Below, piece after piece: positions 1-61,350 of a stretch of 61,350 nt of DNA. The stretch is from Candidatus Zhuqueibacterota bacterium. Lineage in GTDB: Bacteria > Zhuqueibacterota > Zhuqueibacteria > Zhuqueibacterales > Geothermadaptataceae. The translations under genes were made by a program, and so were the position numbers. The notes under the pieces are model-generated. The model had not been told where the DNA came from. It did not search any database and worked only from the letters and a program-made list of their open reading frames with translations. The stretch spans positions 1 to 61,350 of the forward strand of contig JAUZRQ010000003.1 in the NCBI GenBank assembly GCA_030950365.1. The letters are read 5' to 3'. How positions within the stretch are numbered: position 1 is the first letter of the stretch; each line of letters starts with the position of its first letter.

Positions 1-2
1 GC

Positions 3-65
3 GGATACGCAGAAGCCAACCTGCTGAAGGCCTGTCCGTCGCTGGTCGCAATAAAACGCGGATAA
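3..65 (+). CDS. possible C-terminal tail of an upstream gene
   Basis: An open frame enters from the left edge and stops with TAA at 63-65, giving 20 residues that end in SLVAIKRG. The composition looks like ordinary protein, and no other frame here is better. There is too little sequence to name a family. It could equally be a chance open frame, so this is only a weak call. Confidence 0.25.
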   Translation, partial: GYAEANLLKACPSLVAIKRG

Positions 66-246
66 AACGGCTGACGCGGATGCTTGCGGATTTCATTCAT
101 ACAACACTTTGTGTCCTCGTGCTTTTGTGTGAAATCGATAGCAAAAGATCATGATGACAGCAATAAAGAAAATGAAGCATGTCGAAAAATTTTTACCCTA
201 AAGCTTCAATTATTCCTGTTCCATTCGCGACAATCCGCGGCTCCTT

Positions 247-272
247 ACACGGTCGGAGACCGGGTGGGATCG
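247..272 (+). repeat. dispersed GGTCGGAGACC palindromic repeat, copy 1
   Basis: The copy reads ACACGGTCGGAGACCGGGTG followed by GGATCG. The core GGTC-GGA-GACC is an inverted repeat with a 3-nt loop. Related copies are at 355-374, 20397-20424 (inverted) and 20454-20480. All lie between genes. Confidence 0.6.
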
Positions 273-354
273 AATTCATATAGTTATTGTTTTTGATGCA
301 ACACCGTTTGCAACAGTGTTTTTCTCGATGCGACAACGCGCGGCAACCTATGCT

Positions 355-374
355 CAGAGACCGTGTGGGATCGG
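355..374 (+). repeat. dispersed GGTCGGAGACC repeat, copy 2 (partial)
   Basis: This copy has the right half of the element, AGAGACCGTGTGGGATCGG, about 108 bases after copy 1 and in the same orientation. The left half is degraded. Confidence 0.5.
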
Positions 375-584
375 CCATTTGCCGCAGAACCGCATAGCGG
401 TGGCGTGTTCTATGCGAATGCGTTTTTTGTGATCCATTTTGTCATCGCCATACATCATAAATCGCGACGAAAAGGCTGCCCGATTTCGCCGACTTGCTGC
501 ATCTAAGAAAATAGCCATATCGAAAAAGGGGCCAATGTAGTCGATACGATCCATGAACCATCCGACAGGAGGAAACAAACATTC

Positions 585-1025
585 ATGAAAACGGCAAAAG
601 TAACCTGGATTGAAGGCATGCAGTTCGTGGCCGAAGCCGGCTCCGGGCATGCCATCGTCATTGACGGCGAGCCGGCCAGCGGCGGCCGTGATACAGGGAC
701 CCGGCCCATGGAGCTAGTGCTGGAGGGCCTGGCCGGCTGCACGGCCATGGACGTGATTCACATTTTGCGCCGCAAACGCCAGGATGTGACCGGGCTGGAG
801 GTGAAGGTGGAGGGCGAGCGCGCCGATACGCATCCCAAGGTGTATACCCGGATTCATATCACCTACATTGTGCGTGGCCGGCAGCTTTCCGAGAAAGCGG
901 TGCACGACGCGGTTAACCTGTCGAAGGACAAATACTGCTCCGTATCGGCCATGCTGAAATCGACGGCGGACATATCGTACAACGTCATCATCGAGGACGC
1001 GGATAATGCCGAAGCGAACGCCTGA
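585..1025 (+). CDS. OsmC/Ohr family protein
   Basis: A 146-residue protein of the OsmC/YhfA type, the family of thiol-dependent (hydro)peroxide reductases. The two conserved cysteines are visible: C52 in GLAGCTAMDV and C118 in KYCSVSAML. They form the peroxidatic/resolving pair in active members. The length is normal for the family. The ATG follows GGAGG by about 12 bases. It stands alone, with an intrinsic terminator built over its stop codon. A role in oxidative-stress defence is expected from the family; the substrate is not known. Confidence 0.88.
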   Translation: MKTAKVTWIEGMQFVAEAGSGHAIVIDGEPASGGRDTGTRPMELVLEGLAGCTAMDVIHILRRKRQDVTGLEVKVEGERADTHPKVYTRIHITYIVRGRQLSEKAVHDAVNLSKDKYCSVSAMLKSTADISYNVIIEDADNAEANA

Positions 1026-1050
1026 CACCAGGCGTTCGCTTCAATATTTT
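1011..1050 (+). terminator. intrinsic terminator overlapping the OsmC stop codon
   Basis: GAAGCGAACGCCTG (1011-1024) pairs perfectly with CAGGCGTTCGCTTC (1029-1042) across an ACAC loop, followed by AATATTTT. The left arm is the last coding sequence of the OsmC gene, so the TGA stop sits at the top of the stem. Confidence 0.8.
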
Positions 1051-1562
1051 AAGGGCAGCTTTTCTCAAAATCAAGAAAATGTGATTTCCGACCTTCCTCA
1101 ATCGCACCGACTTCGATCTACCATAACCCTTTGAAAAATTGACAAATACCCCTTCTCGTGATTTTTAAAACCATTCCTCCCCTCTCAGGCATACTTTTTG
1201 ATAGTCAATCATGATTGGTCATTGCGGATTTGAACGTCTGCGATAGCAATGAGTTGGTGTCGATTTCACCTAAAGAACCCCGTAAGCGTGGGAGGATGAA
1301 AAACCGTCGCCATAGCTGCTCTCGGGATGCGTAAAGTATCATGTTTTCAAAACAAATTGTTCCAGCAAGCGCATTTGATAACAAAAGGTTGAGCCATTCT
1401 GGGAAATCACTAAAATGATTTTTAACATTCTGGCAATTGGACCTGCATGTGGCATTCTATCTTCATTTCAGGTCAATTTTGCTTATATTTTTTAGGCCAC
1501 TGATATATCGCTGACGTGCAATAGAATGCCTGGATCGTGAACCCATAGCGCCGGATACGGTC
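1051..1562. other. long leader or intergenic region before the sensor kinase
   Basis: About 510 bases with no credible gene. It contains a perfect 12-bp palindrome, CAATCATGATTG (1206-1217). An AT-rich block just before the kinase (about 1480-1510) could carry its promoter. The segment 1245-1345 has GC-rich runs that might fold, but I cannot match it to a known riboswitch. No sigma-54 -24/-12 pair with correct spacing was found on the plus strand. Confidence 0.4.
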
Positions 1563-3497
1563 ATGCGTCTATCCAAAAAAGTGATGTTGAGCGTCGGGCT
1601 GTTTGTGACCCTGATCAACATGGTCATCTTCTTCATGGTTGGCAAACGGCTTGACAATTTGTTTATGAAAAATCTTGAGGCCACGGCACGAGCGTTTTAT
1701 AAGCAAATTGTCATCACCCGGGCGTGGGTGGCGCAGCAGGGCGGGGTGTTTGTAAGAAAACGCCCGACGGTGGAAGTGAATCCATACCTGCCACAGCCTT
1801 ATGTTTGCACTTTGAGCGGGGACACCCTGGTGCTGCGCAATCCAGCCATGGTTACCCGCGAGCTATCTAAATTGAGCCATCAGATGGGCAAGTTGTTTCA
1901 ATTTCACATCACCAGCTTAAATCCGCTCAACCCCAACAATGCGCCATCGCAGTTCGAGAAAGACGCACTGCTGGCCATCCTGCACAACCGCGATCGTGGC
2001 CATTTTTCTGAATACATGCGTATCGAGCAGGTCGGGCCGAACCAGTACTTTCGCTATTTTGCGCCGCTGTTTACAGAAGAATCGTGTCTTAAATGCCATG
2101 GCGATCAGGGATATCAGGTCGGAGATATTCGGGGCGGCATCAGCATTCTCATTCCGATGGATGACTTCCTTGCGGCCCGCAAACGCAACATCATTTTCAT
2201 GGCGGTGGGCGGGATGGCAGCGTCGATTTTCGTATCCTTTTTTATATATCTCATTTTCAAGCGGCTGATCATTTCGCCGTTGTACCGGCTGGAGCAGACG
2301 GCCAACAAAATCCGCCAGGGCAATTACAGCAGCCCCATTGGCTATTTGAACGACGATGAAATCGGCGACCTCGGCCGTGCCATGGAAAAAATGCAGAAGG
2401 CCATCCACGCATCCACGGAATCCATTTTGCATTCTGAGCGCAAATACCGGCAATTGCTCAGCCATTCGCCCGAGGCCATCCTGATCACCAACGAAAACGA
2501 CGAAATCCTCGAGGCCAACGAGAACATCGCCCGGCTGTCGCAATACCGGGTGGATGAACTGGCCGGCAAGCCACTGGCCAGCATTCTGAATATGAAAAAG
2601 CGCGTCTATTATAATGTGGATGATCGCGAGGACGAGCATGGGGGTCTATTCGAATCGGAAGTGATCCGCAAGGACGGCGAGACCATACCGGTGGAAGTGG
2701 CCATGGTGCCGAAATTTGCCATCCGTTCGAACCAGACTGGCCGCATTTATTATTTGCGCGATATCTCCGGGCGCAAAAAGATGGAAGTGTATATGCTGCA
2801 GAGCGAGAAGATGTTCGCGCTGGGTCAGCTTTCCGCCGGGATCGCTCATGAAATCCGCAATCCGCTGTTTGCCATCCGCAACGACCTGGATTACCTGCGA
2901 CGGCAAACCCCCGAGGAAAGCCAGTACCAGGAAGTGTATGCGGAGATGGAAGACGGACTGGCGCGGGTGGAAAAAATCGTGCAATCGATTCTGGATTATG
3001 CCAAGCCACATCCGCTGTCGTTCGATTTGTACGATGTGCGTGAGGTCATTGACAAGAGCCTGATGCTGATCCGCAAGCAGATGCAGAAAAACCGCATCCG
3101 CATCGAGGTGGAAGTAGCGCCGGATCTGGGACCGGTGGAAATGGACGCGCATCAGATCGAGCAGGTGCTGGTCAACCTGCTGACCAACGCCATGCGCGCC
3201 ATTGCACAAACCGGCCGCGATGGTCAGATTGCCATCAGCGCGGCACAGAAAGGGCAATACGCGGTGATTCTCGTCAGCGACAACGGCATCGGCATTTCAA
3301 AAGAATCGCTGGCGCATATCTTCGATCCGTTTTACAGTCTGTCGTCCGACGGCACCGGGCTGGGGCTGACCATTGCGCGCAAAATCATCGAACAGCATCA
3401 GGGATATATCCGCGTGCAGAGCAAGCCCAATAAGGGCGCTCGGTTTTCCATTCACCTGCCCTTGCGGCAAAACCGAAAAAATGTGAATCAAGGCTGA
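1563..3497 (+). CDS. haem-binding (Tll0287/DUF3365-type) membrane sensor histidine kinase
   Basis: A 644-residue inner-membrane sensor kinase. In order: TM helix about 7-27; a periplasmic domain with a c-type haem motif CLKCH at 175-179 in the setting of Tll0287-like (DUF3365) sensors; a second TM at about 208-232; HAMP; PAS at about 290-405; HisKA with the phospho-acceptor H429 in GIAHEIRNPL; and an HATPase_c domain (DNGIGI, GTGLGLTIA). The covalent haem suggests sensing of redox state, oxygen or NO; that is inference. It lies 7 bases upstream of a sigma-54 response regulator, which should be its partner. The start is the first ATG of the frame and has only a weak ribosome-binding site. Confidence 0.88.
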   Translation: MRLSKKVMLSVGLFVTLINMVIFFMVGKRLDNLFMKNLEATARAFYKQIVITRAWVAQQGGVFVRKRPTVEVNPYLPQPYVCTLSGDTLVLRNPAMVTRELSKLSHQMGKLFQFHITSLNPLNPNNAPSQFEKDALLAILHNRDRGHFSEYMRIEQVGPNQYFRYFAPLFTEESCLKCHGDQGYQVGDIRGGISILIPMDDFLAARKRNIIFMAVGGMAASIFVSFFIYLIFKRLIISPLYRLEQTANKIRQGNYSSPIGYLNDDEIGDLGRAMEKMQKAIHASTESILHSERKYRQLLSHSPEAILITNENDEILEANENIARLSQYRVDELAGKPLASILNMKKRVYYNVDDREDEHGGLFESEVIRKDGETIPVEVAMVPKFAIRSNQTGRIYYLRDISGRKKMEVYMLQSEKMFALGQLSAGIAHEIRNPLFAIRNDLDYLRRQTPEESQYQEVYAEMEDGLARVEKIVQSILDYAKPHPLSFDLYDVREVIDKSLMLIRKQMQKNRIRIEVEVAPDLGPVEMDAHQIEQVLVNLLTNAMRAIAQTGRDGQIAISAAQKGQYAVILVSDNGIGISKESLAHIFDPFYSLSSDGTGLGLTIARKIIEQHQGYIRVQSKPNKGARFSIHLPLRQNRKNVNQG

Positions 3498-3504
3498 GGG
3501 AACC

Positions 3505-4881
3505 ATGCTACGTTATCGCATTCTGATCGTCGATGATGAGCAAATTGTCCGGAATTCGCTGCGCCGGTTGCTGGAGAACGACGAGCGTGAAATCCTGCTG
3601 GCCGCCGACCTGTCCCAGGCGAAGAAGATGATCCGGCAGTTCATGCCCGACGTCATGATTGTGGACTACAAACTCGGCGATGAAAACGGCATCGATCTGC
3701 TGCCGTTCGTGCGTGAGTATCATCCCGAGGCCATGGTGATTGTGCTGACGGCCTATGGCAACATCGCGCTGGCGGTGGATGCCATCAAAAAGGGCGCCTA
3801 TGATTTTTTACAGAAGGAGAGCGATCCGGCGCTGTTACGGCACGTGATCGACAAAGCGCTGGAAAAGGTGCACCTGCGCAAGGAAGTGGAGCTGCTGCAG
3901 TTGAGCCAGGCCAACCGGCAGGCCAGCGGCCCGATCGTGTACCAGAGTCCGGCCATGAAACGGGTAATGGCGCTGGCGAACGAATACGCGCAATCGGACT
4001 GCACGGTGTTGCTGGAGGGCGAAACCGGCACGGGCAAGAGCATGATTGCCGAATATATCCATTACAGCAGCCAGCGTAAAGACAAGCCGCTGATCACCAT
4101 TAATTGTGGCGCAATCCCGCGCGAGCTCATCGAAAGCGAACTGTTCGGCTATGATGCGGGTGCCTTCACCGGCGCGCGCAGCCAGGGCAAGGTGGGGCTG
4201 ATCGAGCAGGCCGATGGCGGCACCCTGTTTCTGGATGAGATTTCCGATCTTGCAGTGGAATTGCAGTCCAAGCTGCTGTATGTGCTGGAAAAGGGCGAGT
4301 TTTTGCGCGTCGGCGGCGTCAAGCCGAAAAAAGTGGAGGTACGCTTCCTTGCCGCCACCAATGCCAATTTGCAGGCGCTGCTGCAGGAGCGCAAATTTCG
4401 GCAGGACCTGTACTACCGCCTCAATGTGGGCAATATCCGCATTCCGCCGCTGCGGGAACGCAAAGAGGATATTCTGCCGCTGGCGCGGATGTTTATTCAG
4501 TATTTCAACAAGAAATTCCACAAGTCGATCGAAGGCTTCACGCCGGAAGCCGAGGCAGAGCTTCTACAGTATCCCTGGCCGGGCAACATTCGCGAGTTGC
4601 GCAACATCGTCGAGCGGGTGTTGTTGATCAGCAAATCGCCGGTGATTGGCAAAAAAGAGCTGCGGTTTCTGGTCGATGCGCAGCCCGGAGGGCTGGATGA
4701 TCGCGTGTGCCACCTGGAAATCGAGCTGGGACAGTGCGACAACGCCCTCAATTACGCCATACGGCGGATCGTAGAGCACGCCTGGGAGCTGTCGCAGCAC
4801 AACCAGAGCACGGCAGCCCGGTTGCTGGGCATTCCGAGAACGACCCTGCAAAACTATCTGCAAAAGTATCGTCTGGTTTGA
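3505..4881 (+). CDS. sigma-54-dependent response regulator (NtrC family)
   Basis: A 458-residue activator with the standard three parts. The receiver domain has its phosphorylation site at D54 (MIVDYKLG). The AAA+ domain has Walker A GETGTGKS at 172-179 and GAFTGA, the sigma-54 contact loop, at 219-224. A Fis-type helix-turn-helix closes the C-terminus (QSTAARLLGIPRTTLQNYLQKY). All key motifs are intact, so it should activate RpoN promoters when phosphorylated by the upstream haem-sensor kinase, with which it forms a two-gene operon. Its targets are not evident from position. The nap-type promoter at about 44.06 kb has a near sigma-54 box. Confidence 0.93.
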   Translation: MLRYRILIVDDEQIVRNSLRRLLENDEREILLAADLSQAKKMIRQFMPDVMIVDYKLGDENGIDLLPFVREYHPEAMVIVLTAYGNIALAVDAIKKGAYDFLQKESDPALLRHVIDKALEKVHLRKEVELLQLSQANRQASGPIVYQSPAMKRVMALANEYAQSDCTVLLEGETGTGKSMIAEYIHYSSQRKDKPLITINCGAIPRELIESELFGYDAGAFTGARSQGKVGLIEQADGGTLFLDEISDLAVELQSKLLYVLEKGEFLRVGGVKPKKVEVRFLAATNANLQALLQERKFRQDLYYRLNVGNIRIPPLRERKEDILPLARMFIQYFNKKFHKSIEGFTPEAEAELLQYPWPGNIRELRNIVERVLLISKSPVIGKKELRFLVDAQPGGLDDRVCHLEIELGQCDNALNYAIRRIVEHAWELSQHNQSTAARLLGIPRTTLQNYLQKYRLV

Positions 4882-4997
4882 GCGCATGAGATTGATCTAA
4901 GGACGAACTCAATTAGAATCATTTCGAAGCGATTTGTAAGTAATAGATTCCGCTATTTGCGAGAAAAGCCACCATCGCGAGCTCCGACAGCGAGGGT

Positions 4998-5060
4998 GCC
5001 AATCTCCGATTGCTCCGTCTCCACCGGCTGGCGAATCATCGCAAGGACGGATGGAGATTG
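4998..5060. other. imperfect inverted repeat between convergent genes
   Basis: CAATCTCC (from 5000) and a following TCCGTC pair with GACGGA and GGAGATTG (ending 5060), giving a bulged stem. It lies between the converging response regulator and lipoprotein genes, so it may act in termination. There is no clear T-run. Confidence 0.3.
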
Positions 5061-5127
5061 ATGCCGTTCATTCCAGACAAATCCTTGAAAGATGAGCAAT
5101 AAAAACGTGTATCAGAGTCCCCCCTGA

Positions 5128-6411
5128 TTAGTTGTGCCTGACCTGTTTTAAGGCCTCCGAATGCCGTCCCACTTCCATCAGCATCAGCAGAGCTTCGGCG
5201 GTGGCGCCGGCGCTAATCTCCAGCCGAACGGAATTGCGCGCTTGGATCCAGGCCCTGGCGCCACCGGTTTCGGGATCGTACACCGCCTCGTGAGCCGCAT
5301 TGTCACCCAAAAGCCAGCGCGCCGCGCGACCCGCCATTTCGGCAAATCTTTTTTCACCCGTCGCCTCGAACAGCGCAAGACATCCCAGCACCACCGGCCG
5401 CACATGCTCGGGCCGCTGCGGGAACCAATCGATGGCCTTACGGTTATTTCGCGCCTCCAGCCAGTCGAACCGGTCGGCGAATTGTTCCTCAAGCAGCCAG
5501 GGATAAAACTGCTCAGCCTCGCGGCGGGCGGTCAGCAGCGGTTCGGGGCGCTGGGTGAGTTGGTGCACCGCCACCAGCGCCTGTACCTGCGCGTTGCTCC
5601 ACGCGTGCCAGATGGTGCGGTAGGACAAATGCGCGCCGTAGGCAAATGCGTCCTCGCGCCGTTGCTGCATCATGGCAATACCGGCGGTGAGCCGATCTAT
5701 GGCTGCCTGCAACAGCTCGCTCCGGCGCCCCGCGTGCTGATAGGCCACCAGCCCCAGCAATAGTTCGCTGGCCACATCGGCATTGCTGCCGTTGGGCAAC
5801 CAGCGCGGCACGTCCACATCGCCGATGGTCTCCATGTTTGGATATTGCTCCAGGAATGGCCGCAGCGCCAGTAGCGTCCGCTCCACGGCCTGACCGGCCT
5901 CCCGCACCAGCGGCCAGGATTTTGCCTGCCCCACCTTCACATATCGGCCCAGCGCCCATACGGCTTTGGCCGCGCCATTGCCAATGCCCGGGTTTTCGAT
6001 TTCACCTTCGCCGGCCCGCCGACCATCGGCAGTGAACCAGCGGTACCACCGGCCGTCCTCCGCCTGCATGTAGAGCAGGACTGTCACCAGCCCGCGCATC
6101 TGCCGGGCATGGGCCGTATCGCCGGTAAGCTCGTGCCAGCGCAAATATGCCAGCAGTGCCCGGCCGGCGTCATCGATGCGGCCAATGCCGTACGGGCCGG
6201 GACCGGCCAGCTCGCCCTGCCGGTTGGTGCTGTAATGCATGTAATAGGCCGGTTCGCCATCGGGCAAATTCACCGGCCGGCACAGCCTATCGAGATAATT
6301 CAGATTCACCAGACTGAAATCTGGCGCCTGCGGGGCACTCTGGCAGCCACCCAGAGCCAAAACGATAACCCACAACCAGAATCGAAAGCGCAGCGCTGTT
6401 CTCCGTTTCAT
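5128..6411 (-). CDS. lipoprotein with six-hairpin (alpha/alpha) barrel-like fold
   Basis: A 427-residue predicted lipoprotein: basic N-terminus, hydrophobic segment and lipobox LGGC with C23. The rest is rich in repeated helical hairpins with aromatic residues (AYLRWHEL, LLYMQAEDGRWYRWF, AWSNAQVQALVAVHQL). This resembles six-hairpin glycosidase-like proteins, so a glycan-related role is possible. I cannot identify a catalytic pair or assign a GH family. It is the last gene of a minus-strand unit, only 4 bases after the membrane protein gene. Confidence 0.65.
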   Translation of the reverse strand: MKRRTALRFRFWLWVIVLALGGCQSAPQAPDFSLVNLNYLDRLCRPVNLPDGEPAYYMHYSTNRQGELAGPGPYGIGRIDDAGRALLAYLRWHELTGDTAHARQMRGLVTVLLYMQAEDGRWYRWFTADGRRAGEGEIENPGIGNGAAKAVWALGRYVKVGQAKSWPLVREAGQAVERTLLALRPFLEQYPNMETIGDVDVPRWLPNGSNADVASELLLGLVAYQHAGRRSELLQAAIDRLTAGIAMMQQRREDAFAYGAHLSYRTIWHAWSNAQVQALVAVHQLTQRPEPLLTARREAEQFYPWLLEEQFADRFDWLEARNNRKAIDWFPQRPEHVRPVVLGCLALFEATGEKRFAEMAGRAARWLLGDNAAHEAVYDPETGGARAWIQARNSVRLEISAGATAEALLMLMEVGRHSEALKQVRHN

Positions 6412-6415
6412 GCTC

Positions 6416-7129
6416 CTATTTCCATGTTGCTCGGTTCACGTCCTGCAGAATGAAACCATCGTGACTGACCCGTAGCTCGAAAACTTTATCCGGGTCCGGG
6501 TATTTAAATACGGTTTGCCCGAAAACGGCGCGGATGCCCGGTATGCGGCTGGCGTTTTTGAACAGCCATTGCCACGGCCGGTCACGGGCCTCGTCGTGCA
6601 GACGCACGATGGTCGGTTGCGCGGCGCGCTCCATGTCCACATCCACAAACCGGCCGCGAATGCGCGTGAGCTTATAGCCGGGCTTCATGCCCATCGCCGT
6701 CAAGAAATCATCCCACAACAGAATTTGCCCCTCGATCTCGAACTGATCGCCGCGCAGATACACGCGTTTCACCCGCGGCGTGTCGGTTGCGGCGGTGAGC
6801 CATTGAAGTTGCAGTAGCATTTCCCGGTTTTGCGGCTGGGTGTAAAACGCGCGGATGCGCAGCACCGGCTGGCGGTCGGTGAAGGCGCTGTAGCTTTTCT
6901 GAAACGCCACCAGGGTCAGGCTGAACAGGCCGGTGATGATCATTAAAAACAGAATGAGCAATTCCACCAGGCCAAACAGCAGCCCGCGGCGGCGGACCTT
7001 TTCGCCCTGTTTGCGCCGCCGGCGCTTGGAAAAATAGCGCGATACAAACAAAAACAGCCCCATCACGCCGAAGACGACCAGCAGCAAACCGCCCCAGAGC
7101 AACTGATCGCTCGTCAAAGGAGTAAGCAT
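6416..7129 (-). CDS. two-TM membrane protein of unknown function
   Basis: A 237-residue protein with two hydrophobic segments (about 10-32 and 50-75) separated by a very basic loop (SKRRRRKQGEKVRRR). A probably extracytoplasmic C-terminal domain of about 155 residues follows. I recognise no catalytic motif. It sits between a sensor kinase (42 bases upstream) and a lipoprotein (4 bases downstream). The three may act together at the envelope, for example with this protein as an accessory to signal input. Confidence 0.6.
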   Translation of the reverse strand: MLTPLTSDQLLWGGLLLVVFGVMGLFLFVSRYFSKRRRRKQGEKVRRRGLLFGLVELLILFLMIITGLFSLTLVAFQKSYSAFTDRQPVLRIRAFYTQPQNREMLLQLQWLTAATDTPRVKRVYLRGDQFEIEGQILLWDDFLTAMGMKPGYKLTRIRGRFVDVDMERAAQPTIVRLHDEARDRPWQWLFKNASRIPGIRAVFGQTVFKYPDPDKVFELRVSHDGFILQDVNRATWK

Positions 7130-7171
7130 GATTTTCCCCGATTGCTTTATTCACATCCTTGGTGCGCGGAA

Positions 7172-8356
7172 TCAAATCAGAATCCGCATGGTGGTGCCTT
7201 TCCCCGGTGCGGTTTCCTTCAAAATCAATTTGCCGTTGTGGTAACTTTCAATGATCCGCCGCGACAGACTGAGGCCGAGTCCCCAGCCACGCTTTTTGGT
7301 ACTGAAGCCAGGCCGGAAAATATTCTTCCGGTCTTGCGGACCGATGCCGCGGCCGGTATCGATGACATCAATGGCGACCTGGTATTTTTTCTCCGGCGCC
7401 GCGTGCACAATGATCCGGATTTCGCCCTGCTCGGCTCCGATGGCATCCAGCGCGTTTTTAATCAGGTTTTCCAGCACCCATTCGAACAGTTCAGGATTCA
7501 ACCGCACCGGCTGTTGGAACCGATTCTCAAAATGAATTTCGACCCGTTTACCCATTTGCGGCAATCGCCGTTGAAAATACGAAATCACGTCTTCGATGAC
7601 CGGCGTCAGATCGGTGGGCACCAGGTCCGGATACGAACCGATCCGCGAAAAGCGCTGCGCTACCTTGTTCAGGCGATCCACATCCTGCTGGATTTCCGCC
7701 ACGATGCTGCGCTCATCTTCGCCGCGGATTTTATGTCTGAGCAGCTCAATCCAGCCCATGAGCGACGACAGCGGCGTGCCGAGCTGATGCGCCGTTTCCT
7801 TGGCCATGCCGATCCAGATAAACTGCTGCTCGCTGCGCCGGATGCTATTGATGCCGAAAAAACCAATCACAATGTACAGGCCGATGACCAGAATTTCCAC
7901 ATATGGCAGCCAGCGCAATTGTTGAATGGATTTGGAATCGCCGTAGTACAGATAGCCCAACGGAATGTCGTTATAGCGCAGCGGAATCGGATCGATTTCC
8001 TGTGCCATGGCCCTGACCAACTTGCGCACGTTTTCGATGGCCTCGTCGGAAAAATCGTCCGGATCGATGCCGATACCTTTCCAGCCTGTGGGATTGCCCT
8101 GTTCATCGGTCATGATCATCGGGAAATCGGTGCGCTTGATGATTTCTTCGAAAATGAAGTTTAGCTCGGTATCATCGGCTTCGGTGATGGCCCGTTCGTA
8201 AAAGCTGGCATAAAATTCCAAAATCTGCCGCGCTTCGTTGCGAAGGGTATTGACCAGATGCTGCGTGTAAAGAAGCAGCAAAAAAATGATGAAAATGGCC
8301 AATACAAACAGCACCGATTTCAACGATCGTGGGGAATCATAAATTTTAGGTCGCAT
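7172..8356 (-). CDS. membrane sensor histidine kinase
   Basis: A 394-residue kinase. TM helices at about 14-30 and 155-175 flank a small sensor region. The HisKA box is the AHQLGTPLSSL variant, with the histidine as phospho-acceptor, and the HATPase_c domain has N, G1 and G2 boxes (ENLIKNALDAIG, DTGRGIG, GWGLGLSLSRRI). No response regulator gene adjoins it, so it is an orphan within this window. It leads the minus-strand unit with the membrane protein and the lipoprotein. Confidence 0.85.
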   Translation of the reverse strand: MRPKIYDSPRSLKSVLFVLAIFIIFLLLLYTQHLVNTLRNEARQILEFYASFYERAITEADDTELNFIFEEIIKRTDFPMIMTDEQGNPTGWKGIGIDPDDFSDEAIENVRKLVRAMAQEIDPIPLRYNDIPLGYLYYGDSKSIQQLRWLPYVEILVIGLYIVIGFFGINSIRRSEQQFIWIGMAKETAHQLGTPLSSLMGWIELLRHKIRGEDERSIVAEIQQDVDRLNKVAQRFSRIGSYPDLVPTDLTPVIEDVISYFQRRLPQMGKRVEIHFENRFQQPVRLNPELFEWVLENLIKNALDAIGAEQGEIRIIVHAAPEKKYQVAIDVIDTGRGIGPQDRKNIFRPGFSTKKRGWGLGLSLSRRIIESYHNGKLILKETAPGKGTTMRILI

Positions 8357-8760
8357 GGCGATTCACAGCAAACCAGGTATGAATAAGCATGGAAACTAAC
8401 TTTTTCTGTTGAGTCAGAGCCTTTCTTTATGGCCTGCCTTGATATGCTTTTTTTCATGCAAACCAGACCGGAAAAGTCGTGCCCGGCTCGCTCCTGCTTC
8501 CTGCTTACCAGCAAAATGGAAAACTTCGGTCAAGAGGCCTTACGACCAGGCAAAATAAAAGTTTTCCAGCCAGCCGCTCAAAATGATGAATCCGAAAGCT
8601 GACCGCGCGATTTCGGGGCGTTTCCATGGGCAATGATTTTTTGTATTTGATAACATTCAATTTAACATTCATTTCATGCAAAGTAAAGCAGGATTTCAAT
8701 AGCAGAAGACCTGAGTGATGGTGTCCATGTTCAGCCCATTCAGAAAGCTTTTAAGGCAAG
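8357..8760. other. intergenic region, no gene seen
   Basis: About 400 bases between two minus-strand genes. It is AT-rich at 8640-8700 and presumably holds the promoter of the kinase unit, but I could not settle on a -35/-10 pair. The short open frames here overlap one another on both strands and lack start signals. Confidence 0.4.
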
Positions 8761-9264
8761 TTATGACTGGCTTTCTGATATATGACAGGAAACGCGGCTC
8801 TCTGGACGTATAGCTTTTCGTTGACCTCTTTTTTTGCGCCAAAACACCAGGCCGCAAAGGGTCATCCAGATGGGGAGCAGCCACAGGGTTTGCTCAGGCC
8901 AGATCAGGCCGATCTCCCAGCTTTTCCAGGTAAAGGGAAACAGCAGGGCATAGCCGCCCACCAGATGCTTCTGCAGCAGGTCCAGCGCCAGATGCAAGCC
9001 GCTGCCGGCCAGCAGGTTGATCAGCGCGCGCTGGCGATCCCGGGGCACGAACAGGCCGGATACGGCCAGGCTCAGGAGCACCAGCCCCAGCGGCGTGTGC
9101 AGCGGTTTGACAAACCAATAGGCATCTGGCCAGACAATGTAAATTGGCCGCGTGACGATGTCCGGCAGAATCACGCCCAGGATCAGTATGCCGGGATGCA
9201 GTTTTTTCGGCGCGGCGCTCCGGACCAGATAGCCCGTGGCCACATGAGTGAGCAAATCAGGCAT
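8761..9264 (-). CDS. YdjM/DUF457-like membrane-bound metal-dependent hydrolase
   Basis: A 167-residue integral membrane protein whose N-terminus (PDLLTHVATGYLV) and internal LPDIV and HTPLG motifs match the YdjM/DUF457 family. Those proteins have scattered His/Asp residues thought to bind metal. It has about four hydrophobic segments and a basic tail. Its start overlaps the end of the preceding OB-fold-like gene by 8 bases, so the two are probably translationally coupled. Actual enzymatic activity in this family is uncertain. Confidence 0.65.
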   Translation of the reverse strand: MPDLLTHVATGYLVRSAAPKKLHPGILILGVILPDIVTRPIYIVWPDAYWFVKPLHTPLGLVLLSLAVSGLFVPRDRQRALINLLAGSGLHLALDLLQKHLVGGYALLFPFTWKSWEIGLIWPEQTLWLLPIWMTLCGLVFWRKKRGQRKAIRPESRVSCHISESQS

Positions 9265-9685
9265 CGGGTTTCAGCTCCACACCGTTGCGGGTCAAACGCA
9301 TGCTTCGCACCATGACCACCAGGGCCAGCAGCGCGCCCACCGCCGAAACGGCCATTTTCAGGCGACGCCCCTTACCGATGTACATCGCCTGCATTGCCAC
9401 GGTGGTGTCTGGCAGCAGCACACCGGTCACGGTGACGAAATCCCCGGGCGTGGCCTCGCCAGCATCGCCGCGCACGAACATGCGCGCCCCTCGCTGCCGC
9501 AGCCAGAAGCCCTCCGGCTGAATGCGCTCCACGGTGGTCTCCACGTACAATTCAATGGGCTGGTTGATATACGGCTCCGGCCGGTTGAGTAGATCGGCCA
9601 GCTTTGGAATCGGTGGGGTCCAGTAGGCATAAACGCACAGCCCGAGCAGCCCGGCCAGACCAAAAACGATGCGTCGAATGGCCAT
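9257..9685 (-). CDS. small membrane protein with OB-fold-like domain
   Basis: A 142-residue protein with an N-terminal TM helix, a central beta-rich segment (PIELYVETTVERIQPEGFWL, then GDFVTVTGVLL) that reads like an OB fold, and a C-terminal TM (about 108-125). The fold call rests on strand pattern and resemblance to small exported OB-fold proteins. No family is certain. It sits between the IMPase gene (6 bases upstream) and the YdjM-like gene (8-base overlap). Confidence 0.5.
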   Translation of the reverse strand: MAIRRIVFGLAGLLGLCVYAYWTPPIPKLADLLNRPEPYINQPIELYVETTVERIQPEGFWLRQRGARMFVRGDAGEATPGDFVTVTGVLLPDTTVAMQAMYIGKGRRLKMAVSAVGALLALVVMVRSMRLTRNGVELKPDA

Positions 9686-9691
9686 GCGCGC

Positions 9692-10525
9692 TCAGACCTC
9701 CAGTTTCCCCTCAAAAACACCCTGCACCACTTCGAGCAATTCCTCGTGGATGTGCCCGTTGCTGGCCACGATGTTGCCGGTGCGCCAGTAATCCTCGCCC
9801 TCCAGAAAACCGCTCACATCCCCGCCGGCTTCTTTCACCAGCACCACTCCAGCGGCGATGTCCCAGCGGTTCAATTTGAGCTCCCAGAAGCCGTCGAACC
9901 GGCCGGCCGCCACGTAAGCCAGATCGAGCGCGGCGGAGCCCATGCGGCGGATATCGCGCGCCCGGCCGAAGAAGGTCTGGAAGCTTTGCAGATACGGCTC
10001 GATCAGTTCCTTGCAGCGGAACGGGAACCCGGTGGCCAGAAGGCACTCTCGCATTTCGCGATGATCGGACACCTGAATGGGTGCGCCGTTCAAGTAGGCG
10101 CCGTGTCCCATGGCCGCGGCGAACATCTCTCCGCGCACCGGATCGTACACCACGCCCACCACCGGAATATCACCGCGCATGGCGGCAATGGACACCGAAA
10201 ACATACGCACGCCGTGGATGTAGTTGGTGGTGCCATCCAGCGGATCAATGACCCAGCGGTACACGCCGGAGCCGCCGATCTCGCCGCCCTCCTCGGCCAG
10301 GATGCGGTGCTCCGGATACCGCGATAAAATGGTTTCGATGATGGCCTTTTCCGACGCATGATCCACTTCGGTTGCATAGTCGAATTCGCCTTTTTGCTCG
10401 ATGTCGTAGTGCTGAACCCGCGACATGTGCGTCAGCAGCACCTCGCCACCGATTTTGGCCGCCTCGATGGCCGTGTTCAGTACTTCTTTATCGGGCTTCT
10501 CGCGCCCGTTCTCCGGATATGCCAT
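9692..10525 (-). CDS. inositol monophosphatase family protein
   Basis: A 277-residue sugar/inositol phosphatase (SuhB-like). Metal-binding motifs are clear: EE in LAEEGGEIG, the DPLDGTTN loop, and the C-terminal WDIAAG motif. The family hydrolyses inositol-1-phosphate or related sugar phosphates with Mg2+, and some members also influence rRNA processing. It lies in the minus-strand housekeeping run just after mutS2. Confidence 0.93.
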   Translation of the reverse strand: MAYPENGREKPDKEVLNTAIEAAKIGGEVLLTHMSRVQHYDIEQKGEFDYATEVDHASEKAIIETILSRYPEHRILAEEGGEIGGSGVYRWVIDPLDGTTNYIHGVRMFSVSIAAMRGDIPVVGVVYDPVRGEMFAAAMGHGAYLNGAPIQVSDHREMRECLLATGFPFRCKELIEPYLQSFQTFFGRARDIRRMGSAALDLAYVAAGRFDGFWELKLNRWDIAAGVVLVKEAGGDVSGFLEGEDYWRTGNIVASNGHIHEELLEVVQGVFEGKLEV

Positions 10526-10542
10526 GGCTGTCCTGATCCTTT

Positions 10543-12951
10543 CTATTTCAATTTCACCACAGTGACGCCGATATCGCCCTTGCCGAGCGGCGCCGGCTCG
10601 AAATGCGACACGTTGGGATGCTGTCGCAAAAACTCGTTGATGGCCTTGCGCAGCGCGCCCGTGCCCTTGCCGTGGATGATGCGCACCTCATCCCAGCCGT
10701 ACAGCAGCGCCTCGCTCAAATATTGATCCACCGACACCAGGGCTTCGTCCACGCGCATGCCGCGCACATCCGTCTCTTGCGGCACCGGCGCTGGTTTTTC
10801 CACAGTGACCCGGGCGCGGGATTTTGGCTTCTTCTGCAACGGTTTGATATCATCCAGCGGCACGCGCAGCTTCAGCGGGCCAGCCTGCAGTAGCACCCGG
10901 TTCTCGCCGTCTGGCGGTTCGAGCACCACGGCTTCGGAGTTCTGCGACCGCCACAGCACCACGCTGCCCGGCGCGATGGCCTCCACCACGGTTTCGACCT
11001 CGATCTCTTCCTCCCGGGCGCGCGCTTCGGCGCGCATTTTCCGCTTTTCGCGCTGCAGCCGTTCACGCTCCCGCTCCAGCCGCGCTTTGGACGCCCGGAT
11101 GGCTTCTTTGGCCGCCTGCTTTTCGCGGATTTCCCGGATCGCCTGCTCCACCGCGGCATTGGCCCGGGCAAGGATCGTCTCGCTCTCCTCGATGGCCTGC
11201 TGCTTCAGCTTGCGACGCCGCGTGGCCAGCTCTTCCGCACGCTCCTGATACAGCTTGATCAGGCCGTTCAGCCGGGTTTCTTCCAGTTTGAGCTGGCGGA
11301 TTTTTTCGTCCTGTTCCTGAATTTTGCGTTCGAGGTCCGCAATCAGCCGCTCGAGCTCGCCTTTTTCGCGGCCCACGTACTGCCGCGCCTCGGCGATCAC
11401 ACGCTCATCCAGACCGATGCGACCGGCAATTTCGAACGCATAGCTGGCGCCGGGCACGCCGGGACGGAACTCGTACGTGGGCTGAAGACTCTCGGCATCG
11501 AACACCATGCTACCGTTTTCCACCCCGGGGGTGTTGTGCGCGAACACCTTCAGCGCGCCGTGGTGCGTGGTGACGATGGTTCGCACGCCGCGATCGTTGA
11601 GGGTTTTTAGAGCGCTGATGGCCAGCGCTGTGCCTTCTTCCGGATCGGTGCCGCTACCGATCTCGTCGATCAGCACCAGATCGTTCTGTTCGGCGGTCTC
11701 CAAAATGCGTTTGAGCTTGGTCATATGCGATGAGAAGGTGGACAGATCATTTTCGATGGATTGCTGATCGCCGATATCGACAAACACGCGGCCCATGATG
11801 CCGATTTCGGAGTCCGGGCTTGCCGGGATGTGCAGCCCGGCGCGGGTCATCAGCACGGCCAGGCCGACGGTTTTCATGGCCACCGTTTTGCCGCCAGCGT
11901 TCGGCCCGGTGATCACCAGGGTGTGAAATTTGTCACCGAGCTGCACATTCAGCGGCACCACGCGATCGTGATCCTGGTATTTTTCCAGCAGCAGCGGGTG
12001 CCGCGCCGCATAAAGCACGATTCGGCCGCCGGCATTGACCTGCGCGGCGTTGCCTTCCACCTGGCGCGAGTACACGGCGCGGGCGCGGAGCGTCTCCAAT
12101 TCTATCAAAATGTGATAATTGCGTTCCAGCGCCTCATGATGCTCATGGGCCTGATTCGATAGTTCGGCCAGGATACGCTCGATCTCCCGGCGTTCCTGCG
12201 CCTGCAACTGCCGCACGCGGTTGTTCATCTCCACCGTTTCCATTGGCTCGATGAACAGGGTCTGGCCGGTGGCGGATTGATCATGCACAATGCCGCCGAT
12301 TTTGCGCTTGTGTTCGTCTTTCACCATCAGTACCAGCCGGCCGTCGCGCACGGTGATGAGCTGCTCCTGCAGCATGCCGGCGCCGGCGGCTTTTTTAAGA
12401 ATCTGCTGCAGCTTCTCCCGCACCGCTTCCTGCGCCGCCTCCATGTCGCGTCGGATGCGCCGCAGCGCCGGACTGGCGGAATCGAGAATCTCGTGCGTGT
12501 TGAAATCGATAGCGCCGGTGACCGCCGCTTCGAACTCCCGCAACGGCTGCAGTCCCTCGGCCAGGGGCATGACCGCGGGCATCTGCGCCTTCTGCTCCTG
12601 ACAGAGTCGGCGCACCTCCCGCGCCACCTTCGCCACGCGCGCCAGCTCCACCAGTTGCGCAGGCGTCAGTACCACGCCGGCCACTTTCAGATGGTCAAAC
12701 AACTTCGCCAGGTCGGCGATTTCTTCCAGCGGCAGGTCTTCGCCGCGATCCAGCAGCGCCCGCATATCCGACACGCGATCCAATTCCGCGCGGATCGCCT
12801 GCACCTCGTCGAGAATGGGCAACTGCCGGATGCGCTCCACGGCCGCCGGCGAGTGCGCAAACTGTGCCACGATATCGAGCACTTTGGGCAGTTCCAGGCT
12901 CTGTGCCGCCTCCGACAGAAAATCTATTTTTTGGCTTTCGAATTGGTCCAT
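10543..12951 (-). CDS. mutS2: endonuclease MutS2
   Basis: An 802-residue MutS2 protein with the expected domains: helical clamp/lever region, P-loop ATPase (TGPNAGGKT; Walker B region DLVLIDEIGSGTDPEEG), a long coiled coil (about 510-640) and a C-terminal Smr nuclease domain (TDVRGMRVDEAL, IIHGKGTGAL). It lacks the mismatch-recognition domain of MutS. Known roles are suppression of recombination and ribosome-collision rescue in some bacteria. Its start overlaps the end of the cvpA-like gene by 28 bases. Confidence 0.96.
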   Translation of the reverse strand: MDQFESQKIDFLSEAAQSLELPKVLDIVAQFAHSPAAVERIRQLPILDEVQAIRAELDRVSDMRALLDRGEDLPLEEIADLAKLFDHLKVAGVVLTPAQLVELARVAKVAREVRRLCQEQKAQMPAVMPLAEGLQPLREFEAAVTGAIDFNTHEILDSASPALRRIRRDMEAAQEAVREKLQQILKKAAGAGMLQEQLITVRDGRLVLMVKDEHKRKIGGIVHDQSATGQTLFIEPMETVEMNNRVRQLQAQERREIERILAELSNQAHEHHEALERNYHILIELETLRARAVYSRQVEGNAAQVNAGGRIVLYAARHPLLLEKYQDHDRVVPLNVQLGDKFHTLVITGPNAGGKTVAMKTVGLAVLMTRAGLHIPASPDSEIGIMGRVFVDIGDQQSIENDLSTFSSHMTKLKRILETAEQNDLVLIDEIGSGTDPEEGTALAISALKTLNDRGVRTIVTTHHGALKVFAHNTPGVENGSMVFDAESLQPTYEFRPGVPGASYAFEIAGRIGLDERVIAEARQYVGREKGELERLIADLERKIQEQDEKIRQLKLEETRLNGLIKLYQERAEELATRRRKLKQQAIEESETILARANAAVEQAIREIREKQAAKEAIRASKARLERERERLQREKRKMRAEARAREEEIEVETVVEAIAPGSVVLWRSQNSEAVVLEPPDGENRVLLQAGPLKLRVPLDDIKPLQKKPKSRARVTVEKPAPVPQETDVRGMRVDEALVSVDQYLSEALLYGWDEVRIIHGKGTGALRKAINEFLRQHPNVSHFEPAPLGKGDIGVTVVKLK

Positions 12952-13565
12952 TGTTCCGCTTTGCTCGAGTTCAGATCAATCAGCACATTGATCACCGCAT
13001 TATCCACCAGTTGCGGTGGCGTTTTCTCGGCCGCGTCTTCCAGATACGCCACAAACGATCGCGCTCCGGGTATGAATTTGCGCATGCGGTCGTACATCGC
13101 CGGACCCACGCTTTCCGCAAACGGCACGAAATTGGAATTGTTCACTTGCTCGGAAAGCTCGTCGCTGATGTACACGGATTTTAAAAAGATGGCCAGCAAA
13201 CTCGCCACGAAAAGCCCTTTGACGACGCCGATGATCACGCCGAAGGTGTGATCCAGTTTCTCGGTCATTTTGAATTCGGCGTGCTTGTAGATGAACTTCT
13301 CCACATAGCGGTAGGCCACCCAGATGAATGCGAACCCCAATAGAAAAGCCGTCGCCAGGCTGGCGCCAAACGTCAGCTTGGTGGCCGTGACAATTTTCGG
13401 CGCTAACAACGGCAGCGCCATGAGCCCGCCTGCGAGCGCGGCCATGAAACCGAGAAAACTCACAAATTCCGAAAAGAACCGTTTCCGGTATCCCTTGTAT
13501 CCAAACAGAATTACAATGAACACCAGAAACAGATCGATGTAAATGTAAATCTGTGCGTTCGACAT
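12924..13565 (-). CDS. CvpA family membrane protein
   Basis: A CvpA/colicin V production-type protein with four N-terminal TM helices and a cytoplasmic or periplasmic tail. I choose the start MSNAQIYIYIDL (213 residues) because GAAGGA lies 9 bases upstream of that ATG. An in-frame start 30 bases earlier lacks such a site. The order CvpA then MutS2 is common in bacteria. The molecular role of CvpA is not settled, though it affects envelope and peptidoglycan functions in some species. Confidence 0.82.
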   Translation of the reverse strand: MSNAQIYIYIDLFLVFIVILFGYKGYRKRFFSEFVSFLGFMAALAGGLMALPLLAPKIVTATKLTFGASLATAFLLGFAFIWVAYRYVEKFIYKHAEFKMTEKLDHTFGVIIGVVKGLFVASLLAIFLKSVYISDELSEQVNNSNFVPFAESVGPAMYDRMRKFIPGARSFVAYLEDAAEKTPPQLVDNAVINVLIDLNSSKAEQWTNSKAKK

Positions 13566-13702
13566 GCCTTTCGGTCCTTCACCCATCCGGCCCATGCGAC
13601 AGCGGCCGGATCGTTTAGCCGTTATGTCCGCTAATTTTTCCCTTCAAAATAACCCCAATCCCCTGCTGCTTCCAACCAAAATCTGAGCATCGTACGCTAA
13701 AA

Positions 13703-13750
13703 ATAAAAAAAGTGAATAAAGGTTCCGGAAGAAGCCTTCATTCACTTTTT
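13703..13750 (-). terminator. intrinsic terminator after yqeY
   Basis: On the minus strand the arm AAAAAGTGAATGAAGG (about 13735-13750) pairs with CCTTTATTCACTTTTT across a short loop, and a long T-run with one A follows. It lies 20 bases beyond the yqeY stop and before cvpA. It therefore separates rpsU-yqeY from the cvpA-mutS2 unit. Confidence 0.8.
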
Positions 13751-13769
13751 CCTGATGTGAGACGAATGC

Positions 13770-14219
13770 TTATTGCAGCTTACTGCGTACCAATTCCTGC
13801 ACTTCCTTACCATCAGCGCGCCCACGGACTTGTTGCATCACCTTTCCCATCACCCGGCCCAGGTCCTTCATGGTCGTGGCGTTCACTTCTTTGATCACGG
13901 CATCGACGATACCTTCCAGTTCCTGTCTCGAGAGCTGCTGAGGCAGGTATTCCTGTATGACCGCAAGCTCGGCTTTTTCTTTGGCGACAAGGTCTTCCCG
14001 GCCCGCTTTTTCGTACATTTCGATGGCTTCTTTGCGTTTTTTGGCCGCATTGGTCAATACGGCGATGGCGTCGTCGTCGGTCAAATCGCGGCCAAGCTCG
14101 ATGCGCGCGTTATTCAATTGCGCCCGGAGCTGCCGGATCGTCCCGAGCCGGTCTCTATCGCCACCTTTCATCGCGGCCTTCATATCCTCGGTCAACCGCT
14201 CTAAAATGCTCATGGTCAC
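13770..14219 (-). CDS. GatB/YqeY domain-containing protein
   Basis: A 149-residue free-standing YqeY protein, homologous to the tRNA-binding tail domain of GatB and to the appended domain of some GlnRS enzymes. It carries the family segments MKAAMKGGDRDRLGTIR and LPQQLS. It follows rpsU, a very common arrangement. A role in amidotransferase or tRNA handling is suggested by the family but not proven. A GlnRS gene lies elsewhere in the window at 45.0-46.7 kb. Confidence 0.9.
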   Translation of the reverse strand: MTMSILERLTEDMKAAMKGGDRDRLGTIRQLRAQLNNARIELGRDLTDDDAIAVLTNAAKKRKEAIEMYEKAGREDLVAKEKAELAVIQEYLPQQLSRQELEGIVDAVIKEVNATTMKDLGRVMGKVMQQVRGRADGKEVQELVRSKLQ

Positions 14220-14287
14220 GTCACAGGTTAAAAATTGCGGGGACGGTCGCCCCGTTCATGGATGTCAGCCGGATGATGTCGATTCGA

Positions 14288-14497
14288 TTAACGACGTTTT
14301 TTCTTTTCCAGCGCGGCCATCAGCTTGCGCATTTTGCGGCGTGCGGCCGCTTCTTTGCGCTTGCGGCGTTCGCTGGGTTTTTCAAAAAACTGATGCTTCT
14401 TGATTTCGGAAATGATACCGGCCTTTTCACAAGCTTTGTTGAACCGCTTCAAAGCTTTTTCAAAATCTTCGCCCTCACGAACGATGACACAGGGCAT
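14288..14497 (-). CDS. rpsU: 30S ribosomal protein S21
   Basis: A 69-residue S21 protein: [21 protein letters not shown] followed by the basic helical tail [16 protein letters not shown] place the start at the ATG giving MPCV, as in other S21 proteins, with GGAGG 11 bases upstream. A TTG three codons earlier sits too close to that site. S21 helps mRNA recruitment on the small subunit. A well-formed promoter lies about 70 bases upstream. Confidence 0.95.
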
Positions 14498-14894
14498 AAT
14501 CTTCAATACCTCCTTTCAATGAAACTGATTTGGGTGTTAACGGCACATTGGGTCGTATAAGCGCAGTGAATATAACAAACTTGCAGGCGTTTCGCAAGTT
14601 CTTTTTTTGCAAGTAAATAGAGCTTTTATTTGGTAACTATTCAGTCTAATTAGAACACTGCCATTTGGAATAGTAATGAAACACCTGGCTAATGAATTCG
14701 GATATCGACTCCAGGAGACCACAAATTTCCCAGATTGGCACTGATTTTTAGGGAGCCACAGATGTACACGGCTTGAAGGCGGATGGTCTCCCTAAAGCCT
14801 TGAAATGATAAATTTGCTATTCCAGAATCCTTAAAAGTAAACCTCAGCGAACTCCGCTGGCTCTGCGAGCATATGCATTCGCGGCCATTGGCGT
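14498..14894. other. intergenic region with rpsU promoter and repeat remnants
   Basis: Nearly 400 bases without a gene. The left part holds the rpsU promoter. The right part (about 14690-14880) has degenerate dispersed repeat text such as 'agggagccacagatgtacac' and the imperfect CTCAGCGAACTCCGCTGG...CTCTGCGAG. A 98-codon open frame on the minus strand across this region is a reading of those repeats and runs into the HIT gene. I do not accept it. Confidence 0.5.
14569..14597 (-). promoter_or_regulatory. rpsU promoter
   Basis: On the minus strand there is a -35 TTGCGA (14592-14597), a 17-base spacer and a -10 TATATT (14569-14574). It is the best sigma-70 type match upstream of rpsU and would give a leader of about 65 bases. 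A perfect inverted repeat AACTTGC-N9-GCAAGTT (14578-14600) covers the spacer and -35 box and could be an operator. Confidence 0.65.
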
Positions 14895-15239
14895 TTAGCC
14901 CGGAGGCCAGCCAAAGGCGCGGCCACCCATTAGATGCAAATGAATATGAAACACCGTTTGTCCCGCGCCGCGGTTGCAGTTCCACACCAGCCGGTAGCCG
15001 TCTTCGGCCACGCCCTCGTCGGCGGCCAGCTTTTTGGCGGTCAGCACCATTTCCGAAATAATGGCCGCATCCGTTGCGGTCAAATCATTCAGAGTGGCGA
15101 TATGCTTTCGCGGCACAATTAGAATATGCACCGGCGCCTGCGGATTGATGTCGCGAAACGCAACCAGATGTTCGTTTTGGAAAACGATGTCGCCTTTCAG
15201 CTCTCCGGAAATGATTTTACAAAAAATGCAATCGGCCAT
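14895..15239 (-). CDS. HIT family (HINT-like) protein
   Basis: A 114-residue histidine triad protein. The N-terminal CIFCKI motif and the catalytic triad HIHLHL near the C-terminus place it with the HINT/HinT purine-nucleoside phosphoramidases, which split AMP-N bonds. The length fits. It lies 130 bases after rsmE on the same strand. Confidence 0.95.
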   Translation of the reverse strand: MADCIFCKIISGELKGDIVFQNEHLVAFRDINPQAPVHILIVPRKHIATLNDLTATDAAIISEMVLTAKKLAADEGVAEDGYRLVWNCNRGAGQTVFHIHLHLMGGRAFGWPPG

Positions 15240-15369
15240 CGTTGCGTCTCCTGTTAACTTGTTTATGGATATTTACAAATCGTTGCGGAAAAATGCGCTT
15301 TTGCCACCGGCAGATGTCGCCGATTGGCGGCGCCGTTTTTGAGGCCAACGGCACCGGTCGATGCATCGA

Positions 15370-16137
15370 CTATTCGCCCAAGTCGCCGAATTGACGCAAC
15401 AGCAGGGCTGCGGATACCAACGCCGCCGTTTCCGTGCGCAACCGCCGCGGCCCCAGGGTCATAAATTCGAACTCATGCTCCACCGCGCGGCGAATTTCTT
15501 CGTCGCCGAAGCCTCCCTCCGGCCCGATCAGCAGGACCCCGCGCCGGCCGGCGGGATCGAGTCCCTGCAGAGCCGCGGGTGACCACAGCGCCGCCCTGTC
15601 GGGCACTGGCGCATGGGCAATCCAGCGGAAATCAAACTCACGGCTATCGGCCAGAAGCCGATCAAACGGTACCGGCGGGTGGATTTCCGGCAACCGGCTA
15701 CGCCCGCACTGTTTCATCGCTGCCACCGCAATGCGCTGCCAGCGCTCCACTTTGGATGCCGACGGCTTTACCACGCTGTACCGGCTGATCACCGGCATGA
15801 ACGCATGCACGCCGAGCTCGGTGCCTTTTTCCAGCACCAGTTCAAATCGCGGCAATTTGGGCAGGCAAACCGCCAGGGTCAGCCGAAAGCCGGATTCACC
15901 CAGTTGCGGCTGGGTTTGCAGCACCTTGACGTCGGCGAAAGACTGATCCATGCGCATGATCTCGCCAAATAGCGCCAGCCCCTGCCCATCCACGGCCCAG
16001 ACCGTATCGCCAACCTCGTGCCGCAACACCTTCTTCAAATGCCGAAATTCATCATCGCGCAATCGAAACGCAATCGGTCGGCGTTCTTTGTAGGTAACGT
16101 CTTCTGGACGGACGTAAAAATAGTCCTTTCGTGCCAT
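15370..16137 (-). CDS. rsmE: 16S rRNA m3U1498 methyltransferase RsmE
   Basis: A SPOUT-fold rRNA methyltransferase. The C-terminal SAM-binding knot is clear: VLLIGPEGGFGDEEI followed by LGPRRLRTETAALVSAALL. The N-terminal PUA-like domain includes FRHLKKVLRHEVGD. I choose the ATG giving MARKDYFYV (255 residues). The longer frame adds 15 residues that overlap the preceding barrel gene by 4 bases and do not resemble RsmE. It methylates N3 of U1498 in 16S rRNA. Confidence 0.93.
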   Translation of the reverse strand: MARKDYFYVRPEDVTYKERRPIAFRLRDDEFRHLKKVLRHEVGDTVWAVDGQGLALFGEIMRMDQSFADVKVLQTQPQLGESGFRLTLAVCLPKLPRFELVLEKGTELGVHAFMPVISRYSVVKPSASKVERWQRIAVAAMKQCGRSRLPEIHPPVPFDRLLADSREFDFRWIAHAPVPDRAALWSPAALQGLDPAGRRGVLLIGPEGGFGDEEIRRAVEHEFEFMTLGPRRLRTETAALVSAALLLRQFGDLGE

Positions 16138-16178
16138 GACGGATTCGCCAATATTCCAGGTGCCATCTGAAATTCGCC

Positions 16179-17573
16179 TCAAAACGCCACGCCGATATCG
16201 ACAATCAGCTCGGTCTGTCGGCGTTCGTTCATGGCAAATTCCAGGCGCATGATATTCACATACGGAAGGTGAAAATTCAGCCCCACGCCGATCCCGGTGA
16301 GCCAGGTTTCCGGACGGGTTTGCAGTCCGAATGGCCCACTGGTAGGCGGCGGCCCGGTGCGCTCAGTTCGCTGCTGGAACCACAGGGTGCCCGCATCGGC
16401 AAAGATTTCCCCGCTGATGCCGAAACGCAGATTCTGGCCATACGCGCTCATTTTGCCCATATCCATGTTGAAATAGCGCACGGGCACCAGCGGAAAGCGC
16501 AGTCCCACGCTGGCCAGCATACGGTGCTCGCCTTCCACGCGCAATTTGAAATGGCCGCGAATGCGGTACCGGTAACCGAAGAACAGACGATCGTAGATGG
16601 GGATGCGGCCGTGCGTGACATCCGCGGCAAATCGAAACGCCAGCGCGGTTTCCCGGCCCAGCGGTATATATGTGCGTGCATCCAGAGTGACCTGGCCATA
16701 ATCGATGTATTTCGCGCCCGGCATGCCGGATTTCAAATAGTCCACTTGCACATACGAACCGCGCGTCGGGTACCAGACCAGATCGCGGTGGTCACGCACA
16801 TAGCTGAATCCAAAACGCACGATACGGTCGAGGCCGGATGGATTGAGCGTCTGGCCATCGACGGCCGGTTTCAGCCGCACCTGCTGGTAGAACAGTGACA
16901 GACTCACCGAGGTATGCAGGGTTAATCGCTTGCCGAAAGTCCAACTCCCTCCAAGACGTTTTTCATTAACCCGCTGGTCGATGATATCATAAGTTTTGTT
17001 CACCTGATTGGCTATCAAGAACTGCAAACGGGTAAAAAACTGCCTCCGCCCGAAAATCCACGGGTTGTTGTACATGACCGATGCGGTTGGATTGTAGCCC
17101 AACCATCCGGCAAACTGCAGCAATTCGGCGCGGCCCCGGAAATTGGTGTGGATCACACCGAGGCCGTAGCTGAGTTTCTTCAAACTGATATCACGGTCAT
17201 TGAAAAAAATAATCGGAAACGGGAACAGATACCACTGCTCGCTCACCGTGATGATCAGCCGATAGCCGTTTTCCTTCGGCTGCAGATGCATTTCCACGCG
17301 GTTGAACAGCCCCAGGCTCTCGATCCGGCGGCGGTCCAGCTCCAACTGCTCGACCGTGGTTTGCTGCCCGGCCTTGCTTTTCATCTCGCGCAGAATCACG
17401 CTGGCGCGGGTCTTTTTATTGCCGAGAACGATGATTTGCTCAATGAAAATGCGTTTCGAAGACGCCTGCGAGTGCGCCTCTTGCTGTTTCTGCGCCAACA
17501 GCATCCCGGGCATGCCGGATGACACCAAAACGCCGCACAGGAACAGCCAGAAGAACGGTCTCATAATAGCCAT
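16179..17573 (-). CDS. BamA/TamA family outer-membrane protein with one POTRA domain
   Basis: A 464-residue exported protein: signal peptide, a single POTRA-like domain (about 42-112; IFIEQIIVLGNKKTRASVILREM ... RLIITVSE, here joined from separate parts), then an Omp85-type beta barrel. The barrel has the RIRGHF motif, equivalent to the conserved (V/I)RG(F/Y), and ends in Phe as outer-membrane barrels do. It is far shorter than BamA with its five POTRAs, so a specialised translocase or insertase is more likely. It sits 5 bases after a second barrel gene. Confidence 0.8.
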   Translation of the reverse strand: MAIMRPFFWLFLCGVLVSSGMPGMLLAQKQQEAHSQASSKRIFIEQIIVLGNKKTRASVILREMKSKAGQQTTVEQLELDRRRIESLGLFNRVEMHLQPKENGYRLIITVSEQWYLFPFPIIFFNDRDISLKKLSYGLGVIHTNFRGRAELLQFAGWLGYNPTASVMYNNPWIFGRRQFFTRLQFLIANQVNKTYDIIDQRVNEKRLGGSWTFGKRLTLHTSVSLSLFYQQVRLKPAVDGQTLNPSGLDRIVRFGFSYVRDHRDLVWYPTRGSYVQVDYLKSGMPGAKYIDYGQVTLDARTYIPLGRETALAFRFAADVTHGRIPIYDRLFFGYRYRIRGHFKLRVEGEHRMLASVGLRFPLVPVRYFNMDMGKMSAYGQNLRFGISGEIFADAGTLWFQQRTERTGPPPTSGPFGLQTRPETWLTGIGVGLNFHLPYVNIMRLEFAMNERRQTELIVDIGVAF

Positions 17574-17578
17574 GGCCG

Positions 17579-18805
17579 TTAGAATTTATCGAGAATACGG
17601 AAATAGACCTGCCAGTCGGCGCCGTCGCGATCGGCGCGGCGCGCGATGTCCAACCGCAACAGGCCCTCGGTGAAGATCAGCGAAAGGCCGTAGTCGGCGC
17701 GGATCTGCCGGAGCTCGAAATCGCCAAAGCTAAACAGGCCGGCGTTGGCATCGGTCGTATCCGCGAGCCAGGCATAGCCGGCATCGACGAACACGCCAAG
17801 GGTCACGGTTTCCCACAGCGGGATGAAATCGAGCGGAATTTTCTGCAGGATATCTCCGCCGAAATTGTATTGCAGTGTGCCGTACAGCAACCGGTTGCCG
17901 ATGAACTCTTTGTTGTCATAGCCGCGCAAATTACCGATACCGCCAAGGGTCATCAGGTGCTGGTACGCAAAACTGCCGCTGCGCGTGCCAAACAGCAGCT
18001 TCGCTTTCAATCGCTGGTTACCAAACGTTGGTTGAAACCGCTTGGCAGTCAGGAACAATCCCGTAGTTTCAAAATCGCCGAAGGTCTTTTCGAAAATGGC
18101 CTCAAAATACCAGCCGATCAGTGGGAAAATGGGGTTATCGCGAAGATCGATTGCGGCCATCAGCCGCAGGGCGGTTTCGTCACCGGGCATAAAGCGAAAC
18201 GCCGGCGCGTGGTGCGGATTGTTGGGGAACCGTTTCTTGCGTGCGAACAGGCTCCACTCAGTGTTCGGGGTAATGCTGAACGGTTCATAGGTGTATTTCA
18301 GCAGCTCCGTGCGCAGGGTATGCAACTGCTGCCACTTGTAATCCAAAAACACGCGCCAGCCCTTGCGGCCGACGTAATCCATGAAATCGCTATGGTTGAA
18401 AAGCGCGGCGACGCTATTCTCCGTCATGTTGATAACCCAGCGATCCTGCGAATACAAATCGTTGAAATAGCGCGCGCCGACCGTAAACAAATTCGGGCTG
18501 ATGAGCTCTTTTTGTACGCCCACATTGTAGCGCCAGCGCTTGCCTTTTTCATTCTTGAATCCGTATCCGGCGTCGGCGAACAGGTGCCAGCTCGGTGCCT
18601 TGCGGGGTTGCACACGCACGCCCAGATTCAAAAACAGTCCCTCGATGCGATTGTAGCGGGAATTGGAGTAAAACGTGGTCACACGCTCAGGCTGGAAGGC
18701 AAACCGCGGTTTGATTTTCTCAAATTCAAATTGGGCGTTGGCGGAATCACTGCCGATCACCAGCAACAGGATGGTTGCCAGCCAGAAACTACGGCGGATA
18801 ATCAT
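17579..18805 (-). CDS. BamA/TamA-like outer-membrane beta-barrel protein without POTRA
   Basis: A 408-residue protein with a signal peptide (ending near NAQFEFEK) and alternating-residue beta strands throughout. It has the motif GGIGNLRGYDNKEF, matching the conserved RGY/RGF loop of Omp85 barrels, and a terminal Phe (RILDKF). I see no POTRA domain before the barrel. AAGGAGG lies just upstream of the ATG. It is co-transcribed with the one-POTRA barrel gene, so the two may form a pair. Confidence 0.75.
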   Translation of the reverse strand: MIIRRSFWLATILLLVIGSDSANAQFEFEKIKPRFAFQPERVTTFYSNSRYNRIEGLFLNLGVRVQPRKAPSWHLFADAGYGFKNEKGKRWRYNVGVQKELISPNLFTVGARYFNDLYSQDRWVINMTENSVAALFNHSDFMDYVGRKGWRVFLDYKWQQLHTLRTELLKYTYEPFSITPNTEWSLFARKKRFPNNPHHAPAFRFMPGDETALRLMAAIDLRDNPIFPLIGWYFEAIFEKTFGDFETTGLFLTAKRFQPTFGNQRLKAKLLFGTRSGSFAYQHLMTLGGIGNLRGYDNKEFIGNRLLYGTLQYNFGGDILQKIPLDFIPLWETVTLGVFVDAGYAWLADTTDANAGLFSFGDFELRQIRADYGLSLIFTEGLLRLDIARRADRDGADWQVYFRILDKF

Positions 18806-18987
18806 GCGTCCTCCTTCGACCTTGTCCTGAAATGGATATCGTGTTCAACTGCCGGGGGTATATTTTATGCAACTCTAAAACAGGCGTCCCATTCCGCTGA
18901 AGTCATTCCATGTCATGGATCTTGATTACACCGGTTGCTGAAGTTTGTCTTGCAAACGCGGATGAGCGCAAATTACCTCGCTGCCTG

Positions 18988-19512
18988 TCAGGCGGTTTGC
19001 CGTGACTTCAAATATTCGCGATAATTGCCCGATGGTATCCGCGGGAAATGGTGCAGCGGCTGATTATACACATAGGCCCATACGGTTTTCTCGCCGCTAT
19101 CGCTGTAAGCCGTCAGGCAAATGCGCTTGAACAGGCTGCGCTCCGGATAGGCCTCATTCACCCCTTCGATCACGTCCAGGGTTTTGAGCAAAATATCCGG
19201 GGTTTCCAGTGCATAAATCTCGCCATACACCCAGCTTTCCGGTTCATCGTCTTCGGCCGGCACCAGCGCCGGGAACTCACCGATATCGTAAAGCTTGCCG
19301 CGTACGCGCGCCTCTTCCACAAACTGCGCGCGATCCGGCGACGCCAGAAACCGCTCATTGGCCCCGCCTCGCATCAGCGTGCCATACACGAACAGCAAGC
19401 TGACCTCTGCGAAGGCCTCATCTTGATTGATCACATCGGACTTGTGTTTGCGTCGCCAGAACATGCTTAAAAGCCATCTCCGCGATTGGCTGCGTTTCCA
19501 GTTTGCATTCAA
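18988..19512 (-). CDS. gamma-glutamylcyclotransferase (AIG2/GGCT-like) family protein
   Basis: A 174-residue protein with the family signature VYGTLMRGG, the GxLYDIGEFPAL segment and the catalytic-type glutamate in LDVIEGV. These enzymes release 5-oxoproline from gamma-glutamyl compounds. An N-terminal extension of about 35 basic residues precedes the domain, and the true start may be the internal methionine at MFWRRK. Confidence 0.85.
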   Translation of the reverse strand: MNANWKRSQSRRWLLSMFWRRKHKSDVINQDEAFAEVSLLFVYGTLMRGGANERFLASPDRAQFVEEARVRGKLYDIGEFPALVPAEDDEPESWVYGEIYALETPDILLKTLDVIEGVNEAYPERSLFKRICLTAYSDSGEKTVWAYVYNQPLHHFPRIPSGNYREYLKSRQTA

Positions 19513-19602
19513 CGCTGAATTTTATTAATATACGAACATCAAGGCAGAATGTCAATTGCACTCACGGTTTGTTGACGGGAATTCACGCCGGGGAATGACG
19601 CC

Positions 19603-20349
19603 ATGGGCAGCGAATTACGAGTCGGGACCTCCGGCTGGAGTTACAAGCACTGGCTCAAGGTGTTTTATCCGAAGCTGCTCAAGCCGCAAGAATGGCTGGC
19701 GTATTATGCGCAGCATTTCGACACCGTGGAAATCAACAACACGTTTTATCACCTGCCACAGGAGTCCACCGTCCGCAACTGGTATGCCATCGCTCCGGAT
19801 GGCTTTCTCTTTGCCATGAAACTCAGCCGATTCATCACCCATCAGAAAAAGCTGCGCCGTGTGGATGACGCGCTGGAAAAATTCATCGAGCGCATGGCGC
19901 CGCTGCGCGAAAAAACCGGCCCGATTTTGATCCAGTTGCCCCCCAACCTGCTGTTTGATGCCGAAACCGCATGGTCTTTTTTTGAGCTCATCACCCGGCG
20001 GCTGCCGAACCAGCGATTCGCCATCGAGCCGCGGCACGAGAGCTGGTTCGCTGAGCCGTGCCTTGAGCTGTACCGCGAATTCAACATTGCCCTGTGCATG
20101 GCCGATTCGGACAATGTGTTTCCGGAGCTGGATCGCGTCACCGCCGGTTGGATTTATCTGCGCTTTCACGGCCGCGACGGTCTGTATCAGGGTAACTACA
20201 CCGAAGCCATGCTGCGTCCGTTCGCGCGCAAGATCGCATTCTGGCTGCGCGAGGGGCTCGATGTGTTTGCCTATTTCAACAATGATATCGCCGGCTTCGC
20301 CGTACAAAACGCCCGCCTGCTGCGCGAGATGCTTCAGAAGCCACTTTAG
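19603..20349 (+). CDS. DUF72 domain-containing protein
   Basis: A 248-residue DUF72 (YecE-like) protein, TIM-barrel-like. It shows the typical N-terminus RVGTSGWSYKHW, then YAQHFDTVEINNTFYHLP, FAMKLSRFITH, and YLRFHGRDGLYQGNY near the C-terminus. The biochemical function of the family is not established. It is a single-gene unit running opposite to its neighbours. Confidence 0.9.
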   Translation: MGSELRVGTSGWSYKHWLKVFYPKLLKPQEWLAYYAQHFDTVEINNTFYHLPQESTVRNWYAIAPDGFLFAMKLSRFITHQKKLRRVDDALEKFIERMAPLREKTGPILIQLPPNLLFDAETAWSFFELITRRLPNQRFAIEPRHESWFAEPCLELYREFNIALCMADSDNVFPELDRVTAGWIYLRFHGRDGLYQGNYTEAMLRPFARKIAFWLREGLDVFAYFNNDIAGFAVQNARLLREMLQKPL

Positions 20350-20396
20350 GCCATACACTGCTTATAACCCAGGTTTCCAGCTTGTAATATCCGGCA

Positions 20397-20424
20397 CCCG
20401 ATCCTACACGGTCTCCGACCGTGT
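20397..20424 (-). repeat. dispersed GGTCGGAGACC repeat, copy 3 (complete, inverted)
   Basis: The copy contains the perfect hairpin ACACGGTC-TCC-GACCGTGT (20406-20424) and the flanking CCCGATCCT. Read on the minus strand it matches copy 1, including the GGATCG tail. It lies between the converging DUF72 and aconitase-family genes. Confidence 0.65.
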
Positions 20425-20453
20425 ATTCGAAAGCCTAGCCCGTCGCACTCAAA

Positions 20454-20480
20454 ACACCGTCGGAGACGGGGTTCAATCGG
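20454..20480 (+). repeat. dispersed GGTCGGAGACC repeat, copy 4 (diverged)
   Basis: ACACCGTCGGAGACGGGGTT followed by CAATCGG: the same element in direct orientation with compensating changes in the stem (CCGTC-GGA-GACGG). The paired changes suggest the hairpin rather than the exact sequence is kept. Copies 3 and 4 face each other 30 bases apart. Confidence 0.55.
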
Positions 20481-20502
20481 TCGCATTTTCGCGCGCTTCG
20501 TC

Positions 20503-22464
20503 CTATCGGGCCGCCATATTCTGCACCGTCGCAGCCAGCCGCTTTTTCACGTGCGGCACGATCCCGCCGCTGGCCATGATGCGCCGCATGATCCCCGGCA
20601 ATGGCTCGCCCTGATAGGTTTTGCCATGCAGGGTCACCGTGCCTTTTTGCAAATCGACCACCAGCGGGTCGCCATCCTTGACGCGCTCGTAAAACCGCTC
20701 ATCGCGCATGATGATGAACGGAATGGCCTCGTTGACCAGATTGCGCTTGTGGATGTAAGCAAAACTTTTAGCGACGATGGCCTTCACACCGGCACCTTTC
20801 AGCGCCCAGGCGGCGTGCTCGCGGCTCGAACCGCAGCCCCACCCTTCGCCGGCCACGATGATGTTTTCACCATTGCGCACCCGATCCGGGAACTCGGGCC
20901 GGAAATGATAAAACGCTTTTTCGCCCAGCTCCTTGAGATCGTTCAAATGGCAAAATTCGCCGGCGATCATCGCATCGGTGTCGATGTTGTCGCCGAACCG
21001 CTGCGCCCGACCATCGATGGTCGTGGCCAGCTCCGACTGCCCGTTTTTGGCCTCATCCACCACAGCGGCGGCGCGCTGCACCTGCGGCTCGGTGTACACC
21101 ACTTCCGGCAGCCCCCGACGCGGTGCGGCCAGACGTTGGTATTTTTCGCGATCCACCTTATCCAATAGCGGCCGCGGATCGGCGATGCGCATCTCGAAAG
21201 CGCTTGCCGCCACGGTTGGCGCGCTGGCCAGCCAGGCCAGACTGCCCTTACCCATGCGATTTGGGAAATTGCGGTTTTGCGATGACAGCCAGACTTCGCC
21301 GGGTTGAGCGCGGTCGCTGGCGATGCCCAGACACATACTGCAGCCAGGCTCGCCAATGCGAAAACCGCATTGTTCGTAAATTTGCAACAATCCGGCTTCT
21401 TTTAAATTGTGCTCCACTTCGCGGCTGCCCGGGATCACCAGCCGGTTTGGATGCTCCACCGGTCTGCGACCTTCTTTGAGGCCGGCTTCCAGGACCAGCG
21501 CGGCCAGCACCAGCTCCTCCTGAGTCGTGGTGCAGGCGCCGATGAAACAGCCGTCCAGCGGCTGCCCAACGGTTTCGTCAACATTAAACACGTTGTCCGG
21601 TGAAAACGGTTTGGCCACCTGCGGTGCCAGGTTGACGAGATCGATACGGAAGGTTTCGACGTACTGCGCATCCTCATCGGCCCGGAACCACAGGCCACCC
21701 TCGCGAAACTCCTCACGGAACCGCCGCGACATGAACCGTTTTACATGTCCATCCGGCGGGAAAATGCCGTTCAGGCCGCCAAACTCGGCGGTCATGTTGG
21801 CGATAGTGAAGCGGAAATCCGGGGTGAAATCTTCCAGGTAATCCGCCGTGTACTCCACCGTGCGCTCCAGCGCCACCGTATTGCGGCCGAGCTGGCCGAG
21901 GGTTTTTAGAATCACATCTTTGCCGGTGAGGCCAAAGCCCAACCGCCCCGCGTAATGCACGCGGATGGCCTCCGGCACCTGAATCCACGACCGGCCCAGC
22001 ACCATGGCCACGGCAATATCCGCGCCGCCCAGTCCGATGGCGAACGCGCCTAGACCGCCATGCGAGCTGGTATGGCTGTCGGCGCCGAGGATGACATCGC
22101 CCGGCCGCACGAACTGGCGGTAAAACTCCGTATGCATGATGGTTTCGTTGGCGTCGTAAAAATAGCTCAGGCCGGCTTCGCGCGCGAAGCTGCGTGACAA
22201 CTGCACGAGCCGCTGCGTGCGCGGGTCTTTAGCCAGGGTGTTGCGGTCCACTGTATGATCAATAGCCAGATAAAACCGGTCTTTGTTAAACAGCGGCGGC
22301 CGACCGAGCGCCTCGTAGGTCTGGTTCATGCCGTTCCAGGCCAGCTCGCTGGCAATGGTCCAATCCACCGAAATGGTCAATATATCTCCGGGTTTCACAT
22401 AATCTTTGTCCCATCCAATTGCATGATGAAGCAGGATCTTTTCCGTCAGCGTCATAGCATGCAT
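20503..22464 (-). CDS. aconitase-superfamily hydro-lyase (fused LeuC-LeuD type)
   Basis: A single-chain aconitase-family enzyme of 653 residues from the ATG at MHAMTLTEK, chosen because GAGGAG lies just upstream. The catalytic half has HTSSHGGLGAFAIGLGGAD and the 4Fe-4S cysteines in GACTTTQEE and CSMCLG. The swivel half has GWGCGSSREHAAWAL and KSFAYIHKRN. It could be aconitase, homoaconitase or 3-isopropylmalate dehydratase. No leucine or TCA genes adjoin it, so specificity cannot be fixed from context. Confidence 0.85.
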   Translation of the reverse strand: MHAMTLTEKILLHHAIGWDKDYVKPGDILTISVDWTIASELAWNGMNQTYEALGRPPLFNKDRFYLAIDHTVDRNTLAKDPRTQRLVQLSRSFAREAGLSYFYDANETIMHTEFYRQFVRPGDVILGADSHTSSHGGLGAFAIGLGGADIAVAMVLGRSWIQVPEAIRVHYAGRLGFGLTGKDVILKTLGQLGRNTVALERTVEYTADYLEDFTPDFRFTIANMTAEFGGLNGIFPPDGHVKRFMSRRFREEFREGGLWFRADEDAQYVETFRIDLVNLAPQVAKPFSPDNVFNVDETVGQPLDGCFIGACTTTQEELVLAALVLEAGLKEGRRPVEHPNRLVIPGSREVEHNLKEAGLLQIYEQCGFRIGEPGCSMCLGIASDRAQPGEVWLSSQNRNFPNRMGKGSLAWLASAPTVAASAFEMRIADPRPLLDKVDREKYQRLAAPRRGLPEVVYTEPQVQRAAAVVDEAKNGQSELATTIDGRAQRFGDNIDTDAMIAGEFCHLNDLKELGEKAFYHFRPEFPDRVRNGENIIVAGEGWGCGSSREHAAWALKGAGVKAIVAKSFAYIHKRNLVNEAIPFIIMRDERFYERVKDGDPLVVDLQKGTVTLHGKTYQGEPLPGIMRRIMASGGIVPHVKKRLAATVQNMAAR

Positions 22465-23109
22465 GGTTTCTCCTCTATCGGTTTTTCCTTCATCGAAGAC
22501 AGCATTCATCCGGGATGAAGGCTTCATTGGTAATAATTCAACATATACAATTTGTGGTACTGGTCATTTCCGATGCGCTCCATAAAAAGCGCTTCCAATA
22601 GGCTTCGCCATGCCGCTTTCGCGGAATGACGAATAAACCAGATTGGGCAGGTTGTTTGAACTTGTAGGCACATCTGAATCGCGACACCCAAACGGCCCCA
22701 AATCGCGCGTTCGGATGCGCTGACAGCGGCTGCTTTGCCGCTTAGTTCATAAATTTAAAAATGTTTTGCCCAGATAAAAGCAATTTTTGTGATTTTGCCT
22801 ATAACCATTTTTGGGCAGTGATTGCTCGAAATTGAGCTGCTCCATCTTGTACCACGGGCTTTCCCGGTACAGCTGGGAGGAACGATCACGGGCCATTCCG
22901 GCGGCATTCACAGAAATAAATCAGGGCAATCTTCTTTAGCACAACGCTCAGATACTTTTTTGCGAACTCCACGGTAACCGGTGCGTAAGCAGAGAATGAA
23001 GCATTCAATTATAAACAATTTGACACGTTTGTCGAATTTGGCTAATCCATACCGATATTTTAAATGAGCCCCCAGTCTCCATAAGGAACCCGAAACCCGC
23101 AAAGGATGC
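22465..23109. other. divergent intergenic region
   Basis: About 645 bases between the divergent aconitase-family and phosphoesterase genes. It holds degenerate repeat-like text ('ttcgccatgccgctttcgcggaatgac' near 22603-22630) and a candidate promoter for the phosphoesterase at 23020-23048. A 75-codon minus-strand frame near its right end has no start signal or recognisable sequence and is not called. Confidence 0.4.
23020..23048 (+). promoter_or_regulatory. candidate promoter of the phosphoesterase gene
   Basis: TTGACA (23020-23025), a 17-base spacer, and TAATCC (23043-23048), about 55 bases before the start codon. The -35 is perfect and the -10 is weak, so this is a moderate call. Confidence 0.4.
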
Positions 23110-24603
23110 ATGATCACCCGAACCCAAAACCCCATTGCTGCGGTCGATGCGGATCAGCCTATCGATGAACTGCAGCTCGACAGCGCCGACAGCATCGTTG
23201 TGGTGGTGAGTGATTTCCACATGGGGGAAGGCTTTTTGCCTCACAAGCGTCGTTTTTCACGCACCGAAAATTTTTTCAACGATGAGGCGTTCGAGGCGTT
23301 TTTGGAGCACCTGCAGTTTTTGGCCGTGGATAAAAACCAGCCGGTGACGCTCATCATCAACGGGGATTTCCTCGATTTCATCCGCATCCGGGTGGTGCCG
23401 GGCGATCGCGAGCACCGGCTGTTTCGACGCTACATCCGCAGTCTGGGGCAGGACCTGCGCGACGGCGAGCCGCTGTTTCACAAACAGGAATATGATTTCG
23501 GGCTCGGCTCGCAGGAGCTCAAATCCACCTGGAAACTGCAACGCATCGCCGCCGGGCATCCACGCGTGTTTCGTGCCCTGTCCGAATTTGTGGTCAATGG
23601 CCACACGCTAATCATCATCAAAGGCAACCACGATCTGGAATTCTACTGGCCGCGGGTGCGGCGGGAGTTTCACAAGATTCTCGCGCGCCACCTGCCATCG
23701 GTGAACGGCGAGTACCGCCACGCTATGGAGCGCATGGCCTTCATCCGCAACAACGTGATTTTCGTGCAAAAGGCGGTCATCATCGATCGCACGATATACA
23801 TAGAGCACGGCCACCAGTACATGCCCATCACCCGGGTGGAAGGTCCGCCGGAGCAAAACGGTGAACTGACGCTGCCCCCCGGCTCGATTCTGAACCGGTA
23901 TCTCATCAATGCCATCGAGGGCATCATACCGTTCATCAACAACATCAATCCGCTATCCGACGTGTTCAAAACCCTGGGGTGGAAGCAGAAACTGCAGGCG
24001 CTGCGCATTCTTATCCGCCACCTGCCCATTACGGGCAAAATTCTGTACCGCCAGCACCGCCGCGATGGTCTGGTGCTGCTGGCGGAAATTCTGCCGCACT
24101 TACTGGCCGGCGCTTACACCCTGCTCGGCTTTGCCCTGCCCATGCTGTGGGATGATTACGCCGAGCTGTTTTATTCCATCACTGGCTCCCTCGGCCGGTT
24201 CCTGGTGCGCAACTGGTTTCTGCACCTCAGTCTCATCGTGGCTGCGTTTGCGAGCGCAAAATGGCTATTGCGCTTTATTGGCCGTACGCATCATTTCGAT
24301 ATCAAAAGCGCCCTGCAGCAGGCCAAACGCCAAACCGCTCCCCCCAAAGATAGAAGGCAGCACCGGTTTCTGGTACTGGGACACACCCACCGGCCCGAGG
24401 TGCATCGGCTGGAAAAGGGCTGGTGGTACGTGAACAGCGGCACATGGGCGCACGTCATCAGCCGGCTGCATCACCTGATCCCCATGAAACCCACCATGAG
24501 CTATATTCAATTCGAAAAGGATCGCAATGGTATCTGGGATTTTGAGCTGCTGCAGTGGAATGAAAACGTGCGGCGACCGCAGAAATTGATCCTGCTGGAA
24601 TAG
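23110..24603 (+). CDS. membrane-associated metallophosphoesterase
   Basis: A 497-residue calcineurin-like phosphoesterase. All metal-site motifs are visible: DFHMG (about 37), NGDFLDF, KGNHDLEF, EHGHQYM and GHTHRPEV. A hydrophobic region of about 100 residues (roughly 320-400, two or three TM helices) is inserted before the last motif, which anchors the protein to the membrane. LpxH-type UDP-diacylglucosamine hydrolases share the core motifs but are much shorter, so the substrate is uncertain. Its ATG has AAAGGA just upstream. Confidence 0.8.
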   Translation: MITRTQNPIAAVDADQPIDELQLDSADSIVVVVSDFHMGEGFLPHKRRFSRTENFFNDEAFEAFLEHLQFLAVDKNQPVTLIINGDFLDFIRIRVVPGDREHRLFRRYIRSLGQDLRDGEPLFHKQEYDFGLGSQELKSTWKLQRIAAGHPRVFRALSEFVVNGHTLIIIKGNHDLEFYWPRVRREFHKILARHLPSVNGEYRHAMERMAFIRNNVIFVQKAVIIDRTIYIEHGHQYMPITRVEGPPEQNGELTLPPGSILNRYLINAIEGIIPFINNINPLSDVFKTLGWKQKLQALRILIRHLPITGKILYRQHRRDGLVLLAEILPHLLAGAYTLLGFALPMLWDDYAELFYSITGSLGRFLVRNWFLHLSLIVAAFASAKWLLRFIGRTHHFDIKSALQQAKRQTAPPKDRRQHRFLVLGHTHRPEVHRLEKGWWYVNSGTWAHVISRLHHLIPMKPTMSYIQFEKDRNGIWDFELLQWNENVRRPQKLILLE

Positions 24604-24648
24604 CCGCAGGGGAAATGATCAAAGAGGCGATATGCCCCCCGTTTTGGA

Positions 24649-25170
24649 TCAGGAATTTTCGCGAGGATGATGGCGTTTCAATTGCCACCAGAAGTATCCC
24701 CCGGCCAGCACCATGAATCCTCCCCCCACATTCAGCACGATGGCCAGCGGCGCCGTGCTTCCGATCAGCGGCTGGCATTCACTGCGCTGAAATTGCAGGT
24801 AATTGGCGAGACAATTGTAACGCTCCCATAAAGCTACCAGCAGCCATCCTTCCACCAGCAGCGAGACAAGAATCGCGGCCAGCCAGGCTTTCCGGCCGCG
24901 GCGGATCAGCTCCAGGCCCAGTGCATAGCCGGCGATCCATGGCAGTGCATACAGGCCGATGACGGCATACACCAGTCCTGCCAACGAGACCGTCAGCGGA
25001 TCGACGTAGTACATCCACATCCAGGCCGGGTTGAGGGCGTAACTCACCAGCACCAGCATCACAAACAGTGATGCCAATTGAGCGCTGGCCCGAAAAGCCG
25101 GCGAGTCGATGCGGGATTGTCCCGTGGGTTGATCAAAGGGCGCATACAGCAGCCCGATGAGCACCATCAC
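24649..25170 (-). CDS. multi-pass membrane protein of unknown function
   Basis: A 173-residue protein with four hydrophobic helices (about 35-55, 60-85, 95-115, 140-165) and a cysteine-containing loop (YNCLANYLQFQRSECQPL) that may be periplasmic. I recognise no family. It converges with the phosphoesterase gene, with 45 bases between the stops. Confidence 0.55.
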   Translation of the reverse strand: MMVLIGLLYAPFDQPTGQSRIDSPAFRASAQLASLFVMLVLVSYALNPAWMWMYYVDPLTVSLAGLVYAVIGLYALPWIAGYALGLELIRRGRKAWLAAILVSLLVEGWLLVALWERYNCLANYLQFQRSECQPLIGSTAPLAIVLNVGGGFMVLAGGYFWWQLKRHHPRENS

Positions 25171-25444
25171 GGGGATGTCGATCAGGAAGGTTTTCGAATC
25201 CTCCGTTTTGTTTAAGAATGCAATTTGTCAGCAATTAGTAATCTTTTTAAAAAGCCTTTGCAGAGGCGCCGGGGCCGCAGAGCGGCCGTTCGCGATGCCG
25301 GGCCCAACTACAGCCTGTTCAATCTGTTGATAGACTGAATCGTTATAGCATTTCGAATAAGTGTGCCCATACAAATTATCATCTTTATCATCTTTCAGGC
25401 CAAAAGATCAACCTCAATCATCCAATCGCACAGCCCGGGGGCGA

Positions 25445-26971
25445 TCACGCCGCCTGTGAAAACCGGCGCTGATACTCCACAAAATTATGCGCCGCGCGCG
25501 TGGCCATGGCCATGATGGTCAGCATCGGATTGACGCGAATCGGCCCGGGGAACACGCTGGCATCGGTGATGAACACATTGCGCAGGCCGTGCACGCGGTG
25601 ATGCACATCCACCACCGATGTTTGCGGATACAGGCCCATTCGGCATGTGCCCATGAGATGCACCGAAAACAGGCTCAACTGCTCGGCCTTGAGCCGGTAC
25701 CGCTCGAGCTGACGCAGGTCATCGCGACTGCGGGCATATTCCATACCGCGAATCGGCAGCAGCACCTCCCTCGCCCCTGCCTCAAAAAACAGGCCCGCCA
25801 GTTTCAGGATACCGAATTTGAACCGCTCGGTGTCGTCGCGGGTGAGTTTGTAGGTGGCCATAGGCAGCCCTTTGGGACTGAACCGCAGCCGCCCCGGATG
25901 CGAATCTTCGACCAGCACGCCCCACACACTGAGGTGATTGTATTGCTCCATAATGCGATCCACCTCACGGCCATAAAATGGCAGCGCCAGCGCCAGAATG
26001 CCTGGCGGCAAAAAGGTGGCGCCGAGGGTGAGCCCCTCCTCAGCAAACTCGTCGATTTGAAAGCTCTGCACCGATCCCTGCCAGGCGTTCACCTCGTCCG
26101 GGAAGATGCCCACACACTTGGTGTTTGGATGCAGAAACAGGGTTTTGCCCACGAAACGCAGCTTTCGGGCGATACCGCTGCGAAACAGGATGGACGGGCT
26201 CTGCGTGCCGCCCGCCGCCACAAACACCCAATCGGCCTGCAAAAACCGTAGCGGCCCGCGTTGTCCGGTGAGCGGGTCGAGCTCGTGATATTCCACCCCG
26301 GCAGCGCGATCGCCATCGAGTTCGATTTTCTGTACGCGGCAATTGGCGAAAATGCGTGCCCCGGCCTTCTGCGCACGCGGCAGGTAGGTCACCAACGTAC
26401 TTTGCTTGGCGCCAGTAGGGCAGCCCAGAATACACAGGTTGGTTCCCTGGCAGGCATGGATGTTGCGTAGTACCGGCACACTGTGATAGTTTTTGCCCTG
26501 CGCCGCTTCAAGCATGTATTTCGCATCCTTGCTGTACAACTCCTGAGGAACCGGACTCACATGCAGGTGCTTTTCGACCTGTTCAAAAATCGGGGCGAGG
26601 TTTTCCGGCATGAAATCCAGCGTGCCCAGGCCCATGGCCCAGCGATGCAGCACATCGGATGGCGTGCGGTAGCACACCCCGGCGTTGATCACCGTGCTAC
26701 CACCGACACAGCGGCCTTCGGTGTACATGATCGGTGCGCGGCCCAGGGTGCTATCACCGCCGGCGTTGCGGTACAGCCGCGGCAGCATGCGCAGCGGATC
26801 GTGCGACAGTTCGGATGTTGGATAATAGCCACCCTCTTCCAGAACCACGACATCGAAGCCGGCTTCGGCCAGCTCGGCGGCCACCACCGCGCCGCCGGCT
26901 CCGGAGCCGATCACGCACACCTGGCAGCGGTCAGGAAGATCGGGGTTGGAACCGCGAAGGTTGCGAATCAT
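25445..26971 (-). CDS. GMC oxidoreductase, long-chain alcohol oxidase-like
   Basis: A 508-residue FAD enzyme. The dinucleotide-binding motif CVIGSGAGGAVVAAELAEAG opens the protein, followed by GGSTVINAGVCYR. The CQGTNLCILGCPTGAKQS segment is characteristic of long-chain fatty alcohol oxidases/dehydrogenases and cholesterol oxidase-like GMC members. The conserved C-terminal His region is LFSVHLMGTCRMG plus DASVFPGPIRVNPMLTIMA. It likely oxidises a hydrophobic alcohol. It overlaps by 41 bases with an upstream small gene that should be its partner. Confidence 0.85.
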   Translation of the reverse strand: MIRNLRGSNPDLPDRCQVCVIGSGAGGAVVAAELAEAGFDVVVLEEGGYYPTSELSHDPLRMLPRLYRNAGGDSTLGRAPIMYTEGRCVGGSTVINAGVCYRTPSDVLHRWAMGLGTLDFMPENLAPIFEQVEKHLHVSPVPQELYSKDAKYMLEAAQGKNYHSVPVLRNIHACQGTNLCILGCPTGAKQSTLVTYLPRAQKAGARIFANCRVQKIELDGDRAAGVEYHELDPLTGQRGPLRFLQADWVFVAAGGTQSPSILFRSGIARKLRFVGKTLFLHPNTKCVGIFPDEVNAWQGSVQSFQIDEFAEEGLTLGATFLPPGILALALPFYGREVDRIMEQYNHLSVWGVLVEDSHPGRLRFSPKGLPMATYKLTRDDTERFKFGILKLAGLFFEAGAREVLLPIRGMEYARSRDDLRQLERYRLKAEQLSLFSVHLMGTCRMGLYPQTSVVDVHHRVHGLRNVFITDASVFPGPIRVNPMLTIMAMATRAAHNFVEYQRRFSQAA

Positions 26972-27422
26972 GAGGAGCCTCTTCCACTAATTTCAGTTTT
27001 CGCCGGCGGTTCATGACATTGAATTTGACCCATTCGGCCGGGTAATAGCGCAAACGCCGGTGCTGGTCATCCTGGCTGTAATACACAAGCAAAATCAGGC
27101 CCCTGATGATATGAAACCACCGGTATAACGGCATGATAGACGTGCGGTACGCGCGTGCGGTCCAGTATTGCCGAAAATGCAGCGAACTGCGATGGAATCG
27201 ATGCGTATGGGCAAGGAACAGCATGGGCGATACATCAAACAACCAGGCTCCGAGATGAAACAGCCAGCGAAAAAACAGCGGCATTTTAACCAGAAAGCGG
27301 TCGATGTGATAGAGAACGCGACGGCGGAAACGATGCTCGTGGACTGGCATGGTCGGTAAAATCACGGGCAGCAGGGCCTCAATTAAGCGACATTCGAATG
27401 GCTTTAAAATGAGGTTGTGCAT
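26931..27422 (-). CDS. small protein overlapping the GMC oxidase gene, likely accessory subunit
   Basis: A 163-residue protein, basic and aromatic-rich, with one or two amphipathic or hydrophobic segments (about 55-75 and 105-120). I do not recognise a named family. It is translated immediately before the GMC oxidoreductase and shares 41 bases with it in another frame, so coupled synthesis is likely. In plant fatty alcohol oxidases an N-terminal region precedes the FAD domain, and this protein could be a separate equivalent. That is an inference. Confidence 0.55.
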   Translation of the reverse strand: MHNLILKPFECRLIEALLPVILPTMPVHEHRFRRRVLYHIDRFLVKMPLFFRWLFHLGAWLFDVSPMLFLAHTHRFHRSSLHFRQYWTARAYRTSIMPLYRWFHIIRGLILLVYYSQDDQHRRLRYYPAEWVKFNVMNRRRKLKLVEEAPHDSQPSRFQPRSS

Positions 27423-27775
27423 GGATGATCAACTTGCATGCTGTTGTGATCAATGGATGAGCTGGATATAAGGTTATCGGCATTTGACCATCTCTCTTGT
27501 TAATGATGACAACTTTTTAATCCTTGTTCCAGAGTTTACATTATTAAACGTTAGTTATGCTATATATTTTCCCTTTATCCTGAATCTTCACTAAAAATCC
27601 AACCGGACCGGTTGTGCGATGCCTTCTCCGCCACCCTACCTTCGCGGAAGGATAAAAATAAAAAAGAAACGCTTTCCATAGAATGAGGCAGAGGGCGGCT
27701 CCAGCAGACAATCAAATCCCTGGTCAACGTGCGGTCTTCCCCTGTTCGGCCTCACTTTTTTCGCCCACGGGGATG
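27423..27775. other. intergenic region with a palindrome
   Basis: About 350 bases between two minus-strand genes. It contains a perfect 15-base palindrome with a central A, CAACCGG-A-CCGGTTG (27600-27614), and a smaller CCTTC-GCG-GAAGG near 27642. Either could be a regulator site for the GMC oxidase unit or an attenuating hairpin. I see no gene. Confidence 0.4.
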
Positions 27776-29569
27776 TCATGCATTGGCGGTTTCCTTCACC
27801 AGGGCCAGAATTTTTTCCCCGGGCTTCGGCTCGCGCCGGTCATCGGCCGTGAGGACGATAAGCTTGTTTTCCTCGGTGATCACAAACATGGGCAGCGCAT
27901 CGGGATAACGGCGCAAATACGCTGCAAACGGGAATTCCTCCGTCATCGGCGTCACCTTGAATTCCGCCCCTTGCTCCACCCGACTTGCAAAATAGACGTG
28001 GTTGGCACCGGAGGAAAACAGAATGCGCCCCAGCAATTCCGGTGCGAATTCCTCCTGTTCGCCGGTTTTCGTCGATGGCGCCAGTTGGTAAACATGCTCC
28101 ATGCCGAATTCGTCCGAATAATACTGGACGGCCAGACTATTGACCTCATCGTTTGATGTCAGCGCCAGCATTCGTCCAATACCAGACAGGTTGATTTCAT
28201 CCAGGGTATGCTTGTATAGCGCGTTGCCATAATAAGTTCGAAGGCCGGCCATGCGCGCCCTCTGGATGTTGTTATAATTGGAGTCCACCATCAGCACCGG
28301 GAAGCCCTGCCTTTGAACGGCAACTCCCAGCGCCACCGCCCAGGGATGCGCGCCCAGAAGCAGAAGGCCCTGGGGATCGGGATCTGCAAGACCCAGGCGG
28401 CGGGCCAACGGCGCTGCGGTGGGGCCGTACACCAGAATGGTGCCGATGATAATGATAAACGTGACCGACACCAGATGCTCGGCATTCGCTACCCCTTTTT
28501 TCGCCAGCTCCAGCGCAAAGACCGAGGACACCGCGGCCGCCACGATGCCGCGCGGCGCCATCCAAGACACAAACAGCTTTTCCTTGAAATTCATACCAGA
28601 GCCCGCACAGGCCGCAAATACCGACAGCGGACGCGAGATCAGAATCATCACGGCCAAAAAGGCAAGCGCCGACCAGCCAAGCCGGGCCACCTGCTGAAAC
28701 TCCAGTCGCGCCGAAAGCACAATAAACAGCACCGAAATGAGCAACACGCGCAGATTTTCTTTGAATTCGATGATGTGTTTGACCGTAACGGCTTTTTGAT
28801 TGGCCAAAATGATGCCCATTAGAGTAACGGTAAACAGGCCGGATTCCTCCTGCAGCAGATTGGAAAGCACAAACCCAGTGAGCACGATCATGAGGGTCAT
28901 GGGATTTTGCAGAAAGTCCGGCACCCAGTGCCGTTTGAGCAGCACAATAAGCAATAGAGCGCCGGCGCCGCCCAGTCCCACTCCGATGATGGTGGTTTTC
29001 AAAAGTCCGGCAAGCGCCACGGTGGTGCCGTGCCAGCCCTCGCCAATGGTGATGACTTCGAACACCAGCACCGCCACCAGCGCCCCCACCGGATCGATGA
29101 GGATGCCTTCCCATTTAAGAATACCGCCGATGCGTTCCACCGGCCGGATCTGCCTCAACATCGGAATAACCACGGTCGGGCCGGTGACGATGAGAATGGC
29201 GCCCAGCAGCACGGATAGCGACCAGTTGAAATTGAGCAGCCAATGGGCTGCCAGGGCGGCCGACACCCAGGTTACCAGGGCGCCAATGGTCACCAGATTG
29301 CGCACCGCATGGCCGACGGCGCGCCATTCGCGGATTTCCAGACTCATGCCGCCTTCAAACAGAATCAGCGCCACGGACAGAGATACCACCGGCAGCAGGA
29401 TATCACCGAATAGCGCGTCCGGCTGCAGCACGCCGAGGATGGGGCCGATGAGAAAACCGGAGAGAAGCAAAAACAAAATGGATGGCACGTGCAGACGCCA
29501 GGCCAGCCACTGCGCGAGAATGCCCAGAAACAAAATGCTGGCCAAACTGATGAGAGGAGATAGGGTCAA
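27776..29569 (-). CDS. CPA1-type sodium/proton antiporter with TrkA-N (RCK) domain
   Basis: A cation:proton antiporter with about 12 TM helices. The membrane core includes LILFEGGMSLEIREWR and the PTVVIPML segment. The C-terminal nucleotide-binding RCK domain (about 400-530) begins LLLLGAHPWAVALGVAVQRQG, and a TrkA-C-like tail follows. I choose a TTG start (597 residues, MTLSPLISL) because AAGGAA lies just upstream. The longer ATG frame adds 52 residues with no membrane character. It probably exports Na+ or K+ under nucleotide or ion control. Confidence 0.85.
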   Translation of the reverse strand: MTLSPLISLASILFLGILAQWLAWRLHVPSILFLLLSGFLIGPILGVLQPDALFGDILLPVVSLSVALILFEGGMSLEIREWRAVGHAVRNLVTIGALVTWVSAALAAHWLLNFNWSLSVLLGAILIVTGPTVVIPMLRQIRPVERIGGILKWEGILIDPVGALVAVLVFEVITIGEGWHGTTVALAGLLKTTIIGVGLGGAGALLLIVLLKRHWVPDFLQNPMTLMIVLTGFVLSNLLQEESGLFTVTLMGIILANQKAVTVKHIIEFKENLRVLLISVLFIVLSARLEFQQVARLGWSALAFLAVMILISRPLSVFAACAGSGMNFKEKLFVSWMAPRGIVAAAVSSVFALELAKKGVANAEHLVSVTFIIIIGTILVYGPTAAPLARRLGLADPDPQGLLLLGAHPWAVALGVAVQRQGFPVLMVDSNYNNIQRARMAGLRTYYGNALYKHTLDEINLSGIGRMLALTSNDEVNSLAVQYYSDEFGMEHVYQLAPSTKTGEQEEFAPELLGRILFSSGANHVYFASRVEQGAEFKVTPMTEEFPFAAYLRRYPDALPMFVITEENKLIVLTADDRREPKPGEKILALVKETANA

Positions 29570-30127
29570 ATTATTTCCTTCCGAAAGGCTTGGTTTTTTT
29601 AGCAATTCAGCTATTGGCTTGACGCTTCCCGTAGACACGCCGGAAGCGAGCGGGCATGCTGGCAAAATGCCCAATTGCTGAAATCGTCGACCGTTGCAAA
29701 ATTTGACACAAATTAATCCATCCAATCGCCGGAGTCAAGCACAAGTTTGCAATTTAAGGTTTGTAAAATCGGGGCAGGCCCGGCATATCGGGTAAAAATC
29801 GCTTGCCAACCTTAATATTTTCTCATATACTATTGCAGAATCTTTCATTGGGGGAGGTCCCATTGCACGACTACTCACGTTTGCCGCCGTCAGGAAATTG
29901 CTCCTCCTTCGCATAATTCACAAGCTGTGAGGGTAAAAGGATCATTCGTTTTTTCAAATCGGAGCCCGACTGATGATTCCGACATTGGCACCGGTATCAA
30001 AAACGGAAATCCGTGAAATGCCATGCGAACAACGGCTGGCCAGGTCCCCCAAAACGGTCGTGACGATTTTTCTTCAAAATGGCCCTTCAATTTGAACTCA
30101 CCTCAAACAAGATGGGGAGGTATTCCT
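29570..30127. other. divergent intergenic region with long 5' leader
   Basis: The region lies between the antiporter and the PKD lipoprotein. It holds a strong plus-strand promoter at 29803-29831, which leaves a leader of almost 290 bases before the lipoprotein start. The leader has GC-rich segments (29850-29870, 30035-30065) that may fold, but I can match none to a known riboswitch. Confidence 0.45.
29803..29831 (+). promoter_or_regulatory. promoter of the PKD esterase lipoprotein gene
   Basis: TTGCCA (29803-29808), a 17-base AT-rich spacer, and TATACT (29826-29831). Both hexamers differ from consensus at a single position and the spacing is optimal. Confidence 0.6.
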
Positions 30128-32350
30128 ATGCGTTGGTCATCCCTGATTGTGCTCGCCGCTTTTCTGTTCCTAACGAGCTGCAAAAATCACCTGCAACCGA
30201 CGCAGGTTCCGGTTAATGAATCGGCCACTTCGAACGATCATCTGCGCAAGGCTGGCGCAGTCCGCTACCTCGACGAAATTTTCCCGGATTTGATCACCAC
30301 CAGGGACATCCCCTACAGCCAGTCCATCGACGAAAATGGCGACATGCAAACGCATTACATGGATATTTACGAGCCGGCTAACGACAACGATCCTGCACGC
30401 GCCATGATCATCCTGGCGCCGGGCGGTGGTTTCAGCAAGGTAGATAAACAAAACAAGAAGATCGTCGATCTAGCCAAAACGTTCGCGCGCCGCGGTTATG
30501 TCACCGCCACCATTACCTACCGCGTGCATGAAAATCGCAAATTCGACGGCACCGAGCCGGATTTTCCTCAGGTTGTGCTGGATGCGCAATACGACGGCCA
30601 GGCGGCCGTGCGCTGGATGCGTGCCAATAAGGAACAATACCGCATCGACAGCGACCGTATTGTGTTTGCCGGAGTTTCGGCCGGCGCGTTCGTGGCCCTG
30701 AACGTGACTTACAATTACGAAGACACCGGCAACAACTACAGCAATCCCGGCTTTCCATCGCACACGGTGGCGGCGGTGGACATCTCCGGAGCCATGGTTG
30801 ACGACACCATGATGATGGCCGGTGATCCGCCGGTCATCATCTTTCACGGAACCGACGACACGCGCGTGGATTACAACGAAGCGCTGCAAATCCGCGACCG
30901 CGCGCAGGCCGTGGGCGTTACATATGAATTTCATTCATACCAGGGCGAGGGGCACAATCTGCTCAAAAACCACCGCGATGACATTGTGCAGAAAACGGCC
31001 AGCTTTTTGTACAACTACGTCATCAACGTGAGCCGCGCCCCGGTAGCCAACGCCGGCCCGGATCAGACCGTGGTGGACAGCGACGGCGACAGCGCTGAAG
31101 TCGTGACCCTGGATGGCTCTGGCTCGTCGGATGCCGATGGCACCATCACGGCTTATGAGTGGACCGAAGGTACCACCGTGCTCGGCACCGCTGCGGTCAT
31201 TCAGACCAGTCTGTCTGTTGGCGTGCACACCATCACCCTGACTGTGACCGACAACGACGGCAATCAGGCTCAGGATGAGGTGGTGATCACCGTGAAAGCC
31301 AACCAGCCACCAACGGCCGACGCAGGTCCCGATCAGGATGTCATGGATGTCAACAACGATGGTTCAGAAATGGTCACGCTGGACGGCTCGGCTTCGTCCG
31401 ATGCGGATGGGCAAATCGTGGCCTATCAATGGACCGAAGCGGGGACGGTCTTGGGAACCAGCGCGGTCATCACGCCGACGCTGGCGCTGGGCACGCATAC
31501 CATCGTGCTCACCATCACCGATAACGGCGGCGCAAACGATTCCGATACGGTGCTGGTCACCGTCAGCGAGTTTGTCAATCAGCCGCCCGTGGCCGATGCC
31601 GGTGGCGATCAAACCGTGGCCGATAGCGATGGCAGCGGCTCCGAACCGGTGACCCTGGATGGCTCCAATTCATCCGATCCAGACGGCAGCATCGTGTCGT
31701 ACGAGTGGTCGGAAGCAGGCACGGTGCTGGGCACGTCGGCGGTGCTGACCGTGGATCTGGCCGTGGGCAGCCACAGCATTACCCTCACGGTGACCGATGA
31801 TCTCGGCGCGACCTCGTCGGATGGGGTGCTCGTGACGGTCAACGCCAACCAGGCGCCCACGGCCGATGCCGGCGGCGACCAGAGCGCGGCCATCAACACC
31901 ACGCTCACGTTCGACGGCTCCGGCTCCAGCGATCCCGACGGCCAGATCGTGCAGTACAACTGGGATTTCGGCGATGGCGCCACCGCGACCGGTCAGACCG
32001 TGAACCACGCGTATAGGGCCGCCGGCACGTACACCGTGACCCTCACCGTCACGGACAACGGCGGGCTGATGGCTCAGGATCAGGCGATGGTCACGATCTC
32101 CAGTGTGCAGCCGGACGTGGTCACCATCACTAAGGCGAAATACCTGGCGGACAAGCGCAAACTGAAAGTGGAAGCCACAAGCTCCAAAGGCGGGCAGGCC
32201 GTGCTGACGGTCGAAGGCTTCGGTGTGATGACGTACAAAGCCAAGAAGGACAAGTACACGTTTTCGAAGAAAAACGTGGATAATCCGGGTTCGGTGACGG
32301 TGATATCGGACCTCGGCGGCTCGGACACCAGTGCTGTGAAGGTCAAATAG
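30128..32350 (+). CDS. secreted alpha/beta-hydrolase lipoprotein with four PKD-type repeats
   Basis: A 740-residue predicted lipoprotein (lipobox FLTSC, C18); the ATG follows GGGGAGG. The N-terminal 300 residues form an alpha/beta hydrolase of the esterase/feruloyl-esterase-like type: nucleophile serine in FAGVSAGAF, acid in IFHGTDDTRVDY, and histidine in GEGHNLL. Four beta-sandwich repeats of about 90 residues follow (ADAGPDQ ... LDGSGSSDADG ... LTVTDN); the last is a canonical PKD with WDFGDG. A short C-terminal beta domain closes it. It probably acts on polysaccharide esters outside the cell. Confidence 0.8.
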   Translation: MRWSSLIVLAAFLFLTSCKNHLQPTQVPVNESATSNDHLRKAGAVRYLDEIFPDLITTRDIPYSQSIDENGDMQTHYMDIYEPANDNDPARAMIILAPGGGFSKVDKQNKKIVDLAKTFARRGYVTATITYRVHENRKFDGTEPDFPQVVLDAQYDGQAAVRWMRANKEQYRIDSDRIVFAGVSAGAFVALNVTYNYEDTGNNYSNPGFPSHTVAAVDISGAMVDDTMMMAGDPPVIIFHGTDDTRVDYNEALQIRDRAQAVGVTYEFHSYQGEGHNLLKNHRDDIVQKTASFLYNYVINVSRAPVANAGPDQTVVDSDGDSAEVVTLDGSGSSDADGTITAYEWTEGTTVLGTAAVIQTSLSVGVHTITLTVTDNDGNQAQDEVVITVKANQPPTADAGPDQDVMDVNNDGSEMVTLDGSASSDADGQIVAYQWTEAGTVLGTSAVITPTLALGTHTIVLTITDNGGANDSDTVLVTVSEFVNQPPVADAGGDQTVADSDGSGSEPVTLDGSNSSDPDGSIVSYEWSEAGTVLGTSAVLTVDLAVGSHSITLTVTDDLGATSSDGVLVTVNANQAPTADAGGDQSAAINTTLTFDGSGSSDPDGQIVQYNWDFGDGATATGQTVNHAYRAAGTYTVTLTVTDNGGLMAQDQAMVTISSVQPDVVTITKAKYLADKRKLKVEATSSKGGQAVLTVEGFGVMTYKAKKDKYTFSKKNVDNPGSVTVISDLGGSDTSAVKVK
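31036..32100 (+). repeat. four tandem PKD-type coding repeats
   Basis: Units begin near 31045, 31315, 31590 and 31860, each opening with codons for (A)DAG(P/G)DQ. The first three are close relatives about 270 bases long, with the shared phrase GTVLGTSAV in units 2 and 3. The fourth is more diverged. Confidence 0.7.
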
Positions 32351-32406
32351 GTTGAGACGTGGCGGAGCTGTCCGGTCCTCGGAAGGAGCCCAACCGAAAC
32401 GTTCGA

Positions 32407-33033
32407 TCACTCTTCCAGGGCCGGACTTTCATGATCCGGGCAATCGAGGCGGAGCGAATGCACCTGCAGCGGTTTTTGCATTAACTCACAGAAAAAAGTC
32501 ACTTGTGTATCTGATTGCGGTTGTGAGCGGAGAAATTTGCAGGTAAAGCACATGCGGGTCAGGCTGATTAGCTGCTGTCGCTGCAGCGCTTCGATGAGGC
32601 GCATGAGGAATTGCATCACCACTGTGCGTTCCTGAAAATCGTACCGGGCAAGCAGCTCGCGAACGGTATCGGCCCAGGTGGCTACGGTCCGGGCCAGCGC
32701 CGCTCCGGCATCGGTGAGATGCAAATGCGCCGAACGCCGGTCCCGCCCGCTGATGTGCCGCTCCACATAGCTTTTCCGCACCAGGGTTTTGATGGCATCG
32801 CTGACCGTGGCCGGAGTGAGGTTGAAATGCCGCGCCAGATGGCCCACGGTCATCTCGTCATCCGCGTGATAGAGCAAATAAATCAAAATCTGAATCTGGA
32901 TGGGGCTCAATTGATGCTGCTTTGTTTTTTCCCACAGCAGCACCCGGAATGCCTGAGCGATCCGATCCAGGGCGGCGACGATTTTGCTATCCACATCCTC
33001 ATGCTGCCGGTCGGGATTGAAGCTGGAATTCAT
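32407..33033 (-). CDS. MarR family regulator with four-cysteine C-terminal extension
   Basis: A 208-residue winged-helix repressor. The MarR core is clear (LSPIQIQILIYLL, HLARHFNLTPATVSDAIKTLVRKSYVER, with the DRRSAHLHLTDAG wing). Beyond the core is an extra tail of about 55 residues with C162, C165, C182 and C198 (MCFTCKF, FFCEL, LDCPDH). Such a set could hold an Fe-S cluster or zinc and make the protein a redox or NO sensor. It is the second gene after cytochrome P460, and twin palindromes around their shared promoter are its likely operators. Confidence 0.85.
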   Translation of the reverse strand: MNSSFNPDRQHEDVDSKIVAALDRIAQAFRVLLWEKTKQHQLSPIQIQILIYLLYHADDEMTVGHLARHFNLTPATVSDAIKTLVRKSYVERHISGRDRRSAHLHLTDAGAALARTVATWADTVRELLARYDFQERTVVMQFLMRLIEALQRQQLISLTRMCFTCKFLRSQPQSDTQVTFFCELMQKPLQVHSLRLDCPDHESPALEE

Positions 33034-33181
33034 GCCCAGGTCCTTGGTTTGAAAATTCGGTGCGTCATCGCTGGACTATCGCGATACATCAAAATACAGA
33101 CGCAGCTCACAAAATTCAATTGAAATCTGCGCCTTGACACAACCACGCTGGCAGGGTTGCCCCTGCCAGCGTCCGTCTGTG

Positions 33182-33670
33182 TCACTTCCGAAACCGGCTG
33201 AACACATAATCGTTTTCCTTCTGGCTGGAATGGCACTGGTGGCAATCCTGAGCCGGGTTCTTGACCACCCGATTCTTCGTATCTCCCTGAAAACCTTCAT
33301 AGCCCCAGCCGCCGGTGGCCGCAAACGTTTTGGCATTCTTATGCATCACGCCCACCACTTTTCGTGGTCCCTCCACGATGGCGTTGTTGTCCTGCCTGGC
33401 CTCCAGCAGATCGAACACCAAAACTGCCCCATCCGGATAGGACTTCCCGGCTTGCATCGCCCTGAGGGCCTTTTCATTGGCATAAATGTGATGGATCCCG
33501 CCAAAGGCTTCATACAAAGAATGGCCCTTCTGAATCACCATGGATTTGACATGCGTCCATTGCCGGTAGCCTTCCGGATAAGGCACCCGGCTATCGCTGG
33601 ATGTGGCATACAGCAGCACGCCGGTGGCCAGTATCGCCAACGCCCCGGCGCCAAAAAGCACTCTCCGCAT
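33182..33670 (-). CDS. cytochrome P460 family protein
   Basis: A 162-residue exported monohaem protein: N-terminal signal or anchor (MRRVLFGAGALAILATGVLL), P460 beta-fold segments (GGWGYEGF) and the single haem motif CHQCH at 143-147 near the C-terminus, as in P460/cytochrome c'-beta. P460 proteins oxidise hydroxylamine or bind NO; which applies depends on a crosslinking Lys I cannot align by eye. The start is the ATG with GGGAGG upstream. A TTG two codons earlier is less well placed. Transcribed with the MarR gene. Confidence 0.85.
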   Translation of the reverse strand: MRRVLFGAGALAILATGVLLYATSSDSRVPYPEGYRQWTHVKSMVIQKGHSLYEAFGGIHHIYANEKALRAMQAGKSYPDGAVLVFDLLEARQDNNAIVEGPRKVVGVMHKNAKTFAATGGWGYEGFQGDTKNRVVKNPAQDCHQCHSSQKENDYVFSRFRK

Positions 33671-33749
33671 AGCCAACCTCCCGTGGTTAGATGAGACATT
33701 CCGTACGAACGCCGCTCCAATGAACAGGACAGGGCGGCCGACAATTTAG

Positions 33750-33762
33750 TTAGGATTCCTAA
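33750..33762. promoter_or_regulatory. operator palindrome O2 overlapping the P460 -10 box
   Basis: TTAGGATTCCTAA: two perfect 6-base half sites around a central base. It overlaps the -10 hexamer by 2 bases and extends downstream of it. It is identical to the copy at 33798-33810, and the match continues outside the core (GTTAGGATTCCTAAATT in both). Confidence 0.75.
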
Positions 33763-33789
33763 ATTAACAACGCGAAAGGTTTTTGTCAA
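33761..33789 (-). promoter_or_regulatory. promoter of the P460-marR unit
   Basis: On the minus strand: -35 TTGACA (33784-33789), a 17-base spacer and -10 TAATTT (33761-33766). It lies between the two TTAGGATTCCTAA sites, the layout of a repressed promoter. The leader to the P460 start codon is about 85 bases. Confidence 0.75.
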
Positions 33790-33797
33790 GATTTTTG

Positions 33798-33810
33798 TTA
33801 GGATTCCTAA
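33798..33810. promoter_or_regulatory. operator palindrome O1 upstream of the P460 -35 box
   Basis: This is the second copy of TTAGGATTCCTAA, 8 bases upstream of the -35. The two centres are 48 bases apart. MarR dimers typically bind palindromes of this size, so the co-encoded MarR protein is the obvious candidate. Confidence 0.75.
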
Positions 33811-33835
33811 ATTTTATTCAGACAACGTTCGGAGG

Positions 33836-33878
33836 CAAAAAAAGAACCCCGGCGCATCTTCCCATGGCCGGGGTTCTT
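33836..33878 (-). terminator. terminator of the nap-HAO operon
   Basis: AAGAACCCCGGC (33842-33853) pairs perfectly with GCCGGGGTTCTT (33867-33878). On the minus strand the stem is followed by a run of seven T. It lies 55 bases after the octahaem cytochrome stop and isolates the P460-marR unit from the long operon. Confidence 0.88.
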
Positions 33879-33932
33879 CATCTCAGGGCGCAGAGTGCTC
33901 ACGAGAAGTCAGCAACATGCAATCAGACAGCT

Positions 33933-35609
33933 TTAATGCCTGCCATTGGTCCGTGAGCGGTTAAACTTCCAGCCGCTGATCCGCTTGCCTTTGGGCATGT
34001 AGAACATTTTGGCCGGCGGCTCGAACTCCACCACCTGCTTGCGCATCGCTTCGAGATCGATATCGTTGCGTTTGCTGTAGATGTCGAACACATCGTCGGT
34101 ATTGAACTTCGTGCCCAGATAGTATTCCTTGTTCTGGTAGCGTTTTTCCCAGTACCGCCACTGTTTCTCGGACAGCAGGCCGCGTTCGAAGGCCGCCTTC
34201 ACGTTCTTGCGCACCTCTTCCCAGTAGTTGGGGAATTTTTTATACAGATAGGGCGTCAGATTGGCGCGGGTGTTGATGCCCCAGGCATTGCCTGGAACAT
34301 CGTATATGGCATATGGCACGAATTTGGTCGGGTCGTTGGTGTCGACCCATACCTGAGCTTCCTTATAACCGGCCTCAGCCGCGAACTTCATCAATTCGAT
34401 CATGTCCTCTTGCATTTCCCAGATACCATGCCATTGAGTGAAGTCCGCGCCCATCATCAATGCACCACTACGGAAACGCCTTCCTTCATGATGCCAGGCA
34501 TAGTACATCAGTTTTTCCGGTTCCTCATCCCAGCCGTTGAGCACCGGATTGGACAGGAACTTGCCATCCGCCTGGATCCGGTCGATGACGCCATCCTCGG
34601 TTAACCGTTTGGTCCATTTCACAAAGAAACGGCGGATTTCATTATACTGCAAATTCACCAGGTCGGCGGTCAGCATGTACATTTCAACGAAGTCCGGGGC
34701 GTGGCAGCTCTTGCAAATGGCCTCCATCCTTTCGCGCTTTTTCTCCCAGGATCCCAGCTTTTCTTCATTCCAGACCGTGCGGTAACTCCACGGGGCTTGT
34801 GATTCCCAGGCCAGCCGCGCGCTGACGTTGTGCGTCATGGGTTGGGTTTCATTGCCATCCATGTGGCAAGTGGTGCAAACCGGCGCTTCTATCGGTATGT
34901 TCTGGTTATCCGCAGTAGAGTAGTTCATATCCCAGTCTTTGCCTTTGGCTTTGAAGATATTGCCGTGTTTGGATTCTGTATAAATTTCGATGTGCGGATG
35001 GTCCGGCCCCATGTGGCACTCACCGCAGGTTTCCGGTTGCCGGGCAACGGCCTTGGAGAAGGAGTGCTTGGTATGACAAGCGTCGCATTCGCCCACGCTT
35101 TTATCCGGCCAGATATTGCCGATATTGTGGCACTGCTCACAGCCATGTCGGGTGGCGATGGGCATTTCAAAAATGGCGCGATCCGCGTTCTTCAGCACCC
35201 AGAACTGATGCGCGTGCTTGCTTTCGGCGAATTCTTGCACCTGCTGCTCGTGGCACTCGGCGCAATCCTTGGGAGTGGGATGGCGCGCCACCAGCACGTC
35301 ACTCTCCGGACAGGTAAAGGCGTCCCAATCATCTTTTTGCGCCGAGTGGCACTCCAGACAGCCGATGCCCTGCACCGCGTGCTTGCTCATTTTCCACTGT
35401 TCCACCACCCCGGGAGCAATGCCCTTCTGGTCGTGGCAGGAGATACACTGTTTGCTTTCGGCGGTGATTTCGATCTCCGGTGCTTCGGAAATGGATTTTT
35501 TCATCTCCACTCCCGCCACAATCACCAGAGTCGCAACCAGCAGAAAGCTAAATAAACCAATCAGGATCTTTTGTCCGGTTAACACATCGTTCTTCGCTTT
35601 CATAGACAT
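33933..35609 (-). CDS. octahaem cytochrome c, hydroxylamine oxidoreductase (HAO) family
   Basis: A 558-residue protein with an N-terminal TM anchor (about 14-34) and eight CXXCH motifs starting at residues 55, 84, 116, 157, 175, 195, 245 and 299. A mostly helical C-terminal half follows; this layout is that of octahaem HAO-family enzymes. Family members either oxidise hydroxylamine/hydrazine or, as in some Campylobacterota, reduce nitrite. Encoded 16 bases after cytochrome b and in an operon with NapA, it is likely the nitrite (or hydroxylamine) reductase. No NrfA is present. The segment MMGADFTQWHG may correspond to the crosslink region, where a Tyr would favour oxidation. Confidence 0.88.
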   Translation of the reverse strand: MSMKAKNDVLTGQKILIGLFSFLLVATLVIVAGVEMKKSISEAPEIEITAESKQCISCHDQKGIAPGVVEQWKMSKHAVQGIGCLECHSAQKDDWDAFTCPESDVLVARHPTPKDCAECHEQQVQEFAESKHAHQFWVLKNADRAIFEMPIATRHGCEQCHNIGNIWPDKSVGECDACHTKHSFSKAVARQPETCGECHMGPDHPHIEIYTESKHGNIFKAKGKDWDMNYSTADNQNIPIEAPVCTTCHMDGNETQPMTHNVSARLAWESQAPWSYRTVWNEEKLGSWEKKRERMEAICKSCHAPDFVEMYMLTADLVNLQYNEIRRFFVKWTKRLTEDGVIDRIQADGKFLSNPVLNGWDEEPEKLMYYAWHHEGRRFRSGALMMGADFTQWHGIWEMQEDMIELMKFAAEAGYKEAQVWVDTNDPTKFVPYAIYDVPGNAWGINTRANLTPYLYKKFPNYWEEVRKNVKAAFERGLLSEKQWRYWEKRYQNKEYYLGTKFNTDDVFDIYSKRNDIDLEAMRKQVVEFEPPAKMFYMPKGKRISGWKFNRSRTNGRH

Positions 35610-35625
35610 CTCCTTGTTTATAAAG

Positions 35626-36672
35626 TTAAAAAACCATGGCTTCCCACACCGTCAAAATCAGGATCACGCCCACAAACAGGGTTCCGAACACATAATTCAT
35701 TTTCACTTTAGGCATTTTCTGCTTGAAGAGCTCATCGATGAATGGCCAGAAGGTCAGGATGATCAGGCCAGCCACCAGCGAGTAAATGCCCACCGACAGC
35801 GGCAACAGCTTGAGGATACGGTACACCGGATAGAAATACCACTCCGGCTTGATGTGGATCGGAGTCTGGTCCGGTGTGGCCGGCTCGCCGATACCGGGCG
35901 GGAACACCACCGACAGCGCGCTCATCACGGTGACCAGAAACAGGGTCGCAATGATGACTTTATAAAAGTGTGATGGATAAAACGGATAGTGGCCTTCGCC
36001 TTCGTGGCCTTCGATTTCGGCCACGCCATGCAGACGCAGAACCAGAATGTGCAGAAAGATCAAAAATGTCATGACCGGCGGCAAAAGTCCGATGTGAATG
36101 GTGAAAAAGCGGGTCAGCGTATTCGGATTGACGTTCTCACCGCCGCGCAGGAAGTTCAAAACCGTGTTGCCCACCAGTGGCACGGCTTTAAAGAAATTGG
36201 TGCCCACGGTGGTGGCCCAGTACGAGAGCTGATTGTAAATCAGCGAATAGCCGGTGAAGGCAAAGGTCAGGGTGGTCAGGAGCAGCAGCACGCCGATGAT
36301 CCAGTTCAGCTCCCGCGGCGGCCGGTAGGCGCGAGTGAAGATGACGCGCACCATATGCAAAAACAGCGCGATCACCATCAAATTGGAACCCCAGCGATGA
36401 ATGCCGCGAATCAGGAAGCCGAAACGCACATCCTCGGTGATGTGGCGCACGCTCTCATAGGCCATCTCCGGCGACGGGATGTAGTAAAACGTGAGCAGAA
36501 TGCCGGTCAGCACCTGAAAGGCAAAAATGATCAACGGCGTGGCGCCCATCGCATAAAACCACTTTTTCATGTGGTATGGGATGGGTTCCTTGATAAAGAT
36601 CTTCTCGTTGATCTCAACAAATTTCTGGTAATCGATGGGGAATCGTTCTAATAACCATTCTTTCACTCTCAT
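35626..36672 (-). CDS. cytochrome b (bc1/b6f-type, full length)
   Basis: A 348-residue integral membrane cytochrome b. Haem ligand histidines occur in two helices (HRWGSNLMVIALFLH and FFTIHIGLLPPVMTFLIFLH, listed in parts), and the Qo-site motif is PEWY in HIKPEWYFYP. Both the N-terminal four-helix part and the subunit IV-like part are in one chain. The ATG overlaps the Rieske stop codon (TAATG), so translation is coupled. It should oxidise menaquinol and pass electrons through the Rieske protein to periplasmic cytochromes, probably the octahaem enzyme encoded next. Confidence 0.92.
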   Translation of the reverse strand: MRVKEWLLERFPIDYQKFVEINEKIFIKEPIPYHMKKWFYAMGATPLIIFAFQVLTGILLTFYYIPSPEMAYESVRHITEDVRFGFLIRGIHRWGSNLMVIALFLHMVRVIFTRAYRPPRELNWIIGVLLLLTTLTFAFTGYSLIYNQLSYWATTVGTNFFKAVPLVGNTVLNFLRGGENVNPNTLTRFFTIHIGLLPPVMTFLIFLHILVLRLHGVAEIEGHEGEGHYPFYPSHFYKVIIATLFLVTVMSALSVVFPPGIGEPATPDQTPIHIKPEWYFYPVYRILKLLPLSVGIYSLVAGLIILTFWPFIDELFKQKMPKVKMNYVFGTLFVGVILILTVWEAMVF

Positions 36673-37136
36673 TATGACCACCTCCCTTGCCTTTGTTCGA
36701 TGGTAATGAAAACCAGATCGTTCTCAATCGTAACTTTATACTCATCGAGAGGTCGTGGGGGTGGTCCACCAATCACCGTGCCGTCAGGGGCGAATATGCC
36801 CTTGTGGCAGGGACAGTAAAAGCGGTTTTTGGCCTCTTCCCATTTCACCAGACAGCCGAGATGGGTGCAGATGCCGGAATAGACCCGAAAGCCATCTTCC
36901 AGATGCACCACATACAGCGGCACCCTGCCCACCAGAAGCCGACGCGCCTTCCCGAGCGGGATATCGCGCGTTTTGGCGACCATGTATTTGGTGTAGCGAC
37001 GCCGGCCCAGATCGGGATACAGATACATCCATACGTCGCGTAGAAACGTGATCGCCGCCACGAAGACGCCTCCGCCCATGAACAGATTGGCGAAAAATTC
37101 TCGACGAGACGTTGGTCGTTTGTCTTTTTCTGTCAT
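36672..37136 (-). CDS. Rieske iron-sulfur protein
   Basis: A 154-residue Rieske protein: a Tat-like or basic N-terminus (SRREFFANLF) with one TM helix, then the 2Fe-2S binding boxes CTHLGC and CPCHKG about 15 residues apart, and a GGPPPRPLDEY segment as in bc/b6f Rieske proteins. With the following cytochrome b it forms a quinol-oxidising complex. No cytochrome c1 or f gene is nearby; a multihaem cytochrome could fill that place. Confidence 0.93.
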   Translation of the reverse strand: MTEKDKRPTSRREFFANLFMGGGVFVAAITFLRDVWMYLYPDLGRRRYTKYMVAKTRDIPLGKARRLLVGRVPLYVVHLEDGFRVYSGICTHLGCLVKWEEAKNRFYCPCHKGIFAPDGTVIGGPPPRPLDEYKVTIENDLVFITIEQRQGRWS

Positions 37137-37146
37137 TATCCACTCC

Positions 37147-38064
37147 TCATTTGTGCCGACTCACCTGTATCAATTGAAACGGTTTCTTTTCAAAATTGCG
37201 GGACGCTCCACCTTGCGAACCGGCGGCGCCGAATCCGAAAGTCAGAGCATGTCCCGCATTTTCACAGAAGGCCACACACAGTCCACAATTAAAGCAGTAC
37301 GGATACAGGGTTTCGATTTCTTTCGGAGCCAGATGTAGCGGACAGACCGCATAGCACGGAGCCGTTCCCGGCTTGCAATCGCACATTTCGGTATTGAATT
37401 GCACCCGCAGGGACCGCCGTCCCTGAAACAGCGCCAGGCCGGCCCCCACCGGACAGGCATATTTGCACCAAAAACGGCGAAACAGCGCCGCTTCAATGGC
37501 AAAAATGGCCAGCACCAGCACGATCTCGGCTCCCACGCCCAGGCCGAGAATGGCCTGCGACAGGAAGCTGGTGATAATGCCCGGTGCCGAAACATAGCTC
37601 AAAAGCGGCAATCCGAGTATCACGGTGATGAGCAACAGCGCCGTGAAGATCAGCCAGTACCACACCGCGCTCGGATTGCGGCCGAATTTGAAGTGATGCT
37701 CCCGCTTCCAGCGTTTCGGGAAAAATCGCTGTTGCACGGCATCGATCCATTCGGAAAGCGTGTTTTGAGGGCACACCCAACTGCAAAACACGCGGCCAAA
37801 CAGCCAGGCAATCACCACTGGCACCACGGCGGCCAGCAGCAGGGGGAGGTAAATTTCTCTGGTTAGCAGAATAGTCTGCAAAACCATCACCGGATCGGCC
37901 ATATCCAGCTCGCCAATGGAAATGCTGTACAGCGTGCCGACAATGGCATGAATGCCGGAGCCGTTGAGCACCGGCACGGCCACAAACAGCAGCAGCGACA
38001 GGGCCTGCACCCAGCGCCGATATCGGTTCAGGCGTCGGTAGGTGTGATTATTCTTTGCATTCAT
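37147..38064 (-). CDS. NapH-like membrane ferredoxin
   Basis: A 305-residue quinol-dehydrogenase-type protein with about four TM helices, the cytoplasmic cysteine motifs FCSWVCPQN and CKYACPVG typical of NapH, and two C-terminal 4Fe-4S sets (CKPGTAPCYAVCP and CFNCGLCVAFC). In NapGH systems the pair moves electrons from menaquinol to the periplasm. It follows two NapG-like genes, in keeping with that role. Confidence 0.85.
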   Translation of the reverse strand: MNAKNNHTYRRLNRYRRWVQALSLLLFVAVPVLNGSGIHAIVGTLYSISIGELDMADPVMVLQTILLTREIYLPLLLAAVVPVVIAWLFGRVFCSWVCPQNTLSEWIDAVQQRFFPKRWKREHHFKFGRNPSAVWYWLIFTALLLITVILGLPLLSYVSAPGIITSFLSQAILGLGVGAEIVLVLAIFAIEAALFRRFWCKYACPVGAGLALFQGRRSLRVQFNTEMCDCKPGTAPCYAVCPLHLAPKEIETLYPYCFNCGLCVAFCENAGHALTFGFGAAGSQGGASRNFEKKPFQLIQVSRHK

Positions 38065-38088
38065 GGTTCTGTTGGGTCGTCGATTCGC

Positions 38089-38628
38089 CTAAACATCATG
38101 CGCGCTTTTTACCGTAATGGCTTTCTCCTCCGCCGGGCAAACGTATTCGCACACGCCGCAGCCCACGCATTTGTCGGCATGCACCTTGGGGTAAATCTCA
38201 TTCTCCAGGGTGATGGCTTCACGATACATCGGACAGCGTTCGAAACAGGCGCGACAAATGACGCCCATATACGGCAAGCATTTAGACTCATCGATCACGG
38301 CCACGCCCATGCGAACCCGGGTTTTGTCCTGCAGGTCGTTATCCAGGGCGCCTGTGGGACAGACCGGCGGGCACTTCATGCACAGATAGCACGGCATGCG
38401 CTGCGGAAAAATAATGGGCGTCCCGAATTTGTCGCCCCATTCGATGTGCGCCATCTGAATACTGCCATACGGGCAGACCTGAGCGCACTTGTTGCACTTG
38501 ATGCATTTTTTGACGAACTCCGCTTCCCGTACGGCGCCCGGCGGCCTCAGTGGCGATCGATGCAAGCGAAAAGCCCTGAAGAGAATGGCGAACCAATCCT
38601 GTATCCCGTTCATGGCTTCTCCCATCAT
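38089..38628 (-). CDS. NapG-like polyferredoxin 2
   Basis: A 179-residue iron-sulfur protein with four cysteine groups: CIKCNKCAQVCP, CYLCMKCPPVCP, CLPYMGVICRACFERCP and CVGCGVCEYVCP, the NapG/NapF pattern for four 4Fe-4S clusters. It has no clear Tat signal, unlike the preceding paralogue, so it may be cytoplasmic or co-exported. Its start shares a base with the stop of the upstream paralogue. Confidence 0.8.
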   Translation of the reverse strand: MMGEAMNGIQDWFAILFRAFRLHRSPLRPPGAVREAEFVKKCIKCNKCAQVCPYGSIQMAHIEWGDKFGTPIIFPQRMPCYLCMKCPPVCPTGALDNDLQDKTRVRMGVAVIDESKCLPYMGVICRACFERCPMYREAITLENEIYPKVHADKCVGCGVCEYVCPAEEKAITVKSAHDV

Positions 38629-39251
38629 CAGGCGTTCGGTTGCAACGTCCCCGCGAATTTTTGCGCGGGTTGAATCTCAATCGCCGGAGGTTCCGCCGGG
38701 CAAACGTACAGGCACACTCCGCACCCGGTGCAATTCTGGCTGTTGATTTCCGGCTGTCCTCGAAAATTCCAAGCGATAGCCCGATGGCCAATCGGGCAGT
38801 TGGTCACGCAGCTCTGGCAGCGATGTCCCTGCCAGGCCAGGCAGGAATCGCTGATAATGCGGGCCCGGCCCATGGGCAGGATCGCCTCATCGAAGATCAA
38901 TGCCCCCTCCTTGCAGGCCTCGATGCATGGAAAGTCGCGGCACCAATAGCACGGACTCTGTCGCGGTTCGATGATCGGTGTGCCCATGGCGTCGCCGTAT
39001 TCCTCGCGGGCCATGCCAATGGCCCAGTGTGGGCAGGCTTTTACGCACTCTTCGCAGCGTGTGCATTTCTGTAAAAACGTCGTTTCGGCGATTGCTCCCG
39101 GTGGCCGCAACAGCGGTTTTGCGGATGGATCAGGGCAGGCATCCTGCAACATGGCTAAAGGGGAGAGTTGCGCGAGTTTATCCGCAAGTGCCGCCAATCC
39201 CAGACGAAAAAATTGTTTGCGACTCACCGCACGCTGCGAATCCAATCCCAT
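38628..39251 (-). CDS. NapG-like polyferredoxin 1
   Basis: A 207-residue protein from MGLDSQRAVSRKQFFRLG, a start favoured by AGAGGTGG upstream. The N-terminus resembles a Tat signal (SRKQFFRLG). Four 4Fe-4S sets follow (CTRCEECVKACP, CYWCRDFPCIEAC, CLAWQGHRCQSCVTNCP, CTGCGVCLYVCP). It is a paralogue of the next gene; tandem NapG-like proteins are unusual. Confidence 0.8.
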   Translation of the reverse strand: MGLDSQRAVSRKQFFRLGLAALADKLAQLSPLAMLQDACPDPSAKPLLRPPGAIAETTFLQKCTRCEECVKACPHWAIGMAREEYGDAMGTPIIEPRQSPCYWCRDFPCIEACKEGALIFDEAILPMGRARIISDSCLAWQGHRCQSCVTNCPIGHRAIAWNFRGQPEINSQNCTGCGVCLYVCPAEPPAIEIQPAQKFAGTLQPNA

Positions 39252-39261
39252 CGGACCACCT

Positions 39262-39507
39262 CTATTCCTGGACTTCATCTTCGAAATTGATGTAGGTCGG
39301 CGATACGCTCAGCACGTCATCGATCGATTCCATGATGAAAGCCGTGAGATTTTCGAGCTGCTTGATGTCATGAATCTCGGCGACCACGATGATGTTGTTA
39401 TCGCGATGCACGCCATAAGTGGTCACGCGAGGAATTTTCTGCAACTGCGTTAGCACCGCATCCGCTTTTCCAGGACGCGTCTTCACTATCATGCTGCTGA
39501 TCAACAT
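39262..39507 (-). CDS. napD: NapD-like chaperone
   Basis: An 81-residue protein with the ferredoxin-like NapD fold pattern (MLISSMIVKTRPGKADAVLTQL, here in parts; YGVHRDNNIIVVAEIHD). NapD binds the Tat signal of NapA and controls its maturation. It lies 158 bases after napA and 11 bases before the ferredoxin start. Confidence 0.85.
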   Translation of the reverse strand: MLISSMIVKTRPGKADAVLTQLQKIPRVTTYGVHRDNNIIVVAEIHDIKQLENLTAFIMESIDDVLSVSPTYINFEDEVQE

Positions 39508-39665
39508 GGTCTCTTTGGTTTTTGAGATTCAAAGCAACAGCCCTGCGCAGCCGGGTGGCGCTTTCGACGATAACCATGGGGGCTATTATCGCACCGGCTG
39601 CGCTTCGACTGCGCAGGCGCTGGCTCACACATGGGACATGGGCTGTAACAGATCCGGGTGCAGAC
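39508..39665. other. gap between napA and napD
   Basis: A 158-base gap in an otherwise tight operon. It has repeated CTGCGCAG/TGCGCAGG text (near 39552 and 39611), able to form an inverted pair. This could be an mRNA-processing or stabilising structure. No gene is seen. Confidence 0.35.
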
Positions 39666-41918
39666 TCAGGCTTTGACAACCTTCGCCGCACACACCTTGT
39701 ATTCCGGCTCTTTCGAGCCCGGATCGATCGCATCGTTGGTCAACAGGTTGGCCAGTTTCTCCGGCCAGTGCCACGGCACAAACAGCGTCTTCTCGCGCGG
39801 CCGGTCGATGACTCGCGCGGTCAGTTCCAGTTCGCCGCGCCGGGTGATGACCTTCACCTTGTCCTTATCCGCAATGCCCAGCCGGGCCGCATCTTTGGGG
39901 TTGATCTCCACATACGGTCCGGGCACGGCGCGCACCAACTGGGGCACCGTTCCGGTCATGGTCATGGTGTGAAAATGCTCCAGAACGCGGCCGGTGGTCA
40001 GCGCAAACGGATATTCGCTGTCGGTCGGCTCTTCCGGCCCTTTGGCCGGGCGAGCATACACCACCGCGCGGCCATCAGGCTTGCCGTAGAAATACATCCG
40101 CCGGCCTTTGGCTTTGTCCTTCGGGAACAACGGATCTTCCTCGGTAAAACGGTGCCGGGTGCCGGGATGATCGGTCGTGGGCACCGGCCAGCGCAAACCA
40201 CGCACCTGTTTCAATCGCCAGTACGGCGCGCCCATCAGGTCCATATCGCGACCTTTGGTGGTCAGAATGTATTCGTTCCACACGTCTTCCGGCGACTTGA
40301 AATGCTCGAAGTTCTTGCCGTAGCCCAGCCGGCGCGCCAGATCGATCAGGATGTCGCCATCCCAACGGGCTTCGCCGCGTGGTTCTATTACTTTGGGCAT
40401 GTACTGCGAGCGCCGCTCCGTGCAGCCATACACGCCTTCTTTCTCCGACCAGAACGCCGCCGGCAGCACGACATCGGCGAGCTTGGTGGTCTCGGTCGGA
40501 TGGAAGGCATCGGCGACCACCAGAAATACGTCCTTCATGCCTTTGAGGTATTTGTTCAGATTCGGCAGCGACTGCGCCGGATTGGTGCACATCACGTACA
40601 GCGCCTTGATCTCGCCCCTGGCCACGGCCTCGAACAGCGCAATGGTGTGCTTACCCGGCTTGGGATTGATATTGGTCACCGGCACGTTCCAGATGGCCGC
40701 GATCTCTTTGCGGTGCTGCGGATTGGCGATTTTGCGGTGCCCGGGCAGGATGTGGCACAGTCCGCCACCTTCGCGCACGCCGCCGCAGGCGTTCGGCTGG
40801 CCCGTCAGCGATAGCGAATCACAGCCGGGCTTGCCAATTTTGCCGGTCAGCAGGTGCAGATTGTGAATGAGATTGTTCAGCCAGACACCGCGCGTACGCT
40901 GGTTCACGCCCATAGTCCAGAGGGTGACCGCCGTCGGCGATTGCCCGAACCAGCGCGCCGCTTTTACGATGTCTTCGGGATTGACGCCCGCGACCTTCGC
41001 GGCGTATTCCGGCGTGAATTTCTCTAAAAAGCGTTTGTAATCCTCATAGCTGATTTTCTTCTTGCCATCGCTGAAATTCACCGATTCTTTGATGAACTGC
41101 TCATCGGTGTAGCCTTCCTTCACGATAATGCGCGCGATGGCATGCATGACCGCCAGATCGTATCCGGGGATCGGCTGGATGTGAAGATCCGCCACGCGGT
41201 CGGTGGGGGTCTTGCGCGGATCGATGACGATGATTTTGATATTGGGGTTTCTGGATTTGCGTTCCACAATGCGGTCGAAAATGACCGGATGGCACTCGGC
41301 CGTGTTGCTGCCCACAATCATGAACAGCTCTGCATGATCGAGATCGTCGTAGCTGCCTACCGGCTCGTCGGCACCGAACGTCGTCAAATAGCCTCCCACG
41401 GCGCTGGCCATGCACAGACGCGGATTGCCTTCAAAATTGTTGGTTCCGATGTGGCCCTTGAACAGCTTATTGGCGATGTACGTTTCTTCGGTTTCCGCCT
41501 GGCCGGATCCATAGAATCCTACCGCGCTGGGACCGTATTTATCGATTACCTCGCGGAACTTTTTGGCTACCAGGTCCATGGCTTCATCCCAGGTCGCGCG
41601 CTCCAGCTTCCCGTTCTTCCGAATCATAGGATAAAGCAGGCGCGATTTGGCCGTGATCACTTTGTACAGATAAAAACCCTTCACGCACAAGAAGCCGCGG
41701 TTGACCGTGTTTTCCTTGTCGCCTTTCACACTCACGACTTTGCCGTCCTTCACGCCCACCATCATGCCGCAGCCCACGCCACAGAAGCGGCAAACGCTTT
41801 TATGCCAGCTAATGCCTGCGGCCGCATCCGCCTGGGAGGGTTTTAAAAACAGGTCAACGCCGATGGATGCTGCAGCCGCACTGGCTGCCGTTGCTTTTAA
41901 AAATTCTCTCCGATCCAT
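39666..41918 (-). CDS. napA: periplasmic nitrate reductase catalytic subunit NapA
   Basis: A 750-residue molybdopterin enzyme with a Tat signal (DRREFLKATAAS), the 4Fe-4S ligands C43, C46, C50 and C77 (CRFCGVGC ... GFLC), and the Mo-coordinating cysteine C168 in NPRLCMASAVGG, the NapA-type sequence. The length is close to the monomeric, NapB-independent NapA type rather than the longer proteobacterial enzyme. It reduces nitrate to nitrite in the periplasm. The adjacent tetrahaem lipoprotein and NapGH-like proteins are the likely electron donors. NasA-type assimilatory enzymes are less likely given the Tat signal and napD. Confidence 0.95.
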   Translation of the reverse strand: MDRREFLKATAASAAAASIGVDLFLKPSQADAAAGISWHKSVCRFCGVGCGMMVGVKDGKVVSVKGDKENTVNRGFLCVKGFYLYKVITAKSRLLYPMIRKNGKLERATWDEAMDLVAKKFREVIDKYGPSAVGFYGSGQAETEETYIANKLFKGHIGTNNFEGNPRLCMASAVGGYLTTFGADEPVGSYDDLDHAELFMIVGSNTAECHPVIFDRIVERKSRNPNIKIIVIDPRKTPTDRVADLHIQPIPGYDLAVMHAIARIIVKEGYTDEQFIKESVNFSDGKKKISYEDYKRFLEKFTPEYAAKVAGVNPEDIVKAARWFGQSPTAVTLWTMGVNQRTRGVWLNNLIHNLHLLTGKIGKPGCDSLSLTGQPNACGGVREGGGLCHILPGHRKIANPQHRKEIAAIWNVPVTNINPKPGKHTIALFEAVARGEIKALYVMCTNPAQSLPNLNKYLKGMKDVFLVVADAFHPTETTKLADVVLPAAFWSEKEGVYGCTERRSQYMPKVIEPRGEARWDGDILIDLARRLGYGKNFEHFKSPEDVWNEYILTTKGRDMDLMGAPYWRLKQVRGLRWPVPTTDHPGTRHRFTEEDPLFPKDKAKGRRMYFYGKPDGRAVVYARPAKGPEEPTDSEYPFALTTGRVLEHFHTMTMTGTVPQLVRAVPGPYVEINPKDAARLGIADKDKVKVITRRGELELTARVIDRPREKTLFVPWHWPEKLANLLTNDAIDPGSKEPEYKVCAAKVVKA

Positions 41919-41938
41919 GCTATTTTCATCCTCCTCAA

Positions 41939-42379
41939 TTAATTGTGGAACTTTAGCGTATGACCGTTATGGCAGGAGAAGCATGAGGACGCTTCGGTTT
42001 TGGAATAATCCACTTCTTTGGGAGAATGACAGGCGATGCAACGCTCGGTCGAGGGTTGCACGACAAACTCGGTTGTACCATCTCCATGGCAAACAAAACA
42101 GCCAACATTCACCATACCATGCAGCGATGCGTGCCATTGCTCCGCCACCTCAGGCGTTTCCTCCTTATGGCAATCGTAACAACTCTGATTAAAATCGACG
42201 TCGGGATGCTCGTCTTGCTGCGCGGTTCCTGCCTCAGCCAATTGCGCAGACACGACGGCTTGATCCGTATCGACCGCCTGGTTCATCTTTCGCGCATGCT
42301 CGGTTTGCGCACAGGCGAAAAACACCAGCGCAGATAACACCGCCAACCAGGCGATGGCAATGAGTGTTTTTCGTTCCAT
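41939..42379 (-). CDS. tetrahaem c-type cytochrome lipoprotein
   Basis: A 146-residue protein from the ATG at MERKTLIAIAW, which has AAGGGG upstream. A signal segment ends in a lipobox (VFFAC, C23), and four CXXCH motifs follow (CYDCH, CFVCH, CIACH, CFSCH). It is not NapB (dihaem) or NapC/NirT by pattern. It lies directly before napA with a 20-base gap, so it probably delivers electrons to NapA at the membrane surface. Confidence 0.82.
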   Translation of the reverse strand: MERKTLIAIAWLAVLSALVFFACAQTEHARKMNQAVDTDQAVVSAQLAEAGTAQQDEHPDVDFNQSCYDCHKEETPEVAEQWHASLHGMVNVGCFVCHGDGTTEFVVQPSTERCIACHSPKEVDYSKTEASSCFSCHNGHTLKFHN

Positions 42380-42413
42380 AAATGCCCCTTTCCTTTGATG
42401 TTCAGAAAGGTTG

Positions 42414-42445
42414 TGCACCTTCCGGATGCTTTTCCGGAAGGTGCA
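42414..42445 (-). other. intercistronic hairpin between porin and tetrahaem cytochrome genes
   Basis: TGCACCTTCCGG pairs perfectly with CCGGAAGGTGCA (12 base pairs) across an 8-base loop. The following sequence is only slightly T-rich, so it is more likely a partial terminator or 3'-end stabiliser. Either would make porin mRNA more abundant than the downstream genes. Confidence 0.65.
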
Positions 42446-42470
42446 TTGACTTTCCCGCTATGCGATTGGA

Positions 42471-43934
42471 TCAGAATTTATACGTAATGGTGGTTTTCGT
42501 CTCCCAGGCCGGATCGTTGAACTGGTTGGTGCCATTGATCAGATAGCCAGCAGCATCACCCGGGAAGAATACACCACCGCGAAACGTGAACACCAGTTGC
42601 GGATAAATTTTCCAATCCAGTTTCCAATCGATCTCTTTGCCGATGGTTTTCGAGGAAGCGGCATCGATCACTGTGGTGTTGGTGGCGGCATCCACATGCC
42701 AGGCATGGATGGCCTTGGTCGCGCCAATATAGGTAAACGAGCCAAACAGACTGACCTTTTTGCTGAACTTCAGCGTGCCGTTAAGCTGCAATAGCGTGGT
42801 GTTTTCCAGCTCGCGGTAACCACGCACGTTCGGGGCACCCAGACCCTGAGGCGTGATGCCTTCTTCATCCGGCATGATGGAGTCTTCCCAGATTTCCGTC
42901 ACATAGAAGAAACCCGATGTACGCAATTTATTGACGTTGCCTTTGCCGCCGGTCCAGTCGTCATCACCGGAGCCGATGCCCAGAACGCCGCCGAGCGTGA
43001 ATTTAGGTCCGATATCTTTGTTGGCCTTGAGGTACAGGTTGAACCCGCTCAGGTCGCCGTTGTTGATGTCCGTCAATTGTTTGGGACCGATCGTGATGTT
43101 GTTCACATCGTCCTTCCCAAATAGCAGGTTGAATTCGCCGATGAAATTGAAGCCTTTGGTCTTGTAGTTGGTCGCAAGCCCGAGGCAGGTCAACTGGCTG
43201 AGATGCGGCGTAAAGCGGGAACGGAAGTAATTGATATCATTGGGCATGTAGGTCGTGCCATCGTCGTCACCCGCATCCCTGTAATAGAAAGCAAACGCCT
43301 GATAGCTCAGGTTGCCCATTTTATTTTTCAGACTGATGTACAGCAGATCGGCATCGTTGCCATCAGTCACGACGTTGCCATTCGCATCTTTGGTTTCGGC
43401 ATCGGTTAGACCATCCACCCCTTCAGAAACCTTGGCCCAGCCCAGCTCAACCTTTTTGTTGATGACCATCTGCACGCCATCGAGGTTGTTATCCAGCACC
43501 ATCTTGTTGCCGAAGCCGTACCACATGCGGCCCACACGGAACATGAAAGCCGTGTTGGGAATATCGAACTCGATGTAGGCCTGATCGACGTGAAACAGGA
43601 AATTGGTGTCTTTGAAATCGAAAAGGCTGCTGCCACCGGTTTTGCCAATGCGATCGACCGTCCGATCGGCATTGTCCACGCCCCACCATCCCTGCGCCAT
43701 ATCGAAACGCGTGATGGCGCGGAGATGATCGTTGGCCGCAAAGGTCAAATGCAGCCGCAACATCTGCACGGTGTATACATCGTTGTAGGTCGCTTTGCCA
43801 AGAGTAAAATCGTGCTGGGACTGCCGCCACGCCGTGTAAACGCCTTTGTACTTCAAGCTGGTTTGTGCAAATGCCAGACTCGTGGCAAGGATCACCATCG
43901 CCCCGATCAACGAAACAATTCGCTTGCTCACCAT
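42471..43934 (-). CDS. outer-membrane porin-like beta-barrel protein
   Basis: A 487-residue exported protein: signal peptide ending SLAFAQ, then amphipathic beta strands with frequent Trp/Tyr/Phe and a terminal Phe (KTTITYKF). No haem motif. It resembles porins of the alginate-export or phosphate-selective type, but I cannot assign a family. GAGGAG precedes the ATG. As first gene of the nitrate operon it may let nitrate or nitrite through the outer membrane. Confidence 0.75.
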   Translation of the reverse strand: MVSKRIVSLIGAMVILATSLAFAQTSLKYKGVYTAWRQSQHDFTLGKATYNDVYTVQMLRLHLTFAANDHLRAITRFDMAQGWWGVDNADRTVDRIGKTGGSSLFDFKDTNFLFHVDQAYIEFDIPNTAFMFRVGRMWYGFGNKMVLDNNLDGVQMVINKKVELGWAKVSEGVDGLTDAETKDANGNVVTDGNDADLLYISLKNKMGNLSYQAFAFYYRDAGDDDGTTYMPNDINYFRSRFTPHLSQLTCLGLATNYKTKGFNFIGEFNLLFGKDDVNNITIGPKQLTDINNGDLSGFNLYLKANKDIGPKFTLGGVLGIGSGDDDWTGGKGNVNKLRTSGFFYVTEIWEDSIMPDEEGITPQGLGAPNVRGYRELENTTLLQLNGTLKFSKKVSLFGSFTYIGATKAIHAWHVDAATNTTVIDAASSKTIGKEIDWKLDWKIYPQLVFTFRGGVFFPGDAAGYLINGTNQFNDPAWETKTTITYKF

Positions 43935-44043
43935 ATTTCACTCCTCACACATGTTGGGTTCATAAATTACGAGGAAATTTCGCTGCCCTCCTCAGCCTTG
44001 AATGCCTTGCACCTGATCAAGCCATCGCGCTGGCTCTATCGCC

Positions 44044-44083
44044 TTTTTATTAGCTATTTTAATAGTTGTCAATTTTTGTGCCA
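44044..44083 (-). promoter_or_regulatory. promoter region of the nap-HAO operon
   Basis: On the minus strand, TTGACA (44067-44072) is followed after 17 bases by TAAAAA (44044-44049). Just upstream and overlapping, TGGCAC-AAAAA-TTGA (44069-44083) is close to a sigma-54 -24/-12 element but lacks the final C of TTGC. Either polymerase form is possible. The leader would be about 100 bases. Confidence 0.45.
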
Positions 44084-44133
44084 GCACACTTATTTCTTAT
44101 TTTCCAATGATTTAAGAATTCGGTTGTTCTGCG

Positions 44134-44153
44134 ACTGCCGACATCTCGGCAGT
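44134..44153. promoter_or_regulatory. inverted repeat upstream of the nap promoter
   Basis: ACTGCCGA-CATC-TCGGCAGT, a perfect 8-base inverted repeat about 50 bases upstream of the -24/-35 region. The position fits an activator site, but it could also be a hairpin of unrelated function. Confidence 0.4.
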
Positions 44154-44548
44154 GATTTTCGGCAGGGAAAACCACGAGACGGTCGGTTTCGGGTAAGACC
44201 AAAGCGTCAGCTTAACACCCAAGCAGACAATGTGGCGCCAACCCCGCACGCTTTCCAATGGCCCCGATTGACGGAGGCGCTCTCTGACGCGTTTAATCCC
44301 AGGGTGGATTGTAGCTGTTTAATTCATAAATATCTCACGTAAGGCCGCTAAGACGCAAAGAAACAACGAATTATGAGATCATGAAAAAAAATTATGTTTT
44401 GGATTCGGTTTTAACGCATAGTAACTGTTCAGCCTCCTACCCGTCATGGCAAAAATCCGCCAGCTGGCGGAGACGACGCAATCTCAACATGCATGGCGCC
44501 CTCAATCCGTGACTATCCGCGTCAATCCGTGGCGAAATGCACGGCCAG

Positions 44549-44565
44549 ACAAGCTGGAAGCTTGT
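44549..44565 (+). repeat. ACAAGCT hairpin repeat, copy 1
   Basis: ACAAGCT-GGA-AGCTTGT, a perfect 7-base stem with 3-base loop, followed by GTTAC. Related copies are at 44801, 44889 and 44944. Confidence 0.65.
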
Positions 44566-44800
44566 GTTACTTAATACGGCAAATGCATCTTGTGGGAGGA
44601 ATAGGTTGCGCCATCTTCCGGCCCATGCGCCCCCCGGGCGGAGAGCAAAAACGAACACTGATAAGGTTCGAAGCCCTGTCAGCGATAGGCACTCATATAA
44701 ATCATTGAAAATCAGTGCAATCTGTGGTTTGTTCCCCCGGCCAAACTTGAGGACGCAAAATCGAGAGAAAACGACTCGTCATTGAAAGGAGCCCGAAGCC

Positions 44801-44820
44801 ACAAGCTGGAAGCGTGTGCT
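44801..44820 (+). repeat. ACAAGCT hairpin repeat, copy 2
   Basis: ACAAGCTGGAAGCGTGTGCT, followed by ACAA. One mismatch in the stem compared with copy 1. Confidence 0.6.
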
Positions 44821-44888
44821 ACAACAACCTCACCCGTCGTTGCAAGGAGCCGCCCATCCGCATCAACGTTATTTGAGATCGCCGTAAC

Positions 44889-44905
44889 ACAGGCTTTCAG
44901 CCTGT
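44889..44905 (+). repeat. ACAAGCT-related hairpin repeat, copy 3
   Basis: ACAGGCT-TTC-AGCCTGT, again a perfect 7-base stem with a 3-base loop. The paired A-to-G and T-to-C changes relative to copy 1 keep the pairing, and the loop is reversed in sense (TTC). Confidence 0.6.
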
Positions 44906-44943
44906 CGGAAACCGCGCAAATCCAAGCCTAAATGACCGCTCAA

Positions 44944-44960
44944 ACAAGCTGCAAGCTCGT
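44944..44960 (+). repeat. ACAAGCT hairpin repeat, copy 4
   Basis: ACAAGCT-GCA-AGCTCGT followed by ACTACC. One stem mismatch. It ends 43 bases before the glnS stop codon and might also help end glnS transcription on the other strand. Confidence 0.55.
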
Positions 44961-45002
44961 ACTACCAAAATCCGATTGTATTATGTGCTAATGAAGAGCC
45001 CT

Positions 45003-46700
45003 TTACGTCCCCTGCGCCTTCTCAATTTTGGCCCAGGTGTCTTTCAGCGTGATGGTCCGGTTGAAGACCGGTTTGCCGGGTTTGGAGTCCCGGGTATCCA
45101 CGCAAAAATAGCCCTGGCGCTCGAACTGAAAGCGTTCGCCGGATTGCGCTTCGGCCAGTCCCGGCTCGGCATACGCGGTGATCACCTTCAGCGAATCGGG
45201 ATTGAGGAACGCTTTGAAATCCCGGCCGTCTTTGTCTGCCTCGGGATACGGCACCGAAAACAGGCGATCATACAACCGCACTTCGATGGGCACGGCATGC
45301 TTTGCCGACACCCAGTGCAACGTGCCGCGGACTTTGCGACCATCGGGCGACCAGCCGCCCCGCGACTCTGGATCGTAGGTGCAGTGCAGCTCCACAATGT
45401 CGCCGTTCTCGTCTTTAATCACATCCACGCAGGTGATGTAGTAAGCATACCGCAGCCGCACCTCGCGGCCGGGCGCCAGCCGAAAAAACTTCTTCGGCGG
45501 GTCCTCGCGGAAATCATCCCGTTCGATGTAAACCACCTTCGAGAACGGAACCTTGCGCTTGCCCATGCGCTCGTCTTCTGGATTGTTGATGGCCTCCATC
45601 TCTTCCACCTGCTCATCCGGATAATTGATGATGACCACCTTGAGTGGATTGAGCACCACCATCCGGCGCGGCGCCACTTTGTTGAGGTGGTCGCGCACGC
45701 AGTGTTCCAGTAGCGCCACATCCACCACGCTGTTGGCTTTGGCCACGCCGATACGGTTACAAAAGTCGCGAATGGCCTCCGGCGTGTAACCACGGCGCCG
45801 CATCCCGGAAATGGTCGGCATGCGCGGATCGTCCCAGCCATCCACATGCCCGCTATTGACCAGCTCCAGCAGCTTGCGCTTGCTCAACACCGTATAGGTC
45901 AGTTCCAGCCGCGCAAACTCGATCTGCTGCGGATGATGGATGCCGAGCTGATCCAGAAACCAGTCGTACAGCGGCCGGTGATCCTCGAATTCCAGCGTGC
46001 AAATGGAGTGCGTGATGCCTTCGATGGAATCGGACTGCCCATGCGCCCAGTCGTAGGTCGGATAAATGCACCATTCGTCGCCACGGCGGTAGTGCGGCGC
46101 CTTGATGATCCGATACATCACCGGATCGCGCATGTTCATGTTCGGATGCGCCATATCGATCTTGGCCCGCAGCACTTTCGAGCCTTCCGGAAATTCGCCC
46201 TTGCGCATGCGCTCCAGCAGATCGACATTCTCTTCCACGCTCCGGTTACGGTACGGGCTTTCTTTGCCCGGCTCGGTGAGGGTGCCGCGGTACTGGCGGA
46301 TTTGCTCGGGCGTGAGGTCATCTACGTACGCCTTGCCCTTTTTCACCAGATCGACGGCGAACTCGTACAATTTCTCGAAATAGTCGGATGCAAAATAGAG
46401 GTGATCGCCCCAGTCATACCCCAGCCATCGCACGTCCTCCTGAATCGACTGCACATATTCCATACTTTCTTTCAGCGGATTGGTGTCGTCAAACCGCAGA
46501 TGGCAGCGCCCGCCGAACTCTTCGGCAATGCCAAAATTGAGCACGATAGACTTGGCGTGGCCGATGTGCAGATAGCCGTTCGGCTCCGGCGGAAACCGGG
46601 TGATCACCTTGCCGCCGTAGCGCCCGGTGCGAAGGTCCTCTTTGATGATGCTGCGAATAAAATCGGTGGAATTGCCGGTTTCATGCTTTTCCTGAGCCAT
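45003..46700 (-). CDS. glnS: glutaminyl-tRNA synthetase
   Basis: A 565-residue class I synthetase. The HIGH motif is HIGHAKS (about 47-53) after FPPEPNGYL, the tRNA/amino-acid site is [10 protein letters not shown], and the KMSKS counterpart is VLSKRKL. The C-terminal anticodon-binding beta barrels are present and the length is standard. It charges tRNA-Gln directly, so this organism need not rely on GatCAB for glutamine. It is a single-gene unit flanked by repeat-rich DNA. Confidence 0.97.
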
Positions 46701-47247
46701 GGGCCGTTCCTCAAACGTGTTTGATGGTGATGTTTTCAGGGTGTATGCAATTTCTTTATTTTGATGTCGTTATTAACTTTTAGAAGCCACGGATGGATGC
46801 GGATTTGACACGGATCACGACTATCGCAGAATGAAAATTGTTTAATAGGATTGATCCAGTCACATGTCGGTCATACAATTTGACATTGACCCGTGATTGC
46901 AAGGACTCCCGCATCGAGAACAAAATAAGCTTCGCGACGAGGCAATTGTGAAAAGTCCGGAGATCGCCACACCCGCTAACGATCCGTGTCATCCGTTTTA
47001 TCCGTGTTCCAATATCCCGCTTTTTGGAAGCCTAAATTTATGAAAAATTTATCCAAGATGCAAATGAAGTTCAGGTTACGAATTGGAATACCACCCTTTG
47101 CGGTGGCTGCGGCCGTATCCATGCTTATGGGCGGAAAACGCAAATGCAATGATTCATGATATTGCCTTTCAACCGTTTTTGCTTGCCCGAACGCGATGGT
47201 TTCGCTATAATCTATCCATGATCTTCTAACTTTTCAGAAGGAGCCTC
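46701..47247. other. intergenic region with degenerate 'ATCCGTG' repeats
   Basis: About 545 bases with no gene. Two stretches of degenerate repeats face each other: 46783-46815 ('ccacggatggatgcggattt', 'gacacggatcac') and 46976-47015 ('gatccgtgtcatccg', 'ttatccgtgttcc'). AGAAGGAG at about 47237 is the ribosome-binding site of the next gene. Confidence 0.5.
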
Positions 47248-48246
47248 ATGAAATTGCAAGCCAAATGGCTGTTTTGGGGCCTGGCGCTGCTGGTGCTAGC
47301 CTGCGGCAAGCCGCCCACGTTTGAAGTGCCGGAAACCGACGGCATGCGCTGGTTCAAGGGCAATACGCACACGCACACCACCAACAGCGATGGCGACTCG
47401 CCGCCGGAATACGTGGCGCGGTGGTACAAAGAGCACGGCTATCATTTTCTGGTGCTGTCCGATCACAACGTGCTGACCCATCCGCAAATCGTCGCGCATC
47501 TGGTGGATTCGTCCTTCATCGTGATTCCGGGAGAAGAGGTCAGCTCGGGCTTCAACAAAAAGCCGGTGCACGTGAACGGCCTCAATATTTCGCGCCTGGT
47601 GGAGCCGCGCGTCGATAGCAGCATGGTGGCAACGATTCAGGCCAACGTGGATGCGGTGCGTGAAGCCGATGGCGTGCCACACATCAATCATCCCAATTTT
47701 ATCTGGGCGTTTTCGCACCGTGAGCTGCTGCAAATTCGCAACGACCGGCTTCTGGAAATTTATAACGGACATCCGCTGGTGAACAACTGGGGCGGCGGTG
47801 GCTGGCCAGGCATGGAGCAGGTGTGGGATCATCTCCTCACGGCCGGTAAACGCATCTACGGCATCGCCGTGGACGACGCGCATGATTTTCAGGGAGAGTT
47901 CTCGCTGCGCAAGGCCAATCCGGGCCGCGGCTGGGTGATGGTGCGCGCCCACAACCTCGATCCCCTGGAAATCGTACAGAATCTCGAGAAGGGGCTGTTT
48001 TATGCCAGCACCGGAGTCGAGTTGGAGGACGTGATCGTCACGCCGAACCGGATAGAAATCCGCATTCGCCAGCGGTGGGATTTTAAATACCGCACGCAGT
48101 TCATCGGAGATGGCGGGAAGGTGCTGTTCGAGAGCCAGGATAATCCGGCCGTTTTTGAGCTGAATCAGCGGACCTCGTACGTCCGGGCGAAAGTGATGAG
48201 CTCGGGAGGATTTGTGGCCTGGGTGCAGCCGGTGTTTACCAAATAA
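47248..48246 (+). CDS. PHP-domain lipoprotein
   Basis: A 332-residue exported protein with lipobox LVLAC (C19), then a PHP (polymerase and histidinol phosphatase-like) metal-hydrolase domain: NTHTHTTNSDGD, YHFLVLSDHN, HVNGLNIS and INHPNF, followed by VDDAHDF. A beta-rich C-terminal part of about 80 residues ends it. PHP proteins are usually phosphoesterases. A cell-surface form may act on phosphate esters or nucleotides; the substrate is unknown. AGAAGGAG precedes the ATG. Confidence 0.82.
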   Translation: MKLQAKWLFWGLALLVLACGKPPTFEVPETDGMRWFKGNTHTHTTNSDGDSPPEYVARWYKEHGYHFLVLSDHNVLTHPQIVAHLVDSSFIVIPGEEVSSGFNKKPVHVNGLNISRLVEPRVDSSMVATIQANVDAVREADGVPHINHPNFIWAFSHRELLQIRNDRLLEIYNGHPLVNNWGGGGWPGMEQVWDHLLTAGKRIYGIAVDDAHDFQGEFSLRKANPGRGWVMVRAHNLDPLEIVQNLEKGLFYASTGVELEDVIVTPNRIEIRIRQRWDFKYRTQFIGDGGKVLFESQDNPAVFELNQRTSYVRAKVMSSGGFVAWVQPVFTK

Positions 48247-48504
48247 GCATAGTAGTTACAAAAATTTATTAGAACTTGACTGGATGAACAAGATTTTCAG
48301 AATTCTTGATTTCAAAGAAAAACCATGCAGGACTGAGCAACAGCCTGAGTCTTTTTTTTTCGATATCTGCTCCGTGCGCATATGGGAATACAAAGACGGA
48401 CTCATTTGATTCCATCCTGTTCGTCCTGCAAATCCTGTCTTAGCCGACTTTTTTTTCTTGAATGCTAAATTTTGAATTAGAAATAGGCGGTATTTCTTGC
48501 AAAA
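48247..48504. other. intergenic gap with dispersed repeat text
   Basis: This 258-base gap carries degenerate repeats ('tggatgaacaagattttcag' at about 48281-48300 and 'catcctgttcgtcctgc', 'aaatcctgtct' at about 48414-48441) in opposite orientation, plus a T9 run at 48352-48360 preceded by a weak GACT...AGTC stem that could end the PHP gene. Confidence 0.45.
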
Positions 48505-49911
48505 TTGCTACAGAAAATGAGATCTATGTGCAAAACATTAAGCGCGCTCTTTTTCGTAACAGTCACTATATGTTCTGCACTCTACGCACAAAAAGTACAA
48601 ACGGGTCAGGACTTACTTCTCGATCTCGGCTGCCACACCTGCCACAGCGGCCTGGAGACGCCAGATGAGGCAATCATTCGCGAGCGGGCGCCGGATTTGA
48701 GCAACGCCGGCCTGATTTATGAGCCCGGCTATCTGCTTGACTATTTGCAGAACCCCAAGCCGGTGCGCTCCGACATCGGCGCTTCGCGCATGCCCGATTT
48801 CGGCTTCAGCGACGCCGAGGCGCTGGCCGTTGTACTGTTCTTGCGGCAACAAACCGCTCGTGATCCGAACCTGCCAGCTACCGCGCCGGTGACACTTGCC
48901 GAAGCCGATCGCAAGCGGCTGGCGCGACAATTCGACCGGGCAAAAAAATCTCACCCCGCCGTAACCGCCGAACTGGGGAAGGCGATTTTTCGGGCGCAAA
49001 ACTGTATGGCCTGCCACCGCATTCGCGGCATGGCGCCGTGGCCGCGGCCCATGGCGCCGGATTTGGCGCGCGTCATGGAGCGCTTGCAGGAGCCGTGGCT
49101 GCGGGCGTATTTGAAAAAACCGCACGCCGTGCGTCCGCTTGGCTTTTTCCCGGGTAGCGGAAGCCGCATGCCGAATTTCCACCTGACCGATGAAGAAATC
49201 GAGCGCCTGCTGGCCTATTTCAAAAGCGTATCCAGAGCAACCGCCTCGAAGGCCGCCGAGCCCGCGCCGCTGTCGTCGTTTGCCATGAAAAAAGCCCGGG
49301 CCTTGCTGCGCGACAAGCTCTCGTGTCTGGGCTGCCACCGGCTGGGCGAGCGCGGCGGCCGTATCGGGCCGGACCTGTCTTCGCTGGCCGCGCGCATCAT
49401 GCCGGGCTATTTGCAACAAATCGTCCGCGATCCGCAGCGGGCCATGCCGGGCACCATCATGCCCAAAATCCGCATGGTTCCGGTTCACGAGAAAACTGCC
49501 GATCTCATCATCCGCTTTCTGTGGCAGCAGCGCGAGCCGCGACAGGCACAACCCTATTTTTCGCTGGTGGACTTTCCGCCGGTGTTGCCGGAAGGCGGGT
49601 CGCGCGCGGAGCGTCTGTACAAAACCTACTGCGCCATTTGCCACGGCGTAAGCGGCAACGGCGACGGCTACAACGCGCGGTTCTTGCACAAAACGCCGGT
49701 GGTGTTTGCCAGCACGGGCTATATGGCCACCCGGCCAGACGATACCCTGTTCGACGGCATTTTCTCTGGCGGCTATATTTTGAACAAGAGTCCCATGATG
49801 CCGCCGTGGGGAGGAACCCTGTCGGTGGACGATATGCGGCTGCTGGTGCAGTACCTGCGGCAGTTGTGCCAGTGTCAGGGGCCGGCGTGGTCGCGGGATG
49901 GCCAGCGTTGA
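48505..49911 (+). CDS. tetrahaem modular cytochrome c
   Basis: A 468-residue exported protein built from four cytochrome c-type domains, each with one haem motif: CHTCH (about 48), CMACH (about 167), CLGCH (about 274) and CAICH (about 375). Downstream methionines that can serve as sixth ligands are present (e.g. SRMPDFGF, SRMPNFHL, GTIMPKI, SPMMPPW). The signal peptide ends SALYAQ; the exact start among three nearby ATGs is unclear. It is probably a periplasmic electron carrier or donor to a terminal reductase. No partner gene adjoins it. Confidence 0.85.
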   Translation: MLQKMRSMCKTLSALFFVTVTICSALYAQKVQTGQDLLLDLGCHTCHSGLETPDEAIIRERAPDLSNAGLIYEPGYLLDYLQNPKPVRSDIGASRMPDFGFSDAEALAVVLFLRQQTARDPNLPATAPVTLAEADRKRLARQFDRAKKSHPAVTAELGKAIFRAQNCMACHRIRGMAPWPRPMAPDLARVMERLQEPWLRAYLKKPHAVRPLGFFPGSGSRMPNFHLTDEEIERLLAYFKSVSRATASKAAEPAPLSSFAMKKARALLRDKLSCLGCHRLGERGGRIGPDLSSLAARIMPGYLQQIVRDPQRAMPGTIMPKIRMVPVHEKTADLIIRFLWQQREPRQAQPYFSLVDFPPVLPEGGSRAERLYKTYCAICHGVSGNGDGYNARFLHKTPVVFASTGYMATRPDDTLFDGIFSGGYILNKSPMMPPWGGTLSVDDMRLLVQYLRQLCQCQGPAWSRDGQR

Positions 49912-49917
49912 TCCCGG

Positions 49918-51432
<1,515 letters not shown>

Positions 51433-51663
51433 CTAATGCATATGGCAGCATGATAATAAAACCGCGGCACGATTTCAACCCCTTTCGGTTGAACGTGTGC
51501 GGCACAAATTGCTTGAAATTGCCATAGATGCGTTTATTTTTTAAAGCATGATGAGTGGGACATTCCTGAACCCTAGTCCTAAAAATGGAACAGTGTGGGC
51601 CTGGCACACAGGCCTCGTCTGATTGGATACCTGCAATCAGAGCGCTCGCTCCCAAAAGTCAAC

Positions 51664-54063
51664 ATGGCCAAACGGAAAAAATCCAGAAAATCTGCTGCAT
51701 CCGGTGGGAAGAAAAAGACTCCTGCTCCGGCGCCAGCCAAGGGCAAACAACGGCGGTGGGTATGGCCCGTCGTCCTCGTCGTTTCTCTGCTGCTCATTTG
51801 GCAGGGCATTCGCTGGTTCGCTGCTACGCCCGGTAGAGATCAAGGGCTACTTGAATTTCCCCGTCCCCCGCAGCGTGCGTACCGCTCGGCCATCCGGTTC
51901 GAGGATTTCGTCGGCTCGGAGGCCTGCGAACCCTGCCACAAGCAGGAGTACCAGCTCTGGCGGCGGTCCACGCATGGCAATGCCGGCGGCGATCCTGACC
52001 GGGTGCACATTCTGGGCAAATTCGACGGCCGACCGAGGCGTTTCAAAGATGCCGTGGTCATCCCGCAGAAAACCGGCCGCGGACAGTATCAGTTCGTCGT
52101 GCGGCAAAAAGGTTTTCCGGAAAAAACGTTCCGTGTGGATGCGGTGGTCGGCGGCGGGCACATGGTCGGCGGCGGCACGCAAACCTATTTTTCGCGCTTC
52201 CCGGACGGCACTCTGCGCTTTCTGCCGTTCGATTTCATCCGTAAGGAGCAGGTCTGGTTTGGCGAGACCAAGGACCGCCGCGGCTGGGTGCCCATCACCC
52301 CCGCGCTGTCGATTACCGACCTCAGCGAGTGGCCGCCGTCGCGCATTCTCGGCGGCGAACCGAGCTTCAAAAATTGCCAGGAGTGCCACGGCAGCCAGAT
52401 TCAGACTTTTTATGACACCAGGCAAAAGAAATACGTGTCGCGGTATCAAACGCTGCAGATCAATTGCGAGTCATGCCACGGTCCCGGTCGGCGGCATATT
52501 GAGCTCATGCGGCAGGATTCGCGATCGCCTGGGGACGACATCGGCATGGAGCCCCTGGCGGCGCTCAGCAAAGACGCCTCGGTGAATCTGTGCTCGCGCT
52601 GCCATGCCCTCAAGGATCAGCTCGAGCCGGGGTATCTGCCCGGGAAAGGATTGCAAAATTACTACTCACTCAAATTCCCCATGCTCGGCGGCGATCCGTA
52701 TCACGCCGACGGCCGCATTCGCGCTTTCGGCTACCAGCAAAATCATCTGTTCAGCGATTGCTATCTCAACGGCTCCATGACCTGCGTCGATTGCCACGAT
52801 CCGCATTCACAGGATTACCGCGACATCTGGGGGCGGCCGCTGGTGGGCAAATTCGACAACGGCCAGTGCACCGATTGCCACGCCAGTAAAGCGCTGGCGC
52901 CCGAGAAACACTCGCATCACAAGCCGGATTCGCCGGGCAATCGCTGCACCTCGTGCCATATGCCGTTTTTGCAGCACCGCGCTATGGGCAAGACTCTGCG
53001 GTTCGCCCGCTCGGATCACACCATCCCGATTCCGCGACCGGCTTTCGACAACACGCTTGGCATCGAGAATGCGTGTTCGCAGTGCCACCGCGACTGGCCG
53101 GTGGAACGGCTGCAAAATCAGGTGGAGCGCTGGTGGGGCTCGCTGAAACCGCACAAAGCCATCGTCACCGCGCTGCACGAGGCCGATCAGCTTTCAGACC
53201 GGATCACGGCGGCGCGGCGGCTGGTATTGCCGGAGGCGGGCTTCCCCATGGCGCAGTTTGCCGCGATGGCGTATTTCGTGGAGCATTTTTTGGAACCGGA
53301 CATGCCCCGCCTCGAAGGCGAGGTCATTTCACGGTTGCGCGCTTTTGCGGAAAGCGAGGACGTTGATTTGAAGGCGCTGGCCCTGGCGGCGCTGCATCTG
53401 GCTGGCGGTGAAAAGCCCGATGTGCGCCGGTTTTTGATCCGGCAACTGCGGGCCGAGGGCGGACAGGACCGGCCGCTGCGCCTGCGCTGGGGCCTTGCGT
53501 TGGGCTATCTCGGCTCCACCTACCGTGACCGCGGGGATACGCGGAAGGCGCTACTAACCTTTGAGAAGGCGCTTGAGGTGCTGCCCGATCACGAGCCCAC
53601 ATGGACGCATTTGGGCTATACCTATCAGGCCATGGGGGATCACGGCCGGGCGGTGGAGGCGTTTCGCAAAGCGGCGGACCTGGCGCCGGACGATCCGCTG
53701 CCGTGGGTGAATATGGGCGTCTCGCTGGCAAAACTGCAGTCTATTGAGCAGGCCCGCGCGGCCTATCACCGCGCAATTCAAATCAATCCATGGAAGCCGG
53801 AAGCGTATTTCAATCTGGGTAATCTGGCCTACAAAGAGAAAGACTACGAAAGCGCGATCGGATTTTACCGCAAGGCCGTGGAGCTGAATCCGGCGCTGGC
53901 GTGGGGGCATTTTTATTTGGCCCGCTGCTACATCTTAACCAAACAGTTCCGCAAGGCCTACGACGCCGCCCTGGCCGGCCTGCAATACGAACAGGACAAC
54001 GCTTTGGGACAACAAATGTTTTCGGATTTGGAGAGGTATATACGCCAGCAACCAAACAAATAA
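51664..54063 (+). CDS. membrane-anchored octahaem cytochrome c fused to TPR repeats
   Basis: A 799-residue protein from the ATG at MAKRKKSRKS. A lysine-rich N-terminus of about 30 residues leads into one TM helix (33-50). The first half has eight CXXCH motifs (CEPCH, CQECH, CESCH, CSRCH, CVDCH, CTDCH, CTSCH, CSQCH), in the style of cytochrome c554/NrfA-related multihaem proteins. The last 200 residues hold four to five TPR units (e.g. WTHLGYTYQAMGDHGRAVEA). It is distinct from the HAO-family protein. Many such fusions are of unknown function; it may assemble multihaem complexes or act as a periplasmic reductase. Confidence 0.82.
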   Translation: MAKRKKSRKSAASGGKKKTPAPAPAKGKQRRWVWPVVLVVSLLLIWQGIRWFAATPGRDQGLLEFPRPPQRAYRSAIRFEDFVGSEACEPCHKQEYQLWRRSTHGNAGGDPDRVHILGKFDGRPRRFKDAVVIPQKTGRGQYQFVVRQKGFPEKTFRVDAVVGGGHMVGGGTQTYFSRFPDGTLRFLPFDFIRKEQVWFGETKDRRGWVPITPALSITDLSEWPPSRILGGEPSFKNCQECHGSQIQTFYDTRQKKYVSRYQTLQINCESCHGPGRRHIELMRQDSRSPGDDIGMEPLAALSKDASVNLCSRCHALKDQLEPGYLPGKGLQNYYSLKFPMLGGDPYHADGRIRAFGYQQNHLFSDCYLNGSMTCVDCHDPHSQDYRDIWGRPLVGKFDNGQCTDCHASKALAPEKHSHHKPDSPGNRCTSCHMPFLQHRAMGKTLRFARSDHTIPIPRPAFDNTLGIENACSQCHRDWPVERLQNQVERWWGSLKPHKAIVTALHEADQLSDRITAARRLVLPEAGFPMAQFAAMAYFVEHFLEPDMPRLEGEVISRLRAFAESEDVDLKALALAALHLAGGEKPDVRRFLIRQLRAEGGQDRPLRLRWGLALGYLGSTYRDRGDTRKALLTFEKALEVLPDHEPTWTHLGYTYQAMGDHGRAVEAFRKAADLAPDDPLPWVNMGVSLAKLQSIEQARAAYHRAIQINPWKPEAYFNLGNLAYKEKDYESAIGFYRKAVELNPALAWGHFYLARCYILTKQFRKAYDAALAGLQYEQDNALGQQMFSDLERYIRQQPNK

Positions 54064-54552
54064 TTGACAACGGGTGGCATGATTTCAAACCATCCCCGGC
54101 CTAACCCATACTAAAATCGAGATGCGGTGGCCCATTTCCTCAACGTCATCCAGGCCCTCAGCGTTTCCCCTACAACTCTCATTCTTACTTTTTTTGCCAT
54201 CCTCGAAAATTTTTCCTTGCAATTTTACCCCGATTTTTTATCTTTGCAACCATTCAAACCCGGAGCACGAGACAATGCAAATCGTCAAATCCCACAATTT
54301 CCCAATGCTTGCTCACCTTTCCCGCTACCGCTGCGGGCTCCGGGTGGACTCTGCCCAGACTTCGACCATCACTCCCCTTCGCCACCGTACCCGCATTTCC
54401 TGTCATCGCCGTAGGCCCGGCCGGGGCTACGACGCATAATCACATCCGCACAAGCCGTATTATTTTTTTCCCAATCGATACAATCGCATAACCCCATATC
54501 GGGTGGTGCCTGTTTTTATCCCGTTTAAACGTAAAACAGAGGAGCCGTAGCT
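54064..54552. other. leader region of the arginine cluster
   Basis: Almost 490 bases without a gene. A candidate promoter is TTGCAA-N16-TATCTT (about 54216-54243). A GTAGGCCCGG/CCGGGGCTAC near-palindrome (54411-54430) lies in the putative leader and may be a hairpin or dispersed repeat. GAGGAG at 54538-54543 is the ribosome-binding site of the argG fusion. I find no clear ArgR box. Confidence 0.4.
54411..54430. other. GC-rich near-palindrome in the arg leader
   Basis: GTAGGCCCGGCCGGGGCTAC, near-symmetrical about its centre with one mismatch per arm. It may be a leader hairpin or one copy of a dispersed element. Confidence 0.4.
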
Positions 54553-56340
54553 GTGTATGAAGAATTGACCATTCGCAAGGGCGATTTCACCGTTCAGGTG
54601 GCGCAGCCGGAACATGAAAGTTACGCCGAGATCATTTGCCGGGTGATTGAAGACAGCGCAAAAACGCGCGGCACCGGCATTGCCAAACGAAAGCCGGAAT
54701 ACGTGCGCAGCAAAATCCGTGAAGGCAAGGCGGTAATCGCGCTGCACCGCGACGGCCGTTTTGCCGGATTCTGCTACATCGAAACCTGGACGCATGGCAA
54801 GTACATCGCCAATTCCGGCCTCATTGTGGCCCCCGAGTTTCGCAACCAGCACCTGGGCAAAACCATTAAAGAGGTCGCCTTCCGGCTGTCGCGAAAAAAA
54901 TATCCGAACTCCAAACTGTTCGGCATCACCACCAGCCACGCGGTGATGAAGATCAATTCCAAACTCGGCTACCGGCCGGTCCCGTTCACCGAGCTGACTC
55001 AAGATAAGGAATTCTGGGATGGCTGCAAGACCTGCGTCAATTACGACATCCTCGAACGCAACAACCGCAAGAACTGCCTGTGCACCGCCATGCTGTACGA
55101 TCCGGCAGAGAAAAAGCCCACACAAGCCGCGCCCAAAGAGAAAAAGCTGGTGGTGCTGGCGTTCAGCGGCGGCCTGGATACATCCTACTGCGCCAAGTAC
55201 TTCGCCGCCGAACGCGGCCTCGAGGTGCACACCGTGACCGTGAACACCGGCGGCTTCAGCGCGGATGAACTGCAGCATATCGAACGCAAGGCGCACCTTC
55301 TCGGTGTGGCCAAACATGTGGTCATCGACGAAACCGATGCGTTTTATCAACAGTGTGTCAAATACCTCATCTTCGGCAATGTGCTGAAAAACAACACCTA
55401 TCCCCTGTCCGTGAGCTCGGAGCGGGTGTTCCAGGCGGTGGCGGTGGCGGAATACGCCCGCGAGGTCGGCGCGGATTACATTGCGCACGGCAGCACAGGC
55501 GCCGGCAACGACCAGGTGCGCTTCGACATGATTTTCAACATCCTGCTGCCGAACACGCCCATCCTCACGCCGATCCGCGACCAGAAGCTGTCGCGCAACG
55601 AGGAAATCGACTATCTGAAAAAGCACGGTATCGAAGAAGACTGGAGCAAGGCGGTGTACTCCATCAACAAGGGGTTGTGGGGCACCTCGGTGGGCGGAAA
55701 GGAAACCCTGACCTCGTGCGAGTATCTGCCCGAAGAGGCCTTCCCCACACCGCTGCAAAAGACCGAGCCGGAGACCATCGAGCTGGGGTTCGAGCGCGGC
55801 GAGCTGGTGGCGATCAATGGCCAGTCGTTGGCGAACCCGGTGCAGGCCATCCGCAAACTGGAGCAAATCGCCGGCCCGTTCGCCATCGGCCGCGATATCC
55901 ATGTCGGCGACACCATCATCGGCATCAAAGGCCGCGTGGGCTTCGAGGCCGCGGCCCCGCTGGTGATCATCAAGGCGCACCATGCGCTGGAAAAACATGT
56001 GCTCACCAAATGGCAGCTTTACTGGAAAGAGCAACTGGCCAACTGGTACGGCATGTTGCTGCACGAAGGCCAGTTCCTCGATCCGGTGATGCGCGACATC
56101 GAGCGGTTTCTGGAGCACAGCCAGGAACGGGTCACCGGCACGGTTTCGGTGCTGCTGGCGCCGTACCGGTTTCAGGTGCTGGGCATCACGTCGCCCTACG
56201 ACATGATGTCGCCCGAGTTCGCCAGTTACGGCGAAATGCACATGGGCTGGAGCGCCGAAGACGTGCGTGGATTCGCGCGCATTCTGGCCAATCAAACCAT
56301 GATTCATCACAAAGTCGCGGAGAAACAAAGCCATGATTAA
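54553..56340 (+). CDS. argG: GNAT acetyltransferase-argininosuccinate synthase fusion
   Basis: A 595-residue two-domain protein with a GTG start after GAGGAG. Residues about 1-165 are a GNAT domain (LIVAPEFRNQHLGKTIKEV is the acetyl-CoA loop) that ends in a cysteine-rich stretch (GCKTCVNYD ... NCLCTAM). Residues about 195-595 are argininosuccinate synthase: ATP loop VLAFSGGLDTSYC, then HGSTGAGNDQVRFD. The GNAT part probably acylates glutamate to start the pathway, as the separate GNAT neighbour of argG does in Bacteroidota; this is inference. It leads the arginine cluster. Confidence 0.9.
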   Translation: MYEELTIRKGDFTVQVAQPEHESYAEIICRVIEDSAKTRGTGIAKRKPEYVRSKIREGKAVIALHRDGRFAGFCYIETWTHGKYIANSGLIVAPEFRNQHLGKTIKEVAFRLSRKKYPNSKLFGITTSHAVMKINSKLGYRPVPFTELTQDKEFWDGCKTCVNYDILERNNRKNCLCTAMLYDPAEKKPTQAAPKEKKLVVLAFSGGLDTSYCAKYFAAERGLEVHTVTVNTGGFSADELQHIERKAHLLGVAKHVVIDETDAFYQQCVKYLIFGNVLKNNTYPLSVSSERVFQAVAVAEYAREVGADYIAHGSTGAGNDQVRFDMIFNILLPNTPILTPIRDQKLSRNEEIDYLKKHGIEEDWSKAVYSINKGLWGTSVGGKETLTSCEYLPEEAFPTPLQKTEPETIELGFERGELVAINGQSLANPVQAIRKLEQIAGPFAIGRDIHVGDTIIGIKGRVGFEAAAPLVIIKAHHALEKHVLTKWQLYWKEQLANWYGMLLHEGQFLDPVMRDIERFLEHSQERVTGTVSVLLAPYRFQVLGITSPYDMMSPEFASYGEMHMGWSAEDVRGFARILANQTMIHHKVAEKQSHD

Positions 56341-57289
56341 AGCCGGCATCATTGGCGGAGCTGGATACACCGGCGGTGAACTGATCCGGATTCTGCTGCA
56401 GCACCCCGGATGCGAGCTGGCGTTCGTGCACAGCCAGAGTCACGCCGGCAAGCCGCTGCACGAGGCGCACCCCGATTTGCTTCCGATGACGGACATGCAG
56501 TTTTCCGCTGACTTCTCGCCCGAGGTGGATGTGCTGTTCTTATGCCTGCGGCACGGCGAGGCCGCGCCTTTTCTGGCCCAACATCCCGTTCCGGAGCCCG
56601 CGCGCATCATCGATCTGAGCCAGGATTTCCGGGTCGGGGCGACGAAATTTGTATACGGTCTGCCGGAGCTGAACCGCAGCCGCATTGCGGAGAGCCGGCG
56701 GGTGGCCAATCCGGGCTGTTTTGCCACGGCCATCCAACTGGCGCTGCTGCCGCTGTCCCGCGCCGGGCGCCTGCACGGGGATGTGCATGTGCATGCCATC
56801 ACCGGCTCCACCGGCGCGGGCCAGTCGCCCACGGCCACCACGCATTTTAGCTGGCGGCACGGCAATGTGTCGGTGTACAGGCCGTTTCGGCATCAGCACC
56901 TGCGGGAAATGCAGCACCATCTCGCCCGGGCGGGCAGCCACGATTTCCGGCTGCATTTCATCCCGATGCGCGGGAGCTTCACCCGCGGCATTTTTGCTAC
57001 CTGCTATTTGCCGTGCGTGCTTCCGCAGGAAGAGGCGCTGGCCCTGTACCGCGACACCTACGCCGGACATCCGTTTGTGGCGATCAGCGAGCGGCCCCTC
57101 GATGTGAAGCAGGTGGTGAACACCAACTTCTGCTTTTTGCATCTCGAGAAGCATGGCGACACTTTGCTGATCACCAGCGTGATCGACAATTTGCTGAAAG
57201 GCGCCTCAGGCCAGGCGGTGCAGAACATGAACCTTCAGTTTGGCCTCGATGAAACCGCAGGCCTGATGCTGAAAGCCGTGGGGTTTTAA
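56333..57289 (+). CDS. argC: N-acetyl-gamma-glutamyl-phosphate reductase
   Basis: A 318-residue reductase. The NADP-binding motif IIGGAGYTGGELIRIL opens it, the catalytic cysteine is in NPGCFATA, and the HxxE-type region contains HQHLREM. It reduces the acyl-glutamyl phosphate to the semialdehyde. It overlaps the argG fusion by 8 bases, so translation is coupled. Confidence 0.95.
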   Translation: MIKAGIIGGAGYTGGELIRILLQHPGCELAFVHSQSHAGKPLHEAHPDLLPMTDMQFSADFSPEVDVLFLCLRHGEAAPFLAQHPVPEPARIIDLSQDFRVGATKFVYGLPELNRSRIAESRRVANPGCFATAIQLALLPLSRAGRLHGDVHVHAITGSTGAGQSPTATTHFSWRHGNVSVYRPFRHQHLREMQHHLARAGSHDFRLHFIPMRGSFTRGIFATCYLPCVLPQEEALALYRDTYAGHPFVAISERPLDVKQVVNTNFCFLHLEKHGDTLLITSVIDNLLKGASGQAVQNMNLQFGLDETAGLMLKAVGF

Positions 57290-57757
57290 TTGGGATATTT
57301 TTCAGGATTTCGAATTAACCACGGATCAAATGCAGAGTTTTAAGATGAGCAATCCGCTTTCAATGCAAGGCTTTAAAAAATCAGTAAAAATCTGTGTTAT
57401 CCATGGTTTTCCAGATTAGGAAACATGGAGTCCATATCCACCTTTGAGGGATTATTTCTCAGAGACAAATGGGATTCCGGCACTTCAACAGCTCCCTCTC
57501 AGTCGCTGCTGAAAGCCGGAATGACAAATCCATAAGCATGTGTGCAGTGTGGAATGGCGTTAGTCACACACAGTCTGAAACCGTATGAGATCGGGGCTGA
57601 CGATCTCATTCGCCAACGATGCTAATGGGGTCAAAAAAATGAAAAGTCCCTTCTGCGATCTCCGCATTCTCTGCGGTGGATTCAACTTATCGGAATACTG
57701 AATCATTGGTTTTGCCGACAAAGCCCAATTTTCGAACTCGTAACGTCACGGAGCGTT
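57290..57757. other. repeat-bearing gap inside the arginine cluster
   Basis: A 468-base gap between argC and argD. It has degenerate repeats at 57316-57340 ('aaccacggatcaaatgcaga') and 57385-57415 ('aatctgtgttatccatgg'), a TTCCGGC...GCCGGAA inverted pair (57475-57525), a perfect hairpin TGAGATCG-GGGCTGA-CGATCTCA (about 57587-57609) and 'ctccgcattctctgcggtgg' (about 57660). The insertion splits argC from argD, which often adjoin. Confidence 0.5.
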
Positions 57758-58900
57758 ATGGAACTGTTTGATGTGTACAGCCTGTTTCCCATCGAGCCGG
57801 TGCGGGCCCGCGGCTGTTCGCTGTTTGATCGCGACAGCCGCGAATACCTCGACTTTTATGGCGGCCACGCGGTCATTTCCATCGGTCACGGACATCCGCA
57901 CTACCGGCAGGCTTTGAAAGAACAAATCGACCGCATCGGCTTTTATTCCAACTCGGTGCAAAACTCCTTGCAACAGGCGCTGGCGAAAAAACTGGGGCAG
58001 CTTTCCGGGTACGAGGAGTACCAATTGTTTTTATGCAACTCCGGAGCCGAGGCCAACGAAAACGCGCTGAAGCTGGCCTCCTTCCACACCGGCCGGAGCC
58101 GCATTGTGGCGTTCCGCGGCGCGTTTCATGGCCGTACCTCGGCGGCGGTGGCCATGACCGACAATCCCAACATCCAGGCGCCGGTGAACCGCGGCCATGC
58201 GGTGACGTTTCTGCCTCTGAACGACGCCCGCGCCGCCGAAACCGCGCTGGCAGCCGGGGATGCGTGCGCCGTGATTATCGAGGGCATTCAGGGCGTGGCC
58301 GGCATCGTCGAGCCCGAGGCCGCCTTCCTGCGCCGGCTGCGCGAGCTTTGCGATCGCACCGGCTCGCTGCTGATCCTGGATGAAGTGCAATCGGGCTATG
58401 GCCGCACCGGCGATTTTTTCGCTCACCAGCGGAGCGGCATCCGCCCGGATATCATCACCGTGGCCAAGGGCATGGGCAACGGTTTCCCCATTGCCGGCGT
58501 GCTCATTCATCCGGCCATCCGCTCCCAAACCGGGCTTCTGGGCACCACCTTCGGCGGCAATCATCTTGCTGCCGCGGCCGGACTGGCCGTGCTGGAGGTC
58601 ATCGAACGCGAGAATTTGATGCAAAACGCCGCCGAAAAGAGCGCACGGTTACAGCGCGAAATCACCGGTTTGCATCCGTCCATCCGCGAGGTGCGCGGCC
58701 GTGGACTCATGCTCGGCGTGAAGTTCAACCAACCCGTCGCCGAACTGCGCAAACGGTTGCTGCACGATTTCGGCGTATTTACCGGCGCGGCGGCGGACAA
58801 ACAGGTGCTGCGGTTGTTGCCGCCGCTGTCCGTCACGAATACGGACGTCGAACGGTTTTTGGATGCGTTCCAGAAGGCGTTGGCGAGCATGGAAACGTGA
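57758..58900 (+). CDS. argD: acetylornithine aminotransferase
   Basis: A 380-residue class III PLP aminotransferase. It shows FYGGHAVISIGHGHP, the phosphate-site LCNSGAEANENALKLA, LDEVQSGYGRTG and the PLP lysine in TVAKGMGNGFPIAGV. It converts the acylated glutamate semialdehyde to acylated ornithine. In related clusters the same enzyme may act on succinylated substrates. Confidence 0.93.
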   Translation: MELFDVYSLFPIEPVRARGCSLFDRDSREYLDFYGGHAVISIGHGHPHYRQALKEQIDRIGFYSNSVQNSLQQALAKKLGQLSGYEEYQLFLCNSGAEANENALKLASFHTGRSRIVAFRGAFHGRTSAAVAMTDNPNIQAPVNRGHAVTFLPLNDARAAETALAAGDACAVIIEGIQGVAGIVEPEAAFLRRLRELCDRTGSLLILDEVQSGYGRTGDFFAHQRSGIRPDIITVAKGMGNGFPIAGVLIHPAIRSQTGLLGTTFGGNHLAAAAGLAVLEVIERENLMQNAAEKSARLQREITGLHPSIREVRGRGLMLGVKFNQPVAELRKRLLHDFGVFTGAAADKQVLRLLPPLSVTNTDVERFLDAFQKALASMET

Positions 58901-59095
58901 TTGGACAGAGAAACATTTGCACGAAGTTTCTCAGCGACGGATGAATGAGGAGGCAACGCACGTAAGATGAGCGGCCACAACTGAGCTCGTAGAGCACATA
59001 TGGACAGGTCTCCATGTCCTCGGTGGCTACGCGAGACATTTTTATTTTATTGGTTGTATATAGCGCGTTAACATTCATTTGAGAAAAAATCTGAA

Positions 59096-59887
59096 ATGGA
59101 AAAACTGATCATCGTCAAAATTGGCGGCCAGGTCATCGATGATGCAAACGCGCTCGGACAGTTTTTAGATGACTTTGCGCAGATTTCGGCGCGCAAAATC
59201 CTGGTGCATGGCGGCGGCGCCATCGCCAGTCGCGTGGCGCGCGACCTGGGCATTGAGCCGCGGCTGGTGGACGGCCGGCGCATCACCGATGCCGACATGC
59301 TCGAAGTGGTGGTAATGGTGTACGGCGGCCGGATCAACCGGCAGATCGTCGCGGGTCTGCAGTCCCGCGACTGCAACGCCATCGGTCTCACCGGCGCCGA
59401 CGGCAACCTGATTTCAGCCCAAAAGCGCCGCGGCTGGGACATCGATTACGGCTTCGTCGGCGACATCACTGCCGTCAACCGCCAGAGTCTGGCCGCCCTT
59501 CTTGAACATCATTTCACTCCGGTGGTGGCGCCCCTCACGCACGACGGCCACGGCCAGCTTCTGAACACCAACGCCGACACCATGGCTTCGGCGCTGGCCT
59601 CGGCCCTGGCTGCCGATTATGCCACCGAGCTGTACTATTGTTTAGAACAGCCCGGCGTGCTACTGGATATCACTCAGCCGCAAAGCCGCATTGCCGCCCT
59701 GACGGAATCGCACTATGAGCGGCTGAAAGCGGATGGCGTGATCACCCATGGCATGCTGCCAAAACTGGACACGGCGTTCGCGGCGCTAAAGTCGGGTGCG
59801 CGGCGGGTCAAAATCTGCCGCGCGGAAGAGCTGCTTGCGGCCATGAACGGCTCTCATGCGGTGGGCACAGAACTCATGCGGGAGTGA
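59096..59887 (+). CDS. argB: acetylglutamate kinase
   Basis: A 263-residue amino-acid kinase-fold enzyme: IVKIGGQVIDD, KILVHGGGAIAS, GLTGADGNLI and LLNTNADTMASALA. It phosphorylates the acylated glutamate. The length and the missing N-terminal arginine-sensing helix fit the arginine-insensitive, Bacteroidota-like form. Its stop is 3 bases from the argE start. Confidence 0.94.
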   Translation: MEKLIIVKIGGQVIDDANALGQFLDDFAQISARKILVHGGGAIASRVARDLGIEPRLVDGRRITDADMLEVVVMVYGGRINRQIVAGLQSRDCNAIGLTGADGNLISAQKRRGWDIDYGFVGDITAVNRQSLAALLEHHFTPVVAPLTHDGHGQLLNTNADTMASALASALAADYATELYYCLEQPGVLLDITQPQSRIAALTESHYERLKADGVITHGMLPKLDTAFAALKSGARRVKICRAEELLAAMNGSHAVGTELMRE

Positions 59888-59890
59888 ACC

Positions 59891-60973
59891 ATGGACCTGA
59901 CCACGCTGCAGAAAAAAGCCATCGACCTGCTGAAAGACCTGATTGCGCTGCCCTCGCCCAGCGGCCAGGAAGATCGCACGGCGGATCGCATTGAAACGTT
60001 CCTGCGCGAGGAGGGCGTTGCCTGCCAGCGCACGCGCAACAACGTCTGGGCGCGCAACCGGCATTTCGAGGCGGCGAAACCGACGCTGCTGCTCAATTCG
60101 CATCACGACACGGTGGCGCCCAATCCTGGCTGGTCAATCGATCCGTACACACCCCTGGAGAAAGATGGCAAACTCTACGGCCTCGGCAGCAACGACGCCG
60201 GGGCGCCGCTGGTGTGCCTGCTGGCGACGTTTTTGTATTTTTACGATCGACGGGACCTGCCCTTCAATCTCATCATTGCCGCCACGGCCGAGGAAGAAAA
60301 CAGCGGCCCGAACGGCATCGAGCGGGTGCTCCCCGAGCTGGAACGCGTGGATTTCGCTATCGTGGGCGAGCCGACGAACATGCAGATGGCCATTGCGGAA
60401 AAAGGACTGGTGGTGCTGGATTGCACCGCGCGCGGACAGGCCGGGCATGCGGCACACGGCACGGGCCGCAACGCGATCGACATGGCCCTGCGGGATATTC
60501 AGTGGCTGCACAGCTACCGTTTCCCGCGCGAGTCGAAACGGCTCGGTCCGGTGCGCATGACCGTCACCATGATTCAGGCCGGCAGCCAGCACAATGTCAT
60601 CCCGGACACCTGCCACTTCACCGTGGATGTGCGCACCACGGATGCCTACACCAACGAAGAGGTTGTGGAGATCATTCAGAAGCATCTAAAAAGCGAAGTG
60701 CGGCCACGCTCGTTGCGGCTGCGGCCCTCACACATGCCGGAAGACCATCCGCTGGTGCGCGCGGCCGTGCAACTGGGCATCCCCCTTTACGGCTCCCCCA
60801 CCACCTCGGATCAGGCGCTCATCCCGGCGCCATCGGTCAAGCTCGGCCCCGGCGATTCCCTGCGCTCCCACACGGCGGATGAGTTTGTGACAAAAGATGA
60901 AGTGATGTCGGGAGCGCGCGTTTACGTCGAACTTCTTGAAATACTTGCCGGTAGTACGCCATTCGCATTGTGA
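59891..60973 (+). CDS. argE: ArgE/DapE-like M20 deacylase
   Basis: A 360-residue M20 zinc peptidase-family protein. Metal and catalytic motifs are SHHDTV, GSNDAGAPL and AEEENSGPNG, with VGEPTNMQMAIAEKG and a dimerisation domain (GQAGHAAHGTGRNAID). In this cluster it should remove the acyl group from acylornithine or acylcitrulline. No argJ is present, so the linear route is used. argF and argH are not in the window. Confidence 0.9.
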   Translation: MDLTTLQKKAIDLLKDLIALPSPSGQEDRTADRIETFLREEGVACQRTRNNVWARNRHFEAAKPTLLLNSHHDTVAPNPGWSIDPYTPLEKDGKLYGLGSNDAGAPLVCLLATFLYFYDRRDLPFNLIIAATAEEENSGPNGIERVLPELERVDFAIVGEPTNMQMAIAEKGLVVLDCTARGQAGHAAHGTGRNAIDMALRDIQWLHSYRFPRESKRLGPVRMTVTMIQAGSQHNVIPDTCHFTVDVRTTDAYTNEEVVEIIQKHLKSEVRPRSLRLRPSHMPEDHPLVRAAVQLGIPLYGSPTTSDQALIPAPSVKLGPGDSLRSHTADEFVTKDEVMSGARVYVELLEILAGSTPFAL

Positions 60974-61316
60974 AAAAGCTGACTGTGCTTGTCTTTATGG
61001 CTGCATTGCTTGAGAATATTATGTATGGTTCGCAAAGATAATCTTCTAATCTCAACAAAAGTCAAATAAGCCATGATGCTTGATGATCAAGCAATTTGAC
61101 ATAACTCATCATTGTTGATGATCTTTTTACACTTGCCCTATCGATTCTTTTATATTGTCCAGCCTCATTGTTACTCTATTATCAGTAAATAGAGGTAAGC
61201 ATCCCCCAAATTTCGTGCATTTGAATGAGATTCTTGCTAAAATAAAGATTCAGAATTTGGCACCTCGTTCAATAATTCCGGCAGCAACTCAGGATTTAAC
61301 ATGAAGGACAAGCAGC
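60974..61316. other. intergenic region before serS
   Basis: About 340 bases, AT-rich. It holds a perfect palindrome GCTTGAT-G-ATCAAGC (61078-61092), a second small inverted repeat CATCA...TGATG (near 61106-61120), and a TATATT (61151-61156) that could be a -10 with TTTACA or TTACAC upstream. A leader of about 150 bases to serS would follow. I see no T-box consensus. Confidence 0.4.
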
Positions 61317-61350
61317 ATGTTCGATCTCAAATTTATCCGCGAAAATTTGG
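61317..61350 (+). CDS. serS: seryl-tRNA synthetase, N-terminal fragment cut by the window edge
   Basis: An ATG with AAGGA upstream opens the frame MFDLKFIRENL, which runs off the right edge. This is the highly conserved start of bacterial SerRS (M-L/F-D-x-K-x-I-R-E-N). Only 11 residues are visible, so the call rests on that signature alone. Confidence 0.75.
   Translation, partial: MFDLKFIRENL

Follow-up and report, generated by a model that had tools for sequence, protein, structure and literature searches.

The operon analysed here poses the question of how nitrite formed by a periplasmic nitrate reductase would be reduced in a bacterium in which the usual nitrite reductases were not found, and which membrane complex would supply electrons to the octahaem cytochrome c (OCC) of the HAO family that is encoded in the same operon. 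It is located in a window of 61,350 nucleotides, that is, the whole stretch of DNA that was analysed, from a Candidatus Zhuqueibacterota bacterium whose 4.98-Mb draft genome is 95% complete; the KSB1 group is here taken by us to be the Zhuqueibacterota of GTDB. The operon very probably allows nitrate respiration and the reduction of the resulting nitrite, most likely to ammonium. More specifically, we assign a probability of about 70% to its being a Caldithrix-type operon for periplasmic nitrate ammonification, in which a menaquinol-fed Rieske/cytochrome b complex would deliver electrons to an anchored OCC.

Operon structure and the nap genes

A preliminary description of this DNA had reported ten closely spaced minus-strand genes, from a porin gene to the OCC gene and ended by a terminator, and all of them were recovered. 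The genes extend from 43934 to 33933, with intergenic spacing between a 17-bp overlap and 158 bp, and are listed here in the order of the operon, followed by the terminator:

42471..43934, minus strand: outer-membrane porin, 487 aa (PF13372, 34 bits; NF033939, 51 bits, below its cut-off)
41939..42418, minus strand: NapM-like tetrahaem c-type lipoprotein, 159 aa, four CXXCH (weak PF14522 match, just under the cut-off)
39666..41918, minus strand: NapA, monomeric Desulfovibrio type, with Tat signal and NPRLCMASAV Mo-ligand motif (PDB matches)
39262..39507, minus strand: NapD chaperone (PF03927, 4.8e-14)
38628..39278, minus strand: NapG-like ferredoxin 1, with SRKQFF Tat-like N-terminus (NapG/MauM models, 128 and 107 bits, below the cut-offs)
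38089..38628, minus strand: NapG-like ferredoxin 2 (NapG/MauM models, 152 and 121 bits, below the cut-offs; synteny)
37147..38064, minus strand: NapH-like membrane ferredoxin (PF12801; TIGR02163, 113 bits, below its cut-off)
36672..37136, minus strand: Rieske protein, motif CTHLGC...CPCHKGIF (PF00355, 1.9e-13; motif survey)
35626..36681, minus strand: cytochrome b, b6 and subunit-IV parts in one chain (PF00033, 4.3e-55; PF00032)
33933..35609, minus strand: OCC of the HAO family, predicted to be a membrane-anchored nitrite reductase (PF13447, 9.2e-28, 97.7 bits)
33840..33879, minus strand: strong intrinsic terminator, 3' of the OCC gene (sequence and fold)

The terminator is a GC-rich hairpin (GAACCCCGGC...GCCGGGGTTC-T7) about 50 nt past the OCC stop codon; its fold has an energy of -27.6 kcal/mol (z = -4.4), and none of 200 shuffled sequences was equally stable. 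Just beyond it are located a cytochrome c'-beta/P460-family gene, which has a likely promoter of its own, and a gene for a MarR-type regulator. This pair was not found beside related OCC genes (in the genome of the same genus the contig ends before the site), and this absence together with its location beyond the terminator led us to reject it as a member of the module.

A search for the same ordered gene set in other genomes, which the preliminary description had proposed, was successful. Clusters with the order porin-napM-napA-napD-napG-napH-Rieske-cytochrome b-OCC are present at three loci of the same phylum (L040, L042 and L044), at one of the same genus (L039) and at one of the Neomarinimicrobiota/Fidelibacterota (L063), and this recurrence in other genera and phyla argues that the arrangement is not due to chance.

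The first enzyme of the pathway was assigned by comparison with solved structures. NapA matches the enzyme of Desulfovibrio desulfuricans (2jio/2nap) over its full length in one stretch (841 bits, residues 37-750), and the E. coli enzyme follows well behind with 558 bits; the segment NPRLCMASAVGGY, which contains the Cys Mo ligand, is common to 2jio/2nap and the present protein. The NapM-like gene directly precedes napA, as in napMADGH operons, and a search of the 95%-complete genome, in which E. coli served as positive control, did not find NapB. The best match to Desulfovibrio, the upstream tetrahaem gene and the lack of NapB together indicate the napMADGH type, which is known from Desulfovibrio, Deferribacter, Thermosulfurimonas and Caldithrix, and the formation of nitrite by NapA, as assumed in the preliminary description, is thus supported. 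The second NapG-like ferredoxin is the copy common to related clusters. A porin homologue precedes napM in nearly all related nap clusters with a sufficiently long contig, and the family matches of the porin itself (PF13372 and DESULF_POR1) are weak.

Electron supply and the conserved Rieske-cytochrome b-OCC trio

The two genes upstream of the OCC gene carry the hallmarks of bc1/b6f complexes, namely the CTHxGC/CxCH motifs of the Rieske protein and, in cytochrome b, PEWY and four His haem ligands. The latter are present as H-x13-H and H-x14-H, a b6f-like spacing, and the protein matches both cytochrome b and b6f structures in the PDB. None of the ten operon genes encodes a cytochrome c1 or f, and no monohaem or dihaem c gene is present among them. 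The Rieske motif, like that of its relatives in the motif survey, does not contain the Ser of high-potential Rieske proteins, the lack of which is linked to a low potential; a lower potential, as would suit menaquinol, is thus predicted for this protein. In the relatives the second part of the motif reads CPCHKGxF/Y.

In the mechanism that we propose, nitrate would enter via the porin and be reduced to nitrite by monomeric NapA, for which NapH/NapG and/or the tetrahaem NapM are the more likely route of electrons from menaquinol. The minimal Rieske/cytochrome b complex, without a cytochrome c1 or f of its own, would also oxidise menaquinol, and from its Rieske protein the electrons would reach the membrane-anchored OCC, either directly or by way of NapM. 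The OCC would reduce nitrite, most likely with six electrons, to ammonium. The anchored reductase would thus act in place of the cytochrome c subunit that a bc complex normally has, and the reduction of nitrite could be proton-motive.

The genomic distribution of the three genes is consistent with such a delivery. The trio of Rieske, cytochrome b and OCC genes was seen, with varying gene orders, in five phyla (KSB1, Ignavibacteriota, Fidelibacterota, Bacteroidota and Chloroflexota): the genes are adjacent in all close relatives with a sufficiently long contig, which belong to the first three phyla, and also at more distant OCC genes of the last two. A cytochrome b that is at least 53% identical is encoded in 10 of 82 genomes of the phylum, and eight of these also encode this OCC; in one of the remaining two (G072) the gene lies beside that of another anchored OCC, and in the other (G058) the contig ends inside the cytochrome b gene. 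In addition, OCCs encoded beside Rieske/cytochrome b genes have an N-terminal anchor that looks uncleaved, whereas those without such neighbours mostly have shorter, secretion-type signals. In the OCC of the window itself, the N-terminal segment is strongly hydrophobic and leads into a charged stretch poor in cleavage signals (LIGLFSFLLVATLVIVAGVEMKKS), without a cleavage-like site, and we read this N-terminus as a membrane anchor. The conservation of the trio across phyla and the anchors of the linked OCCs support the view that the bc-type complex delivers electrons directly to the reductase.

It should be noted that the complex could instead mainly serve NapA via NapM, with the OCC being fed by NapM or another membrane complex and its position reflecting no more than operon clustering. 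Such a route is among those proposed for Caldithrix (PMC5317091), and in KSB1 and Fidelibacterota the trio is indeed found inside the nap operon. However, in five Ignavibacteria/Melioribacteraceae loci (L061, L066, L067, L068 and L070) the Rieske and cytochrome b genes stay with the OCC gene in one block, and porin-napMADGH is found about 3.5-4 kb further on. In addition, no nap gene was matched within the DNA examined around the trios of L071 (Chloroflexota, order OCC-Rieske-cytochrome b) and L072 (Bacteroidota, order Rieske-cytochrome b-OCC), and NapGH is already available as a quinol-oxidising module. We therefore regard this alternative as unlikely, if still worth keeping in mind. At a further locus, that of G072, the order is Rieske-cytochrome b-OCC-porin-napM-napA-napD.

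With regard to our preferred reading, the preliminary description had proposed that a bc-type complex takes the place of NrfH or NapC in feeding the reductase. The genetic tie of Rieske and cytochrome b to the OCC in five phyla bears this out in part; that the complex feeds only the OCC is a step that we infer. Somewhat short of an even chance, and thus put forward tentatively, is the more general proposal that the trio forms one energy-conserving menaquinol:nitrite oxidoreductase in at least five phyla, in which the terminal reductase itself would serve the bc complex as its cytochrome c subunit.

The octahaem cytochrome and the fate of nitrite

The OCC carries eight CXXCH motifs and has no match to the NrfA family model PF02335. 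In a profile search its structural relatives ranked in the order IhOCC of Ignicoccus (4qo5, E 5e-55), KsHAOr of Kuenenia (6h5l) and oxidative HAO. According to a published rule, a cross-link tyrosine is present in oxidative members of the HAO family and missing in reductive ones. The respective column (Tyr467 of NeHAO) was inspected in an alignment of the OCC, 29 relatives and fragments of solved proteins taken from the profile-search alignments. The OCC has Gln392 at this site, and all 17 close relatives, including the one from Chloroflexota, have Gln as well. NeHAO and KsHOX carry Tyr, KsHAOr carries Trp and IhOCC Thr; among other members of the family the residue is His, Trp or Leu. By this rule the OCC is predicted to be a reductive member of the HAO family. 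The haem-4 CXXCH followed by GPDH is kept, as are the Asp/His of the haem-4 pocket, and the predicted haem chemistry and direction of catalysis are derived from sequence rules of this kind. Gln at the tyrosine site was also considered as a marker of linkage to Rieske/cytochrome b and was rejected, because the linked OCC of G072 has Phe.

A maximum-likelihood tree with oxidative and reductive members, as called for in the preliminary description, places the OCC outside the oxidative NeHAO and KsHOX. It belongs to a clade of 18 OCCs encoded beside Rieske and/or cytochrome b genes (support 99/98), which stands away from NeHAO, KsHOX and KsHAOr, the exact placement of the PDB proteins being unsure because their branches are long and incomplete. 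The idea that all Rieske/cytochrome b-linked OCCs form one clade was rejected, as the tree needs two changes. An AlphaFold model computed from 15 sequences was poor (pLDDT 48.9, pTM 0.42).

The rest of the genome agreed with the earlier supposition of a bacterium without NrfA. Across the 95%-complete genome no PF02335 match exceeded the cut-off, while the E. coli control was positive, and the weak matches below it were multihaem-TPR proteins. NIR_SIR and Hcp were likewise not found, with controls positive elsewhere; the Otr model, which did not match even its controls, has no bearing on this list. Credible NirS and NirK were also not found: the NirS candidate was a YncE-like beta-propeller of 358 aa without CXXCH, and the NirK candidate a multicopper oxidase below the curated cut-off. 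Candidates of the NapC/NrfH type turned out to be long multihaem proteins of about 500 aa encoded elsewhere in the genome, not small NapC/NrfH. As the genome is 95% complete, these absences are not absolute.

These results bear on the product of nitrite reduction. The OCC could reduce nitrite in the manner of Kuenenia HAOr, with NO or hydroxylamine as the main product, to be handled by other proteins. KsHAOr, which has no cross-link tyrosine, is reported to be a nitrite reductase with NO as product, and Kuste4574, its homologue, is part of a Rieske/cytochrome b complex; furthermore, the cytochrome c'-beta family, which is represented just downstream of the operon together with the MarR-type regulator, binds NO. 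However, IhOCC is a nearer relative of the OCC than KsHAOr is, and the tree does not group the OCC with KsHAOr, the c'-beta gene has the location and neighbourhood described above, and neither Hcp, which could continue from hydroxylamine, nor NirS or NirK, which would suggest an NO-based pathway, was found in the genome. Without Hcp, free hydroxylamine is a less likely main product, and Caldithrix makes ammonium. Release of NO or hydroxylamine thus appears improbable. That the OCC instead oxidises hydroxylamine or hydrazine as a dehydrogenase and passes the electrons to the bc-type complex is highly improbable, because its membership in the HAO family and a best NCBIfam match to hydrazine dehydrogenase that is far below the cut-off are opposed by the missing tyrosine in the OCC and all close relatives, the common operon with a nitrate reductase, and the distance from NeHAO and KsHOX in the tree.

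Relation to known systems

The preliminary description knew of no standard name for this gene set, yet both the set and the mechanism have been published: for Cabys_2564-2556 of Caldithrix abyssi, Kublanov et al. 2017 (PMC5317091) described the same genes and proposed the electron paths, and growth of this organism on nitrate with formation of ammonium was reported. A comparison by gene list alone revealed napM, napA, napG, napH, Rieske, cytochrome b and octahaem eHao genes in the same order; both lack NapB, NapC and NrfA. Caldithrix belongs to another phylum and additionally has an alternative complex III, whereas a porin gene in first position and two NapG-like genes are found only in the present cluster. 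The latter is therefore a well-supported further example of a Caldithrix-type system and not a new system; new are the conservation of the trio across phyla, the finding that it is independent of nap in Ignavibacteria, and the membrane anchor on the linked reductases.

Several other systems share parts of this arrangement. In Kuenenia stuttgartiensis the R/b-3 complex (Kuste4569-4574) contains a Rieske protein, a b6-like cytochrome b and an HAO-like octahaem cytochrome; the last has been proposed to reduce nitrite, with NO as product. This complex demonstrates co-migration of such a protein with Rieske/cytochrome b. In contrast to the present cluster, it has an extra multihaem cytochrome and an NAD(P) oxidoreductase, and its subunit IV is separate. 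The nap-hao-hcp cluster of Deferribacter autotrophicus and the 11-gene cluster of Thermosulfurimonas and Dissulfuribacter both contain napMADGH and a neighbouring HAO-like cytochrome and lack NrfA, but the former carries hcp and has no qcrABC-type complex, and the latter has an NrfD-type locus in its place. In the reverse-HURM/eHao pathway of Nautilia, an HAO-like protein is likewise used in reverse in nitrate ammonifiers without NrfA, but together with a membrane tetrahaem cytochrome and cytoplasmic hydroxylamine reduction instead of a bc-type complex.

Nitrate ammonification prevents the loss of fixed nitrogen from ecosystems, and surveys of the process often target nrfA; clusters of this type in genomes of KSB1/Zhuqueibacterota, Ignavibacteriota and Fidelibacterota would escape such surveys. 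Passages from open-licence papers on KSB1 name nap, hao, nrfA or nosZ one at a time and do not mention this cluster; in one of them, from a KSB1 review, narG, nrfA and nosZ are reported and nap and hao are not mentioned. The trio makes it testable whether a bc-type complex can hand its electrons directly to a nitrite reductase and energy can thereby be conserved in nitrite reduction.

The operon encodes a complete candidate pathway, which supports the earlier view of a module for nitrate and nitrite reduction; the term "self-contained" is too strong, because the genome encodes another HAO-like octahaem protein, distant from this OCC, and also another Rieske/cytochrome b pair. The second octahaem gene (C57:83840) follows a gene for a multihaem protein of 504 aa with a NapC/NirT domain, and the second Rieske/cytochrome b pair is located about 12 kb away on the same contig, among multihaem genes. 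In the tree the product of this second octahaem gene falls together with NeHAO, KsHOX and KsHAOr, and its residue in the tyrosine column is Leu.

The porin gene and split napA copies

In nap clusters from several phyla, napM is immediately preceded by a homologous porin gene (loci L040, L042 and L044, of the same phylum; L063, of Fidelibacterota; and L061, L066-L070, L076, L079 and L080), and this direct adjacency across phyla suggests that the porin ahead of napM is a dedicated nitrate/nitrite porin. In two related genomes napA is split by an in-frame stop (L081, on G068:C815, and L085, on G031:C82), which may represent an assembly error or a pseudogene.

Genes and putative operators past the terminator

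Two genes are found just past the operon terminator:
33182-33676 (-), cytochrome c'-beta/P460-family gene
32407-33033 (-), MarR-type regulator with a Cys-rich tail

The top PDB match of the 33182-33676 product is 6hih (E 1e-53), whereas its matches to PDB chains named P460 are weaker, at only about 1e-12. The sequence TTAGGAATCCTAA is present twice (33750-33762 and 33798-33810), and a TTGACA-like promoter is located between the copies, an arrangement as would be expected of twin operators.

Other octahaem and multihaem genes

Three loci of the same phylum (L047, L050 and L082) encode octahaem proteins of a subfamily less closely related, at about 37% identity, whose members are also predicted to be anchored and also adjoin Rieske and cytochrome b genes; in L047 and L082, a more distant NapA-like gene is likewise near the octahaem gene.

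Within the window's own draft genome, contig C57 (62000-86000; L083, L051) carries a second Rieske/cytochrome b pair amid multihaem genes with 4 to 22 CXXCH motifs. About 12 kb beyond this pair, a second HAO-like octahaem gene follows a multihaem gene with a NapC/NirT domain.

Two large proteins each combine TPR repeats and a multihaem cytochrome portion in one chain:
51595-54063 (+), window, 822 aa
contig C111 (L004:205-2514), similar protein, 769 aa
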